From a virus: DNA of 42,949 nucleotides. The stretch covers positions 1 through 42,949 of IMG/VR virus record IMGVR_UViG_3300022074_000105; one strand, written 5' to 3'. Both the position numbers and the translations under genes were made by a program. The notes under the pieces are model-generated. The model was not told the origin of the DNA. It saw nothing but the letters and a program-made list of their open reading frames with translations, and did not search any database. This document shows positions 1-42,949 of this stretch, one piece after another; position 1 is the first letter of the stretch, and every line of letters begins with the position of its first letter.

Positions 1-1
1 C

Positions 2-718
2 CGTAATTTTGCCATTGCTCAACGGGCTTTGGGTATTGGAGTTCTGGGTTGGCATTCTTATCTGCAAAAGAAGATGATTCCCTTTGAAGGTCTGCAGGCT
101 CAAATGCATAACAATCAAATCTGGAGTACCATTCGTATTAGAACAGATGATGCTTCTGAAGAACTTGCTGAGAAGTATGGCGAACCTTCTTTACTTGAAG
201 GGTATGGTCGGCGGAATGTTACTACCCTTGCTATTGCGCCAACAACTTCAAGTTCGTTTATCCTTGGTCAAACTTCTCCAAGTATTGAGCCGCTCAATTC
301 AAACTACTTTACAAAGGATCTTGCAAAAGGAAAATTTACCTTTAAGAATCCTTACCTTAAATCCCTACTTCGTGAAAAAGGTTTAGATACACAAGAAGTA
401 TGGTTAGAGATTCTTACTCATGGCGGAAGTGTTCAACACCTTACCGAATTAAGTGAAGAAGAAAAAGATGTATTTAAAACCTTTGGCGAGATATCTCAAA
501 AGGAAATTGTTATTCAAGCAGCCCAACGACAGAAGTTTGTTGATCAGGGTCAAAGCTTGAACCTAATGATACCGCCAAAAGCTAAACCAAAAGAAGTAAA
601 CGAACTACTGATTTATGCATGGGAAAGTGGAATTAAAGGGATGTATTATCAAAGAAGTGGTAACCCTGCACAGGAACTTGCTAGATCATTAAACACGTGT
701 AAGTCGTGTGAAGGATAG
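2..718 (+). CDS. nrdA: Ribonucleotide reductase class I alpha subunit, C-terminal part (truncated by window edge)
   Basis: Reduces ribonucleoside diphosphates to deoxynucleotides for phage DNA synthesis. The frame is open from base 2 and lacks its N-terminus, so only about 238 C-terminal residues are seen. Diagnostic segments are RALGIGVLGWHSYLQ near the start, APTTSSSFILGQTSPSIEP (the PTxxSS region), the KGMYYQRS segment with the paired tyrosines that relay the radical, and a C-terminal CKSC that would accept electrons from thioredoxin or glutaredoxin. T4-like phages encode the same enzyme. Only the strand and the incomplete 5' end limit the call; family assignment is secure. Confidence 0.96.
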   Translation, partial: RNFAIAQRALGIGVLGWHSYLQKKMIPFEGLQAQMHNNQIWSTIRIRTDDASEELAEKYGEPSLLEGYGRRNVTTLAIAPTTSSSFILGQTSPSIEPLNSNYFTKDLAKGKFTFKNPYLKSLLREKGLDTQEVWLEILTHGGSVQHLTELSEEEKDVFKTFGEISQKEIVIQAAQRQKFVDQGQSLNLMIPPKAKPKEVNELLIYAWESGIKGMYYQRSGNPAQELARSLNTCKSCEG

Positions 719-720
719 AT

Positions 721-906
721 ATGATTGCCGAACACCGTTGCCCTAGTTGCCATATGTCTTATGAAGTTATGTGGGATGATAATGAGGAAGCCTCTTTCTC
801 TTTTGTTGAAGACACTGATGCTGACTACGATGATTATGATAAAGAGGCATATCCTCAATATTGCCCTTTCTGTGGAGCACACAATTCTTACGACGGAGCG
901 CTTTAA
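721..906 (+). CDS. Small acidic zinc-ribbon protein
   Basis: A 61-residue protein with two Cys pairs, CPSC near residue 7 and CPFC near residue 48, separated by a very acidic stretch rich in Asp and Glu. This is the layout of a zinc ribbon. It starts two bases after the nrdA stop, with AAGGAT just upstream as a ribosome binding site, so it is probably co-expressed with nrdA. Its function is not recognised; zinc ribbons of this size usually bind protein or nucleic acid. Confidence 0.75.
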   Translation: MIAEHRCPSCHMSYEVMWDDNEEASFSFVEDTDADYDDYDKEAYPQYCPFCGAHNSYDGAL

Positions 907-924
907 TTTCCTTATAGATACTTT

Positions 925-1338
925 ATGTGGATCTATCACGGGGAAGAATTTACGTCTAACATGATTGGTGATTATGTTGGATTTGTTTATTGCCTTACTG
1001 ATATTGAAAACGGGAAGAAGTATATTGGGAAGAAAAAATTTACCCGTAAAATAACTCGCCCTCCTCTTAAAGGTAAGAAAAGAAAGCGGCGATCAGTTGC
1101 TGAAAGTGATTGGCAAACATACTACGGTTCCAGTCCTGAAACCAAAGCGCTTGTAGAAGAATACGGCGGGGAAAGATTTAAAAGGGAAATACTTCATCTT
1201 TGTACTTCGCTTGGAGCTATGTCGTATATGGAATTAAAGGAACAGGTTGATCGTGAAGTGCTGCTAAGTGATGAATATTATAACGGAATTATCCAAGCTA
1301 GGATCCATCACAGTCACGTTAAAAACCTTAAAAAATGA
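925..1338 (+). CDS. GIY-YIG-like endonuclease (Seg-type)
   Basis: A 137-residue protein with a GIY-YIG-like N-terminus: GFVYCLTD near residue 18 followed by KKYIGKKKF near residue 31. Next come a basic patch (KGKKRKRRS) and SDWQTYYGSSPETK, a block typical of the stand-alone GIY-YIG/Seg-like endonucleases common in T4-like phages. The conserved downstream segment ERFKREILHLC supports this. It could nick DNA as a homing enzyme or act in phage DNA processing; no flanking intron is visible. An alternative start at 961 would remove 12 residues and keep the motif. Confidence 0.8.
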   Translation: MWIYHGEEFTSNMIGDYVGFVYCLTDIENGKKYIGKKKFTRKITRPPLKGKKRKRRSVAESDWQTYYGSSPETKALVEEYGGERFKREILHLCTSLGAMSYMELKEQVDREVLLSDEYYNGIIQARIHHSHVKNLKK

Positions 1339-1367
1339 TTTACAATCCACCCTTTATATGGTATAAT
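1339..1367 (+). promoter_or_regulatory. Promoter, TTTACA-17-TATAAT
   Basis: TTTACA (1339-1344) is separated by exactly 17 bases from TATAAT (1362-1367), preceded by TGG as in extended -10 promoters. The predicted transcription start lies near 1374, 24 bases before the RNase H ATG. The -35 box overlaps the end of the upstream endonuclease gene. Confidence 0.85.
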
Positions 1368-1397
1368 AGTGGAAACAAATAAAATCAATATACCAAA

Positions 1398-2261
1398 ATG
1401 ATTATCGTAGACTTCTCTGGAATCTCAATCTCTACTGTGTTCTCACAGCCTAAATCCAACCTTGACGAAAACCTATTACGTCATATGATTCTCAATTCAC
1501 TGAGAATGTATAACCTTAAGTATCGTAATGAGTATGGCAAACTAATTGTTGCGTGTGACGCCGGCAGTTGGCGTAAAGGTACCTTTCCTGAATATAAAGC
1601 AGCTCGTAAAAAGAATCGAGAAAGCTCAGATATGGATTGGAAATCTATCTTTGAGAGTATTAACAAAGTAAGGGATGAGATTGACGAATACCTTCCCTTT
1701 CCAGTATTACAAATAAGTAACGCAGAAGCAGACGATGTTATTGCAACCCTTGTGGAAACAACCCAGGAATTTGGCAATCACGAAAAGGTTATGATTGTCA
1801 GCGCTGATAAAGATTTTATCCAGCTTCAAAAATACGACAACGTTCAGCAGTTTAGCCCACTTACTAAAAAACTTTTAAAGGACACCAACCCACAAAAGTA
1901 TCTTTTTGAGCACGTAGTTCGTGGCGATACCGGCGATGGTGTACCTAACGTTCTTTCTGCAGATGATGTATTTGTTTCTGAGTCTCGCCAAACTCCTCTT
2001 CGCGCTAAAAAGATTGAAGAATGGTATGAAGCTTCTCGTAAAGGGGATATGCAAGAGATTCTTGACGAACAAACATATCGTAATTTTATCCGTAATAAAA
2101 GTATGATCGATCTTTCTCAAATTCCTGAGAATATAAAGTCAAACATTATTGAGGAATACAATGCAAAACAAGTAAAGCCAAACGGAAAGGTTCTTAATTA
2201 CTTGATCACTCGCCGCTGTAGCCAACTGGTTGCTTGTGCAGAAGAGTTCTTTATCAAATAA
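1398..2261 (+). CDS. rnh: T4-type RNase H (5'-3' exonuclease, FEN family)
   Basis: Removes RNA primers from Okazaki fragments with 5'-3' exonuclease activity. The 287 residues match the size of T4 RNase H (about 305). Acidic metal-binding segments are visible in order: MIIVDFSG at the N-terminus, VACDAGSWRK near residue 51, NAEADDVIATL near residue 110, VSADKDFIQLQ near residue 133, and GDTGDGVPNVLS near residue 176. It has its own promoter at 1339-1367. Ligase, gp59 and gp32, its partners in lagging-strand processing, are encoded at the other end of the window. Confidence 0.95.
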   Translation: MIIVDFSGISISTVFSQPKSNLDENLLRHMILNSLRMYNLKYRNEYGKLIVACDAGSWRKGTFPEYKAARKKNRESSDMDWKSIFESINKVRDEIDEYLPFPVLQISNAEADDVIATLVETTQEFGNHEKVMIVSADKDFIQLQKYDNVQQFSPLTKKLLKDTNPQKYLFEHVVRGDTGDGVPNVLSADDVFVSESRQTPLRAKKIEEWYEASRKGDMQEILDEQTYRNFIRNKSMIDLSQIPENIKSNIIEEYNAKQVKPNGKVLNYLITRRCSQLVACAEEFFIK

Positions 2262-2295
2262 GATATATAACTATAGACAACAACATAATGTCACT

Positions 2296-2745
2296 ATGAA
2301 GAAAAAGACAGCAAAACACAATAGGACTAAACTTCCTCACGAATTGTTTCAACTTTGTGATGAAGCTGAAAATGTCGCAGAGCGAGTAAAGCTTTTACAA
2401 GAACACGGAACCTTTGGAATTAAAACACTCCTTCAAGCTAATTATAAAGAAGAAGTCGAGTTTGATCTTCCTAAAGGCGTTCCTCCTTATAAAGAAAATG
2501 AAGCGGTTGCTGGCGCACAACGTCGCCACTTTGAAAAACATGTTCGTCAATTAAGGCATCTCATTAAACAATCGCCAATGACCAGCTTTAAAAAAGAAGT
2601 TACTTATATTAAACTTCTTGAATCACTATCCGCTAAAGATGCTAAGATTGTAATTGCCGTAAAAGACAAAAACCTTAAAGGTCTTTACCGGACCCTTACT
2701 GAAGCTACTGTTCGTAAAGCTTTTCCAACGCTACTCGGCAAATAG
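2296..2745 (+). CDS. Conserved T4-like phage protein (DUF6433-like)
   Basis: A 149-residue basic protein starting MKKKTAKHNRTKLPHE. The ATG at 2296 is preferred; the frame is open further upstream only from a non-ATG codon inside the RNase H gene. The segment ERVKLLQEHGTFGIKTLLQ followed by FDLPKGVPPYKENEA resembles a family of unknown function (DUF6433) widespread in T4-like marine phages, usually close to replication genes. No catalytic motif is seen. The gene sits 34 bases after rnh and is probably co-transcribed with it. Confidence 0.75.
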   Translation: MKKKTAKHNRTKLPHELFQLCDEAENVAERVKLLQEHGTFGIKTLLQANYKEEVEFDLPKGVPPYKENEAVAGAQRRHFEKHVRQLRHLIKQSPMTSFKKEVTYIKLLESLSAKDAKIVIAVKDKNLKGLYRTLTEATVRKAFPTLLGK

Positions 2746-2749
2746 TAGA

Positions 2750-3004
2750 ATGACCTACAATTATTGTTGCGAAACTTGCGGGGAGACTTGGGAAGAAAAT
2801 CATCCCATGGATAAAAGGGATGAACCTGTAGGAGATCCTTGTCCACACTGCGAAACCGGAAAGAAAAAACGAGGGATAACAGCGCCTGGGTTTTCTTTTG
2901 ATGCCAGACAAACAACTATTCAAAAAGTTGGTGGTGATTGGAATTGCTTACTTAAAAAGATTCACAAGAATTCAGGTAAGCAATCTAAAATCCATCACGA
3001 GTAA
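2750..3004 (+). CDS. FmdB-like zinc-ribbon protein
   Basis: An 84-residue protein starting MTYNYCCETCGETWE, with CETC near residue 7 and CPHC near residue 31, then GKKKRGITAPGFSFD. The spacing and the YxCxxCGxxWE opening resemble FmdB-type zinc ribbons found as small regulators in bacteria and T4-like phages. It lies four bases after the upstream stop, so it is in the same operon. A role in transcription or protein binding is inference only. Confidence 0.72.
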   Translation: MTYNYCCETCGETWEENHPMDKRDEPVGDPCPHCETGKKKRGITAPGFSFDARQTTIQKVGGDWNCLLKKIHKNSGKQSKIHHE

Positions 3005-3012
3005 GCCATTAT

Positions 3013-3399
3013 ATGAAGTTGGATAAAGCACACCTTAGGTACCCAATTCACGATTGGATTAATACTAAAAACAGTTATTGGTATCCGGGTGATGATTATG
3101 CCGAATGGGAAAGATGCCCAAGGTGTAGACTTATTCCTAAGATTAGAATCACTGAAGATATGCAAAGAACTACTTGTGGTTGTTGGCGATCCAGCGGTGA
3201 TAGGTGGCAAGTAGCCGCTGAGTCAAGAAACTCTTATGTTACGAGAAAAGGATCAGACAAAGGCTATAATTATAACTCTTTAAAACAAAACTGGAATACT
3301 TATTGCCAAACAGGTAAACTAAAATTTAAGCTAGGAACACGATTTAGATTTGGATTCATTTGGGAACCCATGTTGGGAATCGTTAGAAAACAAGGATAA
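3013..3399 (+). CDS. Hypothetical Cys-rich protein
   Basis: A 128-residue basic protein, rich in Tyr, Trp and Arg. It has CPRC near residue 35 and TCGC near residue 55, which could together bind one zinc ion. The rest has no recognisable motif; the C-terminal half is basic and aromatic. It follows the FmdB-like gene by eight bases. I do not recognise the family. Confidence 0.65.
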   Translation: MKLDKAHLRYPIHDWINTKNSYWYPGDDYAEWERCPRCRLIPKIRITEDMQRTTCGCWRSSGDRWQVAAESRNSYVTRKGSDKGYNYNSLKQNWNTYCQTGKLKFKLGTRFRFGFIWEPMLGIVRKQG

Positions 3400-3406
3400 T
3401 TTAAAT

Positions 3407-4084
3407 ATGCAAAAAGATAATAACTCTACTACTGAAGCTTTGGGATTGGAAGATCTCTTTAGCGGCGGCAAGCAAAACAACTTTTCTGGTGAATACGGAT
3501 CCGTTATGGATTTCTATTTGTTGGGTTCTATCGGCGAAGCCTCTGAATATATTGAGTGGTTTCATAAGATTCGTAATGCTAGGCCGACCGATATAATCAA
3601 CATTCATATTAACTGCCCAGGCGGTAACCTATTTACAACCGTTCAGTTTCTTCAAGTTCTTAGCGAGTGTAAAGCGCATATCAATATGAATGTTACCGGT
3701 GCTTGCATGAGCGCCGCAACGCTGATATTCCTTCAAGGGGACGACTTTGTAATTAATGAACACAGCGCCTTTTTGTTTCATAACTACAGCGGCGGAATGA
3801 TTGGTAAAGGCGGAGAGATGTATTCAAATGTGATACACGATCGCAAGTGGTCAGAAAAGCTTTTTCGTTCTCAATACGAAGACTTTCTTACGGTAGAAGA
3901 GATTAGCAATCTGGTTGATGATAAAGATATTTGGATGGATGCAAACACAGTGGTTGAACGACTCAAGGCCAGAGGTGAAGCTCGAGAAGAAGAACTTGAA
4001 GTTGAAAAGGATGGCATAAAAGAAGAAATACCTCCTAAGAAAAAGACTACTAAGAAAAAGACTACCAAGAAAAAGACTTCTTAA
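3407..4084 (+). CDS. clpP: ClpP-like serine protease
   Basis: A 225-residue member of the ClpP/crotonase fold. The substrate-groove segment INCPGGNLFTT is near residue 68, the nucleophile Ser102 sits in GACMSAATLIFL, and the base His125 in AFLFHNYS, matching ClpP order and spacing. The ATG at 3407 is preferred because the open frame upstream overlaps the previous gene. T4-like phages carry such proteases, either as host-like ClpP or for virion maturation; which applies is not decided here. The C-terminus is unusual: a lysine/threonine repeat (KKKTT units) with near-identical DNA repeats. Confidence 0.88.
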   Translation: MQKDNNSTTEALGLEDLFSGGKQNNFSGEYGSVMDFYLLGSIGEASEYIEWFHKIRNARPTDIINIHINCPGGNLFTTVQFLQVLSECKAHINMNVTGACMSAATLIFLQGDDFVINEHSAFLFHNYSGGMIGKGGEMYSNVIHDRKWSEKLFRSQYEDFLTVEEISNLVDDKDIWMDANTVVERLKARGEAREEELEVEKDGIKEEIPPKKKTTKKKTTKKKTS

Positions 4085-4086
4085 TT

Positions 4087-4347
4087 ATGAAACCGACAGA
4101 CCTAAACTATAAGTTCAGCGAACGTCTTGCCTTGACCATCATGGTTGAGACAGGACAGGAAATTAAAGAAGAAAGCGAACCCTGGGTTTTGCCAATCGAG
4201 TCTGAATACAATCGTATTCAAGCTAAAGAGTCCAAGTTATCTTCACGAAACAGAAAAGATTTATCGGCGGCATACGAAGCTTTACTTGATATTAAAAAGA
4301 AAGAAGCTGCAGCTGCTGAAAAGAAAGAAGAAGAAGCAACTGCTTAA
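4087..4347 (+). CDS. Hypothetical protein with charged C-terminal helix
   Basis: An 86-residue protein beginning MKPTDLNYKFSERLAL. The C-terminal third alternates Lys, Glu and Ala and is probably one long helix. It starts two bases after the ClpP-like stop and is probably translated from the same message. No family is recognised. Confidence 0.65.
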   Translation: MKPTDLNYKFSERLALTIMVETGQEIKEESEPWVLPIESEYNRIQAKESKLSSRNRKDLSAAYEALLDIKKKEAAAAEKKEEEATA

Positions 4348-4352
4348 ATACT

Positions 4353-4571
4353 ATGAAAAAGGAAAAAACCGACATGAAGTTTGTATCCGTTTTACTGATG
4401 ATGGTTACTATATTGATTATGATGATGTATACAATTATGTATGTTGATACTCAAGCTCAGCGAATTGATAACTTAGAGATTGAAAACATTCGACATAATG
4501 ATCGTTGGGGTATCTTATCGCCGTCTATTAAGAAAGAAGAAAAACAGAACGATCTGATCTATCGACTTTAA
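4353..4571 (+). CDS. Small single-pass membrane protein
   Basis: 72 residues with one strongly hydrophobic segment (about residues 10-30, rich in Met, Leu, Ile and Val) after a basic N-terminus. The tail is polar and charged, and topology by the positive-inside rule is N-in. The stop overlaps the ATG of the next gene by one base (TAATG). Function unknown. Confidence 0.65.
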   Translation: MKKEKTDMKFVSVLLMMVTILIMMMYTIMYVDTQAQRIDNLEIENIRHNDRWGILSPSIKKEEKQNDLIYRL

Positions 4572-4744
4572 TGAAATTATACCCAGGGTTCGATTTAACC
4601 GAGGCTGTGAAAGCTTTGGAATACGCTATTCGTCTTATGAGAAAAGACATTGCAATTGACCCTGAAGTGACCGAAGAAAAACTGGAGCAATTGAATACCC
4701 TTTGTAAAATGCGTAAAGCGTTTAAGAAGAAAGGGAAATCGTAA
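4571..4744 (+). CDS. Small hypothetical protein
   Basis: A 57-residue ORF starting MKLYPGFDLTEAVKALEYA, with a basic tail ending KKKGKS. Its ATG overlaps the upstream stop in a TAATG junction, which suggests translational coupling. It looks helical and soluble. No family is recognised. Confidence 0.6.
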   Translation: MKLYPGFDLTEAVKALEYAIRLMRKDIAIDPEVTEEKLEQLNTLCKMRKAFKKKGKS

Positions 4745-4805
4745 TACTTTAAGTGTAGTATATCGCAGGGTTTGAGGCTAATCTTAAAATAGAAAGAATA
4801 AGCTT

Positions 4806-5132
4806 ATGGAAACTGCATATTTAGTAAATGGCATCTTGGTGACTGTATTCAGCTTAGGGTTCTTGTCATACATTGTATGGTTAGGGTTCAAGGTTGTCGG
4901 ATTATCGGGAGAGCTTAGACAACTAGAGTATGACGCCAATACGCGTGTCGACTCAACCGAAAAAGATCTCGACGCTTCAAACGATGAAGTGTGGAGAAAC
5001 TTCGATAGGTTGGATTCAAGATTCGATCAAAGAATAACTGATGAAGGCAAATCATATTGGGACGAATTCGAGGTTATTCATCGCCGATGCGGTGAAATCG
5101 AAAGGGTCCTTTACAACGTAAACAAAGACTAA
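4806..5132 (+). CDS. Membrane-anchored coiled-coil protein
   Basis: 108 residues: an N-terminal hydrophobic segment (about residues 5-33) followed by a polar, heptad-like helical region containing repeated acidic and hydrophobic positions (EVWRNFDRLDSRFDQR). This is the form of a membrane-tethered coiled coil with its bulk on one face of the membrane. A 61-base gap precedes it. Function unknown. Confidence 0.62.
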   Translation: METAYLVNGILVTVFSLGFLSYIVWLGFKVVGLSGELRQLEYDANTRVDSTEKDLDASNDEVWRNFDRLDSRFDQRITDEGKSYWDEFEVIHRRCGEIERVLYNVNKD

Positions 5133-5174
5133 CAAACACGTCTCATTCCCTGTTGATATACTATACCTTTTATT

Positions 5175-5546
5175 ATGAATCAATTTAAAAGACATCATAT
5201 CGCCGAGTCTACTTTTGCCAAAATTTATATCGCTGGTTCAATTGATGTGATCAAGCAAACGTGTCGGCATTGGTGTAAGAAGAATCCCAGTTGCGTAAAC
5301 GTTTCCGAAACGTCTTTCATATACTGTGGTGGCGAGGAAACCGGAGCCATTGTTGAGTTCCTCAATTATCCAAAATTTCCCCTTAGTGAGAAACAGATTT
5401 TTGCCAAAGCTAAAGAGTTGGGGTTTGAACTAAAGGAAACAACCGCCCAAGATAGCTTTCTAATAGCCACACCAAAGACGACCCATTGGTGGAGTGACCG
5501 AGAGCAGAAATGGACTACTTCAGAATTGGTAAATTCGGCATTATAG
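5175..5546 (+). CDS. Hypothetical protein
   Basis: 123 residues, soluble, starting MNQFKRHHIAESTFAKIYIAG, with a CRHWCKK segment and a C-terminal THWWSDREQKWTT stretch. The block EETGAIVEFLNYP and the mixed pattern suggest a small alpha/beta domain. No family is recognised. It is the last gene before the first repeat-hairpin-promoter region. Confidence 0.6.
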   Translation: MNQFKRHHIAESTFAKIYIAGSIDVIKQTCRHWCKKNPSCVNVSETSFIYCGGEETGAIVEFLNYPKFPLSEKQIFAKAKELGFELKETTAQDSFLIATPKTTHWWSDREQKWTTSELVNSAL

Positions 5547-5550
5547 CAGT

Positions 5551-5588
5551 TTTGTATCAAATTGGGCATTTTTGTATCAAATTAGGCA
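5551..5588 (+). repeat. Tandem 18-bp repeats, 20-bp period
   Basis: Two near-identical copies, TTTGTATCAAATTGGGCA at 5551-5568 and the same with one change at 5571-5588. The 20-bp period is about two helical turns, so a bound protein would meet both on one DNA face. They end 38 bases before the -35 box of the early promoter. An equivalent pair with identical spacing is at 33498-33535. Confidence 0.85.
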
Positions 5589-5596
5589 AAAATAGG

Positions 5597-5625
5597 AAAA
5601 AAAGTGATTTTTTTATCACTTTTCC
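5597..5625 (+). terminator. Hairpin with T-tract upstream of early promoter
   Basis: AAAAGTGAT pairs with ATCACTTTT around a loop of T residues, continuing into T-rich sequence. It can end transcription from the upstream operon just before the next promoter starts. The same element precedes the promoters at 14890, 33574 and 37186. Confidence 0.75.
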
Positions 5626-5626
5626 C

Positions 5627-5655
5627 TGTACAATTATCCAAAAGTGTGGTAGAAT
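5627..5655 (+). promoter_or_regulatory. Early promoter, TGTACA-17-TAGAAT
   Basis: TGTACA (5627-5632), 17-base spacer, TAGAAT (5650-5655). The ATG at 5662 lies six bases after the -10 box, where transcription is expected to start, so the message is probably leaderless. The core from CCCTGTACAATT onward is almost identical in four copies in this window. Confidence 0.85.
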
Positions 5656-5661
5656 ATACTT

Positions 5662-5877
5662 ATGAGCAATACTACCACAACCACCGCTAACGAGAGATTC
5701 CTTCAGAACCAAGTTCGCTGGGTCCTTCCTGAAATCAAGGACGTCCTTCAAATGGCCGATCTGATGGATACCGCCGAGGACAAGGCGGAGTTTCTTCAGG
5801 ACTCTATGAATGCTGTTCACAAGCGCCTTCTCAAGGTTCTTGAAGCTACCGGAACGAAGCCTTCCATGTTCAGCTAA
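5662..5877 (+). CDS. Hypothetical early protein
   Basis: 71 residues starting MSNTTTTTANERFLQNQ; after the Thr-rich start it is helical and charged. It is the first gene of an early block, and its ATG coincides with the predicted transcription start. It ends 39 bases before the next gene. It may be one of the small proteins that redirect host metabolism, but this rests on position alone. Confidence 0.65.
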   Translation: MSNTTTTTANERFLQNQVRWVLPEIKDVLQMADLMDTAEDKAEFLQDSMNAVHKRLLKVLEATGTKPSMFS

Positions 5878-5916
5878 CTCCTCCACCATTTTAAATTTAA
5901 CCCTCTCTACTATATT

Positions 5917-6180
5917 ATGAAATTCAGAAAAATCGGATCCAATATGCAGGAGCTTTTGGTTGAGCCAACCGAAGGAAGTATTCACGGCCTGTGTATTTTA
6001 TTCAGCTATGAAACACCTGTTGCAGGATGGGATAAACACGGTGCATTCAAAACCGAACAAAAGTTCAGTGCAACAACCACCCGTCATATCAATAAGTATC
6101 TCGAACTTGCCGCTGACAGCGCCAGAACAGTAACACAAGAGTGGATTACTGAACAAATTGCTAAAGCTAAATTTTCTTAA
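5917..6180 (+). CDS. Hypothetical early protein, possibly DUF8033-like
   Basis: 87 residues. The segment LCILFSYETPVAGWD, then ATTTRHINKYLELA and a helical C-terminus, resembles a small phage family that I recall as DUF8033, though I am not sure of the number. The start ATG is preceded by ACTATATT, the non-Shine-Dalgarno start context repeated across the early genes. Confidence 0.65.
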   Translation: MKFRKIGSNMQELLVEPTEGSIHGLCILFSYETPVAGWDKHGAFKTEQKFSATTTRHINKYLELAADSARTVTQEWITEQIAKAKFS

Positions 6181-6183
6181 ATT

Positions 6184-6498
6184 ATGAATAGAGTAAAAAT
6201 GACACCACTAATCTTAAAGCGTGACCTCTTAGGAGTGAGCGATATCGAGACCGCCGTTTCCATTCTTCGTAACTGCGAATGGTCTTTGGTCTGGGAGATG
6301 CGAGACACCCTTCTCAAAGCAAGGAGCTTTACCGAGCTCGGCTCAAAGAACGATCATCTCCTTACCTTTTGCACCATGCTTCTTGAATGGGTAGACAACT
6401 ACCATGGCAGTGATTGGAAAAGGGAAAAGGAAAATTGCACAATTAACGAATTGATTGAACCCTACAAAAAACTTGAAAAGCTGAGCAGACATGGATGA
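6184..6498 (+). CDS. Hypothetical early protein
   Basis: 104 residues, mostly helical, with conserved-looking LLEWVDNYHGSDW in the second half. A second Met at residue 6 could be the start; the first is kept because it sits three bases after the previous stop in the usual AAATTATG context. The end overlaps the next ORF by eight bases. No family is recognised. Confidence 0.62.
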   Translation: MNRVKMTPLILKRDLLGVSDIETAVSILRNCEWSLVWEMRDTLLKARSFTELGSKNDHLLTFCTMLLEWVDNYHGSDWKREKENCTINELIEPYKKLEKLSRHG

Positions 6499-6571
6499 AT
6501 CTAACCCAATGATATGGCTTTACTTGGTTTTTTGGATGCTGATAGTTCTTTTTATAAAGATTAAATTCTAA
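6491..6571 (+). CDS. Membrane micro-protein (26 aa)
   Basis: MDESNPMIWLYLVFWMLIVL then FIKIKF: a short acidic N-terminus, one hydrophobic helix and a basic end, the pattern of a single-pass micro-protein. It overlaps the preceding gene by eight bases, consistent with coupled translation. It is too short for homology by eye, so confidence rests on composition and context. Confidence 0.45.
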   Translation: MDESNPMIWLYLVFWMLIVLFIKIKF

Positions 6572-6593
6572 TAACCATTACACTTATTATATT

Positions 6594-6791
6594 ATGACAA
6601 TCACAAAAACCGATCCCGTTACTGGAAAGAAAAACACTCTTGACATTCCAGTCACAGAGACACAGATACAATCTTGGCGCTTAGGAGCTCTTATTCAAGA
6701 TGCTATGCCTGAGCTATCAGCAGACCAACGTGAGTTTATCATGAGCGGTATAATGCCCGACTCTTGGGAAAGGATTTTTGGAAAGAATTAA
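6594..6791 (+). CDS. Hypothetical early protein
   Basis: 65 residues starting MTITKTDPVTGKKNTLDIPV. The segment DAMPELSADQREFIMSGI resembles small phage proteins with a predicted helix-turn-helix-like tail, but no function is assigned. The start is preceded by TTATATT, the recurrent early start context. Confidence 0.62.
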   Translation: MTITKTDPVTGKKNTLDIPVTETQIQSWRLGALIQDAMPELSADQREFIMSGIMPDSWERIFGKN

Positions 6792-6796
6792 CACTT

Positions 6797-6895
6797 ATGA
6801 CTTACTTACATTTAGCTCTTTATTGGATTCTCGGCGCATCAATTTTAATTCTTATTGCTGGTGCAGCTAATTATATTCTCACCCACACCTACTGA
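6797..6895 (+). CDS. Membrane micro-protein (32 aa)
   Basis: The ORF encodes 32 residues that are almost entirely one hydrophobic helix (ALYWILGASILILIAGAA). It begins six bases after the previous stop and ends in a TGATG overlap with the next gene. The two are therefore probably translated together. Confidence 0.45.
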   Translation: MTYLHLALYWILGASILILIAGAANYILTHTY

Positions 6896-7041
6896 TGAAA
6901 CTAAAATTTAATGATCTTTTTGACTTTGGCCCTGTGATTATTTTAGCGGTTTCTCTTTGGATATTTTGTTTGGGTAAAGTATCTGAAGCAATCTTTTTTG
7001 CGATTCTAGCAAACTCAATCAGAAACATTTCAAATGAGTAA
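6895..7041 (+). CDS. Membrane micro-protein (48 aa)
   Basis: 48 residues with a long hydrophobic stretch from about residue 12 to 40 that could form one or two membrane passes. It overlaps its upstream neighbour by one base and its downstream neighbour by eight. Function unknown. Confidence 0.45.
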   Translation: MKLKFNDLFDFGPVIILAVSLWIFCLGKVSEAIFFAILANSIRNISNE

Positions 7042-7261
7042 CACAATCACCATTACCGCAAAAGACGGAAAGGTGTGGAACATTCACAGGTCTGCGGTCG
7101 AGCAGCTTTCCTCCAAGTCTGAGGCAGAGCTTGAGGCTTTCTTCAAAAGGTTCTTTGCTTGGTTTGATCAGTGGGAAGAGGATGTTCTGCAATCTCTTGT
7201 GAGAATGGAACGTGCTGGTCTTGCTATTGACAATACCATTAACTTGCAATTTAACAGATAA
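7034..7261 (+). CDS. Hypothetical early protein
   Basis: 75 residues, helical, starting MSNTITITAKDGKVWNIHRS. It resembles a small soluble adaptor-like protein with an aromatic FFKRFFAWFDQW stretch. It is the last protein gene of this early block, just before tRNA-His. No family is recognised. Confidence 0.62.
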   Translation: MSNTITITAKDGKVWNIHRSAVEQLSSKSEAELEAFFKRFFAWFDQWEEDVLQSLVRMERAGLAIDNTINLQFNR

Positions 7262-7275
7262 GAATATTTTTATAT

Positions 7276-7352
7276 CAAAGGTTGGTGTAGCCTGGTAAGC
7301 ATCTCAGATTGTGAATCTGACGGGGAGGGTTCAAATCCCTCACCTCTGACCA
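7276..7352 (+). tRNA. tRNA-His (GTG), CCA encoded
   Basis: The cloverleaf folds by eye: acceptor 7276-7282 with 7342-7348 (one A-C mismatch at the third pair), anticodon stem 7304-7308 with 7316-7320, anticodon GTG at 7311-7313, T stem 7325-7329 with 7337-7341 around TTCAAAT. CCA is encoded (7350-7352). Position -1 is T and the discriminator (7349) is A, so the usual G-1:C73 identity pair of bacterial tRNA-His is absent. Confidence 0.88.
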
Positions 7353-7396
7353 TTTAACGCCATTAAACTTAAGAATAATTGTTAAATCAAACTCAG

Positions 7397-7404
7397 AATA
7401 AATA
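7397..7404 (+). promoter_or_regulatory. Late-type promoter motif AATAAATA
   Basis: One mismatch from the T4 late consensus TATAAATA, ten bases upstream of the ATG at 7414. It would drive the operon that runs to the GT4 glycosyltransferase. Confidence 0.5.
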
Positions 7405-7413
7405 TAGTTGAAT

Positions 7414-7599
7414 ATGAAACCTTCTTCTCTTTCTTTTCATTATAAGATGATACGACAAGATCTTAATGAACTTTTAGAAAGCATAAAATCTAATCACGAC
7501 CTTGACATATATCAGCAAAGGTCAATGCTTCGAGATGGCGTAAATCTTATTTCAAAGAAATGCAAGAGAGTTATTAAACTATTAGAATCCGTTGAGTAA
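7414..7599 (+). CDS. Hypothetical protein
   Basis: 61 residues from the ATG at 7414; a TTG six bases upstream is in frame but less likely. The protein is helical and basic, with Lys-rich ISKKCKRVIKLLESVE at the end. It is the first gene after a late-type promoter motif, and the next ORF begins directly after its stop. Confidence 0.58.
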   Translation: MKPSSLSFHYKMIRQDLNELLESIKSNHDLDIYQQRSMLRDGVNLISKKCKRVIKLLESVE

Positions 7600-7779
7600 A
7601 TGAATGTCAAATACCTGATACAATACATGCACCCATTTTATCATAAGTGGGTAACAGAAGAACAATGCGTCTCATTAGAAGAAGCGCAAAAAACAGTAGA
7701 AGAAAAAAAGAAAGAAGTCACCAGGATTTTAAAAGGTCGACGCACTACATTGAATTGGCGAATCCAGCCTTTAGATTAA
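7600..7779 (+). CDS. Hypothetical protein
   Basis: 59 residues starting MNVKYLIQYMHPFYHKW. The central segment is a Glu/Lys-rich helix (SLEEAQKTVEEKKKEVT), followed by a basic GRRTTLNWRI end. It begins on the base after the upstream stop and ends one base before the next ATG, so the three genes look like one unit. Confidence 0.55.
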   Translation: MNVKYLIQYMHPFYHKWVTEEQCVSLEEAQKTVEEKKKEVTRILKGRRTTLNWRIQPLD

Positions 7780-7780
7780 T

Positions 7781-8248
7781 ATGAAAATAAAAATAATAGT
7801 CATTATACTTATTATCCTCGCGGCAGCATTAACCGCACAAGCCGATTCAAAGCCCGATGGGTTTTTAAGTAAAATTGGCAAAGGCATCTCATCGTCAAAG
7901 ATATCGCTTATTGCCAATAAGGATGTTGGCACATTTTACAAAAGGGGTGTCAGTCTGCAATGCGCTAATTACGTCAGCCACGTCGTTGAGCGAGCGGGAG
8001 GGACGCCTCCGTCAGGAAAGGCATCTGCACGGTCTTGGCTTAAGTGGGGTAGAAAGATTCCCTTCTCTGCCATGAAGCCGGGTGACATTATTGTAACAAC
8101 CCGTGGGAGCAGTTCCCGAACCGGCCACATTTTAATTTACAAAGGAAATGGTAAAGCCATTCATCGTTCCACTCGATATAAGCCAATTGGCGAGATCTCT
8201 ATTGACTATTATAGGTCACGAATTATTGGTATTAGAAGGATTACCTAA
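7781..8248 (+). CDS. Secreted NlpC/P60-like cell-wall peptidase
   Basis: 155 residues: a signal peptide (KIKIIVIILIILAAALTAQA, likely cleavage after AQA near residue 21), then a compact domain with QCANYVSHV (candidate Cys nucleophile), PGDIIV, and TGHILIY with a candidate catalytic His. This is the Cys-His layout of NlpC/P60 peptidases, which cleave peptidoglycan stem peptides. A signal peptide on a phage enzyme is notable, since the main amidase here has none. Its stop overlaps the next ATG (TAATG). Confidence 0.75.
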   Translation: MKIKIIVIILIILAAALTAQADSKPDGFLSKIGKGISSSKISLIANKDVGTFYKRGVSLQCANYVSHVVERAGGTPPSGKASARSWLKWGRKIPFSAMKPGDIIVTTRGSSSRTGHILIYKGNGKAIHRSTRYKPIGEISIDYYRSRIIGIRRIT

Positions 8249-8532
8249 TGGCTAATGTAAAGGTCTTTTATAACGAGGACTGTCAGCAATGTCCTCCGTA
8301 TCTTGACAACCTTAAAAGGTGCTCGGAGAAATTCAGTCATACGTGTGAAGTGATGTCTCTTCAGGATAACCCCTTGGACATAATATCCGATCTTCAAAGT
8401 CTTAGAGAATCAGGCCATACCATTTCATCTCTACCGTTTTTTATTGTTTCAGACGGCGAATATAAGTATAGTTACGAAGGTATTCTTCCGTTGGATGTTA
8501 TAGATCACATATTGAAAAAATTTATATCATGA
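8248..8532 (+). CDS. Thioredoxin-fold protein (glutaredoxin-like)
   Basis: 94 residues with a CQQC motif near residue 12 after a beta-strand (VKVFYNEDC), and SLPFFIV near residue 61, where the Pro fits the cis-proline position of thioredoxin folds. It may supply electrons to ribonucleotide reductase or act on thiols. Its position between a secreted hydrolase and a glycosyltransferase gives no direct clue. It overlaps both neighbours by one and four bases. Confidence 0.72.
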   Translation: MANVKVFYNEDCQQCPPYLDNLKRCSEKFSHTCEVMSLQDNPLDIISDLQSLRESGHTISSLPFFIVSDGEYKYSYEGILPLDVIDHILKKFIS

Positions 8533-9695
8533 GATTTCATATACTAGGTGTTCCTCACACAGTTACTAATCACGAATACTTGTCTTGTGCTTATACACAA
8601 AAGGTTTACAAGTTCGGCCAGATGATGGACGAGCACTCAACGCTTTTTCATTACGGCCACGAGGATTCGGATTTGCCTTGCGCAGAGCATGTAACGGTTA
8701 CTACCAATGATGATTTAAAAAAGGCTTATGGGTCTTATGATTGGCGTAAAGAATTCTTTAAGTATGACTTACAGGATCACGCTTATCAAACCTTTCACAA
8801 GAATGCAATTAAAGAAATTAATGAACGGTTTCAGCCTGGTGATTTTATCTTACCGTTCTGGGGACATGGTGTGAGAAAGGTTTGTGACGAAGTTCATGAC
8901 AATTCTGACAACCTTCGAGCCATTGTGGTCGAGCCAGGGATTGGATATGCTGAAGGCCATTGGGCTCGGTTTAAAGTTTGGGAAAGCTATGCTATGATGC
9001 ATGCTTATGGAGGTATGAATAAAGTTAGTTATTGTAATCCCGATTGGTATGAAACAGTAATACCAAACTATTTTGATCCTACTCAATTTGAGTTTAAGGA
9101 TACCCACGAGAAAGACGATTATTTTCTTTTCTTAGGACGAGTGTTTGAAGGTAAAGGAGTACACATTGCAATTGATGTAGCTCGCAAATTGGATATTAGG
9201 CTAAAGATAGCAGGTCAAAAAGATCCTAACTTTAACATTCCCCCTCATCCTAATATTGAATACATCGGTCATGCTGATGTTGAAACCAGAAAGCATTTAA
9301 TGAGTAATGCAAAAGGTGCCTTTCTTCCAAGCACTTATTACGAGCCTTTTGGCGGTGTACAAATTGAATGCTTGTTAAGTGGTACACCAATCATTACAAG
9401 CGACTGGGGAGCGTTCACTGAAAACAATCTTCACGGCGTAACAGGATATCGATGCCGAACCTTTCAAGACTTTATCAGTGCTACAAGGAAAGTGGCAAGC
9501 GGAAGTATATCTTCTCGTGATTGCAGTAGATGGGCAAATAATTTTACTTTAGATAACATCCGTCCTCGTTACTTAAAATACTTTACTGATATACAGCAGA
9601 TCTTTAAAGGATCGGGTTGGTATGCATACGGCGATTCCAATGATTCGCTAAAGGCGCTTGAAATGAATTATACCCGTGATCATTATTACGACTAA
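8529..9695 (+). CDS. Glycosyltransferase, GT4-like (GT-B fold)
   Basis: 388 residues. The C-terminal domain shows YFLFLGRVFEGKGVHIAIDVA, then YYEPFGGVQIECLLSGTPI and TSDWGAFTE, the nucleotide-sugar binding EPFG..xxEA pattern of GT4 enzymes. The N-terminal half has LPFWGHGVRK and VVEPGIGY. It transfers a sugar from an activated donor; the acceptor cannot be read from the sequence. The start overlaps the thioredoxin-fold gene by four bases. It lies well outside the main glycosylation island. Confidence 0.88.
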   Translation: MRFHILGVPHTVTNHEYLSCAYTQKVYKFGQMMDEHSTLFHYGHEDSDLPCAEHVTVTTNDDLKKAYGSYDWRKEFFKYDLQDHAYQTFHKNAIKEINERFQPGDFILPFWGHGVRKVCDEVHDNSDNLRAIVVEPGIGYAEGHWARFKVWESYAMMHAYGGMNKVSYCNPDWYETVIPNYFDPTQFEFKDTHEKDDYFLFLGRVFEGKGVHIAIDVARKLDIRLKIAGQKDPNFNIPPHPNIEYIGHADVETRKHLMSNAKGAFLPSTYYEPFGGVQIECLLSGTPIITSDWGAFTENNLHGVTGYRCRTFQDFISATRKVASGSISSRDCSRWANNFTLDNIRPRYLKYFTDIQQIFKGSGWYAYGDSNDSLKALEMNYTRDHYYD

Positions 9696-9711
9696 ACAGT
9701 GAATTTTACTA

Positions 9712-9740
9712 TTTACATTTACCCTGAAATGTGATAGAAT
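9712..9740 (+). promoter_or_regulatory. Promoter, TTTACA-17-TAGAAT
   Basis: TTTACA (9712-9717), 17-base spacer, TAGAAT (9735-9740). The ATG at 9750 is nine bases after the -10 box, so the leader is at most a few bases. Confidence 0.82.
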
Positions 9741-9749
9741 ATCTTTATT

Positions 9750-9998
9750 ATGGAATGTATTAATTGCTATAAACCGGTGGCTGCTGCCAGAGTTGCGGCG
9801 GGGTATAATTACTGCATGGCTTGTGCCGAACACGTGCCTCAAGTAAAAGGAGTTATGGTATGGGGCCATAAGACTGCGGGGGAAATGCAGGTAGTTTCTC
9901 CGGATCAGTTTGGTGAACACCGCAAATACAGCCCTTACGGTAAGTACACCGGAATGGGTTCAGGAGTGAAGCGAGCCACGAATAGTGCAACCCGCTAA
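9750..9998 (+). CDS. Small zinc-ribbon protein
   Basis: 82 residues with CINC at residues 3-6 and CMAC near residue 24, a four-Cys zinc site resembling the end domain of DksA/TraR-type proteins. The rest is Gly-rich and basic. It has its own strong promoter and a nearly absent leader. Its stop abuts the stop of the convergent phoH gene with no visible terminator. A role in transcription is plausible but unproven. Confidence 0.68.
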   Translation: MECINCYKPVAAARVAAGYNYCMACAEHVPQVKGVMVWGHKTAGEMQVVSPDQFGEHRKYSPYGKYTGMGSGVKRATNSATR

Positions 9999-10769
9999 TT
10001 AAGCTTCCAGCACGTCTACAATATACCGAAGTATTTTACTTCTAACAATATCTTCTTCACCAAAGGTGAGATTAAAGATTCCTTTCTCTATGGCGTCTTC
10101 CCTTTCGGCAAACTTGTTGAAGATATCTGCATAGCCACTTGCCTTTCCAATATCGGCTTGCTTAAGGTCACCGCAAACAGCATAGCGGGTATCCTTACCA
10201 AATCGTGTTAGGATTGTAACAAGCTCAGCCGAAGTGAGGTTCTGCGCTTCGTCAATAATCACAAAGGAATTGTTGAACGTCAAGCCGCGAACAAAGTTAA
10301 CTGGTATAGCACTGAGTATGCCATCTTTCATCAGGTGATTGGCAACTCCTTGTCCACTGATCTCTGCGACCTTTTCGATAAGAGGCATCGCATAAGGCAA
10401 AAACTTATCGTCCACTTCACCCGGTAACGCACCAAGAGAGCGACTAGCACTTTCAATTACGCTTCGGATATACACGATGTTTTCTATCTGATTATCCTTT
10501 AATAACTCCAGCGCAGCAAGAACCGCAAGGTAAGATTTTGCACTACCAGCAGGTCCGTCAACAAATCCTATCTTTGTTCGATTATCACAAAGTCCGTCTT
10601 TAAACGCAAGATGATTCTTTGAAAAATAGAAAGGCTTTCTAATAACAAAATTGGTCAACCAATTCTCTTGAAGAGTGTCCTCGATTCCAGCGTCTTTAAG
10701 TTCTTCAAGTTTAAGATTGCGTTCTGCCTTTTTTCTAGGAGCACGTTTGGTTGTTTTTGTTCTTGACAT
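9999..10769 (-). CDS. phoH: PhoH-like ATPase
   Basis: 256 residues with a Walker A motif GPAGSAKS (72-79), a Walker B VIIDEAQN (170-177), and RSVIESASRSLGALPGEVDDK between them, all typical of PhoH family P-loop ATPases. The basic N-terminus (TKTTKRAPRKKAE) is an extra. Its role in phages is unsettled; links to RNA metabolism and phosphate stress have been proposed. It is the only minus-strand gene here between 1 and 12 kb. Confidence 0.93.
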   Translation of the reverse strand: MSRTKTTKRAPRKKAERNLKLEELKDAGIEDTLQENWLTNFVIRKPFYFSKNHLAFKDGLCDNRTKIGFVDGPAGSAKSYLAVLAALELLKDNQIENIVYIRSVIESASRSLGALPGEVDDKFLPYAMPLIEKVAEISGQGVANHLMKDGILSAIPVNFVRGLTFNNSFVIIDEAQNLTSAELVTILTRFGKDTRYAVCGDLKQADIGKASGYADIFNKFAEREDAIEKGIFNLTFGEEDIVRSKILRYIVDVLEA

Positions 10770-10795
10770 GGTGGTATGGTGTTTGACGTTAATAC

Positions 10796-10830
10796 AAAAA
10801 GGGGAAAACCACTTAATGATTTTCCCTCTT
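10796..10830 (-). terminator. Hairpin followed by T-tract, minus strand
   Basis: GGGAAAA (10802-10808) pairs with TTTTCCC (10820-10826). Read on the minus strand the stem is followed directly by TTTTT, the form of a Rho-independent terminator. It lies upstream of phoH, so it would end a short minus-strand transcript or attenuate phoH. Confidence 0.6.
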
Positions 10831-10894
10831 TAATAGACTGGCCACCGTTTTCAGACTTTGATGATTAACAGATTTGTCCATAACAGTGGCACTA

Positions 10895-10924
10895 AGAATA
10901 TTTATAAAACAAGGAGGTTAAGGA
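10895..10924. repeat. 30-bp direct repeat, copy 1
   Basis: Identical over 30 bases to 11560-11589. It contains TATTTATA (late promoter motif on the minus strand) and AAGGAGGTTA, a perfect Shine-Dalgarno-like core that lies too far from any ATG to act as one. Both copies are followed by an ATAAATAAT element and then a start codon. Confidence 0.9.
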
Positions 10925-10938
10925 TCTCTTTATTATAG

Positions 10939-10946
10939 GATAAATA
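10939..10946 (+). promoter_or_regulatory. Late-type promoter motif GATAAATA
   Basis: One base from TATAAATA, eight bases before the glycosyltransferase ATG at 10955. Confidence 0.5.
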
Positions 10947-10954
10947 ATGGTGAT

Positions 10955-11545
10955 ATGATCATATCAGGCTATACAATCAATACAGATTATGAACAAGAGG
11001 TGAAAGACCTTGAATCTGATTTAAAGAGATTTAATCTTCCATATAAGTTGTATGCTTATGAATCTAGAGGTGATTGGGTAAAGAATACAATGGTAAAAGC
11101 TGAGCTGATCCAGAGAGCCTTGATTGAATTTCCTGGCGAAGATATTATATGGCTTGATGCCGATGCAGTCATATTAAAGAACCCCGTATTCTTTCACAAT
11201 TTAAAAAATAAGGAATTTGATATATGTTGCTATTATTTCAAATGGCCAGGGGGATGGAAGGGAAAGGAAGTAAATGAATTATTAAGCGGCACAATCATCT
11301 TTCGAAATAATGATGTAATAAAATCTCTCGTAAATGATTGGGCAAATCATAATTCTGAAGTGAACTGGGATCAGAAAATATTACAGAAATATGTTGATGG
11401 TAAGTATGCGGATAAAATTAAGAAACTAAATCTGCCAAAAGAATATATTAAGATAAGACCTAAAAGCGTATTAAATACACGAAACTTAAATTGTGTTATA
11501 GGGCATAAACAAATGAGCCGGGAACAAAAAGATAAAATTAAATGA
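10955..11545 (+). CDS. GT-A type glycosyltransferase
   Basis: 196 residues. DIIWLDADAVILKNP near residue 63 gives the DxD metal and nucleotide-sugar motif, and LLSGTIIFRNN fits the following GT-A core. The N-terminus is short (ISGYTINTDYEQEV). Substrate unknown. The gene is exactly bracketed by the two 30-bp direct repeats, suggesting it was inserted or duplicated as a cassette, and it is more AT-rich than phoH. Confidence 0.8.
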   Translation: MIISGYTINTDYEQEVKDLESDLKRFNLPYKLYAYESRGDWVKNTMVKAELIQRALIEFPGEDIIWLDADAVILKNPVFFHNLKNKEFDICCYYFKWPGGWKGKEVNELLSGTIIFRNNDVIKSLVNDWANHNSEVNWDQKILQKYVDGKYADKIKKLNLPKEYIKIRPKSVLNTRNLNCVIGHKQMSREQKDKIK

Positions 11546-11559
11546 TCTAGTCAAAGGTG

Positions 11560-11589
11560 AGAATATTTATAAAACAAGGAGGTTAAGGA
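11560..11589. repeat. 30-bp direct repeat, copy 2
   Basis: Exact copy of 10895-10924, 665 bp downstream, again followed by an A/T-rich late-type motif and an ATG (11612). Confidence 0.9.
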
Positions 11590-11598
11590 CTTTTTTAC

Positions 11599-11606
11599 TA
11601 TAAATA
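11599..11606 (+). promoter_or_regulatory. Late promoter TATAAATA
   Basis: Exact T4-type late consensus, five bases before the ATG at 11612. Confidence 0.65.
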
Positions 11607-11611
11607 ATAAT

Positions 11612-11998
11612 ATGCGATCAGTCACCACCTGCATCCTCTCTGTTCTGTTCACATTCATTTCATTTATTTCAGTTGTTATACCCTACAAGGATAAACCTAA
11701 ACCTGTGGCAGAACCTTCTCTTGACCAAACAAAAACTTTAGTATTGGCAAGTACTGACTTGTTTGGTTTAATGGAAAACAATCCCTTTACAGCTGTGGGT
11801 TTATACACGCTAACAGCAGATGGAAAATCCAATGTCGTTTTTCTACCTTGCTGGAATGATATAGACTATGTACAAGGATTGGCTGGTGACCGAAGAAGGT
11901 ACTATATCTTTAATAAGGTAATAGATGCTTTAAGCCAAGACGGTATTTGGCAACTAAGGATTGTTCCTCTCGCGAAAAGTACTAATGCTAAAGCTTAA
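11612..11998 (+). CDS. Exported or membrane-anchored hypothetical protein
   Basis: 128 residues: an N-terminal hydrophobic segment (about 7-24, ILSVLFTFISFISVVIP) that may be a signal peptide or anchor, then a soluble domain containing STDLFGLMENNPFTAVGLYTL. It has an exact late promoter. Its stop faces the stop of the minus-strand methyltransferase 12 bases away. No family is recognised. Confidence 0.6.
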   Translation: MRSVTTCILSVLFTFISFISVVIPYKDKPKPVAEPSLDQTKTLVLASTDLFGLMENNPFTAVGLYTLTADGKSNVVFLPCWNDIDYVQGLAGDRRRYYIFNKVIDALSQDGIWQLRIVPLAKSTNAKA

Positions 11999-12009
11999 TC
12001 AGCGGCAAT

Positions 12010-12543
12010 TTACCAAGTAATAATAACAGCCTTCTTTTTATTCATAATAGGAATTTCCCTTGTGGTATTGAACCCCGCTTCAACAATTTTTTCCATCCAC
12101 CATTCTACCGGCTTTTGCGTCACATGAGAATTTTCTCCGTTTGAGAGCAGTTGACCCGCTCTTCCAAGATGAGGTATTATTAAAGCGTTTTCAGTTGCCG
12201 CCCTGATATCAATAAGAGTAGGAAGAACATTCTCTTCAGGAATGTGTTCCATAACATCGGTACAAAATACCAAATCGAATTTCCACGGGGTAGGTCTATT
12301 TAAATACTTAGTAATAGCAGGATCCCATCTTTCACGCACAAGATCTTTATTAGGAAATATTTTATCTACTAACTTTGAATTTCCACATCCGTAATCTAGA
12401 ATACGATTAATGCTGGAAATTTCTTCACACCATTTAGAATATCTTTCAATGGCTCTTTCTTTAGGCCCGGAACCATAGTTAGGATTTTTTTCGTGAATTT
12501 GCTTATATTCTGATATGTACTTATAAGCAAGGGCTTTATTCAT
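12010..12543 (-). CDS. SAM-dependent methyltransferase
   Basis: 177 residues with the class I motif I RILDYGCGNSKLVDKIF near residue 47, and LVFCTDVMEHIPEENVLP for the later acidic and helical motifs. The family matches Methyltransf_11/23 types that act on small molecules or sugars. The start overlaps the end of the upstream minus-strand gene by eight bases, so both are driven by the late promoter at 13228-13235. Confidence 0.85.
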   Translation of the reverse strand: MNKALAYKYISEYKQIHEKNPNYGSGPKERAIERYSKWCEEISSINRILDYGCGNSKLVDKIFPNKDLVRERWDPAITKYLNRPTPWKFDLVFCTDVMEHIPEENVLPTLIDIRAATENALIIPHLGRAGQLLSNGENSHVTQKPVEWWMEKIVEAGFNTTREIPIMNKKKAVIITW

Positions 12544-13222
12544 TACTTTCAGTCTCTTCTACAAGATCGCCAACCTGCTTGGCAGTCTTCCAAACTCGAC
12601 CTCCGTTTTCTTTACAGTAGTCGAGCATCTCTTCCTTTTCCCCAACCGCCTGTACCTTTCTGTCAGAAACCACTGCATAGTGAAGCTTGGTGTCAGTACC
12701 AACTGCATCTTCTCCAACCTTAATGGTTTTGACTTGTTCGGTTTGAACTTCTTCTACGATTCGGTGGTAAAGCATATCCTTGTCGCTGAACTTCCATTCA
12801 TCAGCATTAAAGTAAGGCTTCTTCCGAAGCTTGGAATATTCGTCGGAAGAGATCTTGTTTGTTTTGTCAAGCTTTGCCTTGGTCATTTCTTTAAGGTCGC
12901 CAGATTCCTTACCCAGAATATAAGAATGCAAATCTTGCATCGTGGAATGAAGGCCACTTAATTTGTTTTGAAACCACTCAGGATAACTACCTCCGTTAAT
13001 AAGTATGTTTCTAATTTCAGTAGAAGAATGACAAATAAAATTAAGTTGTGTGATAGCCATTGCAAGCTCTTTTTCGTTAGGAAGGTTAAGCGGCTCATGC
13101 GCACCTTCAGCCCAAGTAGCTGGAATAGATTCTTCTTCAATTGCAGATTTTTCTGGCTTTAATACTTCGTATGCAGCAAGAACAAGCGGATCTTTTTTGG
13201 TATATTCCTGAGAATTTTTCAT
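12536..13222 (-). CDS. Conserved phage protein, possibly virion-associated
   Basis: 228 residues from the ATG at 13222, chosen because an exact late promoter lies just upstream; a start at 13246 would place that promoter inside the gene. The segment YPEWFQNKLSGLHSTMQDLHSYILG resembles helical regions in structural proteins of T4-like marine phages. The acidic C-terminus ends GDLVEETESNE. The late promoter supports a virion or late role; the function is not known. Confidence 0.62.
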   Translation of the reverse strand: MKNSQEYTKKDPLVLAAYEVLKPEKSAIEEESIPATWAEGAHEPLNLPNEKELAMAITQLNFICHSSTEIRNILINGGSYPEWFQNKLSGLHSTMQDLHSYILGKESGDLKEMTKAKLDKTNKISSDEYSKLRKKPYFNADEWKFSDKDMLYHRIVEEVQTEQVKTIKVGEDAVGTDTKLHYAVVSDRKVQAVGEKEEMLDYCKENGGRVWKTAKQVGDLVEETESNE

Positions 13223-13227
13223 GAAAC

Positions 13228-13235
13228 TATTTATA
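13228..13235 (-). promoter_or_regulatory. Late promoter TATAAATA (minus strand)
   Basis: TATTTATA on the plus strand reads TATAAATA on the minus strand, five bases before the ATG at 13222. It drives the 12536-13222 and methyltransferase genes. Confidence 0.7.
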
Positions 13236-13253
13236 ACAAATGGCATTTTATTA

Positions 13254-13282
13254 TTTACAATCTTTTTGAAAAATGGTATAAT
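13254..13282 (+). promoter_or_regulatory. Promoter, TTTACA-17-TATAAT
   Basis: TTTACA (13254-13259), 17 bases, TATAAT (13277-13282), with TGG before the -10. It lies back to back with the minus-strand late promoter and leads to the nucleotide-metabolism genes starting at 13315. Confidence 0.87.
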
Positions 13283-13314
13283 AGTTTTATCAATTTAAAA
13301 GATACTTTATTAGC

Positions 13315-13587
13315 ATGACTCACGTACATCGAACAATACTTAAAAAGCCATACAAAGGCCATAGACATATGGCTCAACTGTGGTACAATTACGACAAAAC
13401 GATATATCCTTACTTAACTAAAATTGATATGTATAGAATAGAAAATGGTATCATCGGCAAATGTGTTTCTACTGTATCAGAAGATGCAGTCGGCGAAGAT
13501 AAGCTAACACTAGATGATAGGCTCACAGGTTTGTTAATACTTATTGACGACGGTGTGGTGGACAACATAATTGAAGGCCTTTACTAA
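13315..13587 (+). CDS. Hypothetical protein
   Basis: 90 residues starting MTHVHRTILKKPYKGHRHMAQ, with an acidic second half (DDRLTGLLILIDDGVVDNIIEG). It is the first gene behind a consensus promoter and is two bases from the dNMP kinase, so it is probably a middle gene. No family is recognised. Confidence 0.62.
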   Translation: MTHVHRTILKKPYKGHRHMAQLWYNYDKTIYPYLTKIDMYRIENGIIGKCVSTVSEDAVGEDKLTLDDRLTGLLILIDDGVVDNIIEGLY

Positions 13588-13589
13588 AT

Positions 13590-14150
13590 ATGAAAGTTAT
13601 TGCTATTGCAGGAAACGCAACATGCGGCAAGGATACCCTTTACCGTGTATTATACAGTGAGCTGGAATCGGTATCAAAGGTAAAAAGAATTGCCTTTGCT
13701 GATGCTCTTAAAGATGAAGTCAACGATTTTCTGATAAGGACTGTGGGTATCAGTGCTTGGACCACTGACCCGGATGAAAAGAAAGTTATTAGAAGGTTTT
13801 TACTTTTTTGGGGAACCGAGTTTAGACGTGAACAAGATGATATGCATTGGGTAAAATTGTCAGCAGAAAAAATGACGGATTCAGATACCACTTATATCAT
13901 CACTGATCTCAGATACAAAAACGAATACAACTGGATTAGAGAAATGGGCGGCAAAGTGATATTCCTTGATCGTTATATCAACAAAGAAGGAACTCTTGTG
14001 GCTCCCGCCAATCATTATGAAGCAGAAAATAACAGGTTCTTAAAAGCCAACGCTGACCTTCACCTGGCTTGGCCAACATTTGATAAAGATGACGATGCTT
14101 CCCGCCGTGACTTTGTCAAGCAACATGCTTCTCAATACTTAACACTTTAA
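13590..14150 (+). CDS. Deoxynucleoside monophosphate kinase (T4 gp1-like)
   Basis: Phosphorylates dNMPs, feeding dNTP synthesis. 186 residues with a P-loop AGNATCGKDT at residues 7-16, AFADALKDEVNDF near residue 36, FWGTEFRREQDDMHW near residue 73, and IITDLRYKNEYNWI near residue 103, the lid and base-binding pattern of phage dNMP kinases. T4 gp1 is longer (about 241). With NrdA and the thioredoxin-fold protein it completes a phage nucleotide supply route. Confidence 0.87.
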   Translation: MKVIAIAGNATCGKDTLYRVLYSELESVSKVKRIAFADALKDEVNDFLIRTVGISAWTTDPDEKKVIRRFLLFWGTEFRREQDDMHWVKLSAEKMTDSDTTYIITDLRYKNEYNWIREMGGKVIFLDRYINKEGTLVAPANHYEAENNRFLKANADLHLAWPTFDKDDDASRRDFVKQHASQYLTL

Positions 14151-14167
14151 CAAAACCAAAAACGATA

Positions 14168-14764
14168 ATGAAGAATAACTTAAAGCTTTGCTTTATTGAT
14201 ACCGAAACAACTGGCCTTGACCGAAATAAAAATGACATTTTTCAGATTAGTGCCAAGATTACAGATTCCGAAGCCAAGGGAGTAATTGATGAAATTAACT
14301 TGAGCTTTGTTCCGCACTCTCTGGAATATGTAGAATCTGAAGCCTTAGAAAAGACGGGATACACAATGGAAGAGCTGGGTTCATTTTCTCTTTCTTCTTC
14401 TGAAGCGTTTAAGCAATTCACGGATTGGTTAGCCACTCACGTTGATCGTTTTGATAAAAAGGACAAACTTCAATTCCTTGCTTATAATGCTCCATTTGAT
14501 GTTGAGTTTGTTCGGCAATGGTTTTTAAAAAATGGTGATAATTACTTTGGTTCCTTTTTCTGGAATCCTGCTATCTGTGTTATGCAGGCCACCGCTTGGT
14601 TCGTTCAAGGTGTACGCGTAGCATTACCCAATTTCAAGCTCGGGACTATTTGCAAATGCGCAGAGCTTGGATGGGATGAGGATTTGGCTCACGATGCTGA
14701 CTATGATGTGACAAAAACGGTAGAGCTTTACCGATATTTAAGAGAAAATCTTTCCCAGATGTAA
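14168..14764 (+). CDS. DnaQ-like 3'-5' exonuclease (DEDDh)
   Basis: 198 residues. Exo I is LCFIDTETTGLDR near residue 7, Exo II is AYNAPFDVEFV near residue 105, and Exo III is AHDADYDVTKT with the HxAxxD arrangement near residue 174, so this is a DEDDh exonuclease. It may act in proofreading, repair or RNA decay (compare T4 DexA). The first copy of a 36-bp repeat overlaps its last bases. Confidence 0.88.
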   Translation: MKNNLKLCFIDTETTGLDRNKNDIFQISAKITDSEAKGVIDEINLSFVPHSLEYVESEALEKTGYTMEELGSFSLSSSEAFKQFTDWLATHVDRFDKKDKLQFLAYNAPFDVEFVRQWFLKNGDNYFGSFFWNPAICVMQATAWFVQGVRVALPNFKLGTICKCAELGWDEDLAHDADYDVTKTVELYRYLRENLSQM

Positions 14765-14847
14765 AATAGACACAAATGTGCTAAAATGGATACAAATCCC
14801 ATTTAGCCGTCAAAATAGACACAAATGTGCTAAAATGGATACAAATC
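14763..14847 (+). repeat. Two 36-bp direct repeats, 49-bp period
   Basis: Copies at 14763-14798 and 14812-14847 are identical over 36 bases and contain CACAAATGTGCTAAAATGG followed by GATACAAA. GATACAAA is the reverse complement of the TTTGTATC core in the repeats at 5551 and 33498. They end 43 bases before the early promoter. Confidence 0.88.
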
Positions 14848-14860
14848 GGAAAAAAAGTGA

Positions 14861-14886
14861 AAAAAAGTGATTTTTTTATCACTTTT
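14861..14886 (+). terminator. Hairpin with T-tract upstream of early promoter
   Basis: AAAAGTGAT/ATCACTTTT stem with a T loop, the same element as at 5597-5625. It would terminate the exonuclease operon. Confidence 0.75.
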
Positions 14887-14889
14887 CCC

Positions 14890-14918
14890 TGTACAATTAT
14901 CCAAAAGTGTGGTAGAAT
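14890..14918 (+). promoter_or_regulatory. Early promoter, TGTACA-17-TAGAAT
   Basis: TGTACA (14890-14895), 17 bases, TAGAAT (14913-14918). The spacer ATTATCCAAAAGTGTGG is identical to that of the 5627 promoter. Confidence 0.85.
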
Positions 14919-14947
14919 AGTATAGTAACGAAAAACCACCACAGATT

Positions 14948-15097
14948 ATGAAATACAAATTCGCACTTCTCCACAAACCATCATCAAGCCTACGCCTTTG
15001 GGGTAACTCATGGCATCTTGATTATTTACGGAAAATTGCAAATCGCTCTTCTGACTATGTGATTATCTCACTGGACAGCAAGCAGGTTATTAAATAA
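14948..15097 (+). CDS. Small early protein (49 aa)
   Basis: The ORF encodes 49 residues starting MKYKFALLHKPSSSLRLWGN, mixed basic and aromatic. It is the first ORF after the early promoter with an ATTATG start, about 24 bases downstream of the predicted transcription start. No family is recognised. Confidence 0.55.
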   Translation: MKYKFALLHKPSSSLRLWGNSWHLDYLRKIANRSSDYVIISLDSKQVIK

Positions 15098-15131
15098 TCT
15101 GGGTAAAACAACAAAAAAAACCTACTATATT

Positions 15132-15695
15132 ATGTCACTCGAAAGAGCAAATGAAATGGTTAAGTTCCTCAACAATCTTAATGAGGAAAGAACGCGTGCA
15201 GGTGAAGCTGCAGGATTTAAATCACTTGAAGTGTATAAACACGGAATGAGTTATGGGCTTACCTGTCACGAAGTTGCGGTAACATTTCTTGGTAAGAATC
15301 GAGCAATCAGCTGGGGACGATACCTTCCCGAAGAACTTAGCGAAGAGCAGATTCAATCTACTGCCAAAAGCAAAAGTTCTAAAAAAACTCGTAAACGCAA
15401 GGAGACTAACCGCAGATCGATAACCATGGAGAGTGTGGTTGCTGCTGTGGAAGCTTCCAAAAACTTTACTCCTAAAGCCTATAAAGCTGATCGGCTGGCA
15501 ATGATTAAAGAGATCGTAAACCGAAAGGAAGCTGAAGATGCAGCTGAAGCTGCTATCGAAGAGCTTTCTGTTAAAGAAAGTAAAAGCAGTGATAAAGGAA
15601 ATTCTTCTGAAGAAAGCTGTTACAAGCGCTCTCCAATGGGATATACCCAGGAAGACGTTGAAGAAGAGCTCGCCCTGATGAATACTTATCTTTAA
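15132..15695 (+). CDS. Hypothetical early protein with basic linker
   Basis: 187 residues. An N-terminal helical domain (to about residue 70) is followed by a strongly basic linker (KSKSSKKTRKRKETNRRS), then an Ala/Glu-rich helical region and a Ser-rich segment. The basic linker suggests nucleic acid contact. The start has the TATATTATG context of early genes. No family is recognised. Confidence 0.62.
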   Translation: MSLERANEMVKFLNNLNEERTRAGEAAGFKSLEVYKHGMSYGLTCHEVAVTFLGKNRAISWGRYLPEELSEEQIQSTAKSKSSKKTRKRKETNRRSITMESVVAAVEASKNFTPKAYKADRLAMIKEIVNRKEAEDAAEAAIEELSVKESKSSDKGNSSEESCYKRSPMGYTQEDVEEELALMNTYL

Positions 15696-15702
15696 TTAAA
15701 TT

Positions 15703-15789
15703 ATGATGCTATCACCTATTGAAATTGTACTAATATCATCTACGGTTTGCGCGACCATTGGAATCTTTCACAGCCAAATTTGTCAATAA
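15703..15789 (+). CDS. Membrane micro-protein (28 aa)
   Basis: 28 residues, MMLSPIEIVLISSTVCATIG then IFHSQICQ: one hydrophobic helix and a short polar end. It lies between two early genes in the same TTATG start context. Evidence is composition and position only. Confidence 0.4.
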   Translation: MMLSPIEIVLISSTVCATIGIFHSQICQ

Positions 15790-15796
15790 CTACATT

Positions 15797-16039
15797 ATGA
15801 AATCCAACATCTTTATCTTTGCCTTAATTTTATTCCCTGGAATTGCTCTTTCTATTGCACCCAAGAAGCGGGACTTTGTAGACATTCAGCCTGTTAAGGT
15901 TGAGAAGAAAAGCCCAAGGGAAATGCGTGCCGTTCGCAAAGCCGAGCTTTATTACTACGGTCCGTTTGGAAAGATTGAATTGCCTGCTGAATCATCTGAG
16001 CCAGAGAATTCTCTTTTCCCCACACCATCATTTAAGTAA
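15797..16039 (+). CDS. Small secreted protein
   Basis: 80 residues from the ATG at 15797 (ACATTATG context); a TTG upstream is less likely. It has a clear signal peptide (MKSNIFIFALILFPGIALS, possible cleavage after ALS), then a charged mature part with a Pro-rich end (PENSLFPTPSF). An exported early protein could act at the host envelope. Function unknown. Confidence 0.58.
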   Translation: MKSNIFIFALILFPGIALSIAPKKRDFVDIQPVKVEKKSPREMRAVRKAELYYYGPFGKIELPAESSEPENSLFPTPSFK

Positions 16040-16040
16040 A

Positions 16041-16199
16041 ATGATTTTTGTATACCACGTCTTTTATAACGGCCAACCTATGGGTCAGGTCAGAGCGTAT
16101 TCTGAAAAGGGTGCAATAGATCAAGTATATGGAAAGACTGGTGGTGCTAGTGCATACACCGGTAAGGCTCGCAGACTTTATTCTGCAGTCAAAGTGTAA
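16041..16199 (+). CDS. Small basic hypothetical protein (52 aa)
   Basis: 52 residues starting MIFVYHVFYNGQPMGQVRAY, with a basic end (KARRLYSAVKV). The ATG directly follows the previous stop by one base. The pattern of strands and a short helix resembles small phage proteins of unknown role. Confidence 0.55.
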   Translation: MIFVYHVFYNGQPMGQVRAYSEKGAIDQVYGKTGGASAYTGKARRLYSAVKV

Positions 16200-16206
16200 T
16201 TTATTA

Positions 16207-16235
16207 TTTACATTTACTTGAAAACCTGTTATAAT
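16207..16235 (+). promoter_or_regulatory. Promoter, TTTACA-17-TATAAT
   Basis: TTTACA (16207-16212), 17 bases, TATAAT (16230-16235). The UvsE ATG at 16242 is six bases after the -10, so the mRNA is expected to be leaderless. Confidence 0.87.
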
Positions 16236-16241
16236 ACTATA

Positions 16242-17162
16242 ATGGAATTAGGACTCTGCTGCTTACTGCACAATAACAAAGAATACAAATTTAGGACGTA
16301 TACAAAGGCACGAATGGAAAGGCTTTCCTTTGATGAAGCTCGTGCAAACGTTCACGAAGTAATTTGGCATAATACCAAAATGCTCGGTCGATTCTTTGAT
16401 TATTGCAGGGCAAATAGCATTCCTTCATACCGCCTTAGTTCTGAGCTTATTCCACACTTCAAGTATATCACCGAACGTGGCCTTGTTACAGAGTCAGAAC
16501 TTCAAGAGTTTTTATCAGCCTTTGGTTCACACGACACAAGTGGCATTTGTCTTTCTCAACACCCCGGTCAACACGTTGCTTTGGGTTCCATTCGTCAAGA
16601 GGTTATTGATAACGGCATTGATGATCTAAGGTATCACAAACTAATTCAAGATGCAGTTGGATTTAAAGAAATGAATATTCATTTGGGTGGAGCATACGGT
16701 GACAAGCCAGCTGCTAAAGACAGGTTTGTTGAAAATGCAAAAGAGTTTAAGGATTACTTGACCATTGAAAATGACGAGCTAACTTATAGTATTGATGACT
16801 GTCTTGAGGTATCGGAAAGAATTGGTATTCCTGTTACTTTTGATTTACATCATCACCGATGTCATAAGCTAAAGCCAGAATACGAACCTCTTGGCTCGGA
16901 TCTAGAATACTTTCAAGCTGCAAAGGAAACGTGGATCGCAAGCGGAAGAGATTACATGCGTATTCATATAAGCTCGCCAAGAGTTGAATATACAACCGCT
17001 GCAAAATCTAGACCACACCACGACTTTATTAACCCTGGAGATATTCCTTCTTGGCTTTTGGAAGCTGCTGGTGATTTCCCGGTACACATTGATGTGGAAG
17101 CTAAAGCAAAGGAAAAGGCTATACAACAACTCAATGAAGATTTAAAAACTTTGGCCTTATAA
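16242..17162 (+). CDS. uvsE: UV-damage endonuclease UvdE/UvsE
   Basis: Nicks DNA 5' of UV photoproducts and other lesions, starting an alternative excision repair. 306 residues; the start at 16242 is fixed by the promoter and the family start LGLCC. Family blocks seen: SQHPGQHVAL (105-114), NIHLGG near 145, LTIENDELTYSIDDCL (173-188) and TFDLHHHRCH (199-208), which carry the metal-binding His and Glu residues. T4 itself uses DenV instead. A strong own promoter without leader suggests early or middle expression. Confidence 0.92.
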   Translation: MELGLCCLLHNNKEYKFRTYTKARMERLSFDEARANVHEVIWHNTKMLGRFFDYCRANSIPSYRLSSELIPHFKYITERGLVTESELQEFLSAFGSHDTSGICLSQHPGQHVALGSIRQEVIDNGIDDLRYHKLIQDAVGFKEMNIHLGGAYGDKPAAKDRFVENAKEFKDYLTIENDELTYSIDDCLEVSERIGIPVTFDLHHHRCHKLKPEYEPLGSDLEYFQAAKETWIASGRDYMRIHISSPRVEYTTAAKSRPHHDFINPGDIPSWLLEAAGDFPVHIDVEAKAKEKAIQQLNEDLKTLAL

Positions 17163-17170
17163 TTAATTAT

Positions 17171-17377
17171 ATGAAATCGGATAAGATTATAATGGATATG
17201 GAAGACGCCCTTGCTGCTGACGCTGAAGAGTTTAAAAAGGATTCCGAAAGACTTAATTGGCTTATTGAAAACAATAAGATTTCTTTTGACTGCACCAGTC
17301 GTGACGACATCGATGTGGTTATAGAGCTAAGCAAGTTTATTGATAACCTTAAATTAAAAGGTACTGAAAACAATTAA
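17171..17377 (+). CDS. Hypothetical acidic phage protein
   Basis: 68 residues, acidic and helical, containing KDSERLNWLIENN, a short pattern common to many small phage proteins of unknown function. It follows uvsE by eight bases and is in the same transcript. An alternative start exists at Met8 or Met10. Confidence 0.6.
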   Translation: MKSDKIIMDMEDALAADAEEFKKDSERLNWLIENNKISFDCTSRDDIDVVIELSKFIDNLKLKGTENN

Positions 17378-17380
17378 TTT

Positions 17381-17800
17381 ATGAAAGTAACCATTGGAGA
17401 TCCTACCAAAAATAGTCAAAAGGTTCGTGTTAAAATCCATAAACACGACACGTGGAATATGGACCAAACCTTGGCCTATATTATTGTACCCATGCTGAAA
17501 CAGCTTGCTGAAACAACTCATTCAGGTCCTCCTGTTGAAATGAAAGACGTTCCTAGTAAACTTCGTCCGAAAGCCGGTTACGATGACCCAGACTATGGTA
17601 TGGATTACCTTTACTTTGACCGTTGGTCTTGGGTGCTGAATGAAATGATTTTTGCCTTTTCCGCCAAGATTGATCCTTCTATCGAGGATCAATATTTTAC
17701 AGAAGATGGTTACGACGAAGCTGGAATGGAAAAACACCAAAAAAGAGTTGCCAATGGATTCCGTCTTTTTGGAAAATACTACGAATCACTTTGGGATTAA
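17381..17800 (+). CDS. Conserved hypothetical phage protein
   Basis: 139 residues. The block KIHKHDTWNMDQTLAYIIVP, then PPVEMKDVPSKLRP and FDRWSWVLNEMIFAFSAK, forms a pattern I recognise from uncharacterised proteins of several large phages. Trp and Asp residues are regularly placed, but no catalytic role is known. It starts three bases after the previous stop. Confidence 0.68.
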   Translation: MKVTIGDPTKNSQKVRVKIHKHDTWNMDQTLAYIIVPMLKQLAETTHSGPPVEMKDVPSKLRPKAGYDDPDYGMDYLYFDRWSWVLNEMIFAFSAKIDPSIEDQYFTEDGYDEAGMEKHQKRVANGFRLFGKYYESLWD

Positions 17801-17803
17801 ACC

Positions 17804-18106
17804 ATGAAAAAAGGTAAGCTGAAAATATTAACAAAGCCAGAGGAACAAAACGTTCAGGTAAATTGGTTGGTCCACTTTATATACGAAAAAGAAAAGTACG
17901 CACTATGGTCTTCGTCAAGTTCAGAAGGTCCTTGTGAGTACATCATCTATCATTACGACTCTTCACGACGAGAAGGCCTGGGTTCAGAAGTAGATTCATC
18001 CGACCCAAAATTTGAAGAGCTTTACGATTACATACACGAATACCATACAGAATTTAAACACTATAACCTTGATCCCGGTCAAGAGTTTGTCATTAAAGAA
18101 GATTAG
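17804..18106 (+). CDS. Hypothetical protein
   Basis: 100 residues, acidic, with alternating Tyr/His-rich segments (YDYIHEYHTEFKHYN) and a serine run. It is probably a small alpha/beta protein. Three bases separate it from the preceding gene. No family is recognised. Confidence 0.6.
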   Translation: MKKGKLKILTKPEEQNVQVNWLVHFIYEKEKYALWSSSSSEGPCEYIIYHYDSSRREGLGSEVDSSDPKFEELYDYIHEYHTEFKHYNLDPGQEFVIKED

Positions 18107-18109
18107 AAC

Positions 18110-18190
18110 ATGGATAGCATTGAAGTAGGATTTTTAATTGGGGTTATTACCATGATACCCGTTATGCACTTTATTTACCGTACCTCTTAA
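18110..18190 (+). CDS. Membrane micro-protein (26 aa)
   Basis: 26 residues: MDSIEVGFLIGVITMIPVMH then FIYRTS. It has an acidic start, one hydrophobic helix and a basic end, the same plan as the ORF at 6491-6571. It fits snugly between two genes. Confidence 0.42.
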   Translation: MDSIEVGFLIGVITMIPVMHFIYRTS

Positions 18191-18200
18191 AGATTAAAAC

Positions 18201-18473
18201 ATGAAAACAGAAGAACAAAAACTAAGTGAAAAGCTGAAAACCCTACTTGGCGCATACGTACTTGAAGTAGAGTTTATCAAGCAAAACGGTGATACACGAA
18301 AGATGTCTTGCACTACCAAGTCGGATAAGATTCCAGAAACACACCAGCCGAAAAATGAAAATGCAACAACACTTAATGAAGGGGTATTGCGAGTATTTGA
18401 CGTTGAAGTTGAAGGCTGGAGAAGCTTTCGAGTTGACTCTGTGAAATCCTTTGGACTAAAGGAAAGGGTATAA
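18201..18473 (+). CDS. DUF2693-like protein
   Basis: 90 residues. LLGAYVLEVEFIKQNGDTRK, a central GVLRVFDVEVEGWRSFRVDSV segment and the short length match the DUF2693 family, a small beta-rich phage protein related to WYL-type folds; its function is not established. It is the last protein gene before tRNA-Asp. Confidence 0.72.
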   Translation: MKTEEQKLSEKLKTLLGAYVLEVEFIKQNGDTRKMSCTTKSDKIPETHQPKNENATTLNEGVLRVFDVEVEGWRSFRVDSVKSFGLKERV

Positions 18474-18479
18474 CACCTT

Positions 18480-18556
<77 letters not shown>

Positions 18557-18566
18557 TTACGACTTG

Positions 18567-18594
18567 AAGGGGATGCGCAAGCATCCCTTTTTTA
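18567..18594 (+). terminator. Rho-independent terminator
   Basis: GGGGATGC, a GCAA tetraloop, GCATCCC and a run of T form a ten-pair stem ending the uvsE to tRNA-Asp unit. It separates it from the late-expressed island downstream. Confidence 0.93.
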
Positions 18595-18597
18595 TTT

Positions 18598-18605
18598 TAT
18601 AAATA
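18598..18605 (+). promoter_or_regulatory. Late promoter TATAAATA
   Basis: Exact late consensus directly after the terminator and seven bases before the ATG at 18613. It is the likely promoter of the glycosylation island. Confidence 0.75.
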
Positions 18606-18612
18606 TGTCTAA

Positions 18613-19176
18613 ATGAATGACTTTATAAATCTGGTGAATGATAAAAACATTCTGCTTGTTGGTAATGGTTCTTCCGTATTAAAACACGACTATAGTAAAG
18701 ACATTGACTCATATGAATTTGTAATAAGATTTAACTATGGAATAAAGGAGTTTCATAAATTTCCGAACGCGGGTAAAAAGGTAGACGCATGGTTTTATAC
18801 AATAAAGTCGCCTAATACCTGCATTAGAGTTTATAAGGATACACGGATTAAAGCCAAGCACTGTATAAGACATGCTAATGATCCTGTAAAAATCGGCAAA
18901 TATCAGTATTACATCCCGGCCGACTTTCGAGAAAAACTTAATAAGAGCTTGAATTATCCTAAAGATAAACTCGCCTCCAGCGGACTTTGCGCTATACATT
19001 ATTTGGTTGATTACTGCAGTCCTAAATCAATTACGCTTGTAGGATTTGATTCCTTTGATACTGGTAATTATTACAACGGTAAAAACTTAGCTTATAAGTG
19101 GCACCCTGCCGATATTGAAAAGGCATATATAAATAATCTTATTGAAAAAAATAAGATTTCGGTATTGGATATTTAG
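18613..19176 (+). CDS. GT29-like (sialyltransferase-like) glycosyltransferase
   Basis: 187 residues. ILLVGNGSSVLKHD near residue 14, DIDSYEFVIRFNYG near residue 30 and SITLVGFDSFDTGNYY near residue 138 match the nucleotide-binding and core motifs of GT29/sialyltransferase-like proteins in bacteria and phages. The donor sugar need not be sialic acid. A homologue at 26357-26914 closes the island. The gene is AT-rich and has its own late promoter. Confidence 0.76.
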   Translation: MNDFINLVNDKNILLVGNGSSVLKHDYSKDIDSYEFVIRFNYGIKEFHKFPNAGKKVDAWFYTIKSPNTCIRVYKDTRIKAKHCIRHANDPVKIGKYQYYIPADFREKLNKSLNYPKDKLASSGLCAIHYLVDYCSPKSITLVGFDSFDTGNYYNGKNLAYKWHPADIEKAYINNLIEKNKISVLDI

Positions 19177-19178
19177 TT

Positions 19179-19901
19179 ATGAAAAATTTGATTTATCAAT
19201 ATTACATTCCTTATGAGGCTGGTGACTCTCATTATGGTGGAGTTCAGATGCCAGGATGGGCGTTGAAAGGAAGTCAGTCTGCTGAAAATTATGCAAAGAA
19301 AGTTGACGCTGAATACGTATTATCTCATAAAAGATATTACAAACATCTTGATCCCAGGCTTGATTCAATAAGACTTTTTTATGATAAAGCGTTTGACGAA
19401 TACGATAACATTTTGTGTTTAGATTTGGATATGTTGGTAACCACGTCTGATAACATTTTTGATATTGAAATTAAAGATGTTGCTATGGTACACGAATTAG
19501 GAGTGCATAAAGGTACTCCAGGAAGAACATGGATATCCCGCGTTATGGATGTGCCGAATTACCAAAGAGGTGTAATTGCTTACGGCAAAAAGTTATTTGG
19601 TAAAGACTGGATGTTTCCAAAATCTAAGTTGTATCCAAATGAAGCGTTTAGATACTTAAACGGTGGACTGCAATTATGGTCAAAAGAAGGAAGGCAAAAG
19701 GCAAGAAAGCATTTTACTTCTATTGATGATTACTATTTGCATACACGATATACAGAACAAATGTATATAAATTTACAACTTTCTCAATCGGTTTTTAATG
19801 TAACCGAATTGGATACAAGTTGGAATAGACTTTCTTCAAGACAAGAATTAAACGGTAAAATTAATCACTACATTGGCCCTCATAAGAAAAGAATGATATG
19901 A
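19179..19901 (+). CDS. GT-A glycosyltransferase, GT8-like
   Basis: 240 residues opening MKNLIYQYYIPYEAG. The motif ILCLDLDMLVTTSDNIF near residue 78 supplies the DxD metal site, and FRYLNGGLQLWSKEG fits the NxG acceptor segment of GT8-like enzymes. The start resembles the gene at 21495-22301 (MKTLIYQYWLG), so these two are probably paralogues. The stop overlaps the next gene by four bases. Confidence 0.78.
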   Translation: MKNLIYQYYIPYEAGDSHYGGVQMPGWALKGSQSAENYAKKVDAEYVLSHKRYYKHLDPRLDSIRLFYDKAFDEYDNILCLDLDMLVTTSDNIFDIEIKDVAMVHELGVHKGTPGRTWISRVMDVPNYQRGVIAYGKKLFGKDWMFPKSKLYPNEAFRYLNGGLQLWSKEGRQKARKHFTSIDDYYLHTRYTEQMYINLQLSQSVFNVTELDTSWNRLSSRQELNGKINHYIGPHKKRMI

Positions 19902-20509
19902 AAAAGTATTTGGAAATCGCCGCAGGTAGATTAAAATCAGATGAATGGGCTGGAATAAGAGATGTACCAACAAAGGACCCTGCGGTTCTGCAATATGATA
20001 TGACCGATCTGCCAATGAAAGGTATTGCAGATAACACATTTGAAGGCGTGTATAGCGAACATTTTATCGAGCATATATACAAATATCAAGGGATAGATTT
20101 CCTTAAAGAAATGTTTAGGATATTAAAATCAGGAGGCGTGATTAGAACTATTTGGCCGCCTTACGAATTTGTAGAAAAACTTGTAAGTAACGAAAAACTA
20201 ACTGATAGCGAAGAATACTTTGTTAAACGTTATTATGATTTTTATATACGTAAGAAAAACTTTGCGCCGCAGGGGTTTAAACATAAAAGTAAAAGAGAAC
20301 AGTGCGCGCTTGGATTGCTTTATCAAGAAGGCGAACACCTGTGTGTATGGTCAATAAAAGATTTAAAGCAAGAATTGAAAAACGCTGGGTTTGTAAATGT
20401 AAAAGAACAAAGGTACCAAGCGAGCGATTTTACTCCGTTTAAAAATTTAGAATTAAAGTGCGAAATTAGAAAAGCTCATTCAGCTGTAATAGAAGCGGTA
20501 AAGCCATGA
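19898..20509 (+). CDS. SAM-dependent methyltransferase
   Basis: 203 residues. YLEIAAGRLKSDEWAGI near residue 4 is a modified motif I, then DLPMKGIADNTFEGVYSEHFIEHI and FRILKSGGVIRTIWPPYEF, the pattern of Methyltransf_11-like enzymes acting in sugar or lipid pathways. It probably methylates a sugar or glycan made by neighbouring enzymes. It overlaps both neighbours by four bases. Confidence 0.82.
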   Translation: MKKYLEIAAGRLKSDEWAGIRDVPTKDPAVLQYDMTDLPMKGIADNTFEGVYSEHFIEHIYKYQGIDFLKEMFRILKSGGVIRTIWPPYEFVEKLVSNEKLTDSEEYFVKRYYDFYIRKKNFAPQGFKHKSKREQCALGLLYQEGEHLCVWSIKDLKQELKNAGFVNVKEQRYQASDFTPFKNLELKCEIRKAHSAVIEAVKP

Positions 20510-20907
20510 CCATTATAACAGATATAGACAAAGATACATATATCAGCTATTGGTTACCCCTTGCATATAAACATCAAGATAGCAAATTTGTATTTCATAC
20601 CATACAAAAATTACCTAAAGTTGCTATTCCTAAAAATGTAAAAATAGTTGCGTCGGAAACAGAGGCCGCGGTACATATTGGTAATATTGCGTTTTTAACA
20701 CAAAAGGATTTAATTCCTACTTACGAAATAATGGTTTATTTAGAAAATCTAAAGAGATACAAATTCATAAACCCACACGTACAAGGCACAAACGAAAGTA
20801 CAAATTCCTTTACAGTAAAGAACGATTACAAAGGCGAATCATCAATAGATTATTCCAAGAAATACAATTTAAATGATGATACCTCATTAACACTTTACAA
20901 AGTATGA
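20506..20907 (+). CDS. Hypothetical protein in glycosylation island
   Basis: 133 residues, mixed alpha/beta, starting MTIITDIDKDTYISYWLPLA. No catalytic motif is visible. It overlaps both neighbours by four bases (ATGA type), so it is translated with the methyltransferase and the following gene. It may be a small transferase or an accessory subunit. Confidence 0.55.
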   Translation: MTIITDIDKDTYISYWLPLAYKHQDSKFVFHTIQKLPKVAIPKNVKIVASETEAAVHIGNIAFLTQKDLIPTYEIMVYLENLKRYKFINPHVQGTNESTNSFTVKNDYKGESSIDYSKKYNLNDDTSLTLYKV

Positions 20908-21443
20908 ACCTAGCTAAAGTAAATACTTCCAAATTTAAATATCGTCTAGGGGATGCCGTACTTTTAAAAAATAGAGCGCGGGACGATATGAAGCGCTTTC
21001 CCGATACAATAGGTTATGATTATTTAAGGGCAATCAATTGGTCTTTGAAACCTTTTGATAAAGATACGTTTTTAAACGTTGTTAATAATCATATTGCTAA
21101 ACATAATTATAAAGCGCCTGAAACAGAATTCGTTTTACACTGGAGATTATATCCTAGCTCCAGCTGGAAAATGAATATGGAAAAGCTTAAAGAAATTGTT
21201 GATGGTAGAGATATTACCGTTTGTGCAGCAATACACTGCGATAACAAGAAGGGAATAAATGATCTGTACAAATATCTTGAAAATGATAATGTAAGATTGC
21301 AATCTTCGACAAATCCTGATGAAGATTTTGCGTTTGCGTTTCAAGCAGAAAATCTTATATGTACAGCAGGTACATTTTCTGGATTGTTATATAGATGCAA
21401 AGAACATAGCGCGTGGTATATGTGGAATTCTAAGAATAAATAA
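20904..21443 (+). CDS. Putative glycosyltransferase, fucosyltransferase-like
   Basis: 179 residues. FVLHWRLYPSSSWKMN near residue 74 and DEDFAFAFQAENLICTAGTFSGLLYRC near residue 140 (read as two shorter blocks) resemble the donor-binding end of GT-B enzymes such as GT11/GT37-like fucosyltransferases, where a Gly-Ser/Thr-Phe-Ser segment follows an acidic residue. The match is weak by eye; a different GT family is possible. Confidence 0.48.
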   Translation: MNLAKVNTSKFKYRLGDAVLLKNRARDDMKRFPDTIGYDYLRAINWSLKPFDKDTFLNVVNNHIAKHNYKAPETEFVLHWRLYPSSSWKMNMEKLKEIVDGRDITVCAAIHCDNKKGINDLYKYLENDNVRLQSSTNPDEDFAFAFQAENLICTAGTFSGLLYRCKEHSAWYMWNSKNK

Positions 21444-21494
21444 TAAATGAATGATATTATAACAATGCGTCCGGATGGGCGATAAAAAAATAAG

Positions 21495-22301
21495 ATGAAA
21501 ACATTAATATATCAATATTGGCTTGGTAAGCCTGGTATTGCAGTAAAGGCTGGAATAGAGAATATGAAAGCATACGCTAATCAAGTGGGTGCTGATTATA
21601 AATTTGCAAAGAATCCTACATGGGGTTCTAATCATTGCGATATTCCAGAGTACTATAATGCGTTTGAACCAATTTATAATCCTGAGTTTTACGAAAAGTA
21701 TGATAAAATTTTATTCGTTGATACAGATGTATTTGCAGTTAATGGACTAAAAGAAAACATTTTTGATTTAAATGTTGGACATATAGGTATTTGTGATGAA
21801 CCGCATAAAGAAAAATCTCACACAACAACCAAAGGCGCATTAAATTCTAAAGCAGACGAAGCATGGAATAAAATGCTAGTTGACAACTATAAAAAAGAGA
21901 TGCCTAGAAATAAAGATGGTCAACTTAAAATCTTTAACAGTGGTGTAGTATTATACACAAAACAAGGATTGGCGGTCGCTAGAAATAACTTTGTTCCATT
22001 TCAAAAATACATTGATAACTGCAGAAGATATAGATTAAATAGGTTCTATAGCATTGATCAAAATTATTTACATGCCATGTTGATAATTGGTAATTTAAAT
22101 TATACAGTAATGGAGTCTGGTTGGAATAGTTATGTACATTATGACGAACACATTGATAAAACAAAACCTAGACCAATCGTTGATGCTAGAACAGATGAAA
22201 CAAAATTTGTTCATGTACAATTAAGAGGTGCCGATGATAAAGATGCGGATTGGCATAACACAATAGTAAATAAACCTGTATCAGATTGGAAATTACAGTA
22301 A
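21495..22301 (+). CDS. GT-A glycosyltransferase, GT8-like
   Basis: 268 residues. ILFVDTDVFAVNGLKENIFD near residue 72 holds the DxD site, and LKIFNSGVVLYTKQGL the NSG motif typical of GT8-like enzymes. A conserved FYSIDQNYLHAML block and VHVQLRGADDKDADWH near the end complete it. It opens MKTLIYQYWLG, like 19179-19901. A 51-base gap upstream holds no clear promoter. Confidence 0.78.
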   Translation: MKTLIYQYWLGKPGIAVKAGIENMKAYANQVGADYKFAKNPTWGSNHCDIPEYYNAFEPIYNPEFYEKYDKILFVDTDVFAVNGLKENIFDLNVGHIGICDEPHKEKSHTTTKGALNSKADEAWNKMLVDNYKKEMPRNKDGQLKIFNSGVVLYTKQGLAVARNNFVPFQKYIDNCRRYRLNRFYSIDQNYLHAMLIIGNLNYTVMESGWNSYVHYDEHIDKTKPRPIVDARTDETKFVHVQLRGADDKDADWHNTIVNKPVSDWKLQ

Positions 22302-22984
22302 TGAACGCGTATATTATTACAACCATTAATGCATTTAAAAGTGAAAAGGTAGAGAAACTTACACAAAGATGCGTAGATTCTTGCCGTGAATTCAACCTTG
22401 AACCTATTCTCGTTGATGCTGTTGTTCCAGCAACTTTAGAAAAAGTATATCCTGGTTGGTTGGTTCGAGAAGATTATAGGGAAAGACTTTATAATAACTA
22501 TAGAAGAAAAGCTGGTAAAGAACCAACAGAAGAAATAAAAAATCGTATGATAGTGATGCAACAATGTATGACTATGAGTCACTACAAAACAAGAGAAACT
22601 ATTATTGAAAAAGGAGATAAAGTGGCAGTTATTCTTGAACACGACGCGGTTTTTATGAGATCATTACCAAATAATGTAAATTATCGTTCTTGTGTTGTAA
22701 ACCTTTGCTCAAGAGAACAAGCAACACATGGATATGTCGTTAACCCTGAATACGCGCAAAAATATAATGATATTTACGAAAAAATTGGTTTTGCAGGACA
22801 CGATAATATGAATCGTTATATCAACAAATATGAAGAAATTAAGATAACGCCATTTTTAAAAAATCCTGTTGTTGGCGGTAATGCATTACACGAAACGCAA
22901 TGGGATACTCATCGAGGTGCGCTCAAAACGCACTTAGATTATGTTCCAACTACTACAACTGGAGTTTATAATAAAAAGAAATAA
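22301..22984 (+). CDS. Glycosyltransferase family 25-like
   Basis: 227 residues from the ATG at 22301 (TAATG overlap with the upstream stop). AVILEHDAVFMRSLPNN near residue 109 corresponds to the LEDDA donor-binding motif of GT25 enzymes with a His replacing one Asp. CVDSCREFNLEPILVDAV at the start is typical of GT25. GT25 enzymes add sugars to lipo-oligosaccharide or proteins. Confidence 0.74.
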   Translation: MNAYIITTINAFKSEKVEKLTQRCVDSCREFNLEPILVDAVVPATLEKVYPGWLVREDYRERLYNNYRRKAGKEPTEEIKNRMIVMQQCMTMSHYKTRETIIEKGDKVAVILEHDAVFMRSLPNNVNYRSCVVNLCSREQATHGYVVNPEYAQKYNDIYEKIGFAGHDNMNRYINKYEEIKITPFLKNPVVGGNALHETQWDTHRGALKTHLDYVPTTTTGVYNKKK

Positions 22985-22988
22985 AGTT

Positions 22989-23564
22989 ATGTTAACTGCA
23001 ACAATTGAAAACGTAAAAACTTTAAAGGACTTTTATTCGCAGATCAGATGCCAGCAAGAAGATCCTAAAAATCACGGGAAAGCTTATTGTGCGCACCATG
23101 ATTTTATTCAAAGATATATGGAAGATTGTGATTCTTATAAAGAATTAGGAACACATCAAGGAGCTTCTGCAGCTGCAGCATTATTAGGTGGTGCTAAAGA
23201 AGTACATTTAATTGATCACACACTTGAAAAATTTAATTGGCAAAAACATCTATTTGAAAAATTTGCTGAGGAAAATAATGTTTCTTTAAACGTTTACGAA
23301 ATGAGTTCAATTGATAAACGTTGTGCGGTTTCAACCGATATGCTAATGATTGACTCGTTACACAAGTGGTCTTGGACGATTCAAGAACTTGAGCTTCATG
23401 CGGCGAGAACTAAAAAATATATTGTTCTTCACGATACGGCGGTCGTAAATAAACAGCCGTCAGATATTGGGCCGGGCGTACACGAATGGTGTAAACATAA
23501 TGATTGGGAAGTATTGGAAGAAGAAACCAAGAATGTAGGCTCTATGATTATAAAGAAAGGATGA
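22989..23564 (+). CDS. SAM-dependent methyltransferase, Methyltransf_24-like
   Basis: 191 residues from the ATG at 22989. SYKELGTHQGASAAAALLGGA near residue 49 is a glycine-rich motif I, EVHLIDHTLEKFNWQK follows with the acidic ribose contact, and TDMLMIDSLHKWSW and KYIVLHDTAVV complete the pattern of Methyltransf_24-type enzymes linked to glycan pathways. It overlaps the next gene by four bases. Confidence 0.77.
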   Translation: MLTATIENVKTLKDFYSQIRCQQEDPKNHGKAYCAHHDFIQRYMEDCDSYKELGTHQGASAAAALLGGAKEVHLIDHTLEKFNWQKHLFEKFAEENNVSLNVYEMSSIDKRCAVSTDMLMIDSLHKWSWTIQELELHAARTKKYIVLHDTAVVNKQPSDIGPGVHEWCKHNDWEVLEEETKNVGSMIIKKG

Positions 23565-24229
23565 AAGCATACATAATCGGTAATAACAACGATGATAGAT
23601 CGGTTACCGCAATGGCTGCTTGCATTAGCACTGCGACTCTTCCTGTTAAAATGTTCCAACAGGTATCTGCAGAAGATATAACAGAAAAGAATCTCGACCA
23701 ATACACATATCCCATTGGAGATAAAACTGTGGTGTGTAAAAAGTCAGGTTTAACTCTTCACGGTCGAGGATATGGTAATAATATAAAGGCCAAGGTTGCG
23801 TGCACTCGCAGTCATATGGCTTTGTGGAATCTTTGTATTGAACAGAATGAACCGTTAATGATTCTTGAGCACGACGCGGTGTTTATAAGATCTTTTGAGC
23901 CGTTTGATTTTGAAGGTGGCATACTTGGTTTAAACGACCCCAGAGGAGCAACTCGAAAGTCAAATGTATTTCATAAAAAGGCCTCGGCCCAAAAGGGAAT
24001 CACGTCTTGCCCTATGGTAGATAGTCAAAACGTACCTCAAGGTTTAGCGGGAAACTCAGCTTATATAATTAAACCTTTTGCTGCAAAGCATTTACTTGAA
24101 TTAGTTGATGAATATGGAATTTGGCCAAACGATGCTCTTATGTGTAATCACCTTTGTCCTGATATGCTAAAGGTTGTTTATCCTTATTATACAAAAGTGC
24201 AAGGTGTAATGTCAACAACTACAAAGTAA
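23561..24229 (+). CDS. Glycosyltransferase family 25-like
   Basis: 222 residues from the ATG at 23561. LMILEHDAVFIRSFEPF near residue 99 is the GT25 acidic motif with His, as in its two paralogues, and ACTRSHMALWNLCIEQNEP precedes it as in GT25. NSAYIIKPFAAKHLLELVDE gives the C-terminal block. It is the second of three GT25-like genes in the island. Confidence 0.76.
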   Translation: MKAYIIGNNNDDRSVTAMAACISTATLPVKMFQQVSAEDITEKNLDQYTYPIGDKTVVCKKSGLTLHGRGYGNNIKAKVACTRSHMALWNLCIEQNEPLMILEHDAVFIRSFEPFDFEGGILGLNDPRGATRKSNVFHKKASAQKGITSCPMVDSQNVPQGLAGNSAYIIKPFAAKHLLELVDEYGIWPNDALMCNHLCPDMLKVVYPYYTKVQGVMSTTTK

Positions 24230-24231
24230 TA

Positions 24232-24969
24232 ATGAATAAATTTTTAACATTTGGAGAAGGGCCTGATACGTTTAAAGCGGCAGCTTCTAGATTATCTAAA
24301 GAAGTTAAATCTCTTAATTTATTTAGCGTAATAGAGAATAACAATTTCTCTACACTGGATAAAGATTTTCAGAATAAACATAAAGATTTAATGTTTGATA
24401 ATAATAGGGGGTTTGGTTTTTGGATATGGAAATTCCATATCATTAATCGCATGTTTGAGAACAGCGAAGATGGCGATAAAGTTTTATATTCAGACGCGGG
24501 GTGCAGATATTTAGCCGATATTAAAACAAAACTTTCTGATGCTCTTGCGCTTGATTATGATGTTATTGACCACACTCACGGAGGCGATAATGATACTTTT
24601 AAAACCGGTGGTCCGGGGTATTGGTTATATGGCGCTTCAACAAATAATGAAACATGGACTAAAATGGATACGCTTAAATATCTTGAAGCTACTGAAGAAG
24701 TTCGTAAGCAAAGGATGCATGCAGCAACCGTGTTAATGTTTACTGTAAATGATAAAACGAGAAACCTTGTTAAAAAGATAGATACAATAATGCAATCCGA
24801 TTATCATTTGATTGATGATACCCCTAGTAATGAAAAAAATGTAAAAGGATTTATGAGTCATAGACACGATCAATCAATTTATTCGCTATGTCTATGTTCT
24901 GATAAAGATTTGAAGGTAAATACCAATTGTACAAATTGGGTTTCTAGATTTAGATACAAAAAGGGATGA
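24232..24969 (+). CDS. Putative GT-A glycosyltransferase
   Basis: 245 residues. NNRGFGFWIWKFHIINRMF near residue 58 then DKVLYSDAGCRYL near residue 81 match a group of uncharacterised capsule-associated transferases in which WxWKPxII is followed by a YxDAG motif in place of DxD. SHRHDQSIYSLCL near the end fits the same family. Acceptor unknown. Confidence 0.66.
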   Translation: MNKFLTFGEGPDTFKAAASRLSKEVKSLNLFSVIENNNFSTLDKDFQNKHKDLMFDNNRGFGFWIWKFHIINRMFENSEDGDKVLYSDAGCRYLADIKTKLSDALALDYDVIDHTHGGDNDTFKTGGPGYWLYGASTNNETWTKMDTLKYLEATEEVRKQRMHAATVLMFTVNDKTRNLVKKIDTIMQSDYHLIDDTPSNEKNVKGFMSHRHDQSIYSLCLCSDKDLKVNTNCTNWVSRFRYKKG

Positions 24970-25601
24970 TGAAACCTTTTGTTATAACCATTTCAGATAT
25001 TGAAGAGTCTGTGAACTCGGCTCAACGCTGTATTGACTCCGCGGAAAAGTTTGGTATTAAAGTAGAAACTTTTAATGCATTTACACCAAAAGATAAACCC
25101 TTTGATGTATTTGAAAAGCTTGGTATTAAACTAACAGATAGAATACACAAGAATCCTCATTTAAGAAGTTTGGACGCTCAGTGTTCTTGTCTGCTTTCTC
25201 ACTATTCTTTATGGCAAAAGGCAATTGATTTAAACGAACCAGTTTTGGTTTTAGAACACGACGCAGTGTTTGTAGATAAACTACCTGATCTTAAAGATTA
25301 CCTTTTGGTCAATTTAGCCAAGCCGTCATATGGTCGTTATCATCATCCTAAAAATGGTTTACACACCTTTCCGAATCCTCATTTAAAAGGAGCTCATGGA
25401 TACGCCATATCACCCAATGGCGCAAAAAGAATAATGGATACCATAAATAAAAATGGCATTTGGGCCGGTGCAGATGTATTTTTAAATTTTAGCTGGATGC
25501 AAGAATATGCGCCCTGGCCGATAAAAGCCATATCAGAATTTACTACTATACAATATACATCAGACAAAAAAGGAATAACGAAAGTTATTAAACAATCATA
25601 A
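24966..25601 (+). CDS. Glycosyltransferase family 25-like
   Basis: 211 residues; two consecutive ATGs (24966, 24969) are possible starts, with AAAAAGGG upstream. PVLVLEHDAVFVDKLPDL near residue 94 is the GT25 motif with His, and SCLLSHYSLWQKAIDLNEP before it is typical of the family. HGYAISPNGAKRIMDTINKNG closes the fold. This is the third GT25-like gene in the island. Confidence 0.76.
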   Translation: MMKPFVITISDIEESVNSAQRCIDSAEKFGIKVETFNAFTPKDKPFDVFEKLGIKLTDRIHKNPHLRSLDAQCSCLLSHYSLWQKAIDLNEPVLVLEHDAVFVDKLPDLKDYLLVNLAKPSYGRYHHPKNGLHTFPNPHLKGAHGYAISPNGAKRIMDTINKNGIWAGADVFLNFSWMQEYAPWPIKAISEFTTIQYTSDKKGITKVIKQS

Positions 25602-25609
25602 CTTATATT

Positions 25610-26341
25610 ATGGCCGGCTCGCAAATAAATCAATCATCAAAAATTATAAACGGAATCGATTTAACCATTCCAACTCCTTATCCACCGGTTAGATCAAGGG
25701 GTGGTGAAGATCCTAAAAAAATTACTGTGGCTTGCGTTTGGTGGGGAACTCTTTATGGAAAAGAGTATGTTGAAAAGTTACGCAACTCGGTTGCTCGACA
25801 TCTTACCGTTCCTCATGATTTTGTCTGTCTTACTGATCGTGATGATGTACCAGAAGGTGTAAAAAAGATCCCGCTGGAAGTTGGACCAGAGGGATGGTGG
25901 CAAAAAACTTCACTATTCAAGCCAGATCTTTTCAAGGGCAAGGTTTTATTTTTGGACTTGGACGTTATTATAATTAATTCACTTGATAAATTTGCGTCTA
26001 TTGTAAGTCCTTTTACCATGATCGAAAATTTTGGACCGAATAAAAAGCATGCCGCCCACAACTCTTCAGTTATGGTATGGACTCCTTCACCTCAAACCGA
26101 AAAAATTTATACTCAATTTTCAAAAGAAGTTACACGCGAGCTTCACGGTGATCAATGTTGGATTTGGCGAGTTATGGATAAAGATATAACCAATTATGAG
26201 CTGGATTGGGTTGACAGTTATAAGTATGGAAACCGCAATCCGTGGAAAAGAAAAACTGAAAATACTTCGATCATTGTCTTTCACGGCAATCCGAAACCGC
26301 ATGATAATATAAACTCGAGCGTAAAGAAACACTGGAGATAA
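25610..26341 (+). CDS. GT-A glycosyltransferase
   Basis: 243 residues. VACVWWGTLYGKEYVEKL near residue 42, WWQKTSLFKPDLFKGKVLFL near residue 93 followed by a DLDV metal site, then NSSVMVWTP and LHGDQCWIWRVMD and FHGNPKPHD near the end, form a coherent GT8/GT-A family pattern found in phage and bacterial glycan clusters. TATATTATG precedes the start. Base use is closer to that of core genes than in the genes upstream. Confidence 0.77.
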   Translation: MAGSQINQSSKIINGIDLTIPTPYPPVRSRGGEDPKKITVACVWWGTLYGKEYVEKLRNSVARHLTVPHDFVCLTDRDDVPEGVKKIPLEVGPEGWWQKTSLFKPDLFKGKVLFLDLDVIIINSLDKFASIVSPFTMIENFGPNKKHAAHNSSVMVWTPSPQTEKIYTQFSKEVTRELHGDQCWIWRVMDKDITNYELDWVDSYKYGNRNPWKRKTENTSIIVFHGNPKPHDNINSSVKKHWR

Positions 26342-26356
26342 TTTGCAGCTTTTTGT

Positions 26357-26914
26357 ATGAAATTAAGTGATGCAGTAAAGGGGAAAGAAGTTCTGGTAGT
26401 TGGTAACAGCAGATCTTTACTGCTACAAGATTACTCAGAACTTATTGATTCGCACGAGTTTGTTATTCGTTTTAATCTTTCAATTGCATACTTACACATG
26501 CATGCTATAGGACAAAAATGCGACGCTTGGATATTTGCCATGAAGCTTGAAAACTTATGCCAAGAAATTTATTCTAAAGCAGAAGTAAAGCCTGACCTTT
26601 GTGTAAGATACGATCGCCATCCTCCAGTGAATTTAAGACACGATTATATTCATCTTGACTGCGATCCCAAGGATGCAGCATTGGCCATTGATACAAAAAA
26701 GGATCCAAGTGTAGGGATATCTACCATTTGGTATTTACTTAATAAAGCTTCTCCTGCAAAGATTAAACTTATAGGGTTTGACTCATTTAAAAAAGCAAAC
26801 TTTTATAGAAAAAGAATAAGCCGTAGTGTAGAAAAACGTCACCATGCTAAGGCCGAAGAAAGATACTTAAACAAACAAAGTGAAGAAGAAAATATAATTT
26901 TTTTAGACAGATAA
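26357..26914 (+). CDS. GT29-like (sialyltransferase-like) glycosyltransferase
   Basis: 185 residues. VLVVGNSRSLLLQDY near residue 13, LIDSHEFVIRFNLS near residue 30 and IKLIGFDSFKKANFY near residue 137 repeat the motif set of the gene at 18613-19176. The two have diverged strongly, so they are old duplicates or separate acquisitions. This gene ends the island and is followed by the holin late promoter. Confidence 0.74.
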   Translation: MKLSDAVKGKEVLVVGNSRSLLLQDYSELIDSHEFVIRFNLSIAYLHMHAIGQKCDAWIFAMKLENLCQEIYSKAEVKPDLCVRYDRHPPVNLRHDYIHLDCDPKDAALAIDTKKDPSVGISTIWYLLNKASPAKIKLIGFDSFKKANFYRKRISRSVEKRHHAKAEERYLNKQSEEENIIFLDR

Positions 26915-26925
26915 TAAATGATTTG

Positions 26926-26933
26926 TATAAATA
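26926..26933 (+). promoter_or_regulatory. Late promoter TATAAATA
   Basis: Exact late consensus, 54 bases before the holin-like ATG at 26988. Confidence 0.7.
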
Positions 26934-26987
26934 TTTTTAGAACTGATAAAAACAAACTGTTCGATTAACACAAACAAAGAAAACAAT

Positions 26988-27185
26988 ATGGAACAACTAA
27001 TCGCATTCGTACAAGACGAAGTATGGTTTAACTGGGCAACTGCTATTATTGCGGCAGCTGCTGTTATTACTGCCTCTACCCCAACACCAGCTCAAGGATC
27101 CAAGCTTGGTTATGTTTACTGGGTTATTGACTTCCTTGCTCTGAACATTGCTAAGGCAAAGGACAAGGGCGAAGGATCGGAGTAA
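26988..27185 (+). CDS. Holin-like protein
   Basis: 65 residues. Short acidic N-terminus, an Ala-rich hydrophobic segment (AIIAAAAVITASTPTP), the polar turn AQGSK, a second hydrophobic segment (LGYVYWVIDFLALNIA) and a charged end (KAKDKGEGSE). The TPTP turn and ending resemble holin-like membrane proteins of marine phages. It would form membrane lesions at lysis. A late promoter and neighbouring spanin-like and amidase genes support this. Confidence 0.7.
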   Translation: MEQLIAFVQDEVWFNWATAIIAAAAVITASTPTPAQGSKLGYVYWVIDFLALNIAKAKDKGEGSE

Positions 27186-27203
27186 TTAAGTAAGTAATTG
27201 TAT

Positions 27204-27443
27204 ATGATGGCTATAATCAAAGCCGCACTGTATGCAGCCACTGCTGCGTGTGAGGCCTATGCAGCTCATATACAGTGGAAACGAGAAACTTATATAGATG
27301 ACATTGAAGATGAAATTGACTCTATTGCTGCTACCTCTTCTGATGCTGCAGGTAAGCTGCGTATCAAAAGGCTCTTGGGGCGCAAACAGAGATACGTTGA
27401 ACAACTCAGCCCTGTACGACCCGATGGAGATTCACCTGATTGA
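27204..27443 (+). CDS. Putative inner-membrane spanin-like protein
   Basis: 79 residues from 27204. The N-terminus is a weakly hydrophobic Ala-rich segment (MMAIIKAALYAATAACEAYA) that could anchor in the inner membrane, followed by a charged helical region (YIDDIEDEIDSIAATSS) and basic KRLLGRKQRYVEQL. A lipoprotein-like ORF starts inside it in another frame, the classic Rz/Rz1 arrangement. The anchor is weak, so the assignment is tentative. Confidence 0.55.
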   Translation: MMAIIKAALYAATAACEAYAAHIQWKRETYIDDIEDEIDSIAATSSDAAGKLRIKRLLGRKQRYVEQLSPVRPDGDSPD

Positions 27444-27540
27444 TGGTAAAAGTTATCAGTTTGAAGAAGGTACTCTTATGGGCCGGGGACAGAAATTTCA
27501 CTCCGACTATTCGTTTAGAGAAATGCTGATCGGTCAGTAA
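27298..27540 (+). CDS. Putative outer-membrane spanin-like lipoprotein (overlapping frame)
   Basis: 80 residues starting MTLKMKLTLLLLPLLMLQVS with Cys next (residue 21), a lipoprotein-like signal with an atypical lipobox (LQVSC, Gln at -3). It lies in the +1 frame of the upstream gene for its first 146 bases and extends 97 bases beyond it. The mature part is short and polar. Holin, i-spanin-like and o-spanin-like genes in a row fit a lysis cassette. Confidence 0.55.
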   Translation: MTLKMKLTLLLLPLLMLQVSCVSKGSWGANRDTLNNSALYDPMEIHLIDGKSYQFEEGTLMGRGQKFHSDYSFREMLIGQ

Positions 27541-27566
27541 AGTTAATCATACATAACTAATAATAC

Positions 27567-27602
27567 AAAAGAGCCGCTCTAGAAATAGGGCGGCTCTTTT
27601 TT
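27567..27602 (+). terminator. Rho-independent terminator
   Basis: AAAAGAGCCGC (27567-27577) pairs perfectly over 11 bases with GCGGCTCTTTT (27590-27600), then T residues. It ends the lysis transcript. As the stem is symmetric with flanking A and T runs, it can also stop the opposing minus-strand transcription. Confidence 0.95.
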
Positions 27603-27615
27603 GTTAACTTTTTCC

Positions 27616-27644
27616 TTTACAAGATTAAAACATTTTGGTATAAT
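27616..27644 (+). promoter_or_regulatory. Promoter, TTTACA-17-TATAAT, facing minus-strand genes
   Basis: TTTACA (27616-27621), 17 bases, TATAAT (27639-27644) with TGG before it. It points into the 3' end of three minus-strand genes. An ATG at 27650 opens only 20 codons, so it would make antisense RNA or a tiny leaderless peptide. Confidence 0.75.
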
Positions 27645-27665
27645 AATCTATGGTCCTTAAGGGAA

Positions 27666-27935
27666 TTAACTGTAATAAATTTTCTTTAAGTGGTCCTCAA
27701 ACTGTTCAATAATCTTAAGTCGGTTGGGCCAAAGAATGTAATCTTTTTCTGGACTACTTTTAAGGTTATTCAATAAAGGCAGAACTGCAGAGTAAAGAGA
27801 ATCAATCTTTTCTTGATTGGCATCTGCTTCAGCAGTTGTTTTTTGGATTTCTGTTTGTGCTTCTTGATATGAATTTAATTCTGTTTCGTCTACAACAGTA
27901 AATCCAAAATCGAAGAAGTCGTCGTTATTGCTCAT
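27666..27935 (-). CDS. Conserved small T4-like phage protein
   Basis: 89 residues. It opens MSNNDDFFDFGFTVVDETEL and ends with SPEKDYILWPNRLKIIEQFEDHL, two blocks I recognise from a small protein family of T4-like marine phages; the region between is a coiled-coil-like helix. Function not established. It overlaps the amidase gene by four bases and is read from the same late transcript. Confidence 0.72.
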   Translation of the reverse strand: MSNNDDFFDFGFTVVDETELNSYQEAQTEIQKTTAEADANQEKIDSLYSAVLPLLNNLKSSPEKDYILWPNRLKIIEQFEDHLKKIYYS

Positions 27936-28564
27936 AGTTCTTTAATTCTTTTTAATACCAGTTCTTGAGTTTCTTCAGAACAATCATTCTTCCGGCCTGG
28001 TGAAACTTGTTCGTGAGTGAGTATCTTGCTTTCGTCTAAACCAAATTTGCTCATAAGGTAAATACATTTCTTAGCGCAAGAATCAATTTCTGCTGCGGAA
28101 GGTGTTCGATTATTTGTATCTCCGTAAAAGGATATAGCCACACTATGACTGTTTAATCCACTGATCCCACCCCAGTTTGAACTTCCTGCATGCCATGCCT
28201 TTTTGGTATCTTTCACAAATTGAGTACGTGAACCGTCGGCAGCAATTAGATAATGATAGCTAACATTTGAAGCACTATTTAAAATCCAAGAACGTGTACC
28301 ATCATGACTTCCGCTGCTGTGATGTAGAATAATATACTTGGGAATAATTGTTCCACTTTGGTTTGGGGAAGATTTAAAAACTTCAGAATAGTCATCTTGA
28401 ATGGTTTCAACCGAAGCTTCTGGTTTTTCTGGTTCTCCTTTACCGTCATGCACAAGGTTCTCCCAAATCATCTTCCATGTTTTAGGTCCGTCAATACCAT
28501 CAGCTTTTAAACCAAGTGCAGCTTGGACCTCTTTTACGATGCCTTGTTTTCCTTTGAATCTCAT
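27932..28564 (-). CDS. N-acetylmuramoyl-L-alanine amidase (endolysin)
   Basis: 210 residues. An N-terminal peptidoglycan-binding repeat (GIVKEVQAALGLKADGIDGP, about 8-40), a linker rich in Pro, Glu and Asp, then an Amidase_2 domain with the zinc His at YIILHHSSGSHDGT (81-82), AWHAGSSNWGG near 125 and LTHEQVSPGRKNDC (H184, D194/C195). It cuts the bond between MurNAc and L-Ala. No signal peptide, so it needs the holin at 26988-27185. Late promoter just upstream. Confidence 0.9.
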   Translation of the reverse strand: MRFKGKQGIVKEVQAALGLKADGIDGPKTWKMIWENLVHDGKGEPEKPEASVETIQDDYSEVFKSSPNQSGTIIPKYIILHHSSGSHDGTRSWILNSASNVSYHYLIAADGSRTQFVKDTKKAWHAGSSNWGGISGLNSHSVAISFYGDTNNRTPSAAEIDSCAKKCIYLMSKFGLDESKILTHEQVSPGRKNDCSEETQELVLKRIKEL

Positions 28565-28584
28565 CTTTTTATAGTTGAATTATT

Positions 28585-28592
28585 TATTTATA
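28585..28592 (-). promoter_or_regulatory. Late promoter TATAAATA (minus strand)
   Basis: Exact consensus on the minus strand, 20 bases before the amidase ATG at 28564. Confidence 0.72.
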
Positions 28593-28595
28593 CAA

Positions 28596-29057
28596 TCACC
28601 GATTTCTTTTTCCTTTACCATATAAATCGGGAAACGGTGCCCGCATTTTTCTTTGTAAAGAAATAGACTCTTGAATGGTTGGTATAACGACGCAATGAAT
28701 ATGAGTATATCCTTCTTCTTTTGCAAAAGTCAACCGCTGTGATCCTCCCCAAACACTCCAAATTTTTGTATTATTGGGATCTTCAGTTCCCCAGAATTTA
28801 TCACTAGGCAAAGAGCAAATCTTTTTACGATATCTTCGTTTTGCTTCGCGAAGATCTTGGTAAGAAACCTCGACAACCAAAATAGGAAATTTCATACCGT
28901 TTTCAAGTATATCTTCCCGTAATGGACCTTTAAATGGTCGGCCGCGCAGTGTATCAACAGACGGAACTGACTGCCAAATTTCATCAACTGAAAGCGTAAT
29001 AAGAGGATAACCTTTCCAATTATCTATTACTTTACTTTCAAGAACGCGTTTTTTCAT
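28596..29057 (-). CDS. ParB/Srx-like domain protein
   Basis: 153 residues from the ATG at 29057, chosen over an in-frame upstream start because a late-type promoter lies between them. GPLREDILENGMKFPILVV near residue 43 and IWSVWGGSQRLTFAKEEGYT near residue 98 match the ParB/sulfiredoxin-like fold, in which G.HR.R-like residues bind a nucleotide. Stand-alone phage versions have no agreed role. The basic tail (GKGKRNR) may bind nucleic acid. Confidence 0.66.
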   Translation of the reverse strand: MKKRVLESKVIDNWKGYPLITLSVDEIWQSVPSVDTLRGRPFKGPLREDILENGMKFPILVVEVSYQDLREAKRRYRKKICSLPSDKFWGTEDPNNTKIWSVWGGSQRLTFAKEEGYTHIHCVVIPTIQESISLQRKMRAPFPDLYGKGKRNR

Positions 29058-29065
29058 ACAATATA

Positions 29066-29073
29066 TATTTATC
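29066..29073 (-). promoter_or_regulatory. Late-type promoter motif GATAAATA (minus strand)
   Basis: One mismatch from the late consensus, eight bases before the ATG at 29057. Confidence 0.5.
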
Positions 29074-29086
29074 CAATATATAATAC

Positions 29087-29215
29087 ATGAAGAAAAAATC
29101 ACAGTTTGAATCCAAGAAAAGAATTAAAAGACCAGGAGTCCACGCTAAATCAGGTGATTCTCGCTTGAAATCATCCAAGAATTACAAGAAACCATATAAT
29201 CGCCAGGGGAAATAG
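29087..29215 (+). CDS. Small basic conserved peptide (42 aa)
   Basis: 42 residues, very basic: MKKKSQFESKKRIKRPGVHA, then a Lys/Ser-rich half ending KKPYNRQGK. The KRIKRPGVHAKSG core is a recurring tiny protein of T4-like phages. It is probably a nucleic-acid-binding or virion peptide; its function is unknown. It is divergent from the 28596-29057 gene with 29 bases between the two starts. Confidence 0.75.
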   Translation: MKKKSQFESKKRIKRPGVHAKSGDSRLKSSKNYKKPYNRQGK

Positions 29216-29238
29216 TTTTATTTTAAGAATAAAAATCT

Positions 29239-29246
29239 TATAAATA
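29239..29246 (+). promoter_or_regulatory. Late promoter TATAAATA
   Basis: Exact late consensus, five bases before the ATG at 29252. It would express the DUF1549/DUF1553 and DUF1501 pair late in infection. Confidence 0.75.
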
Positions 29247-29251
29247 TATCC

Positions 29252-31000
29252 ATGGTTAGGTTAATACTTGTTACTGCACTAGTCCTGGTTTCTAATTATG
29301 CATTGGGAGAGGTCTCACCCAGCTTAAAAATCGACCAACTTATTGCAAGTAATTTACGCGCAAATAAAGTGGCAATGCCCACAAAGGCATCGGACGAAGT
29401 GTTTGTTCGCCGTGCTTATCTAGACATTGTTGGAAGAATCCCAACATACGACGACCGCGAAACATTCATTCGCGACCCCAATAAAGAAGCTCTTATTGAA
29501 AAGCTGATTAATTCACAAGGATATGTCGAGTCAATGTTTAACTTCTATGCTGACTTGCTTAGGATTAAACGAAAGGTGGTTAACAACGTTCCGGCTGATA
29601 CCTATATCACTTGGATCAAAGAGCAGATCGCGGTTAACACTCATTACGACGAGTTTGTCAAACAGCTTCTAACAGCTGAAGGCGACATTTACGATAACCC
29701 TGCAGTTGGGTATTACCTAAAGGACGAAGGAATGCTACTTGACAATGTGGCAAACACCTTTACGGCTCTTGCAGGAACAAATATCTCATGCGCTCAATGC
29801 CATGACCATCCGTTTGATGAATGGACTCAAATGGATTACTACAATATCACCGCTTTCTTTTCCACGCTAAACACGCGAGGTCTTGCCGAGGAGAGATCCA
29901 TTTACGGCAAGCTTAGAACAGAAGCTCGCGCTTCGGACGAAAAGGGTGATACCCGTGGAGCGATTAACAGGCTCGGTCAGTGGTGGGCAGTTGGAGGATA
30001 TCGTAACACAATTACCCATGATCCTAAAAAGGTTTTAAAGCTTCCTCACGATTACAAATACAGCGATGCCGAACCATATGAAACGGTTGAAGCTCGTACA
30101 CCAATTGGCCAAGTTCTTCGAGAAGGTAGCGAACGCGGTACATTAACACAGGACTTTGCTAAATGGTTTACTGATGATCAGCATCCGACCTTTGCTACCA
30201 ATATTGTAAATCGTCTTTGGTATAAAGCGTTTGGATTCAAGCTTATCCATTTTACCCTTAATGACATTGCTCTTTTTGATGAACTGCGTCACAGTAAAAA
30301 CGCCGAGCTTGTTCAGTACTTAACTCAACTGATTAAAGATCTTGACTATGATACGCGGGAGTTTAATCGCATTCTTTACAATACTCGGTTTTACTCTTCT
30401 CAATCAGATGACGGCGACACGTTTCGTGGACCAAAGATGAGACGCATGACTTCAGCTCAGCTTTGGGACAGCATTGTTACACTACATACTGGAGACGTTG
30501 ATGCATGGCAACCTGCTGATCTTCGAGGAACATACCGTGAGCTCTTCACAACTGATTTGGCAAGCGTTAATTCAACCACCGCATTAGAGACCTACGCTGA
30601 ATACCAAAAGCTACAGCGGCAGTATTACGAAGGTGCTCCAAAAATGGGACGTGAAATGATGATACGTTCTTCAAATATTTTTGAAGGTTCGGCTGGTAAT
30701 TTCATGCTTGAGTTTGGAAGGTCTGATAGGAATCTAATCGAGACTGGTAATGAAGACGCAAACATTACTCAGATTCTAACCCTTATGAACGGTCCTTTAA
30801 CCAAAGGCCTTATGGACGATAACAATCAGGTTATTGATAGGTTGGCCGATTGGAACAAAGACACTGCGATTGAATACCTTTTTGCTTCTTACATCGGCAG
30901 GTATCCAACAGAGCAAGAGATTAAAAACTTTATGAATGTTCCCTTTGCGGACATTGTGTGGGTGTTGATTAATAGCCACGAATTTAAACTTATTATTTAA
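29252..31000 (+). CDS. Exported DUF1549/DUF1553 protein with CxxCH motif
   Basis: 582 residues. A signal peptide (VRLILVTALVLVSNYALG, about 2-19) is followed by a DUF1549 domain (VFVRRAYLDIVGRIPTYDD near residue 50; CAQCHDHPFDEWTQ at 180-193 with a c-type haem motif) and a DUF1553 domain (NIVNRLWYKAFGFKL near residue 320; the C-terminal LFASYIGRYPTEQEI). Such proteins, usually 700-1000 residues with an extra cytochrome domain, are abundant in Planctomycetota and Verrucomicrobiota, always beside DUF1501 genes. Here the cytochrome domain is missing. I know of no assigned function and no common phage example. Confidence 0.9.
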   Translation: MVRLILVTALVLVSNYALGEVSPSLKIDQLIASNLRANKVAMPTKASDEVFVRRAYLDIVGRIPTYDDRETFIRDPNKEALIEKLINSQGYVESMFNFYADLLRIKRKVVNNVPADTYITWIKEQIAVNTHYDEFVKQLLTAEGDIYDNPAVGYYLKDEGMLLDNVANTFTALAGTNISCAQCHDHPFDEWTQMDYYNITAFFSTLNTRGLAEERSIYGKLRTEARASDEKGDTRGAINRLGQWWAVGGYRNTITHDPKKVLKLPHDYKYSDAEPYETVEARTPIGQVLREGSERGTLTQDFAKWFTDDQHPTFATNIVNRLWYKAFGFKLIHFTLNDIALFDELRHSKNAELVQYLTQLIKDLDYDTREFNRILYNTRFYSSQSDDGDTFRGPKMRRMTSAQLWDSIVTLHTGDVDAWQPADLRGTYRELFTTDLASVNSTTALETYAEYQKLQRQYYEGAPKMGREMMIRSSNIFEGSAGNFMLEFGRSDRNLIETGNEDANITQILTLMNGPLTKGLMDDNNQVIDRLADWNKDTAIEYLFASYIGRYPTEQEIKNFMNVPFADIVWVLINSHEFKLII

Positions 31001-31010
31001 AGGAAAAAAT

Positions 31011-32213
31011 ATGAACACAGATAGACGTAAATTCATCGCTGGTTTAGCCGCCGCCACATACGGTGTGAACGTGGTAGATGCCCAGCCTGTTAAAGATACA
31101 AAAGCCAAGAACATCATCTATATCTGCCTTGATGGTGGAATGAGTCACATTGATTCGTTTGACCCAAAGACAGATAAAGAAGTGGCAGGAGACACCACCG
31201 CGATTGGAACAACAGGCGAGTTTCAAATCGGACACCGCCTTCCTAAACTTGCCAAGGTAATGGACAAGGCTGCTGTTATTCGATCACTGACTTCAAAGAC
31301 CGGTGCTCACCGACAGGCTCAGTATCTGAACCGAACTTCGTTCAAGCAACTTGCGACTATCACTCACCCTTCTCTTGGAAGTTGGGTTTCTCACTTGTCA
31401 AATCGAGACACCACCATACCTGACTTTGTTCTTGTTAGCGGTGCAAGTTCTCACCCTGGCAGTGGATTCCTTCCCAAGGTTAAGTCACCTCTTCCTATTG
31501 TAGATCCAAACTCGGGTCTAAGAAACTCTGCAGCAGACGCTAAACTACTTGAGCGCATGGATCTGCTTCGGCAGGTTAACTCAAAGATCCAGTCTCCGAT
31601 TGCTTCTCAGTACAATGACTTTTATGAAAATACAGTTCGCTTTTTAGAGTCAGAAGATCTCAATTTGTTTGACCTTTCAAAGGTGTCCGCTCAAGATAAA
31701 GAGCGGTATGGTAACACTCGCCTCGGCCAAGGGTTACTCCTTGCAAAGCGACTTGTTCATGGCGACGTTCGATTCATTGAGGTTAACAACGGAGGTTGGG
31801 ATACCCACACAGAGAACTTTGAGAAGCTCGATAACAAGCTTAAAGAAGTTGACGACGCTGTAAGCGCGCTTGTTACAGATCTTGAAAGCGAAGGACTTCT
31901 TGATTCAACGCTGATCGCGATTGTAACTGAATTTGGTAGAACACCAAAGATCAATGTTAACACCGGACGAGATCACTATCCCCAGGCTTACTCAACTCTT
32001 CTTATCGGAGCTGGTATTAATGGTGGTGTGGCTGTGGGTGAAACAAATGAGCAAGCGACAAAGGTGATATCTGATCCTTATACAATTACCGATGTGAACG
32101 CTACCATCGCTCACCTTGCTGGACTTGATCTTGAGCAAAGCCACTTCTCTCCAACCGGAAGACCATTCCGAGTGGCTGATTACGGTAAGATTATTAAGGG
32201 TGCTCTTACTTAA
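31011..32213 (+). CDS. DUF1501 protein with Tat-type signal
   Basis: 400 residues. An N-terminal twin-arginine segment (TDRRKFIAGLAAATYG) suggests Tat export. The alkaline phosphatase/sulfatase-like core shows ICLDGGMSHIDSFDPK near residue 38, NNGGWDTH (259-266), VTEFGRTP (305-312) and GRDHYP (319-324), the standard DUF1501 blocks that carry the metal-binding positions. Bacterial DUF1501 genes stand beside DUF1549/DUF1553 genes, as here, ten bases apart with AAAGGA before the ATG. The enzyme activity is unproven. Confidence 0.93.
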   Translation: MNTDRRKFIAGLAAATYGVNVVDAQPVKDTKAKNIIYICLDGGMSHIDSFDPKTDKEVAGDTTAIGTTGEFQIGHRLPKLAKVMDKAAVIRSLTSKTGAHRQAQYLNRTSFKQLATITHPSLGSWVSHLSNRDTTIPDFVLVSGASSHPGSGFLPKVKSPLPIVDPNSGLRNSAADAKLLERMDLLRQVNSKIQSPIASQYNDFYENTVRFLESEDLNLFDLSKVSAQDKERYGNTRLGQGLLLAKRLVHGDVRFIEVNNGGWDTHTENFEKLDNKLKEVDDAVSALVTDLESEGLLDSTLIAIVTEFGRTPKINVNTGRDHYPQAYSTLLIGAGINGGVAVGETNEQATKVISDPYTITDVNATIAHLAGLDLEQSHFSPTGRPFRVADYGKIIKGALT

Positions 32214-32240
32214 TATTTAAAGTACTTAAATTCAACGCCT

Positions 32241-32285
32241 GACCGCCCGATTCTATTTTACTAGGATTGGGCGGTTTAGTATTTT
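32241..32285 (+). terminator. Hairpin terminator after DUF1501 gene
   Basis: ACCGCCC (32242-32248) pairs with GGGCGGT (32269-32275), extended by six further pairs with wobbles. The T-tract is short and interrupted. Confidence 0.72.
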
Positions 32286-32289
32286 GTTA

Positions 32290-32318
32290 TTTACATTTTG
32301 TTTAAAATATGGTATAAT
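32290..32318 (+). promoter_or_regulatory. Promoter, TTTACA-17-TATAAT, for structured RNA and tRNAs
   Basis: TTTACA (32290-32295), 17 bases, TATAAT (32313-32318) with TGG before it. No ORF starts nearby; the first products are the structured RNA, tRNA-Thr and tRNA-Glu. Confidence 0.87.
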
Positions 32319-32361
32319 ATACTAACAAACAACAATACCGTAAATAAAGTTAATATATAAT

Positions 32362-32537
32362 TTTTGTATCTTCATTAATACCATAAGATAAAAAGATCTT
32401 GCTGCCGCTAGGAACTTTCCATGAGCTTGGAAAGAATTAAAACCCTAGTGAAAAACTGAATTAGCTCATCAGGGGCGGGTGACAGGATTAGCTACCCTTG
32501 GACACAAATTCCCGCTGGTATTAATGAGGATACAAAA
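32362..32537 (+). ncRNA. Structured RNA with long closing stem and pseudoknot
   Basis: About 176 bases with no ORF. The ends 32362-32382 and 32517-32537 pair over 21 bases (one T-G wobble). Inside, 32406-32412 pairs with 32444-32450, enclosing the seven-pair hairpin 32415-32421/32428-32434; its loop TGAGCT is exactly complementary to AGCTCA at 32463-32468, a pseudoknot. GCGGG (32475-32479) can pair with CCCGC (32511-32515), or GGGT with ACCC. The element ends one base before tRNA-Thr, so RNase P cleavage would free its 3' end. T4 has stable RNAs of unknown role in its tRNA cluster; relation is not shown. Confidence 0.68.
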
Positions 32538-32538
32538 T

Positions 32539-32614
32539 GCCACCTTAGCTCAGTTGGTAGAGCAGCTGATTTGTAATCAGCAGGTCGTCAGTTCGAGTCT
32601 GACAGGTGGCTCCA
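32539..32614 (+). tRNA. tRNA-Thr (TGT), CCA encoded
   Basis: Acceptor GCCACCT (32539-32545) pairs with AGGTGGC (32604-32610), discriminator T, CCA at 32612-32614. The anticodon loop TTTGTAA holds TGT. D and T arms (GTCAG-TTCGAGT-CTGAC) are normal. Confidence 0.95.
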
Positions 32615-32620
32615 CTTTAA

Positions 32621-32692
32621 GTCCCTATCGTCTAATGGTTAGGACACCTGGTTTTCATCCAGGCAATCTCGGTTCGATCCCGGGTGGGGATG
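32621..32692 (+). tRNA. tRNA-Glu (TTC), CCA not encoded
   Basis: Acceptor GTCCCTA (32621-32627) pairs with TGGGGAT (32685-32691) with two G-T wobbles, discriminator G. The anticodon loop TTTTCAT holds TTC, and the T arm is CTCGG-TTCGATC-CCGGG. The following bases are CTT, so the CCA end must be added by host enzyme, unlike the other three tRNAs. Confidence 0.92.
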
Positions 32693-32712
32693 CTTTAAAC
32701 TAATCAAATACT

Positions 32713-32910
32713 ATGAGCGTTGAAAACTTAAAACTAATGTTGGAAAAGCACGGCCTCGAAACATACCCAGGCTGTAGACTTGATCTTTTTCAAAGTGTAA
32801 AAGAAGAATACGGCGAAGCTATAGCAAACGATGTGATTCGTTATTTCTCCGATATTGAAATGATGAATGCCGTTTATAATGCTTTACTGGTAAACGGAAT
32901 AATTGATTAG
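32713..32910 (+). CDS. Small hypothetical protein
   Basis: 65 residues, starting MSVENLKLMLEKHGLETYPG. Two helical segments (DLFQSVKEEYGEAIANDVIR and MMNAVYNALLVNG) surround a short loop. It follows tRNA-Glu by 20 bases and may share its transcript. No family is recognised. Confidence 0.58.
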   Translation: MSVENLKLMLEKHGLETYPGCRLDLFQSVKEEYGEAIANDVIRYFSDIEMMNAVYNALLVNGIID

Positions 32911-32925
32911 TTTTCATTAAATCAC

Positions 32926-32967
32926 GAGTTTTCATCAGTGTGAAAACTGCACAAAACAGGAAAACTC
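32926..32967 (+). repeat. Competing inverted repeats before a micro-protein
   Basis: AGTTTTCA (32927-32934) pairs perfectly with TGAAAACT (32941-32948). The overlapping GAGTTTTC (32926-32933) pairs perfectly with GAAAACTC (32960-32967), three bases before the ATG at 32971. The two hairpins exclude each other. Confidence 0.65.
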
Positions 32968-32970
32968 AAT

Positions 32971-33042
32971 ATGATCTATTTAACTCTTTTTATCATCTAT
33001 TTTGTATTAATACTTTGGTTCGATAACCGCTATCATATATAA
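32971..33042 (+). CDS. Membrane micro-protein (23 aa)
   Basis: 23 residues: MIYLTLFIIYFVLILWFDNR then YHI, one hydrophobic helix with a charged end. It directly precedes the 3D-domain gene (four bases apart). Its start lies beside the two competing hairpins. Composition and position are the only evidence. Confidence 0.42.
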   Translation: MIYLTLFIIYFVLILWFDNRYHI

Positions 33043-33046
33043 GCAA

Positions 33047-33484
33047 ATGAAATCCTCGAGAACAGACTTTTATTTTTTAACCTTTGGCCGAATTGTTATT
33101 CTTACTCTTTTGGCTGTTGGAGCAACCATAGGTCTAACCAAAACTAAAAAGGAATCTCTTCGTTGCCGTATTACATATTATTGCGGTGACGACAAGTGGG
33201 GCGATCAAGTGGCCGATCCTGCAACCAAGCGAGCGATCACGGGAGTCACGGTTGCTGCGCACCCCGACTTTCCATTTGGTACCAAGATTTTTATTCCCGA
33301 GCTCAAAGGACACGTCGGTGACGGACACTTTATTGTTCAAGACCGCGGAGCCTGGGTAACTTCCAAGAAGGCTGCTCAAGGAAAGGCATATGTGTTTGAT
33401 GTTTATGTTCCAACCAAACGTGAACAAGACAGTCATGCAACCAAGCGGCCGATGTATATGGAGGTTCAAATTCTTCGAGATTAA
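33047..33484 (+). CDS. Membrane-anchored 3D-domain protein
   Basis: 145 residues. An N-terminal membrane segment (about 14-30, GRIVILTLLAVGATIGL) is followed by a double-psi beta-barrel of the 3D/RlpA type: YYCGDDKWGDQ, then AAHPDFPFGTKIFIPEL near residue 70 and GDGHFIVQDRGAWV with a conserved Asp near residue 99. Relatives include lytic transglycosylase end domains. It probably acts on peptidoglycan from the periplasmic side of the inner membrane. Confidence 0.75.
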   Translation: MKSSRTDFYFLTFGRIVILTLLAVGATIGLTKTKKESLRCRITYYCGDDKWGDQVADPATKRAITGVTVAAHPDFPFGTKIFIPELKGHVGDGHFIVQDRGAWVTSKKAAQGKAYVFDVYVPTKREQDSHATKRPMYMEVQILRD

Positions 33485-33497
33485 GGCTGTTCCAGAA

Positions 33498-33535
33498 TTT
33501 GTATCAAATTGGGCATTTTTGTATCAAATTGGGCA
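33498..33535 (+). repeat. Tandem 18-bp repeats, 20-bp period
   Basis: TTTGTATCAAATTGGGCA occurs at 33498-33515 and again, identical, at 33518-33535. The arrangement and the 38-base distance to the -35 box equal those at 5551-5588. Confidence 0.88.
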
Positions 33536-33543
33536 AAAATGGC

Positions 33544-33572
33544 AAAAAAGTGCATTTTTTTAGCACTTTTCC
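33544..33572 (+). terminator. Hairpin upstream of early promoter (stem variant)
   Basis: AAAAGTGC pairs with GCACTTTT around a T-rich loop. In the other copies the stem is GTGAT/ATCAC; here both sides changed together, which supports the hairpin as the selected form. Confidence 0.78.
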
Positions 33573-33573
33573 C

Positions 33574-33602
33574 TGTACAATTATCCAAAAATGTGTTAGA
33601 AT
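33574..33602 (+). promoter_or_regulatory. Early promoter, TGTACA-17-TAGAAT
   Basis: TGTACA (33574-33579), 17 bases, TAGAAT (33597-33602). The first gene starts at 33637. Confidence 0.85.
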
Positions 33603-33636
33603 ATATCTATAAGGAAAAACTACCACAATTTATATT

Positions 33637-34023
33637 ATGAAATCTATCACTGAACTCAACCTTCACCAAATCACCAAAAACGGGGAACAGGCATGGCCTG
33701 AGTATGAATACCGCAAAGGCGAGTGGGTTTTGGTCGAATACGATTTTCTCCCTCGTCCCAACTGGGAATCCGCCGATGATTTTGGAGGAACCTTTTCAAA
33801 GGAAGAGACCGACAAGATTCTCGCATTTGAGCCCGACGCAGTGGCCACTCCTCTCACAGTCGACCAACTCAAGAGCATCGTCATTGGGGAAATCTCAGAC
33901 AGAAGCAAGGAATTCGATGGTTTCCGCCTTCGCCTTAATTCGGCTGATTACACCCTCGCTGAACTAGAGGAAAAACTGGAAGACTATCATCGCACTCTTC
34001 GTCAGGCAATCGAAGCCGCTTAA
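33637..34023 (+). CDS. Hypothetical early protein
   Basis: 128 residues, acidic. It has a segment WPEYEYRKGEWVLVEYDFLP near residue 19 and helical ends (ELEEKLEDYHRTLRQAIEAA). The TATATTATG start context and the module upstream mark it as an early gene. No family is recognised. Confidence 0.62.
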   Translation: MKSITELNLHQITKNGEQAWPEYEYRKGEWVLVEYDFLPRPNWESADDFGGTFSKEETDKILAFEPDAVATPLTVDQLKSIVIGEISDRSKEFDGFRLRLNSADYTLAELEEKLEDYHRTLRQAIEAA

Positions 34024-34042
34024 GAATTACCCAATTTATATT

Positions 34043-34294
34043 ATGACAATAAAAGCCTTTCGCACACCAGCCTATCAATTCACCGTGGACATGAGCAGTG
34101 AAGTGGATATGAAATCGGTCCAAAACTTTCGAAAGAAGTTTTACGGAACTGGAAAATACGTTAAGCTCCAAGGTCGTTGGGGTAAGAACAACCCTAACTA
34201 TACACCTAGTAAAACTGCTTGGGGTGGATCTCGCTATTTCGTTCCTCTCGCCGATGCTGCTCATGCTGACGTTTATGTTTACGATCGTTATTAA
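34043..34294 (+). CDS. Hypothetical early protein
   Basis: 83 residues, basic, with YGTGKYVKLQGRWGKNNPNY in the middle, then RYFVPLADAAHADVYVYDRY. It is a likely small beta-rich protein. TATATTATG start. No family is recognised. Confidence 0.6.
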   Translation: MTIKAFRTPAYQFTVDMSSEVDMKSVQNFRKKFYGTGKYVKLQGRWGKNNPNYTPSKTAWGGSRYFVPLADAAHADVYVYDRY

Positions 34295-34323
34295 TTTTTA
34301 AAATCTCAACCACCCATTATATT

Positions 34324-34524
34324 ATGACACAAAAAAGCAATCTATCTGCTAAACAAAAAATCGCAATCTCCAAGACGGTTCGTGTTCGCACAGCCAACTT
34401 CGAGGATCACATTCACATTAAAGCTGACCGCAAACCAAACTGGAGTTTGGGACAGCGTAAAACCAAGCGGGGAATGAGCGTATCATACCGCGGCCGAGTT
34501 ACTCCAACCAACCTTGAGATTTAG
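34324..34524 (+). CDS. Small basic early protein
   Basis: 66 residues with pI clearly high: many Lys and Arg, including WSLGQRKTKRGMSVSYRGR. It may bind nucleic acid. TATATTATG start. No family is recognised. Confidence 0.58.
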   Translation: MTQKSNLSAKQKIAISKTVRVRTANFEDHIHIKADRKPNWSLGQRKTKRGMSVSYRGRVTPTNLEI

Positions 34525-34528
34525 AATC

Positions 34529-34696
34529 ATGATTGAAGACAACACCACACTAAAGACAAAGGCGTTGAAGCTTTGGTACTCTAACTCCATCAGCACTGAG
34601 GCCTATTACGATATCGTTAAGATGATCGAAACCCTACAGCTCGATGAACCTCAAACCGCTTATCCAAAAGCACCCAAAGGTTATTTTAACGCTTAA
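34529..34696 (+). CDS. Small hypothetical early protein (55 aa)
   Basis: 55 residues from the ATG at 34529, four bases after the previous stop. It is helical, with LKLWYSNSISTEAYYDIVKM and a Pro-rich end (YPKAPKGYFNA). No family is recognised. Confidence 0.55.
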   Translation: MIEDNTTLKTKALKLWYSNSISTEAYYDIVKMIETLQLDEPQTAYPKAPKGYFNA

Positions 34697-34714
34697 GACC
34701 CCACCCTTTATATT

Positions 34715-34966
34715 ATGACAGTACTAGATCAAACACAAAAACTCCTCGCCGAGGGAAAGGTATCCCCCGACCAGATGGACCAAGTATCGGAGATGGTGAC
34801 TGAACTCGCCGATCTAAAAGCGTCACTCGTAAAGGCCGAATTAAGCTTCAATTCCGCCACGTCAGCGACTCAGCGCCTCGGAAGACTTTCACGCTGGAAA
34901 GATCTTGATCAAAGACAAACCGACGTCGCAATTGACCTTGCCGAGCTTTTAAACCTTCCCGATTAA
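34715..34966 (+). CDS. Helical early protein
   Basis: 83 residues, almost wholly helical with heptad-like spacing (MVTELADLKASLVKAELSFN). It is the last gene of this early block; its stop abuts that of the convergent protease gene. No family is recognised. Confidence 0.58.
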   Translation: MTVLDQTQKLLAEGKVSPDQMDQVSEMVTELADLKASLVKAELSFNSATSATQRLGRLSRWKDLDQRQTDVAIDLAELLNLPD

Positions 34967-35725
34967 TTAAGGCAACTTTGGATCCAAGCACCAAGCTTCG
35001 ATAACACACTTACGAACGTATTCCCAAGGCATCAAGAACGTACCAATGCTACCCCATTTTTGCCCCCAAGAATTAACAAGCGTAATGCCATCAGATCGAA
35101 CTTCATCGACAAACGCCCAATGGCAACCAACGATAGGGTCATTTGGGCCAGGCAACCGAAGCTTACTGGATCGACCTACGTGTCTTTCAAACGAAGCGTA
35201 AACCGTCATATTAATTCCAATGGGGAGTTGCTCTTGACCAATCGCCCAATAAAGATCATTCTTGGTATTATCAAAATTTCGTCTATCAACATTTAACCTT
35301 TTATAACCCCTGAAACGAATCACTTGTTCATCACTTAATTCAGGAGGTGCGTCTGAATATTTTCTCGGTTTCCAAACTCCATTCTCGCAAACACCTTTTG
35401 AAACAAGCGTCTTGAATATGTCTCTTGGATAACCTCCAGTGTTGGCACCTTCCCAACCATTTGTTTTTCTAACCCAATACCAAATCCAATACGGATTAAA
35501 ATCAATTTTTAAACCAGTTATACGACGATAAAAACTATGAAGCATTCCTGCAGTTCCATGACCGGTACACGAACCCCAGCTTCCTTGATTAAGGATATCA
35601 CCGCGAAAGGCCTTCAAAGAAACATCCTCTTCACGAGCGCTTCCAGCAACGTAAAGGTGATCACGTTCGTCAGGCTCTGATGGCAATACGTATGAATACT
35701 TCTTTTTTAATTTTGATAAACTCAT
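34967..35725 (-). CDS. Papain-like cysteine protease (C1)
   Basis: 252 residues with the C1 catalytic set: NQGSWGSCTGHG (Cys53), GCHWAFVDEV (His202) and LVNSWGQKWG (Asn218). There is no signal peptide or propeptide, so it is likely cytoplasmic, or exported by another route. Papain-like enzymes occur in some phages without a settled role. Its start overlaps the upstream lipoprotein gene by four bases, so the two are translated together. Confidence 0.88.
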   Translation of the reverse strand: MSLSKLKKKYSYVLPSEPDERDHLYVAGSAREEDVSLKAFRGDILNQGSWGSCTGHGTAGMLHSFYRRITGLKIDFNPYWIWYWVRKTNGWEGANTGGYPRDIFKTLVSKGVCENGVWKPRKYSDAPPELSDEQVIRFRGYKRLNVDRRNFDNTKNDLYWAIGQEQLPIGINMTVYASFERHVGRSSKLRLPGPNDPIVGCHWAFVDEVRSDGITLVNSWGQKWGSIGTFLMPWEYVRKCVIEAWCLDPKLP

Positions 35726-36042
35726 TGTCCAACAAATTCCAATTCTAAAAATAACTCAATCGTTTCTAAAATGACTTCTTTATCTCTGTCATACGACCAT
35801 TCATTAAGCACAGCAAACTCCGAAAAGTTTGTTCGGGCCGAGATGTATGACTCTTTGTATCTTTGAACCAAAGCCTTATCCCGTGTTATATATGTTAATT
35901 CAGTTAAATACTTTGCTTTGGTGAAAGAGCTACTGGAAGCTTCTGACGAATTGTTCAGACTCGAACAGCTTGGGAGTACCGTGAAACTAAATACAAAGAT
36001 CACTATAAAAAAGAACAAATTTTTACGAATATCATTAATCAT
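35722..36042 (-). CDS. Small lipoprotein
   Basis: 106 residues. A hydrophobic signal (NLFFFIVIFVFSFTVLPS) ends in lipobox LPSC at residues 23-26, so Cys26 would be lipidated. A Ser-rich linker precedes a helical domain (TKAKYLTELTYITRDKALV). It overlaps the protease gene by four bases and has a late-type promoter motif. It could be a superinfection-exclusion or lysis lipoprotein; this is inference. Confidence 0.68.
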   Translation of the reverse strand: MINDIRKNLFFFIVIFVFSFTVLPSCSSLNNSSEASSSSFTKAKYLTELTYITRDKALVQRYKESYISARTNFSEFAVLNEWSYDRDKEVILETIELFLELEFVGQ

Positions 36043-36047
36043 ATAGA

Positions 36048-36055
36048 TATTTATT
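36048..36055 (-). promoter_or_regulatory. Late-type promoter motif AATAAATA (minus strand)
   Basis: One mismatch from the late consensus, five bases before the lipoprotein ATG. It fills the 14-base gap between this gene and the divergent gene at 36057. Confidence 0.5.
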
Positions 36056-36056
36056 T

Positions 36057-36248
36057 ATGAGAAAGAGTTGTAAGCTTTGGGAATATTGGTGTAAGGCAAT
36101 AGGAGCAAAAGCATACGACGATAACAAACATGCTGATCGAGTTGCTATCATACGTACCTTTTGGGTTCTTCTCCACGTCTTAACCTGCTTCTTTATTATC
36201 TTAAACGCAATCGCCAGTCACGGCTGGTCACTACTAGGATTTAACTAA
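36057..36248 (+). CDS. Small membrane protein
   Basis: 63 residues, with a basic N-terminal half (MRKSCKLWEYWCKAIGAKAY) and one hydrophobic segment (about 36-57, TFWVLLHVLTCFFIILNAIA). Four Cys residues are present. It is divergent from the lipoprotein gene with only 14 bases between. Function unknown. Confidence 0.58.
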   Translation: MRKSCKLWEYWCKAIGAKAYDDNKHADRVAIIRTFWVLLHVLTCFFIILNAIASHGWSLLGFN

Positions 36249-36257
36249 CAACACACT

Positions 36258-36485
36258 ATGGAAAATACAACTGAAATTGATACAGCCATTGAAAGTCTAT
36301 CTGCTGGGGCTAAAGGCCTACAGGATTTTTACGAAGAAATTTACGAAGAAAGTATTGATGACTTTGACGCTTCAAAATTAACTGCTGACACCCCTACTAC
36401 AATGGCTGCCAGCCGGAAGTCAGGCTTATGGATGAAAGTCACGATTCTTCGGAATATGGTTGAATCACTACAAGCTGCTAAGTAA
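36258..36485 (+). CDS. Hypothetical acidic protein
   Basis: 75 residues. The N-terminal part is acidic (QDFYEEIYEESIDDFDASKL), the C-terminal part helical and basic. It follows the membrane protein gene by nine bases and precedes the HAD gene by one. No family is recognised. Confidence 0.58.
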   Translation: MENTTEIDTAIESLSAGAKGLQDFYEEIYEESIDDFDASKLTADTPTTMAASRKSGLWMKVTILRNMVESLQAAK

Positions 36486-36486
36486 A

Positions 36487-37053
36487 ATGATTATACTCAC
36501 AGATGTAGACGGCGTTCTTCTTTCGTGGGTTCATTCATTTGAGTGGTGGATGAAGCGAAAAGGATACAAGAAACAAGAGCTTTCTTATTATATTGACAAG
36601 CAGTATGGTATCAGCGAAAAGAAAGCAAAGGTTCTTGTTGAACACTTTTGCGAGTCTGCTGCAATTGGATTCCTTCCTCCTATAAAGGATGCTATCAAAT
36701 ACGTTCGTAAGTTTCATGAAGAACAAGGCGCAGTATTTCATGCCATTACTTCGTTTGGACAAGAACGATACGCAATGCAGCTCAGAGAGCAAAACTTAAA
36801 ACGAGTATTTGGTGAAACTGTTTTTGAGCGCATTCATTGCCTTCCGTGTGGTGGTGATAAAGCTGAAGCACTTAAAAGATACGAAGGAAGCGGTTGGATT
36901 TGGGTTGAAGATAAACCTGAGAATGCAAACCTCGGCGCTGAGTTAGGGCTGCAATCATTTTTGATGAGTCACCCATATAACTGGAAACAAACCCTTGCCG
37001 ACGGAGTAAAACGGGTTGATACTTGGAAAGAAATTTACGACTTGACGACATGA
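36487..37053 (+). CDS. HAD-superfamily phosphatase
   Basis: 188 residues from the ATG at 36487. LTDVDGVLLSWVHSFEWW at residue 4 gives the DxDG nucleophile motif, AITSFGQE near residue 95 the second motif, and WIWVEDKPENANLGAELG near residue 138 the acidic metal motif. It hydrolyses a phosphate, perhaps from nucleotides or polynucleotide ends; T4 Pnkp has a similar phosphatase domain. No kinase domain is attached. Confidence 0.8.
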   Translation: MIILTDVDGVLLSWVHSFEWWMKRKGYKKQELSYYIDKQYGISEKKAKVLVEHFCESAAIGFLPPIKDAIKYVRKFHEEQGAVFHAITSFGQERYAMQLREQNLKRVFGETVFERIHCLPCGGDKAEALKRYEGSGWIWVEDKPENANLGAELGLQSFLMSHPYNWKQTLADGVKRVDTWKEIYDLTT

Positions 37054-37166
37054 GCGCAGGAAAAGGAGACAAACCCCGGAAGGTCAACGGGGAAAAATAC
37101 AGATCCAATTACGACCAAATCTTCAGAAAAAAATTAAAGAAACCCAAAAAAGGTGAAAAAAAGTGA
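37050..37166 (+). CDS. Small conserved basic peptide (38 aa)
   Basis: 38 residues starting MSAGKGDKPRKVNGEKYRSN, then YDQIFRKKLKKPKKGEKK. KGDKPR.VNGEKYRSNYDQIF is a common tiny phage protein of unknown role. It overlaps the HAD gene by four bases. Its stop codon lies inside the terminator stem of the next promoter module, so translation could affect hairpin formation. Confidence 0.7.
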   Translation: MSAGKGDKPRKVNGEKYRSNYDQIFRKKLKKPKKGEKK

Positions 37167-37183
37167 TTTTTTTATCACTTTTC
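37156..37183 (+). terminator. Hairpin upstream of early promoter
   Basis: AAAAGTGAT/ATCACTTTT with T loop, fourth copy of the element. The upstream gene's TGA falls within the stem. Confidence 0.75.
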
Positions 37184-37185
37184 CC

Positions 37186-37214
37186 TGTACAATTGTCTAA
37201 AAATGTGTTAGAAT
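37186..37214 (+). promoter_or_regulatory. Early promoter, TGTACA-17-TAGAAT
   Basis: TGTACA (37186-37191), 17 bases, TAGAAT (37209-37214). Unlike the other three, no TTTGTATC repeats precede this copy. The first gene is at 37238. Confidence 0.85.
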
Positions 37215-37237
37215 AGATCTACACCACAAATTATATT

Positions 37238-37483
37238 ATGCGTAAGACACGACTACAGTCCGCTAAGGAAAGGGCTCCTAGCATACCACCCAACACATGC
37301 CCCTATATTGATTCAATTATTGAAATGCTTGACGATTTCGATTTATCTCAAAACGAATATGACATTCGCAGAAAAGAGATTATACGAACAACGCTTGAGT
37401 ACATAAGAGAGTCTAATTACAGCTTAAGAGACTCCAGCAAGTTTTGGTATGACGAATTTAAGAAAGTCTTAAAAAGAAACTAA
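37238..37483 (+). CDS. Hypothetical early protein
   Basis: 81 residues, charged and helical, starting MRKTRLQSAKERAPSIPPNT. The second half (EIIRTTLEYIRESNYSLRDS) looks like one long helix. TATATTATG start behind the fourth module. No family is recognised. Confidence 0.6.
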   Translation: MRKTRLQSAKERAPSIPPNTCPYIDSIIEMLDDFDLSQNEYDIRRKEIIRTTLEYIRESNYSLRDSSKFWYDEFKKVLKRN

Positions 37484-37500
37484 CCCACGACTTTAATATC

Positions 37501-37644
37501 ATGGCCCGGAAAAAGAAATCCAAAAAGTTGGATAAATCCCCACTGGGATTACGGAGCCTTGTTCGCCACGCTATGGCTCCACCCACCAAAAAGTTTAAAA
37601 ATAAAAAGAAAGAACAAAGTAAGCGACGCTGTCGTCGCGACTAA
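37501..37644 (+). CDS. Very basic small protein (47 aa)
   Basis: 47 residues starting MARKKKSKKLDKSPLGLRSL, ending KKKEQSKRRCRRD. The strong positive charge suggests nucleic acid binding or a virion peptide. It sits between an early gene and the DNA ligase. Confidence 0.58.
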   Translation: MARKKKSKKLDKSPLGLRSLVRHAMAPPTKKFKNKKKEQSKRRCRRD

Positions 37645-37652
37645 TCTATATC

Positions 37653-38771
37653 ATGAGTAAATTTCCAACCCTCTTCTCCAGGGCATCTACCGGTGCACTT
37701 CGAGAATGGACTATTGAATACAGCAATACCGCTTACAGAACCCATAGCGGTCAAGTAGAAGGCAAGATTACCACTTCTAAATGGTATGATGTTAAAGCCA
37801 CAAATGTTGGTCGAGCCAACGAACGTAACGTTGCGCAGCAGGCTGAGTTTGAAGCTCAAGCTAAGTGGCAGAAAAAGGTTGATGCTGGATACACTGAAGA
37901 TAAGACGGCTGTTGATACTTCGGTTAAATTTATTGAGCCTACTCTTGCAAAGAAGTGGGAAGATCGAAGTGATAAAGTTCAGTATCCTGTTTTCTCTCAA
38001 CCCAAACTCGACGGGATGCGAGCTGTGATCACCAAGGAAGGCGCTAAGAGCCGGAATGGAAAACCCTGGGTAACCATTCCCCACATCTTAAAGTCTCTTG
38101 AGCCGGTGTTTGAGGCCTTTCCTGATCTTATTCTTGACGGAGAGCTGTATAATCACGAATATAAAGAAGACTTTAACAAGATTTGTTCTCTTGCTAAAAA
38201 GACCAAACCATCCGAAGCGGATCTTGAAGAAAGTGCTGATAAGCTGCAGTTCCACTGGTATGATATTGCCGATCCAAATAAAAAGTTTGCGGGGCGCACC
38301 GTGGATCTTCAATCTGTTTACGATGAGTTTAACTTGAAGGATACTCCAATTCGAATGGTTGAAACAAACTTTCATAGTTGCTTAGCATCTGTTGACAGTG
38401 CTTACAAGGATTATGTTAACCGTGGATACGAAGGTCAAATGATTCGTGAAAGCGTTCCTTATGAATTTAAACGCAGCAGTGGTCTACTAAAGCGTAAAGA
38501 CTTTCAAGACGAAGAATATCTTATTCTTGATATCTGTGAAGGAAAGGGAAACAAAAGCGGCATGGCAGGTTATGCTATTCTCCAAACCGAAAACGGACAG
38601 ACGTTCAGGTCTAACATCAAAGGACCACACGACTTTCTCAAAGACTTGTTGGTAAATCGTGACAAGTATATTGGTTCTTATGGCACGTGTACTTTCTTTA
38701 ATCTTACCCCAGATGGAATACCGCGGTTCCCTTATCTTACTAGGTTAAGGGCTGGTAAATCAATAGACTAA
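37653..38771 (+). CDS. ATP-dependent DNA ligase
   Basis: Seals nicks during replication and repair. 372 residues: an N-terminal WGR-like segment (ALREWTIEYSNTAYRT... to about residue 75), then the nucleotidyltransferase domain with KLDG (Lys118 is adenylated; FSQPKLDGMRA), DGELYNHEY near 162, EGQMIRE near 270 and LLKRKDF near 286, and a short OB-fold end. It is shorter than T4 ligase (487). Replication genes gp59 and gp32 follow. Confidence 0.93.
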   Translation: MSKFPTLFSRASTGALREWTIEYSNTAYRTHSGQVEGKITTSKWYDVKATNVGRANERNVAQQAEFEAQAKWQKKVDAGYTEDKTAVDTSVKFIEPTLAKKWEDRSDKVQYPVFSQPKLDGMRAVITKEGAKSRNGKPWVTIPHILKSLEPVFEAFPDLILDGELYNHEYKEDFNKICSLAKKTKPSEADLEESADKLQFHWYDIADPNKKFAGRTVDLQSVYDEFNLKDTPIRMVETNFHSCLASVDSAYKDYVNRGYEGQMIRESVPYEFKRSSGLLKRKDFQDEEYLILDICEGKGNKSGMAGYAILQTENGQTFRSNIKGPHDFLKDLLVNRDKYIGSYGTCTFFNLTPDGIPRFPYLTRLRAGKSID

Positions 38772-38779
38772 TTTTATTA

Positions 38780-38808
38780 TTTACATTTATCTTAAATTGT
38801 GATAGAAT
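38780..38808 (+). promoter_or_regulatory. Promoter, TTTACA-17-TAGAAT
   Basis: TTTACA (38780-38785), 17 bases, TAGAAT (38803-38808). The ATG at 38815 is six bases after the -10 box, so the mRNA is expected to be leaderless. Confidence 0.85.
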
Positions 38809-38814
38809 ATAATT

Positions 38815-40029
38815 ATGGCAAAATTAAAAACTAAATTCTTAGACCGTCGAGGAGAAGTCAAAGCGGTTGATTTCAAGTTCACCGGAATGGAACCTACATG
38901 GGTAGATGCCGAAAGTATTAGTGCGGAAGAATACCACGAACGTCTAGGTCGTGCACTGCGCTTTTATAACTATTATCTCGACAGTAGCCAAATGCGCCCG
39001 TGGGTAATTGATTGGATGGGAAATAACGGATATACCAAATCCGATGTTTCTGCAATTAAAAATTTACCACCTAATGCACTTACAAGTACAGTTGGAAAGC
39101 TTGTGAGAATGTTGCAACGGGGTATGCCGGATGCTGCTCCTGGCTCTAGTAAATCCAAAGCTGCTTCTAAATTTATCCGTGAACATTTAAAGGATGCAAT
39201 TACAGATTATCAACTTATGGTTGAGTCTACCAATCCAGAACCAGAAGAAGACAGTTCAGAACCTAAACCTGTTGTTAAGACTCCTCTTCAAAGACTGGAA
39301 GCTAAAGTTAACGAAGAAGTGATTACCCATCTTGAAGTAATTCTTGATAGAATTGCAAAAGTTAACTATGATGATACTCCTACTAAAATGCCTTATATGG
39401 ATGTTAGTATGATGTTACGCAGCGCAGCTATTCCTGCTAAAGGAGCTAAGTTTGTTGTAAATTGGTTGACCACTCATCACGCTGAGCTTAAGTCTGCTGC
39501 TGATCGTACCTGCCCAGATGCTATTGAAGGTTACTCTTATTTGCGAAAGCCTCAACTAAATCGAATTGTTGCCAATTTTGAAAAGATGATTGATGCTGCA
39601 ACATCTCACGCTAAAGTTAAAAGTACACGTCGTCCTCGGGTGAAACGGCCGAGGTCTGCAGACAAGCAAGTTGCCCGTCTTAAATACCTGCAAGAGGATG
39701 ACACCTATTCATTACAGAGTATTGATCCTATATCAATTCCGTTTAGCCAAAGAGTTTATGTTTTTAATACAAAATATCGTCAGCTAAGTATTTACTATTC
39801 AAGTACACCAAGTGGCTTTAGCGTTAAAGGAACAAGTATCAAAGAGTTTGATCCTGACAAGAGTATTACCTTAACCCTTCGTAAACCCGAAGATGTGTTG
39901 CCGTTAATTCTCTCAGGAACTGTAAGAAAAATTGATAACTTGTTAAAGACATTGAAGACAAAGCCAAAAAAGGCTAACGGCAGAATTAATGCCAATATAG
40001 TTCTACTCAAATCATTTGATAAAGCATGA
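38815..40029 (+). CDS. Large conserved hypothetical protein
   Basis: 404 residues. The N-terminal third has YHERLGRALRFYNYYLDSSQ and a linker rich in Pro and Glu near residue 143, the middle MLRSAAIPAKGAKFVVNWL, and a basic stretch KSTRRPRVKRPRSADKQ near residue 270 before a C-terminal beta-rich part. It overlaps gp33 by four bases. Similar proteins stand beside gp33 and gp59 in T4-like marine phages; the function is unknown, but the basic stretch suggests DNA contact. Confidence 0.68.
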   Translation: MAKLKTKFLDRRGEVKAVDFKFTGMEPTWVDAESISAEEYHERLGRALRFYNYYLDSSQMRPWVIDWMGNNGYTKSDVSAIKNLPPNALTSTVGKLVRMLQRGMPDAAPGSSKSKAASKFIREHLKDAITDYQLMVESTNPEPEEDSSEPKPVVKTPLQRLEAKVNEEVITHLEVILDRIAKVNYDDTPTKMPYMDVSMMLRSAAIPAKGAKFVVNWLTTHHAELKSAADRTCPDAIEGYSYLRKPQLNRIVANFEKMIDAATSHAKVKSTRRPRVKRPRSADKQVARLKYLQEDDTYSLQSIDPISIPFSQRVYVFNTKYRQLSIYYSSTPSGFSVKGTSIKEFDPDKSITLTLRKPEDVLPLILSGTVRKIDNLLKTLKTKPKKANGRINANIVLLKSFDKA

Positions 40030-40283
40030 AAAAGAAAGAAATTGAAGAAGCGTTAAACCTTCCCATGACCAAAGAAGAGTTTATCTGCGAGGTTGAGACA
40101 CTTGTTCGCAGAGACGAAATGGGATATGCAGAAGCTATTATCTACATCTGTGAAGAAAAGGGTTTTGATCCTGAAGATATCACAACATTTGTTGGAGGTC
40201 CTTTAAAAGAAAAGCTTAAACTTGAAGCAGTAAATAATAACGTATTGAAAAGCAAAAAAAGTAATACGGCAAAACTATTATGA
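40026..40283 (+). CDS. 33: Late transcription co-activator gp33-like
   Basis: 85 residues. EFICEVETLVRRDEMGYAEAI and IYICEEKGFDPEDITTFVGG match the gp33 core that links the host RNA polymerase to the sliding clamp at late promoters. The basic end (KSKKSNTAKLL) follows. It is shorter than T4 gp33 (112), as in marine relatives. Position before gp59 and gp32 is the T4 order. TATAAATA-type promoters in the window are its expected targets. Confidence 0.82.
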   Translation: MKKKEIEEALNLPMTKEEFICEVETLVRRDEMGYAEAIIYICEEKGFDPEDITTFVGGPLKEKLKLEAVNNNVLKSKKSNTAKLL

Positions 40284-40915
40284 TAACTCTTAATAATGAA
40301 AGTTGTACTCCTATGGACGCGTGGAGTACGTTTACTGCAATGGCCTTGCACTTTAATTCTGAAAGGGATTATGATGCTTTTAAGTTTAACTTCAAAGGAC
40401 CAAGGTGCAAACGCGAAACTTTCATGGGCCACAAAAACCGATATCAGTTTGAAAAGTTGGCTAAGAAGTATCCAAAAAGAAACGATGTAATTCTTTACTC
40501 CCTTGCCAACTTACTCGAAGGCAACCGATGGATCGGTGAGTGCAACGACGACGTATACAACAAGTGGAGCGGGCGAATCCAAGCTTTGGATTACAGCTTT
40601 AAAAGTGATGTCTCTGTTTTAAGCGAGCACGCAGAAAAGGAATCATTAACTTTTGATCAATGCTTTATTCCAACCAATCTTAGCGAATCTCCATTGATAT
40701 ATAGATTATACACGGAAGGTAAGATCAGTATTGAAACGCTTGCTGTTTTTGAAAACATGCTGAGCTTTACTTCTAGTCTAAATAAGAAACTGATAGATCC
40801 TCTTGAAGTTTCTAAAGGTAACTCTTTTCTGATCTCAAAGTATGCACCTTTTTTGGTTCATGTTATAGATCTGAAAAAATATACAGGAAATGTACTTTCT
40901 GTATTTACAAAATAG
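40280..40915 (+). CDS. 59: Helicase loader gp59-like
   Basis: 211 residues (T4 gp59: 217). MDAWSTFTAMALHFNSERDY and FKFNFKGPRCKRETFMGHKN match the N-terminal DNA-binding domain, and the C-terminal half is helical (FENMLSFTSSLNKKLIDPL). gp59 loads the gp41 helicase onto gp32-coated forks. It lies between gp33 and gp32 as in T4 and overlaps gp33 by four bases. The promoter for gp32 lies within its last codons. Confidence 0.87.
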   Translation: MITLNNESCTPMDAWSTFTAMALHFNSERDYDAFKFNFKGPRCKRETFMGHKNRYQFEKLAKKYPKRNDVILYSLANLLEGNRWIGECNDDVYNKWSGRIQALDYSFKSDVSVLSEHAEKESLTFDQCFIPTNLSESPLIYRLYTEGKISIETLAVFENMLSFTSSLNKKLIDPLEVSKGNSFLISKYAPFLVHVIDLKKYTGNVLSVFTK

Positions 40916-40932
40916 TGATTATATGGTATAAT
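40904..40932 (+). promoter_or_regulatory. Promoter, TTTACA-17-TATAAT, for gp32
   Basis: TTTACA (40904-40909), 17 bases, TATAAT (40927-40932) with TGG before it. The -35 box lies inside the gp59 gene. It gives gp32 its own transcript with a leader of about 45 bases. Confidence 0.87.
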
Positions 40933-40940
40933 ATTATCAC

Positions 40941-40970
40941 ACAATATACAACGCAATACAACGCAATACA
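40941..40970 (+). repeat. 10-bp tandem repeats in gp32 leader
   Basis: ACGCAATACA occurs twice in tandem (40951-40970), preceded by a diverged copy (ACAATATACA, 40941-40950) and followed by an A-rich tract to the ATG. The leader is unstructured and repetitive, as expected for a single-strand-binding protein target. Confidence 0.8.
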
Positions 40971-40983
40971 ACAAAAAAATAAT

Positions 40984-41931
40984 ATGTCATTCGATAACCT
41001 AAAAGCAAATCGTCAAGCTGCCATTGGTAAGCTTGTTCAAGCGGCTGAAAAAGTCGGCGGATCCACTAGTAAAAACAACTATGGTGATGATCGATTCTGG
41101 AAGCCTGCAGTAGATAAAAGCGGGAATGGATACGCAGTAATTCGCTTTCTTCCTGCTAAAGAAGGAGATGATCTTCCGTGGGTCCGTTACTGGGATCACG
41201 GGTTTCAAGGGCCAACTGGTCGTTGGTACATTGAGAATTCTCTGACAAGTATTGGCAAAGACGATCCTGTTTCCGAACTTAATGGTCGCCTTTGGAACAG
41301 CGGGGTTGAATCTGATAAGGACCTTGCTCGCGCTCGCAAGCGGCGTCTTCATTACGTTTCAAATATCCTTGTGGTATCTGATCCTGCTAATCCCGAAAAC
41401 GAAGGAAAGACCTTTCTTTACAAGTACGGAAAGAAAATCTTTGACAAGATTATGGATGTTATGCAGCCTCAGTTCCAAGATGAGCAAGCGGTGAATCCGT
41501 TTGACTTTTGGGAAGGTGCAAACTTCAAGTTGAAGATTCGTAATTTCGAAGGTTATCGTAACTACGATAAGTCGGAGTTTGATTCTGCATCTCCTCTTTA
41601 CGAAGGTGATGAAGGACGTCTTCGCGATACATACGAAAGTCTTTACGAACTTGCTCCGTTTGTTGATCCTTCAACATATAAGTCGTATGAAGATCTCAAG
41701 CGAAAGCTTATTGAGGTTCTTGGCGAGGAAGAGGTTAATGGTGCCGCTAGTGTGGGTGCTCATGCAACCATTAACGAACCTTCAGCCCCAGGACTCGATA
41801 AAGTAGAGGATGAAATCCCTGGGCTGGGCGCTAATGCCGTAGCTCCGGAACCTGCTGCAGTTGAAGAAAGTGGTGGAAGCGATGATGACGACGATACTCT
41901 GTCGTATTTCGCTCAACTTGCTCAACAGTAA
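40984..41931 (+). CDS. 32: Single-stranded DNA-binding protein gp32
   Basis: Coats single-stranded DNA at the fork and recruits replication and repair proteins. 315 residues (T4: 301) with a basic N-terminus (FDNLKANRQAAIGKL), the OB-fold core (NGYAVIRFLPA, PWVRYWDHGF, KKIFDKIMDVM, NPFDFWEGANFKLKI) and an acidic tail ending SGGSDDDDDTLSYFAQLAQQ. The zinc-binding Cys of T4 gp32 are absent: the region near residue 84-100 reads ENSLTSIGKDDPVSELN and the whole protein has no Cys. Own promoter and repetitive leader. Confidence 0.94.
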   Translation: MSFDNLKANRQAAIGKLVQAAEKVGGSTSKNNYGDDRFWKPAVDKSGNGYAVIRFLPAKEGDDLPWVRYWDHGFQGPTGRWYIENSLTSIGKDDPVSELNGRLWNSGVESDKDLARARKRRLHYVSNILVVSDPANPENEGKTFLYKYGKKIFDKIMDVMQPQFQDEQAVNPFDFWEGANFKLKIRNFEGYRNYDKSEFDSASPLYEGDEGRLRDTYESLYELAPFVDPSTYKSYEDLKRKLIEVLGEEEVNGAASVGAHATINEPSAPGLDKVEDEIPGLGANAVAPEPAAVEESGGSDDDDDTLSYFAQLAQQ

Positions 41932-41954
41932 GGTTACCTCTAACTAAGAAAGAT

Positions 41955-41993
41955 AAGCCCCGTGGTTGTTAATTCAGCTGCGGGGTTTTTTTT
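41955..41993 (+). terminator. Rho-independent terminator after gp32
   Basis: AAGCCCCG (41955-41962) pairs with CGGGGTTT (41981-41988), followed by a long T run. It ends the gp32 transcript and faces the stop of the minus-strand gene. Confidence 0.92.
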
Positions 41994-42948
41994 ATTTATT
42001 CATCACCGATCCTGTCTGGATCGGTGTACGTGGACCTGGTCTATTGTTTATTTGACTAACGGTATTTGAACGCTGACTGTTATCTACGTTATTCGTGATA
42101 TAATTATTAACATTTCCAGTAGAGTCTGAAACAAGTTTCATTAGCTCAGCACCCTCAGTTAATTCTTTTACAGAAACAGGAATGGGATCCTTTGGCGGAC
42201 CGAATTGTGCCGCCTGAGTTCCGACTAAGTTTCTATCGCCGGTAAGAGTGCGCGATAAACCTACCCCTGAGCTATTACTGGGTGGTGTCAAGAAATCTTT
42301 TATACCCTTAACGGTCTTATCAACAGCAGCTTTAGTTGTGACCATTAAGAGCAATGGAATGCCACCTTCTTCCGTGGCCAAACCAAGAGGGGTACCAGGT
42401 TCAGACTTTTCTCTAAGGAAGTTTTTAACAGAGAAATCAAGTACTTTTTGCCGGTCCTCTTCGGTCTCAATGCCAGGTATGGGCATCACATTTTGCTGCA
42501 CTGCTACTTCTTTTATGAAATCCGCTTGCCCTCCAATTAAAGATATACCAAATTCTTTATTGAACGCTGATCTCATCCTCTGCCTTTTAAACGCTGGATC
42601 AAGGGTGATAGGGAAGCCAGACTGTTCACTCAGTCGCGCATTTTCCTCGAGCAAACGTTGTTCTTCTTCGCGTGCTGCCTTAACTCCATCAAAAGCCGCG
42701 AATCCACCCAGAACCCCAAATCCCAACCTCCCAAGAACCCGCGATAACCGTGTGCTCTTAGCGGCCGCGGATGGAGGGCCCTTGGTCCGCGTGTTCCCGG
42801 GTTGCTTGGCATCATCAATCAGCGCTGGTCCTAGTCCTAGTCTGGCCGCCATGGCACCGGCACCGGCACCGGTTAATAATTCTGCGACGTCAATAAATTT
42901 CTCACCCGCCGTTTTCAAGAAACCTTTACCGCCGCTCGAATCACCCAA
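41992..42948 (-). CDS. Virion-associated protein, C-terminal part (truncated by window edge)
   Basis: About 318 residues are visible and the frame runs off the window end, so the N-terminus is missing. An Ala/Gly-rich stretch (LLTGAGAGAMAARLGLGPAL) and a region with hydrophobic helices (LGRLGFGVLGGFAAFDGVKA) precede a long helical part and an Asn-rich end (NVNNYITNNVDNSQRSNTV) like the ends of phage tail or tape-measure-type proteins. Strand and position suggest a structural module beyond the edge. The identity is uncertain. Confidence 0.6.
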   Translation of the reverse strand: MGDSSGGKGFLKTAGEKFIDVAELLTGAGAGAMAARLGLGPALIDDAKQPGNTRTKGPPSAAAKSTRLSRVLGRLGFGVLGGFAAFDGVKAAREEEQRLLEENARLSEQSGFPITLDPAFKRQRMRSAFNKEFGISLIGGQADFIKEVAVQQNVMPIPGIETEEDRQKVLDFSVKNFLREKSEPGTPLGLATEEGGIPLLLMVTTKAAVDKTVKGIKDFLTPPSNSSGVGLSRTLTGDRNLVGTQAAQFGPPKDPIPVSVKELTEGAELMKLVSDSTGNVNNYITNNVDNSQRSNTVSQINNRPGPRTPIQTGSVMNK

Positions 42949-42949
42949 G

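Follow-up and report, generated by a model that had tools for sequence, protein, structure and literature searches.

A DUF1549/DUF1553 and DUF1501 gene pair with predicted export signals and a late-promoter motif in uncultured T4-like phages

Genes of the DUF1549/DUF1553 and DUF1501 families are abundant in Verrucomicrobiota and Planctomycetota, and sulfatases and carbohydrate-binding domains are frequent neighbours of theirs there (PMC5615132). They have been strongly amplified in planctomycetes and verrucomicrobia, and in Rhodopirellula baltica DUF1549 and DUF1553 each occur in 41 copies (PMC2754498). Their function in cells is unsolved (PMC5615132, PMC2754498). The T4-type late promoter is recognized by TATAAATA or NATAAATA upstream of late genes, together with a gp33-type coactivator (PMC1524935, PMC2984593); in T4, the late motif occupies positions -13 to -6 (PMC1524935).

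Here we describe a pair of such genes in a viral genome. The window, that is, the whole stretch of DNA analysed, is IMG/VR virus record IMGVR_UViG_3300022074_000105, with a length of 42,949 nucleotides. An earlier note, made from the letters alone, had described an exported DUF1549 protein with the motif CAQCHDHPFD and a DUF1553 end, a twin-arginine DUF1501 protein ten bases downstream, and a late promoter five bases before the first ATG, all in a T4-like phage. This description was borne out by our analysis, and both reading frames, their strand and order, and the gap of ten bases (31001-31010) match it exactly. The features of the pair are as follows.

29239..29246, plus strand: TATAAATA, predicted T4-type late promoter of gene 1, with the ATG at 29252 and the predicted +1 at the A of this ATG
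29252..31000, plus strand: gene 1, DUF1549 (PSCyt2) and DUF1553 (PSD1) protein of 582 aa with a predicted Sec-type signal peptide (Pfam)
29252..29311, plus strand: predicted Sec signal peptide MVRLILVTALVLVSNYALGE (a crude call by eye; relatives have hydrophobic N-termini)
29327..29869, plus strand: DUF1549/PSCyt2 domain (Pfam)
29789..29803, plus strand: CAQCH (CxxCH motif), unchanged in all 37 viral relatives (100%)
30152..30934, plus strand: DUF1553/PSD1 domain (Pfam)
30999..31004, plus strand: AAAGGA, Shine-Dalgarno-like site of gene 2 (sequence)
31011..32213, plus strand: gene 2, DUF1501 protein of 400 aa with a predicted alkaline-phosphatase/sulfatase-superfamily fold (Pfam, model)
31020..31037, plus strand: DRRKFI, twin-arginine (Tat) motif (sequence)
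31800..31808, plus strand: D264-T-H266, whose D and H are invariant and, by analogy, probably bind metal (alignment)
31974..31976, plus strand: H322 of GRDH, an invariant residue that, by analogy, probably binds metal (alignment)

In the Pfam search, the matches of the first protein to PSCyt2/DUF1549 (PF07583; residues 26-206, E=2.8e-40, 139 bits against a cut-off of 29.8) and PSD1/DUF1553 (PF07587; residues 301-561, E=8.5e-20, 71.6 bits against 28.5) were above the curated cut-offs and covered nearly the entire profiles. CAQCHDHPFD occupies residues 180-189. Residues 32-397 of the second protein matched DUF1501 (PF07394; E=5.9e-94, 315.8 bits against 27) over positions 1-388 of the 390 in the profile, and its N-terminus, MNTDRRKFIAG, contains the Tat-type motif. 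The predicted signals, Sec-type on the first protein and Tat-type on the second, recur in nearly all viral relatives.

The window also contains the T4 core genes gp32, gp59, NrdA, DNA ligase and RNase H, together with a late coactivator (gp33-type) gene, and its gp32 is closest to those of Kyanoviridae phages. By profile searches, the genes were found in 65 viral contigs. Both are complete in 49 of them, and in 49/49 DUF1549/DUF1553 is followed by DUF1501 on one strand, with intergenic gaps mostly of -4 to +10 nt; the remaining contigs have a partial pair or a single gene, and there the match reaches the contig end or comes near it. T4 portal and/or capsid genes were present on 17 of the 50 related contigs tested (capsid gp23 above the cut-off in 15 records and portal gp20 in 16). 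The contigs bearing them are up to 225 kb long, several being 171-225 kb, and in four records the portal gene lies 1.5-2.8 kb from the pair. A third subclade, the L041 group, has a T4-type clamp loader and 5'-3' exonuclease on contigs without portal or capsid genes. The IMG/VR relatives of the window include a 99.9% identical contig, one with 79/85% identity and the same neighbourhood, and one with 39/53% identity on a 197-kb contig. The G+C content is 0.30-0.42 in the viral sequences, compared to 0.50-0.73 in the cellular relatives.

No relative of either protein was found in the cultured-phage collection at 1e-5, and neither is represented in PHROGs. We found no relevant phage report on these families in the open-access literature (subscription papers lay outside the search); a DUF1501 annotation in Pseudomonas phage ZC03 refers to a 61-aa ORF and is irrelevant here (PMC5418858). 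As far as we searched, the pair, a viral version of families already known in cells, is new to phages.

The earlier note had also called for trees, and in these the viral copies formed a single clade for each gene: 37/37 viral sequences among 72 DUF1549/DUF1553 proteins (SH-aLRT 99) and all 45 pair-type viral sequences among 139 DUF1501 proteins (support 97), both being quick searches without bootstrap on the best 80 of 325 cellular loci. The main subclades match in the two trees, and therefore the two genes have travelled together. For each of the two genes, ten pairwise comparisons gave dN/dS ratios of 0.03-0.16, and the viral copies are under purifying selection. They keep the family-invariant residues, namely CAQCH in the first protein and D51, H100, D264, H266, R310 and H322 in DUF1501. 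These comparisons indicate that the pair is one old viral lineage carried by many uncultured T4-like phages. More DUF1501 paralogues, these lacking a DUF1549 partner, occur at L066 5825-7081, L070 1321-2577 (minus strand), L041 4254-5504 and L018 12888-14330; 13 partnerless paralogues make up a second viral clade, and a third, longer kind of DUF1501 was seen in L018 and the G014 record.

The missing cytochrome domain had led the earlier note to call this a minimal version of the system. The domain is indeed absent, as Pfam found none in the first protein. However, its absence does not set the phages apart: PSCyt1 is equally lacking from the DUF1549/DUF1553 chain of the nearest cellular relatives, and we therefore rejected loss of the domain by the phage. 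PSCyt1 is an adjacent gene in three near cellular relatives, and some have a sulfatase next door. A PSCyt1 partner was not found in 33 viral records, which is a weak result because the control genomes also gave no match.

The model of the first protein (AlphaFold2) has a pLDDT of 94.6 and a pTM of 0.92. It matched no fold in the PDB, including any cytochrome (best E 0.23), and none among the viral models of BFVD; a weak resemblance to phycobilisome-linker/DUF4214 helices was set aside. CAQCH, a haem attachment motif (CxxCH), is present in 37/37 viral rows of the alignment and is possibly a c-type haem or metal site. The DUF1501 model (pLDDT 92.5) had 215 PDB matches at E<=1e-3 with sulfatases on top, and the protein models as a member of the alkaline-phosphatase/sulfatase superfamily, in agreement with the phosphatase/sulfatase-like nature suggested earlier. 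H46, D48, D51, H100, D264, H266 and H322 are invariant or nearly so and E/D307 is conserved; by analogy, D264, H266 and H322 are probable metal ligands. We rejected a sulfatase proper, since the Pfam Sulfatase profile (PF00884) scored 17.5 bits, below its cut-off of 25, and the signature C/S-x-P-S-R is absent from the sequence. Neither family has, to our knowledge, a known substrate.

The timing of expression can be predicted from the region upstream of the pair. TATAAATA ends five bases before the ATG of gene 1, and the window also has the gp33-type coactivator gene. Alone, the motif is mildly enriched in the window (9 found against 3.8 expected), whereas TATAAATA-N5-ATG was found three times against 0.09 expected, a count reached in 0/100 shuffles; the three sites are 29239-29254, 11599-11614 and 13220-13235. 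ATAAATA-N5-ATG precedes the first gene of the pair in 23/23 members of the window's clade. The portal gene of these phages has the identical spacing, while gp23 has a Shine-Dalgarno-like leader instead. Across the loci of the clade, five-base spacing was observed in 61/215 ATAAATA sites, and a Shine-Dalgarno-like site in 0/85 genes having ATAAATA-N5-ATG. In the stretches of T4, S-PM2 and P-SSM4 examined, the spacings were 14-37, and in pelagiphage HTVC008M 6/18 sites had the five-base spacing. The two other subclades each have a different motif conserved at this place: NTAAATA (13/15) in one and TAAGTATA (4/7) in the other. Because the T4 late motif lies at -13 to -6, transcription would start (+1) at the A of the ATG, and a leaderless mRNA is predicted. 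The pair appears to be switched on late in infection, and from the five-base spacing, late mRNAs of this group of T4-like phages are predicted to be leaderless. A search for the gp33 coactivator in 15 other records gave no match, and the controls were equally silent. The ATAAATA-N5-ATG pattern is group-wide in loci L008-L078 and L170-L178, where it includes the portal gene. An element made up of an AT-rich hairpin, a T-run and, after these, TGTACA and TAGAAT boxes is repeated in the window at 5551-5680, 14842-14947, 33498-33628 and 37147-37221; its copies look like a terminator with a sigma-70-type early promoter, and Rfam gave no match.

Upstream of the pair lie conserved neighbours.

26988..27185, plus strand: small membrane protein of 65 aa, conserved neighbour (cluster 4), resembling a holin in its context only
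27932..28564, minus strand: N-acetylmuramoyl-L-alanine amidase (endolysin-like), conserved neighbour (Pfam, neighbour clusters)
28585..28592, minus strand: TATAAATA, 20 bases before the amidase ATG (sequence)

The amidase endolysin is near the pair at 17 loci of the window's clade, in which further neighbours include a lysozyme of phage type, a small protein of the membrane and a lipoprotein whose gene is nested in another frame, and several of these neighbours share the ATAAATA promoter. Among the parts of a possible lysis cassette, the amidase/lysozyme is firm, and the holin and spanin candidates, which were picked out by their length, a membrane segment, a lipobox and a nested position, matched no named family. 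The lysis context is not universal, because in other subclades the pair adjoins portal, gp32 or clamp-loader genes. Therefore, the pair behaves as a cassette and its link to lysis is clade-specific.

Other genes around the pair deserve mention. A lipoprotein of 80-84 aa (lipobox LTSC) lies out of frame over a coiled-coil gene in a spanin-like layout, upstream of the pair at L004 4837-5215 and 13 other loci. Close to the pair, phages L017-L027 encode an exported protein of the EF-hand type and a small protein resembling an outer-membrane beta-barrel (L023 15176-15550 and L020 3782-4252, both minus strand). As clues to the host, such exported EF-hand proteins in some phages and the Planctomycetota/Verrucomicrobiota relatives of the pair are leads only. 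In L041 (7671-9947) and L044 (1288-3587), the clamp loader gene gp44 is split in two just upstream of the pair; the break is flanked by intein-like halves with a separate ORF of 306-307 aa between them, possibly a homing endonuclease, and the arrangement resembles that of a fractured gene carrying a split intein.

A role in the host envelope at release is favoured by the late timing, the export signals, the hydrolase-like partner, which is intact, and the nearby lysis genes, and we consider such a role quite possible, if tentative. The two genes would be transcribed together from the T4-type late promoter. The first product, with its one CxxCH, would be exported by Sec, and the second, with its alkaline-phosphatase/sulfatase-superfamily fold, would fold before export by Tat. 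As infection ends, both may then work together in the periplasm or on the surface of the cell, where charged (sulfated or phosphorylated) envelope glycans would be removed or altered. This could ease lysis and progeny release and keep the progeny from sticking to debris. Against this role, the pair adjoins non-lysis genes outside the window's clade, the upstream motif differs in other subclades, the sulfatase signature is missing and the Sulfatase match is under the cut-off. A stronger form is doubtful: that the pair is a dedicated late release factor, planctomycete/verrucomicrobium-type in origin, in which a helical CxxCH protein without a solved fold match and a non-canonical alkaline-phosphatase-fold hydrolase, as modelled, would form a two-component enzyme that opens or strips a glycan-rich envelope beyond holin, endolysin and spanin.

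It is also conceivable, if on the doubtful side, that these are auxiliary metabolic genes, which would boost the use of glycans or sulfate esters or the periplasmic electron transfer of the host for carbon, sulfur or energy. The frequent sulfatases and carbohydrate-binding domains near cellular members (PMC5615132), and the PSCyt1 cytochromes or sulfatase adjoining close cellular pairs, are consistent with this. However, the promoter is late and not early, the context in the window's clade is one of lysis genes, there is no true sulfatase, and the 33 viral records gave no PSCyt1 partner (with controls silent too).

Genes for superinfection exclusion are usually early. The late promoter thus makes it unlikely that the pair alters a receptor glycan and blocks adsorption of sister phages, although the predicted export towards the envelope would suit such a task and the window holds a glycosyltransferase/methyltransferase island at 18.6-26.9 kb. 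Exclusion overlaps with the release role, and the present data do not separate them. The island itself (18613-26914) includes a GT29 sialyltransferase-like ORF (18613-19173) and three GT25-type ORFs.

Enzymes carried in the virion and used at entry might be expected to have a late promoter and, as in some subclades, the portal gene next to them; Sec and Tat signals are unexpected for T4-type virion proteins, which are assembled in the cytoplasm, and we regard this as very improbable. An assembly chimera or a bacterial contig misfiled as viral, named in the earlier note as a refutation and favoured by nothing we found except that the families are mainly cellular, is ruled out for practical purposes, because IMG/VR relatives of all three degrees of identity carry the pair, and because of the 65 contigs (several reach 171-225 kb and bear the portal and capsid genes of T4), the single viral clades and the low G+C.

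The pair suggests that infection by uncultured T4-like phages includes an envelope step that has yet to be described. Until now these families were known chiefly from the genomes of planctomycetes and verrucomicrobia, and a viral pair that is compact, under strong selection and predicted to be expressed at a given time is a tractable system for finding their substrate.

Compared to the pairs of Planctomycetota and Verrucomicrobiota, the viral pair has common Pfam domains, invariant residues and the CxxCH, and the nearest cellular ones share its gene order; the best cellular DUF1501 match is 44% identical (among the best 80 of 325 loci). However, the first protein has about 575-620 aa in viruses and 650-810 in those cells, and unlike its cellular counterparts it has its own clade, a phage late promoter and phage neighbours. 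DUF1501 resembles the alkaline-phosphatase/sulfatase superfamily (choline sulfatase 6g5z, arylsulfatase A) in its predicted fold and a C-terminal metal-site-like region, but C/S-x-P-S-R is lacking, the SDHG-type motif reads (E/D)FGR, and the TM-scores reach only about 0.3-0.46. Among phages, the marine Kyanoviridae pelagiphage HTVC008M has annotated curli CsgF/CsgG/CsgB-like genes; although these belong to unrelated protein families, they are like the present pair in being host-like genes for exported surface proteins.
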